In this document: positions 1-9,324 of the stretch, piece after piece
Layout of the letters: the number at the start of each line of letters is the position of its first letter
Numbering within the stretch: the first letter of the stretch is position 1
NCBI GenBank assembly: GCA_030594665.1
Contig: JAUVET010000042.1
Span: 1 to 9,324, forward strand
DNA length: 9,324 nucleotides
Direction: 5' to 3'
From: Methanosarcinaceae archaeon
GTDB taxonomy: Archaea > Halobacteriota > Methanosarcinia > Methanosarcinales > Methanosarcinaceae
Notes under the pieces: generated by a model
Databases searched by the model: none
What the model was told of the DNA's origin: nothing
What the model saw: the letters and a program-made list of their open reading frames with translations, nothing else
Program-made: the position numbers and the translations under genes

Positions 1-13
1 CCCATTTCTCGTT

Positions 14-460
14 GTGATGTATTTCTTATTGTACTTCATTATGGTCAAAACATTCCAGGCAAACATTTCAATTGATGAAAATGGCGTGCACTTAAAGTCC
101 TCCGGGCTAAGGTATATCACACTAAACTACAGGGACATTAAGTCCATTACAACAAACAAACCTACAAAACCTTCAAACGTAGTAATGGCAGCAATGCTAA
201 TGATCCTTGCTGTATTGCTTGCTTATTCAGTAATATCCGGGGAATGGCAAGTAATCATACCAATTGCCGCATTGCTCCCAGGGGGCTTGCTTGTGAAACA
301 TAAGCAAGATAGGAAATGCCATGATCCGGATACACAATTGTATATCGAATACGAAAATAAAAAGTGGTATGAATTAACCCCGTATTATTCGATTGTAACA
401 AACGGGATCACAGCATCCGGAATACAGGCTGCGATTGAACATAATATGGGGGTAAATTGA
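14..460 (+). CDS. Small membrane protein with split soluble domain, possibly 5'-truncated
   Basis: Not recognised as a named family. Up to 148 residues: a hydrophobic start, a short beta-rich soluble stretch (about residues 16-46, with VHLKSSGLRYITLNYRDI), two closely spaced hydrophobic segments (about 54-75 and 79-95) forming a probable membrane hairpin, then a charged soluble tail (about 100-148). Two beta-rich halves split by a membrane hairpin recall small PH-like membrane-anchored domains such as DUF6232; this is only a resemblance. The reading frame is open to the left window edge, and the codons before the GTG at 14 also encode hydrophobic residues, so the gene may begin outside the window. 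A later ATG at 41 has no visible Shine-Dalgarno site. The stop lies one base before the next start, so the two genes are probably co-transcribed and translationally coupled. Confidence 0.6.
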   Translation: MMYFLLYFIMVKTFQANISIDENGVHLKSSGLRYITLNYRDIKSITTNKPTKPSNVVMAAMLMILAVLLAYSVISGEWQVIIPIAALLPGGLLVKHKQDRKCHDPDTQLYIEYENKKWYELTPYYSIVTNGITASGIQAAIEHNMGVN

Positions 461-461
461 G

Positions 462-1061
462 ATGGTAGTGTTGTTGGAGGATATAAAAAGACTGATGGGC
501 TGGTGTCCGAATGCCACCACGGTCAAGTACAAGGAAAACATGCACTTAGATGTACTGCAGATGAACGCTCCTGATATCGGTAGCGGTTCAACTCACACAA
601 TAAATAGATGGTTGAACATATATCGCAATCGTGTTTTGTTGATTTCAGTAATTCTCACGCTTCTTGCGATTGTTTATTTCATAACTGCCGGAATGTACGA
701 TTTGGACATGTTCTTATTGGGTATAATTGGTGGTCTGTTATTGACCCTTGTTATGGGAGTTGGAGAATGGCGCAGACTCAATAAGGCTGCTGCCGGAAAG
801 TTCATTTTACAACGTACACGGAAGCAAAAGGCAATTCATTTCTTAATTTTGATCAGTTTGTTTGTCATTATTATATTTTCGGTTGGCTTTTTAGCAGTAA
901 AAACTAAAACGGATATACAAGGAATATACGCTTTTATGTCCGGTTTGGCTTTATCTGTCTGGATAGAATACTTTGAAGTGCTTTACTGGGAGCAGAAGAA
1001 TGGGAAGACGCTGATTTTGGATAAGACATCTTTTTATACGGTAGATGCTGGAATTGAATAA
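462..1061 (+). CDS. DUF1673-type four-pass membrane protein of unknown function
   Basis: 199 residues. The N-terminus, with IKRLMGWCPNA at residues 8-18, matches what I remember of the DUF1673 family, mostly known from Methanosarcinales; no function is established. A soluble N-terminal part (1-56) is followed by four hydrophobic segments at about 58-77, 82-101, 125-146 and 153-172, the middle pair joined by a basic loop (residues 103-123, rich in R and K), and a short tail. The ATG at 462 has a G-rich Shine-Dalgarno-like stretch (448-453, GGGGGT) at good spacing inside the end of the preceding gene. A GGAGG at 476-480 lies before an in-frame ATG at 495, but spacing is long and that start would remove the conserved IKRL residues, so 462 is preferred. 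One base separates it from the upstream membrane protein, which suggests a two-gene unit. The family call is from memory of the motif. Confidence 0.75.
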   Translation: MVVLLEDIKRLMGWCPNATTVKYKENMHLDVLQMNAPDIGSGSTHTINRWLNIYRNRVLLISVILTLLAIVYFITAGMYDLDMFLLGIIGGLLLTLVMGVGEWRRLNKAAAGKFILQRTRKQKAIHFLILISLFVIIIFSVGFLAVKTKTDIQGIYAFMSGLALSVWIEYFEVLYWEQKNGKTLILDKTSFYTVDAGIE

Positions 1062-1157
1062 TTGTGATATGTAATGGATGGAAAATGCAGAATAATTGTT
1101 GGTTTTGGTTCAAGATATTTGTACTTGCTTGCTGAATTTGGCGTTAATTAAACAACA

Positions 1158-1178
1158 CGCCGCAGGCGGCGCGTTCCA
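1158..1178. repeat. GC-rich hairpin and intergenic repeat motif, copy 1
   Basis: CGCCGC (1158-1163) and GCGGCG (1166-1171) form a perfect 6-bp inverted repeat around AG. The stretch 1161-1178 recurs with one difference at 5070-5087, the other convergent intergenic region of the window. The surrounding gap 1062-1339 holds no supportable gene. Its + strand from about 1174 to 1300 is poor in G and rich in A and C, unlike the neighbouring genes. No T-run follows the hairpin, so it is not an obvious terminator. Confidence 0.45.
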
Positions 1179-1339
1179 CCGCTGCCAATCCACTGCCCAA
1201 AACTACCAACCCACCGGGCACAACACAATACAACTGTCAACGGTGCACTTACCAATCAAATGCAAACAATTCTATTTATCCTACATTACCACAGGCTATA
1301 CGAAAACCAGATATCATACTTGCCCGCAAAACTCGAATT

Positions 1340-2872
1340 TTACGAACATGCCTGCCGATATACTCCAATGGTCTTCCTGGAAATGGATTCCCAGTTAAAG
1401 CATGAAATAACCCGATCCCTTCCGTTTTTACCCATTCTGTATCTTTTATCGGGATCGTGGTATAGATCGGATATCGCCTCAAAAAGACCTGTGGAATCAT
1501 CGGATTCGACCAAAAGTCCTGTCCTGCCATGGTCTATAATATCAGGTATTCCGCCAACACGCATTCCAATACATGCTGTCTCGCATGCCATGGCTTCTAT
1601 TAAGACAATACCAAAAGGCTCATAAATACTTGGCAGAACGAACACGTCGGAAAGAGAATACAACTTTACGAGTTCACTCTTGCTAACGTTTGGAAGACAG
1701 AGGACATGTTTATCAAAATAAATATCCTTATGACCGACCAGGATAAGCATAATATCGGGTATTTGCCCGGCAAGGTCCTTTACGGCATCAACAAGGCGCT
1801 TAGCACCCTTTTGTGGATCATCCCTACCAACAAACAACACAACGAAACGATTTTCAAGATGGTATTTACTACGGATATCATCAGCATTCTCACGCTTGAA
1901 AACCGCAGTATCAACACCGTTCGGTATCACCGTTATCATGTTATTCTTAATACCAAAAGCCTGGTTCAGTTCCTTTCTCATAGATACCGAAACTGCAATG
2001 AAACGATCAACCTTATTCACCACATTCTGTTCCATCAAAACACTAAGCTTATCCGGTCTGACCCTATTGATCTCAAGACTGTGAGCCGTCATAACCAGAG
2101 GCAGGTGTGTATTCTTTTTTGCTTCCGTTGCAGCCATCTGGATCAATCCGCCATGTGAATGCAAAAGGTCAAGTTTATCGTTGCAGATATACTTCTCAAC
2201 CATCTTTGCCACGTTAATATTGGTTATTATCCTTTTAAAATCCTTTTTGGAATAGTTTGATGTCGGTACTAAAAGTTCAGATGCACCGTGCAAATACCCA
2301 CTGCCTGATTCCCGGCCATACAATCCATCCACCAAAAATGATTGGTTCAGTTCTCTTTGTATGATGGGGCCTGATAATGCAATGGAACTGTCTACCTCAT
2401 CCCCAAAACCCTGCTTAACAACATCACCTGACACATCTAAATCGGGTCTGCTGATCCCGGCACCCTGAGCCACCATCGCCGGCATTATATTGGTCGCTTT
2501 TTTCACAGCCGTTGCAGCCGTCAGGCTTAATCCCCGATTTGAATGCACCATATCAAGTTTATCATTGGAAATGTATCCCCTCAACGTACCAGACACGTTA
2601 AAATCGGATGGCATCCTTCCAAATAAATTACTTGAACGATTAGATGCAGGTACCAGAGGTTTAGATGACCTGTGCACATGCACATTTCCTGAATCCTGAT
2701 CATCCAATCCTTCAACATGTGATGTAAACACATGCACCTGACTGATGTTATTAGCTAAATGCCTGGTAAGTTCATCCACATGAATTCCAACACCTCCATA
2801 AATTAGAGGTGGATATTCATAAGAGATAATGCCTACATTCATCTCATCTATTTGTTTCTGTTTTTTTTCCAT
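1340..2872 (-). CDS. GT4 glycosyltransferase (glycogen-synthase/GlgM-like) with internal domain duplication
   Basis: Probably transfers glucose from a nucleotide-sugar to an alpha-glucan or related acceptor in the cytoplasm. Numbered from the ATG at 2872 (510 residues): EYPPLIYGGVGIHVDEL near 19-35 is the N-terminal donor/acceptor loop of GT4 glycogen synthases; HSHGG (238-242) and TAHSLE (262-267) belong to the first Rossmann fold; NGVDTAVF near 318-325 is the domain linker; GR at 349-350 and KG at 355-356 and the E-x7-E motif in EPFGIVLIE (E418, E426) bind the nucleotide-sugar in the C-terminal fold. About 128 extra residues (67-182) are a diverged copy of 195-309; without them the length, about 382, is normal. 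The frame is open to a GTG at 2947, but family N-termini start near the ATG at 2842 or 2872; GGAG lies 12 bases before 2872. Divergent from the glucoamylase. A mannosyl- or other GT4 activity is possible. Confidence 0.85.
   Translation of the reverse strand: MEKKQKQIDEMNVGIISYEYPPLIYGGVGIHVDELTRHLANNISQVHVFTSHVEGLDDQDSGNVHVHRSSKPLVPASNRSSNLFGRMPSDFNVSGTLRGYISNDKLDMVHSNRGLSLTAATAVKKATNIMPAMVAQGAGISRPDLDVSGDVVKQGFGDEVDSSIALSGPIIQRELNQSFLVDGLYGRESGSGYLHGASELLVPTSNYSKKDFKRIITNINVAKMVEKYICNDKLDLLHSHGGLIQMAATEAKKNTHLPLVMTAHSLEINRVRPDKLSVLMEQNVVNKVDRFIAVSVSMRKELNQAFGIKNNMITVIPNGVDTAVFKRENADDIRSKYHLENRFVVLFVGRDDPQKGAKRLVDAVKDLAGQIPDIMLILVGHKDIYFDKHVLCLPNVSKSELVKLYSLSDVFVLPSIYEPFGIVLIEAMACETACIGMRVGGIPDIIDHGRTGLLVESDDSTGLFEAISDLYHDPDKRYRMGKNGRDRVISCFNWESISRKTIGVYRQACS
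1946..2290 (-). repeat. Internal duplication, copy 2 (intact) inside the GT4 gene
   Basis: This copy keeps the GT4 core motifs: NDKLDLLHSHGG, VMTAHSLE, DRFIAVSVSM and the run into the PNGVDTAVF linker. It is joined directly to the C-terminal nucleotide-binding domain, so it is the copy expected to build the active enzyme. Confidence 0.85.
2327..2674 (-). repeat. Internal duplication, copy 1 (decayed) inside the GT4 gene
   Basis: This is an in-frame copy of the segment at 1946-2290, offset 127-130 codons. Shared landmarks are LVPxSN, YIxNDKLD, HS, AAT, KK, RPD, VD, IA and ELNQxF, with about one third of residues identical by eye. Long DNA matches such as gataaacttga and gctgcaacgg also survive. 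Conserved GT4 residues are lost here: HSHGG has become HSNRG, TAHSLE has become AQGAG, and IAVS has become IALS. No stop or frameshift is present. Confidence 0.85.
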
Positions 2873-2929
2873 TTTACTTATGTTCTCCGTCCAGTTTTGC
2901 AAAACAAACTGCTGACTTGCTCGCAGTTG

Positions 2930-2937
2930 CAGTATAT
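2930..2937 (-). promoter_or_regulatory. Possible TATA box for the GT4 gene
   Basis: On the minus strand this reads AATATACT. A start site about 25 bases downstream, near 2908, would leave a leader of about 36 bases before the ATG at 2872. This is a weak match in AT-rich DNA and would be inside the coding region if the GTG at 2947 were the real start. Confidence 0.25.
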
Positions 2938-2997
2938 TGGGCAACACGTCTAATCGAAAAAATCATCAATTTCAGTCGATTTACTCGATGTTAATCA

Positions 2998-3090
2998 TTT
3001 TTCAAGATTTGTAATTGAAAAACCCCTTATTTCAATCACCAATAACTATTAGTCAATAGGAGCTATTATCAATTAAAGGTTGTGATTGAA
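2998..3090. promoter_or_regulatory. Inverted-repeat-rich region between divergent GT4 and GH15 genes
   Basis: Several repeats are packed into this gap. TTTTTCAA (2998-3005) pairs with TTGAAAAA (3015-3022). ATTGAAA (3014-3020) pairs with TTTCAAT (3030-3036). TTCAATCAC (3031-3039) is the perfect inverse of GTGATTGAA (3082-3090). TTGTRATTGAA occurs directly at 3009-3019 and 3080-3090. CTATT/AATAG forms a small stem at 3046-3059. The shared GTRATTGAA unit could be a protein-binding operator serving both genes, or an mRNA structure over the glucoamylase ribosome-binding site. Which one applies cannot be told from sequence alone. Confidence 0.45.
3077..3086 (+). promoter_or_regulatory. Shine-Dalgarno site in front of an AUA codon
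   Basis: AGGTTGTGAT matches the archaeal consensus AGGAGGTGAT at 8 of 10 positions. It ends three bases before ATA at 3090, normal spacing for initiation there. The GTG at 3129 is more than 40 bases away and has no comparable site. This site decides in favour of a glucoamylase start at 3090. Confidence 0.6.
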
Positions 3091-3128
3091 TACCAAAACC
3101 ACTTGTTGTTGGAAATGGGTCTCTGCTA
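3090..3128 (+). other. Probable N-terminal codons of the glucoamylase, beginning with ATA
   Basis: Directly after an in-frame TGA (3087-3089), the frame reads ATA then PKPLVVGNGSLLV, running into VNIDENAS at the GTG. From memory, GH15 enzymes of this class begin with M-P-x-A/P-L-V-x-G-N-G-x-x-L-V, so these codons match the family N-terminus with ATA exactly where ATG is expected. The likely explanations are a true AUA start, an ATG-to-ATA substitution, or a base error in the assembly. Confidence 0.65.
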
Positions 3129-5033
3129 GTGAATATTGATGAAAACGCAAGTATACGAGACATGTATTATCCTCATGTAGGAGATGAAAACCACGTAAAC
3201 GGTCATCATTGCCGGGTTGGAGTAGTAGTTGAAAATAAAAATATGGGTCTTATATCCTTGTTGGGGGATGACTGGGTTCGCAGGCTTGGTTACAAAAAAG
3301 ACACGTTAGTAACCAATTCCTATTTCCGCAATGATAAACTCGACATCGATCTGCAATTCAACGAATGCGTACATCCTTTCGAAAATGTGTTCATTCGTAG
3401 AATCGTAATTACAAACACTGACACAAAGGATATCGACCTGAAACTGTTCTTATCCCATGATATTGCACTTTACGAAAACCCAATGGGAGATACAGGTGTC
3501 TTTGACCCGGCATTGAAATCAATAATACATTACCAGCGCTCCCGCTATTTCCTTATTAGTGGGTCTCCATGCTTCGACCAATATGAACTCAGTCCCAAAG
3601 AAGAAAGTAAATCCTGTTTAATGAAGTCGTCAGATCTTAATATGACATCTATCCAGATCGGAGCAGTGAACAGTTTCATCAGGTTTTCTGAACATTTTGC
3701 AGCGGGTGAGACAAAAATAATCTATTACTGGATTGCAGCAGGGAAAACATTTTTTGATGTCAAGCGGCTCAATGAACTGGTCTTTGAAAAAACTCCTGAG
3801 CTGATGATGGCAAAAACCGAACAGTACACCCATTCATGGGTGAACAAAGAAAATTATGACTTTTTTGACCTTCCTGCAAAGGTAACAGACCTGTTCAAAC
3901 ACAGTCTACTTATCATAAGATCGCAGATCGATAATGGTGGAGCGATCATCGCTGCCAATGATAGTGATATACTTGAACGGTTCAATATGGATTCGTACAG
4001 TTACATGTGGCCACGGGACAGTGCATTCATCGCCATGTCGATGGATATGACAGGTCATTCCGGAATTGCGAATATATTTTTTGAGTATTGTCGTAATCTT
4101 ATCAGCGAACATGGATATTTCCTACAAAAATACAATCCTACAGGCACCCTTGCGAGTGGCTGGATGCCATGGATCGCCCCTGATGGAAGTATTCAGCTTC
4201 CAATACAGGAAGATAGTACTGCACTTATAATCGTTGCACTGTGGAACCACTATAAGACCACAAAATGTATCGAGAGCATTAATCCACTTTATTCCTCAAT
4301 AGTTAAGCCGGCTGCTGAGTTTATGATAAGGTACAGAGACCCATCTACCGGGCTTCCGAAACCTAGTTATAACCTCTGGGAAGAAAATCGAGCAGTTCAT
4401 ACCTACACATCCTCAACTGTATTCGCAGGTCTAAAGTGTGCGGCAAGATTTGCAGAATTATACGAAGATTGTGATCTTGCAATTAAATACAATACGGCTG
4501 CTGTGGAGGTTAAATCGGGAATTGAAAAATACCTCTATGATGAAAAACTTGGGCGGTTCCTGCGAAGTATCAACCCAAGGGATGAGACCATAGATGCAAG
4601 CATATATGCCGTGTCCCAGTTCAATGTGTTACCTCCCGACGATATTCGAGTGGCCAAGACCATGGAAGCGATTGAAAGCAAACTGTCAATTAAGACAAAT
4701 GTCGGAGGAGTCGCCCGATTTTATAATGATGCATATCAGCAGGTCGAGGATGATGACATTGAGACTGTTCCCGGTAATCCATGGTTTATATGCACTCTCT
4801 GGATAGCACAGTGGCATATCCAAAAGGCAAAGAGCATAAGTGATCTGCAAAAACCGAGGGAGACACTATTATGGGTGACGGAACATGCTACAGAGTCAGG
4901 TATTCTGGCAGAGCAGTTGAATCCTTTTGATGGAAGTCCTTTGAGCGTAAGTCCACTGACATGGGCTCATGCCACCTTTGTGATCACTGTTATGGCCTTT
5001 GTCAAAAAAGCGAGATCGCTGGAAAAATCGTAA
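3129..5033 (+). CDS. GH15 family glucoamylase / glucodextranase-like glycoside hydrolase
   Basis: Inverting exo-hydrolase releasing beta-glucose from non-reducing ends of alpha-glucans; no signal peptide is seen, so probably cytoplasmic glycogen breakdown. 634 residues from the GTG at 3129, or 647 from the ATA at 3090, normal for prokaryotic GH15. An N-terminal beta-sandwich (about 1-235, with DMYYPHVGDENHVNGHH at 11-27) precedes an (alpha/alpha)6 barrel (about 250-634). Barrel motifs are YMWPRDSAF (292-300, substrate binding), LWEE (416-419; E418 matches the general acid), HTYTSS (424-429), and AEQLNPFDGSPLSVSPLTWAHATF (594-617, described by its key residues E595, the probable catalytic base, and SPLTWAHA). 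Divergent from the GT4 gene, which fits shared control of glucan storage. Family call is firm; exact linkage preference (alpha-1,4, alpha-1,6 or trehalose) is not. The start is unusual; see the ATA entry. Confidence 0.9.
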   Translation: MNIDENASIRDMYYPHVGDENHVNGHHCRVGVVVENKNMGLISLLGDDWVRRLGYKKDTLVTNSYFRNDKLDIDLQFNECVHPFENVFIRRIVITNTDTKDIDLKLFLSHDIALYENPMGDTGVFDPALKSIIHYQRSRYFLISGSPCFDQYELSPKEESKSCLMKSSDLNMTSIQIGAVNSFIRFSEHFAAGETKIIYYWIAAGKTFFDVKRLNELVFEKTPELMMAKTEQYTHSWVNKENYDFFDLPAKVTDLFKHSLLIIRSQIDNGGAIIAANDSDILERFNMDSYSYMWPRDSAFIAMSMDMTGHSGIANIFFEYCRNLISEHGYFLQKYNPTGTLASGWMPWIAPDGSIQLPIQEDSTALIIVALWNHYKTTKCIESINPLYSSIVKPAAEFMIRYRDPSTGLPKPSYNLWEENRAVHTYTSSTVFAGLKCAARFAELYEDCDLAIKYNTAAVEVKSGIEKYLYDEKLGRFLRSINPRDETIDASIYAVSQFNVLPPDDIRVAKTMEAIESKLSIKTNVGGVARFYNDAYQQVEDDDIETVPGNPWFICTLWIAQWHIQKAKSISDLQKPRETLLWVTEHATESGILAEQLNPFDGSPLSVSPLTWAHATFVITVMAFVKKARSLEKS

Positions 5034-5069
5034 GAAAAAATCATAAGAACTATTGAAATCACTCACTTT

Positions 5070-5087
5070 CCGCAGGCGGCGCATTCC
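5070..5087. repeat. GC-rich intergenic repeat motif, copy 2
   Basis: CCGCAGGCGGCGCATTCC here matches 1161-1178 at 17 of 18 bases. The flanking bases differ, so the outer part of the copy-1 stem is missing. Both copies lie just beyond gene ends in intergenic DNA. Confidence 0.45.
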
Positions 5088-5110
5088 CAAACCACTGATG
5101 CGAACGATAT

Positions 5111-5252
5111 GAGACTTTTTATTATCTTCTGGAATGGTTCGGAAAACCGCAAAGAGCGCAAAGCACGCAAAGAAAAATAAGGACCCTTTGCGCTCTTTGC
5201 GGTGAATCTTTTTCACCACGATTCATTTATCCAGAATATATTAAAAAGTCTC
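5111..5252. mobile_element. MITE-like non-autonomous element (nested palindrome with candidate TSDs)
   Basis: Terminal inverted repeats 5111-5133 and 5230-5252 pair at 21 of 23 positions; the outermost 11 bp (GAGACTTTTTA / TAAAAAGTCTC) are perfect. The element is flanked by near-identical 8-mers, AACGATAT (5103-5110) and AACGGTAT (5253-5260), resembling a target-site duplication with one change. Inside sits a perfect 18-bp inverted repeat (5146-5163 and 5186-5203). There is no transposase, and at 142 bp it could only move in trans. It lies between two convergent gene ends, where insertion does least harm. It could alternatively be a structured bidirectional terminator that arose in place. Confidence 0.6.
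5146..5203. repeat. 18-bp inverted repeat built from GCAAAG 9-mers
   Basis: ACCGCAAAGAGCGCAAAG (5146-5163) is the exact inverse of 5186-5203, with a 22-base loop. The left side is a 9-base tandem repeat, ACCGCAAAG / AGCGCAAAG / CACGCAAAG, whose third unit lies in the loop. From memory, similar GCGCAAAG-type palindromes are scattered between genes in many bacterial and archaeal genomes. A small stem GGTGAA/TTCACC (5201-5206 and 5212-5217) adjoins it. Confidence 0.8.
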
Positions 5253-5317
5253 AACGGTATGGACATTTTCGCGGCAAATCAAATATCTGGCCAAACCATC
5301 AGTTCAGTTATTGCACT

Positions 5318-5354
5318 GAACAAAAACAAGTTATTCCCAAAGTTCCTTTGAACG
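5318..5354 (-). repeat. Duplicate of the proC 3' end
   Basis: The 37 bases here match 5389-5425 at about 33 positions, offset 71. On the minus strand they read RSKELWE-stop against RSKELGK-stop in proC, so the last codons, the stop and the bases after it are all repeated. An in-frame TGA lies three codons before RSKEL in this copy, so it is not a longer gene remnant in that frame. Confidence 0.7.
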
Positions 5355-5401
5355 CTGTTCTCAAAACCGCATGTGTTGGTCCGGATTGGAACAAACACAA
5401 G

Positions 5402-6217
5402 TTATTTTCCAAGTTCCTTTGAACGATTTGATGAAGCGATAACTGCATTCATGAATGCTGCACGAATGCCGTGTTCCTCAAGTTCCCGGATTGCACGTAT
5501 GGTCGTACCGGCAGGAGATGTTACCATATCCTTCAGTTCGGCTGGATGGGTTTTAGTCTCAAGTACCATCTTCGCAGCACCAAGAACCGTCTGGGCAGCA
5601 AGTGTCAGTGCACTATTGCGGTCAAGTCCCTCATAGACCCCGCCATCTGCCATGGCTTCGATGACCGGAAAAATAAATGCAGGTCCACTGCCGGAGAGTC
5701 CGGTGACAGCATCCATCAAGTGTTCAGGAACCACTATTGCACTTCCAACAGCCTTGAATATTGCAAGTGCGGATTCGGTATCATCAATAGAAGCGCTTGC
5801 ACAGGGACAGATTGCAGACGCAGCTTCTGCAACAGTTGCAGCAATATTTGGCATGACCCTGACAATTCTTGTGCCGGGGTTTAACCCACTCTCAATATCC
5901 GCAAGCGGCACACCGGCAGCAATTGATATCACCAGCTTGTCTGCTGTGACTGAATCTTTGATCCCTGCAAGTATTGTGCCAAGTATTTGCGGTTTCACTG
6001 CAAGGATCACGATATCGGAATTTGAAATTGTCTCATTATTGTCAACAGATATGTTAATACCAAGTTCACTGTGCAGCCTCTCAAGTCCGGCTTTATACAC
6101 ATCACTTGCATAGATATTACTGCTATCCACAGCCCCTGCATTGATAATACCGCGGATCAATGCCTCGCCCATCTTTCCAGCCCCTATAAAGCCGATCTTC
6201 TTGTTTGTCAGAGTCAT
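5402..6217 (-). CDS. proC: Pyrroline-5-carboxylate reductase
   Basis: Reduces pyrroline-5-carboxylate to L-proline with NAD(P)H, the last step of proline synthesis, in the cytoplasm. 271 residues, the usual length. An N-terminal Rossmann fold opens with IGFIGAGKMGEALIRG (8-23), AVKPQ (73-77) lies in the fold core, and VMPNIAA (121-127) is typical of the family. The C-terminal helical dimerisation domain carries LSGSGPAF (174-181) and the P5CR signature ELKDMVTSPAGTTIRAIREL (227-246). All expected motifs are intact. The ATG at 6217 has AAGGTG as a Shine-Dalgarno site (centre near 6226), formed from the last unit of a heptamer array. No proA or proB is seen. It lies 93 bases after the AOR gene on the same strand and could be read from its own promoter or by read-through. 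Confidence 0.95.
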   Translation of the reverse strand: MTLTNKKIGFIGAGKMGEALIRGIINAGAVDSSNIYASDVYKAGLERLHSELGINISVDNNETISNSDIVILAVKPQILGTILAGIKDSVTADKLVISIAAGVPLADIESGLNPGTRIVRVMPNIAATVAEAASAICPCASASIDDTESALAIFKAVGSAIVVPEHLMDAVTGLSGSGPAFIFPVIEAMADGGVYEGLDRNSALTLAAQTVLGAAKMVLETKTHPAELKDMVTSPAGTTIRAIRELEEHGIRAAFMNAVIASSNRSKELGK

Positions 6218-6224
6218 GGTTACA

Positions 6225-6272
6225 CCTTATGCCTTATACCGTATACCTTATACTTTACCTTATATCCCTTAT
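6225..6272 (-). repeat. TATAAGG heptamer tandem array in the proC leader
   Basis: On the + strand, CCTTAT(A/G) units begin at 6225, 6232, 6239 (variant CCGTATA) and 6246 in strict 7-base register, with further CCTTAT units at 6258 and 6267 out of register. Read in the proC direction each unit is TATAAGG, combining a TATA-like core with a purine-rich AGG; the final unit supplies the proC Shine-Dalgarno site. This stretch probably contains the proC promoter as well. Confidence 0.75.
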
Positions 6273-6310
6273 TTTAAACATTAACAGATACTTAAACAAT
6301 TACTTTGAAG

Positions 6311-8167
6311 TCAAAGGAACCCACATTCACGCATTTGCTCATCGGAAGGTCTGCCTTCCCTGTCCCAGCCACGTCGTTCATAATAGACATCAAGCATGTG
6401 CTCATAAAAGTCCCGATCCATGTGCGCGCCTGCCTGTGGTCCTGTTTTGATCGGATCGTTGAATGTTCTCTCTGGCGGATAATCGTCTGCTCTTGTGACA
6501 CCCAGACGCAAGTTAATGGCACGTGTCAGGTCATACAATGTTTTTGACCTCTCAAGCAGGTCATCAAGTGTAACCTTGATACCAGTTGCAGCAGAATAGA
6601 AATCCGCATACGTATTCTCATCAAAACCAAGTTCTATCCATGGCAGGCGACATACACCAAGCATGTCGAACAAAGGCCTGACAGTCTGGTGATAGATGAC
6701 AAGATCGATCTTCTCTTCCAATGTCCAGTCTGCACCTACTTCCAATTCCTTTGCGATCGGCCACGCGCGGGCATGGTGTGCCCCTATATCACTTGTTCCA
6801 TACGCAAGAGCCATAGTAACACCAACCCTTCCGTCATATGCTGACTGGTCCATTCCCTTTACATGAGAGATAATAGGTTCTAACTGGGGGAACTTCTTAA
6901 TGACACCATACGGACCCTCGGCAAGTACATCGCCAATCCCGTCCCTGTTCGCGATCTTTTCCAAAAGTAACATTATAGATGAATCATCACCCCAGCTAAG
7001 CGCAATTCCATCTACATCCTCAAGTGTGAGCAATCCACGCTCATACCCTTCAATAACCGTAGCGATCATGCTGCCTGATGTGATCGTATCGATCCCGAGT
7101 TCGTCGCAAAGATAGTTGCCGCGCAAAACCGCAGAAAAATCATTGATGCCGACATTGGAACCAAGCATTGCCGCGCTTTCGTATTCCGGCCCTTCTGTTA
7201 CGGTTCCGGCATATTTCCCGCTTTTTACAAGACAGATATTGCCGCAAGCCATCGGACAGGAATAACATGCGCTGTCCCCGATCTTATGCTGAGAAGTCAT
7301 AACTTCACCATTGATCTTATCGGCATCTTCGAAATGAGCATCGCTAAAGTTTCGGGTCGGGATTATACCCAATGTGTTGGCATAATCGATCACAGACATC
7401 AGTCCCTCTTCCTGCCAGAATTTCATCATCGGATGGTCATGAAGTGACTTGTATGCCTTATCACTAAGTTCAACAAGCTTGTCCATATCATATACAGGCA
7501 GGTCTTTTGTACCCCGCACGGCAATAGCCTTTATGTTTTTTGAACCGAAGATCGCACCCATGCCTGTTCTTCCGGCATTCCTGCTCCATTCGGAATTTAT
7601 ACATGCGAACTTGACAAGATTCTCCCCGGCAATCCCGATCGTTGCGACCTTAACCGCTTCATCACGAAGATCCTCCTTGAGTTCGCGTTCGGTTTCGGTG
7701 CTTTTCATGCCTTTGTACTTTGAAGCATCCCGTATTTCCACTACATCATCATCTATCCAAATATATGAGAACTCTTTGGCACGTCCGTGTATGACCAGCG
7801 CATCGTATCCGGCCTGGCGGATCTCAACACCAAACATACCGCCCATGTTACTGTCCGCATAAATGCCTGTCAATGGCGATATTGATACAAATGCGGTCTT
7901 ACCCGAAGATGGGAGATAGAGTCCGCTCAAGATACCGGGGGCAATCACAATAATATTTTCAGGATCAAGAGGTTTGACTCCATCTTTCAGGTTATCCATA
8001 ACGATCTTTGCACCAAATCCCCTGCCACCGATGTATTTGAGTGCGAAATCCTCATCGTATTCTTCAATATAGGAGTCGCCTGCCGTAAGGTCGATATGCA
8101 GGATCTTTCCAAGATATCCTCCCTTTATCCTTACACTGTCCGCAATGGTAATACTATCACTGCTCAT
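6311..8167 (-). CDS. Tungsten-dependent aldehyde:ferredoxin oxidoreductase, large subunit
   Basis: Oxidises an aldehyde to its acid (or the reverse) and passes electrons to iron-sulfur clusters; cytoplasmic. 618 residues from the ATG at 8167, usual for AOR. Seen: IGGRGFGAK (46-54) and AGRTGMGAIFGSKNIKAI (198-215) of the pterin-binding N-terminal domain; C301-x2-C304-x3-C308 plus C506 in DMLGVC ligating one [4Fe-4S] cluster; GAHHARAWP (462-470) near the active site; and the usual YYERRGWDREG ending. The ATG at 8167 is chosen over GTG 8176 and ATG 8173 because GGGGTGAT (8179-8172) is its Shine-Dalgarno site. It overlaps the polyferredoxin gene by 11 bases, so the two are translationally coupled and most likely form one heteromeric enzyme, like WOR5 of Pyrococcus or bacterial AorAB. 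The aldehyde substrate cannot be told from sequence. A palindrome CTTTGA-AG-TCAAAG (6303-6316) overlaps the stop. Confidence 0.92.
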   Translation of the reverse strand: MSSDSITIADSVRIKGGYLGKILHIDLTAGDSYIEEYDEDFALKYIGGRGFGAKIVMDNLKDGVKPLDPENIIVIAPGILSGLYLPSSGKTAFVSISPLTGIYADSNMGGMFGVEIRQAGYDALVIHGRAKEFSYIWIDDDVVEIRDASKYKGMKSTETERELKEDLRDEAVKVATIGIAGENLVKFACINSEWSRNAGRTGMGAIFGSKNIKAIAVRGTKDLPVYDMDKLVELSDKAYKSLHDHPMMKFWQEEGLMSVIDYANTLGIIPTRNFSDAHFEDADKINGEVMTSQHKIGDSACYSCPMACGNICLVKSGKYAGTVTEGPEYESAAMLGSNVGINDFSAVLRGNYLCDELGIDTITSGSMIATVIEGYERGLLTLEDVDGIALSWGDDSSIMLLLEKIANRDGIGDVLAEGPYGVIKKFPQLEPIISHVKGMDQSAYDGRVGVTMALAYGTSDIGAHHARAWPIAKELEVGADWTLEEKIDLVIYHQTVRPLFDMLGVCRLPWIELGFDENTYADFYSAATGIKVTLDDLLERSKTLYDLTRAINLRLGVTRADDYPPERTFNDPIKTGPQAGAHMDRDFYEHMLDVYYERRGWDREGRPSDEQMRECGFL

Positions 8168-8780
8168 CAGCATCACCCCTTTCTGGCTTCATTTTATCTT
8201 TGCGAAGTCCACCTGTCTCGATCTGTGCATACTCCAATTTCTTTTTTACACCATGCTCGAAGTATTCCATCTCTTTGAGATGTGCATATTTCAGTGTGTC
8301 AATTAAACGATTTGCCTGTCCGAGCGTGTGCTCAGGTACATAAATAATAGCGTTTTTCGGACATGCTTTTACACATTGTGGGTCGCCGCCGCACAGTTCA
8401 CATTTGATCGGCTCGTCCAGATCGGCATGTACATAGATCGCACCGAACGGACATGCGGTTACACATGCATGACACCCCATACATTCACTGTTGTTGATCT
8501 TAACAATCCCGTTCTCAATGTATATTGCATCGGTAGGACAACTTTCCATGCATTTCGGGTCTTTGCATTGTTTGCACACGATCGGCATCTTGATGACGGG
8601 GTGAGGATATAGTGAAAGTACCCTTATGCGTGCTTTTTTGGGATTGTTAACCTTGTTGTTGTGAATGGCACATACGATCTCGCATGTACGGCATCCGGAA
8701 CAACGTTCAGGCACGATGGTTAGTGCCAATGTTTGGGAGGTGGATACTTGCTCCCGGTCTTTGTCCTGATCCATATTCAT
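8157..8780 (-). CDS. Polyferredoxin electron-transfer subunit with four [4Fe-4S] clusters
   Basis: Electron-carrying small subunit, probably partner of the downstream AOR. 207 residues from the ATG at 8780. Sixteen cysteines fall in four groups: C27-C30-C33-C37, C69-C72-C77-C81 (followed by P), C100-C103-C106-C110 (P), and C127-C130-C136-C140 (P). The order and the longer spacings in groups two and four match HycB/AorA-type four-cluster ferredoxins. The C-terminal 60 residues are charged and helical, as in subunits that wrap around a partner. The frame continues upstream to 8897, but that would overlap the MBF1 gene and adds an unrelated repetitive stretch; ATG 8780 or 8774 is preferred, neither with a strong Shine-Dalgarno site. 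The stop overlaps the AOR start. About 50 bases separate it from MBF1, so it may be in the same operon or have its own promoter. Confidence 0.88.
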   Translation of the reverse strand: MNMDQDKDREQVSTSQTLALTIVPERCSGCRTCEIVCAIHNNKVNNPKKARIRVLSLYPHPVIKMPIVCKQCKDPKCMESCPTDAIYIENGIVKINNSECMGCHACVTACPFGAIYVHADLDEPIKCELCGGDPQCVKACPKNAIIYVPEHTLGQANRLIDTLKYAHLKEMEYFEHGVKKKLEYAQIETGGLRKDKMKPERGDADEQ

Positions 8781-8791
8781 CGCTTCTTTTA

Positions 8792-8818
8792 TGCTGTAAT
8801 TATTGTAATCATTGTAAT
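8792..8818 (-). repeat. Three 9-base units before the polyferredoxin gene
   Basis: On the minus strand ATTACAATG, ATTACAATA and ATTACAGCA follow each other (last unit diverged) in the 50-base gap after MBF1. The stretch is AT-rich and could include a promoter for the polyferredoxin-AOR pair or bind a regulator; nothing more specific can be said. Confidence 0.45.
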
Positions 8819-8830
8819 TTGTAAAATAGT

Positions 8831-9310
8831 TCACTTTCGTTGGATCTTCACAATATCCCCAAGAGTTGTGCCTTTGCTCAAGCTTCCGCCGCTCCATTCG
8901 GATTCCCTTGTACGTTCAGTGAGTTTAATATTAAGTGTATATTCAAGTTTTTTAATAATTGGATCTTCCGGTGTAATATCACCACGCTCGATCTTTTTGA
9001 GAAGGGATGCTTTTTCCTTGATCTTTACAGCCAGTTGATCCTGTGACCAGCTGTGATCTCTACGTGCATCCCGAATAATTGTTTCGTAATCATCAACAAG
9101 TTCATCACTTACAGTTTCAAATGATTTTCTTGGGGCACGCCTTGTTGGAATACTGCGTACAACAGGTGTTACCTTTCTTGATACAGGCATGCGTTTGTTG
9201 GAAACAGTACCGTGCTGCGAGCACTTAACGCACACATCCAGTTCACTTCCGTCAATGGCAACTTTAATAGGTTTACCATGTATTTCCGCACCGCATATTT
9301 CACATTCCAT
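8831..9310 (-). CDS. Archaeal multiprotein bridging factor 1 (MBF1-type transcription factor)
   Basis: Zinc-ribbon plus Cro-type helix-turn-helix protein, the archaeal form of MBF1, which in archaea has been linked to ribosomes and translation rather than TBP bridging. 159 residues, normal length. C3-x2-C6 and C27-x2-C30 form the N-terminal zinc ribbon; a basic linker (about 38-63) follows; the HTH spans about 73-130, with WSQDQLAVKIKEKASLLKKIERG carrying the recognition region (key residues S89, Q90, L93, E108). The C-terminal tail (131-159) ends in GDIVKIQRK. The ATG at 9310 is the natural start, since the zinc-ribbon cysteines follow directly; no clear Shine-Dalgarno site is visible in the 14 bases before the window end. 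It precedes the polyferredoxin and AOR genes on the same strand, but a control role over them is not implied by the family. Confidence 0.92.
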   Translation of the reverse strand: MECEICGAEIHGKPIKVAIDGSELDVCVKCSQHGTVSNKRMPVSRKVTPVVRSIPTRRAPRKSFETVSDELVDDYETIIRDARRDHSWSQDQLAVKIKEKASLLKKIERGDITPEDPIIKKLEYTLNIKLTERTRESEWSGGSLSKGTTLGDIVKIQRK

Positions 9311-9324
9311 ATTTCATCAACTCT

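Follow-up and report, generated by a model that had tools for sequence, protein, structure and literature searches.

Duplicated domains and decayed paralogues are common. When a chain is offered part of itself twice, as in the tandem duplications made in T4 lysozyme by the Matthews group, the fold reportedly uses one copy and displaces the other. Engineered insertions in this protein by the same group are treated in a passage of PMC2924343; they are short, whereas the stretch described here is natural, spans 128 residues and comes with an evolutionary series. For pairs of genes, duplication-degeneration-complementation is an established account of their persistence, for which a passage of PMC7982386 gives Force et al. 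1999 and Stoltzfus 1999 as references. The case we report resembles it in that redundant copies have lost complementary parts and both may now be needed, but differs in that the two copies belong to a single domain of a single polypeptide. Among the titles listed by a search of the open-licence literature, none concerned an intragenic GT4 duplication or the degeneration of complementary parts inside a fold; since such a search leaves out most subscription papers, this is not absence from print. The best match among solved structures is GlgM of Mycobacterium smegmatis (6tvp), a GT4 alpha-maltose-1-phosphate synthase whose 386-residue target lacks the duplication, unlike the protein studied here. 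Also close are 12 unduplicated archaeal relatives, of which five are named (four Methanococcoides and one Methanohalophilus): they are 59-66% identical to our protein over the aligned part, and three probably share with it the pairing with a GH15 gene, which lies on a contig of equal length, but they carry a single copy of the unit.

The window, by which we mean the whole stretch of DNA analyzed, is 9,324 nucleotides of a contig (JAUVET010000042.1) from a Methanosarcinaceae archaeon. The start of its GT4 gene was set as in the near-identical database protein P0001, and residues are numbered from the ATG at 2842; the open frame reaches upstream to a GTG at 2947. The parts of the gene and its neighbor are the following.

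1340..2872, minus strand: GT4 (GlgM/GlgA-like) glycosyltransferase gene, 510 aa with the start of P0001
2717..2842, minus strand: N-terminal part ahead of the duplication, residues 1-42 (strand 1, glycine loop YGGVG, helix, strand 2)
2333..2716, minus strand: copy 1 of the tandem unit, residues 43-170, from self-alignment and repeat finder
2657..2716, minus strand: live part of copy 1, that is strand 3, residues 43-62 (VEGL..VHVHRSSKP)
2273..2656, minus strand: near-neutral stretch, residues 63-190, 384 nt (remainder of copy 1 and loosened strand 3 of copy 2)
2531..2545, minus strand: HSNRG, residues 100-104, degenerate counterpart of the live HSHGG, from the alignment of the copies
1955..2332, minus strand: copy 2 of the tandem unit, residues 171-296, from self-alignment and repeat finder
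1955..2272, minus strand: live part of copy 2, residues 191-296, with HSHGG (228-232), TAHSLE (252-257) and the remaining N-terminal fold
1343..1954, minus strand: C-terminal GT-B domain, residues 297-500
3129..5033, plus strand: divergent GH15 glucoamylase-type neighbor gene

A tandem duplication within the catalytic fold of this enzyme is real, and it is not recent. The preliminary description had claimed that the segment from the third strand to the end of the N-terminal fold is present twice in tandem, and had named a self-alignment as the check on which this claim would fall. Aligned end to end, the two copies of the 128-codon unit score 191 as protein, against 27 ± 4.4 for shuffled versions of copy 1 (maximum 51 of 1000), and 102 as DNA, against 13.4 ± 1.9 (maximum 21 of 500). 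The protein alignment runs over 121 columns with a single one-residue gap, and a repeat finder independently detects the pair at a spacing of 384 nt. The motifs are as claimed, with HSNRG and AQGAG in copy 1 facing HSHGG and TAHSLE in copy 2, and the frame of copy 1 is kept over about 128 codons with zero stops and zero frameshifts. The likeness of the copies is also still visible in the DNA, as had been noticed: codon-aligned nucleotide identity is 0.616, and 30 of the 49 codon pairs that encode the same residue are identical, where 19.5 ± 3.2 are expected. The location given (1946-2674) needs adjusting: copy 1 begins about 40 nt outside it, and at the other end it overshoots copy 2 by 9 nt. 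An assembly artefact is an unlikely source of the duplication, because the architecture is common to 34 protein cluster representatives from several sources; these clusters sum to 188 member sequences, the architecture having been seen on the representatives.

The idea of a recent duplication does not survive comparison with relatives. Among the best 120 of 7026 matches in a protein search, the top 34 clusters (P0001-P0034, 495-531 aa) all carry the duplication; the next 16 (P0035-P0050) are the 12 unduplicated relatives and four fragments, of which P0047 and P0050 contain both copies and P0035 and P0044 start inside the repeat; below P0050 these best 120 fall to bacterial-type glycogen synthases of at most 40% identity. 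Insert-bearing relatives are 56-90% identical to the window protein, and the 34 aligned rows (window protein and P0002-P0034) share one common breakpoint. On a tree built without the surplus columns they make up one side of a branch, with 0 of the 12 unduplicated rows among them, which corresponds to one state change. Support for this branch is moderate (91/66, SH-aLRT 66, not starred; present in 94% of 200 bootstrap trees). The event is therefore not confined to the window's genome, and we reject a recent local duplication on the grounds of this clade-wide sharing. Since synonymous sites are not saturated, either the duplication, though old on the scale of the clade, is not very old in absolute terms, or some conversion between copies has taken place. 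Insert-bearing P0032 and P0047 are recorded as Methanosarcinaceae archaeon and P0034 as a Gammaproteobacteria bacterium, a label that is probably due to mis-binning; a place of the host in the ANME-3 group is a guess. A second protein search with the alignment as query gave no further full-length insert-bearing member among the 120 matches listed, as judged by identity, coverage and length. Scanning genome contigs with one sequence yielded two bacterial loci, neither usable as a relative; viral contigs scanned with the alignment gave one distant locus only and no usable relative; and a plasmid search returned only places below 60% identity, none spanning 80% of the query.

Not every sequence entered every comparison. 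P0001, one residue away from the window protein, was left out of the alignments, and the fragments P0035, P0044, P0047 and P0050 stand outside all clade counts. The chimera-like P0022 was left out of the clade-excess test, the copy tree, the gamma and BLOSUM62 test, the rates from eight close pairs and the thinned gap-pattern set, and was kept in the copy identities, the own/other comparison, the copy conservation correlation, the nine-pair rate, the clade tree and the full-set entropy switch. P0034, with its long inserts, was left out of the gamma and BLOSUM62 test, of the entropy and gap-pattern rechecks and of the thinned gap-pattern set. Removing the truncated P0046 from comparisons with unduplicated orthologues leaves 11 of these.

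Which copy does the working fold use? We compared the column entropies of copy 1 and copy 2 over 126 aligned sites. Over the first 20, which form strand 3, copy 1 is conserved and copy 2 is loose (difference +0.60), and over the remaining 106 the relation is reversed (-0.89); the change-point statistic is not attained in any of 5000 permutations (Mann-Whitney p 2e-7), and the change point is identical without P0022 and P0034 (+0.53 and -0.88, 0 of 5000 permutations). Nearness to the 11 unduplicated orthologues switches at the same place, with copy 1 nearer before it in 33 of 34 rows and copy 2 nearer after it in 34 of 34. With P0022 left out and borders at residues 64 and 192, mean pairwise differences are 0.20 in both the N-terminal part and the C domain, 0.26 in strand 3 of copy 1 and 0.22 in live copy 2, against 0.42 in strand 3 of copy 2 and 0.53 in the remainder of copy 1. 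V54, V56, H57, R58 and S59, in strand 3 of copy 1, are invariant in all 34 aligned rows, and live copy 2 (residues 191-296) shows zero length changes across the same 34. MAFFT, which makes no use of the entropies, leaves the remainder of copy 1 empty in all 54 insert-free rows. As judged from these sequences, the working chain is the N-terminus, strand 3 of copy 1, and copy 2 from about residue 191. The view of copy 1 as the decayed copy thus holds for most of it, which is loose, but the border between live and dead differs from the border between copies, and copy 1 keeps strand 3. The pattern of redundant copies with complementary losses is that of duplication-degeneration-complementation, although the contrast in strand 3 is absent from the eight close pairs, in which rates relative to the C domain hardly differ (1.76 in copy 1 and 2.10 in copy 2, from 17 and 20 changes of 176).

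An AlphaFold model from 88 rows (mean pLDDT 77.5, pTM 0.76) builds the fold with strand 54-58 of copy 1 and continues it from helix 199-221, with residues 67-82 and 96-193 below pLDDT 50. Because the alignment steers the model, its outside rows being pre-placed on the proposed chain, we take this as agreement and not as independent proof; with 46 rows most of the N-terminal half falls below 50, and low pLDDT may just reflect few sequences. The charge-hydropathy index does not call the near-neutral stretch disordered.

The stretch between the two live parts (residues 63-190) appears to evolve nearly unselected at the protein level, and strict neutrality is what we infer from it. On matching columns of 32 rows, the gamma shape is 3.8 for the remainder of copy 1 and 0.40 for copy 2, and constant sites number 0 in the former versus 49 of 107 in the latter. 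Sites with at least 94% identity are 2 of 107 in copy 1, about what uniform-rate simulations give (1.6-1.8), versus 54 of 106 in copy 2; at 90% identity or more there is a modest excess in copy 1 (11 versus a simulated 6.0-6.4, sd about 2.4). Replacements in seven close pairs have a mean BLOSUM62 score of -0.36 ± 0.14 (n=112) in the remainder of copy 1, where random single-base changes in the window's codons would give -0.35 to -0.45, and of -0.55 ± 0.37 (n=20) in strand 3 of copy 2. The live parts score +0.12 (strand 3 of copy 1, n=16), +0.30 (copy 2), +0.32 (N-terminal part) and +0.54 (C domain). Stretch and live parts as wholes stand at -0.39 versus +0.41, a difference reached in 0 of 10000 permutations that treat replacements as independent. 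Length is free as well: the stretch measures 114 to 163 residues with 17 gap patterns, while the C domain and the live parts of the two copies have one each and the N-terminal part two, the second being due to one truncated start. Within this dead stretch P0034 has long low-complexity runs (N/S/L rich and P/T/S/I rich), which fit slippage where length is free.

In eight close pairs without P0022, the rate of change relative to the C domain is 3.45 for the remainder of copy 1 and 1.29 for live copy 2; with P0022, nine pairs give 4.54 for the remainder of copy 1. Depending on the constraint on the C domain, a ratio of 3.45 could lie below full neutrality, so that some constraint may persist. Between the window's own copies dN is 0.45-0.50 and dS 0.80-0.85 by three counting methods, whereas maximum likelihood saturates (dS 12); the resulting dN/dS of 0.55-0.63 comes from this single pair. 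This dN is about the mean expected when one copy is free and the other constrained. Of the decay under partial constraint that had been suggested the decay stands; the gamma shape and the random-like replacements show less constraint than supposed, though some is still possible.

Copies resemble each other slightly more within a clade than between clades. The mean similarity of copy 1 is 0.556 to its own copy 2 and 0.527 to that of other proteins, and its own is the best match in just five of 34 rows, one of them tied. Once row and column effects are removed over eight clades, an own-clade excess of 0.036 remains in the part of the unit after strand 3, which the true pairing alone of 40320 reaches; for strand 3 the excess is reached by 30 of 40320 pairings. 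This hints at gene conversion. In a tree of both copies, based on few columns, the two sets separate nearly completely, with copy 2 of P0030 in an unresolved fork beside copy-1 rows; copy 1 needs two changes and copy 2 three. Frequent gene conversion finds little support in these data, given the five of 34 rows and the small excess, though some is likely, and one duplication followed by occasional conversion fits best. Identity between copies spans from 76% in P0008 to 32% in P0032, with P0008, P0012 and P0030 at 71-76%. Decay is uneven across the clade, since copy 1 of P0008 still has HSHGG and TAHSTE and is the one 76% identical to its copy 2; that protein may fold in two registers. Two other sequences deserve mention here. 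By eye, P0022 resembles P0010 in its N-terminal half and P0030 in its C-terminal half, the switch lying inside copy 2, which points to orthologues having recombined or to a chimeric assembly at the repeat. The predicted start of P0035 falls inside the end of copy 1, because either the contig ends there or the frame of copy 1 is broken.

We think it probable that duplication, degeneration and complementation took place inside a single fold. In an ancestor of this Methanosarcinaceae-related clade, a 384-nt segment of a GT4 alpha-glucan-type glycosyltransferase, from strand 3 to the end of the N-terminal fold, would have been duplicated in frame, so that the polypeptide offered two versions of each part of a single fold. 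The enzyme would take strand 3 from copy 1, which adjoins the N-terminal part, and everything after it from copy 2, which is joined to the C-terminal domain. The unused remainder of copy 1 and strand 3 of copy 2 would then form a loop of about 128 residues after strand 3 (the looped-out fold is a prediction), free to drift under little constraint except that of staying in frame. Recombination between copies would give a whole enzyme only if the crossover fell near residues 63/191; elsewhere, the loosened strand 3 or the decayed core would be inherited. Because the copies have lost complementary parts, loss of the loop would be rare even if it had no use; this ratchet keeping the stretch in place, like the catalytic activity of the present enzyme, we infer. 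One observation sits uneasily with it: neutral DNA is expected to erode, yet the tree of 34 insert-bearing rows and 12 unduplicated relatives shows no loss of the insert within the clade. That we are looking at a natural, clade-wide subfunctionalisation between two halves of one fold, which has locked some 128 translated but unselected residues into the core of an enzyme, is a fuller claim, towards which we lean somewhat less firmly.

The absence of loss would be readily explained if the stretch were a working insert, disordered or loosely folded and selected for its presence as a spacer, by crowding or gating the acceptor cleft or by covering the dimer helices, its exact sequence hardly mattering. 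The geometry predicted by the model would suit this, as the stretch exits the fold after strand 3 and the fold re-enters at the long N-terminal helix 199-221. Loops from strand to helix in Rossmann-type folds face the cleft. GlgM, according to a passage of PMC11046441, dimerises via helices of its N-terminal domain, so a loop just ahead of that helix could matter. The close-pair rate, just 3.45 times the C-domain one, and the 11 sites with at least 90% identity where about six are simulated, also speak for a function. The near-uniform site rates, the unconservative replacements and the free length speak against it, as does the fact that unduplicated relatives keep the same gene without the insert, three of them on contigs equal in size to the GH15 one. 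A sequence-independent role of the stretch is possible, and we regard the working insert as a whole, the main rival to our reading, as unlikely. The preliminary description had also raised the option of a new insert module, and this finds no backing in conserved sites (at 94% identity or more, no more than simulated), in length or in domain content: beyond the usual seven glycosyltransferase models, Pfam families found in the 34 members are PF13477, itself a glycosyltransferase model, in four, and others in two, one, one and one.

Two further readings concern the origin and the shape of copy 1. It could be recent or repeatedly renewed, through independent duplications or frequent conversion from copy 2, clade-wide sharing then being only apparent. 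Such renewal would account for the within-clade excess similarity, for the 30 of 49 identical codons where 19.5 are expected and for the placement of copy 2 of P0030, but copy 1 is best matched by its own copy 2 in just five of 34 rows, with a small mean excess; by eye the subtree of each copy mirrors the gene tree, and the aligned rows share one breakpoint. We hold this improbable. Most improbable of all is an extra folded half-domain with a new binding or oligomerising role. Copy 1 of P0008, P0012 and P0030, at 71-76% identity to copy 2, may still fold in some lineages, but no Pfam family other than glycosyltransferases occurs in more than one or two of the 34 members, and site conservation in copy 1 is unrelated to that in copy 2 (rho 0.11, p 0.29). 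The structure prediction that had been proposed as a check of this half-domain gave mostly low confidence, below pLDDT 50, over residues 67-193, in a model steered by its alignment.

Duplication-degeneration-complementation is hard to observe inside one fold. Here dozens of related sequences, one breakpoint, an unduplicated outgroup and a sharp border between live and dead parts make it accessible, and the clade supplies its own controls. If complementary loss inside the fold is the right reading, the series from P0008 to P0032 records through time how a protein settles on one of two versions of its core, and the stretch offers a possible yardstick for the evolution of translated but unselected protein. 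Both the retention of useless protein by complementary loss alone and the choice between two copies of a core element become testable. For annotators there is a warning: even when all members of a clade carry an insert, it is not necessarily a functional domain.

As to the enzyme itself, the window protein exceeds the curated Pfam cut-offs for PF00534 (130.6 bits versus 26.4) and PF13439 (97.8 versus 28.5), and the N- and C-terminal GT4 domains are both matched in all 34 insert-bearing members at E 0.001 or better. In the 88-row alignment R340, K345, E408 and E416 of the C-terminal GT-B domain are invariant columns, E408 and E416 forming an E-x7-E motif, and so are the live histidines H228, H230 and H254. 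We take R340, K345, E408 and E416 to be the catalytic donor-site residues; a figure legend in PMC11046441 names Lys, Arg and Glu. The window protein misses the curated cut-off of the NCBIfam model TIGR02149 (glgA_Coryne, 302.4) with a score of 228.9. The insert is not the cause of this shortfall, since the unduplicated P0037 scores 231.7, and as the cut-off is missed with and without it we call the enzyme GlgM/GlgA-like and not GlgM, a putative alpha-glucan-type glycosyltransferase. Passages of the review PMC11046441 say that the function of GT4 enzymes in archaeal glycogen metabolism needs clarification, and that in one archaeal case low similarity to GlgM makes a conclusion difficult. The contig of the GT4 gene is equal in size to one that encodes a GH15 protein in four insert-bearing cases (8333, 29456, 5641 and 7832) and three insert-free ones (14243, 4168 and 62253). 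This suggests an old locus in both groups; equal size is not proof, as 4168 recurs for P0172, a GH15 entry from another source.

The window holds other repeats. A 37-nt direct repeat (5318-5354 and 5389-5425, 89%, spacing 71) repeats the 3' end of a proC-like gene, which ends at 5402, just downstream, and is a second small duplication. Between the GH15 and proC genes, 24-nt inverted repeats (92%) surround a perfect 18-nt inverted repeat (5146-5163 and 5186-5203); this segment, 5110-5253, looks like a small MITE-like or REP-like element, and the whole window, this segment included, has 0 Rfam matches at the gathering threshold. Downstream of both the GT4 and the GH15 genes lies an 18-nt repeat (1160-1177 and 5070-5087, 94%) with the palindromic core CCGCAGGCGG, a possible terminator or dispersed repeat. 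At 14-1061 there are two small genes, membrane-protein-like, the second encoding DUF1673 (PF07895); among 14 control genomes this family matches those of Methanosarcina acetivorans and Lactococcus lactis, exceeding the cut-off in one of them. At the other end, 6311-8897 encodes an aldehyde ferredoxin oxidoreductase, overlapped by a 4Fe-4S ferredoxin-type protein; after these comes a helix-turn-helix gene (8831-9310), which resembles MBF1.
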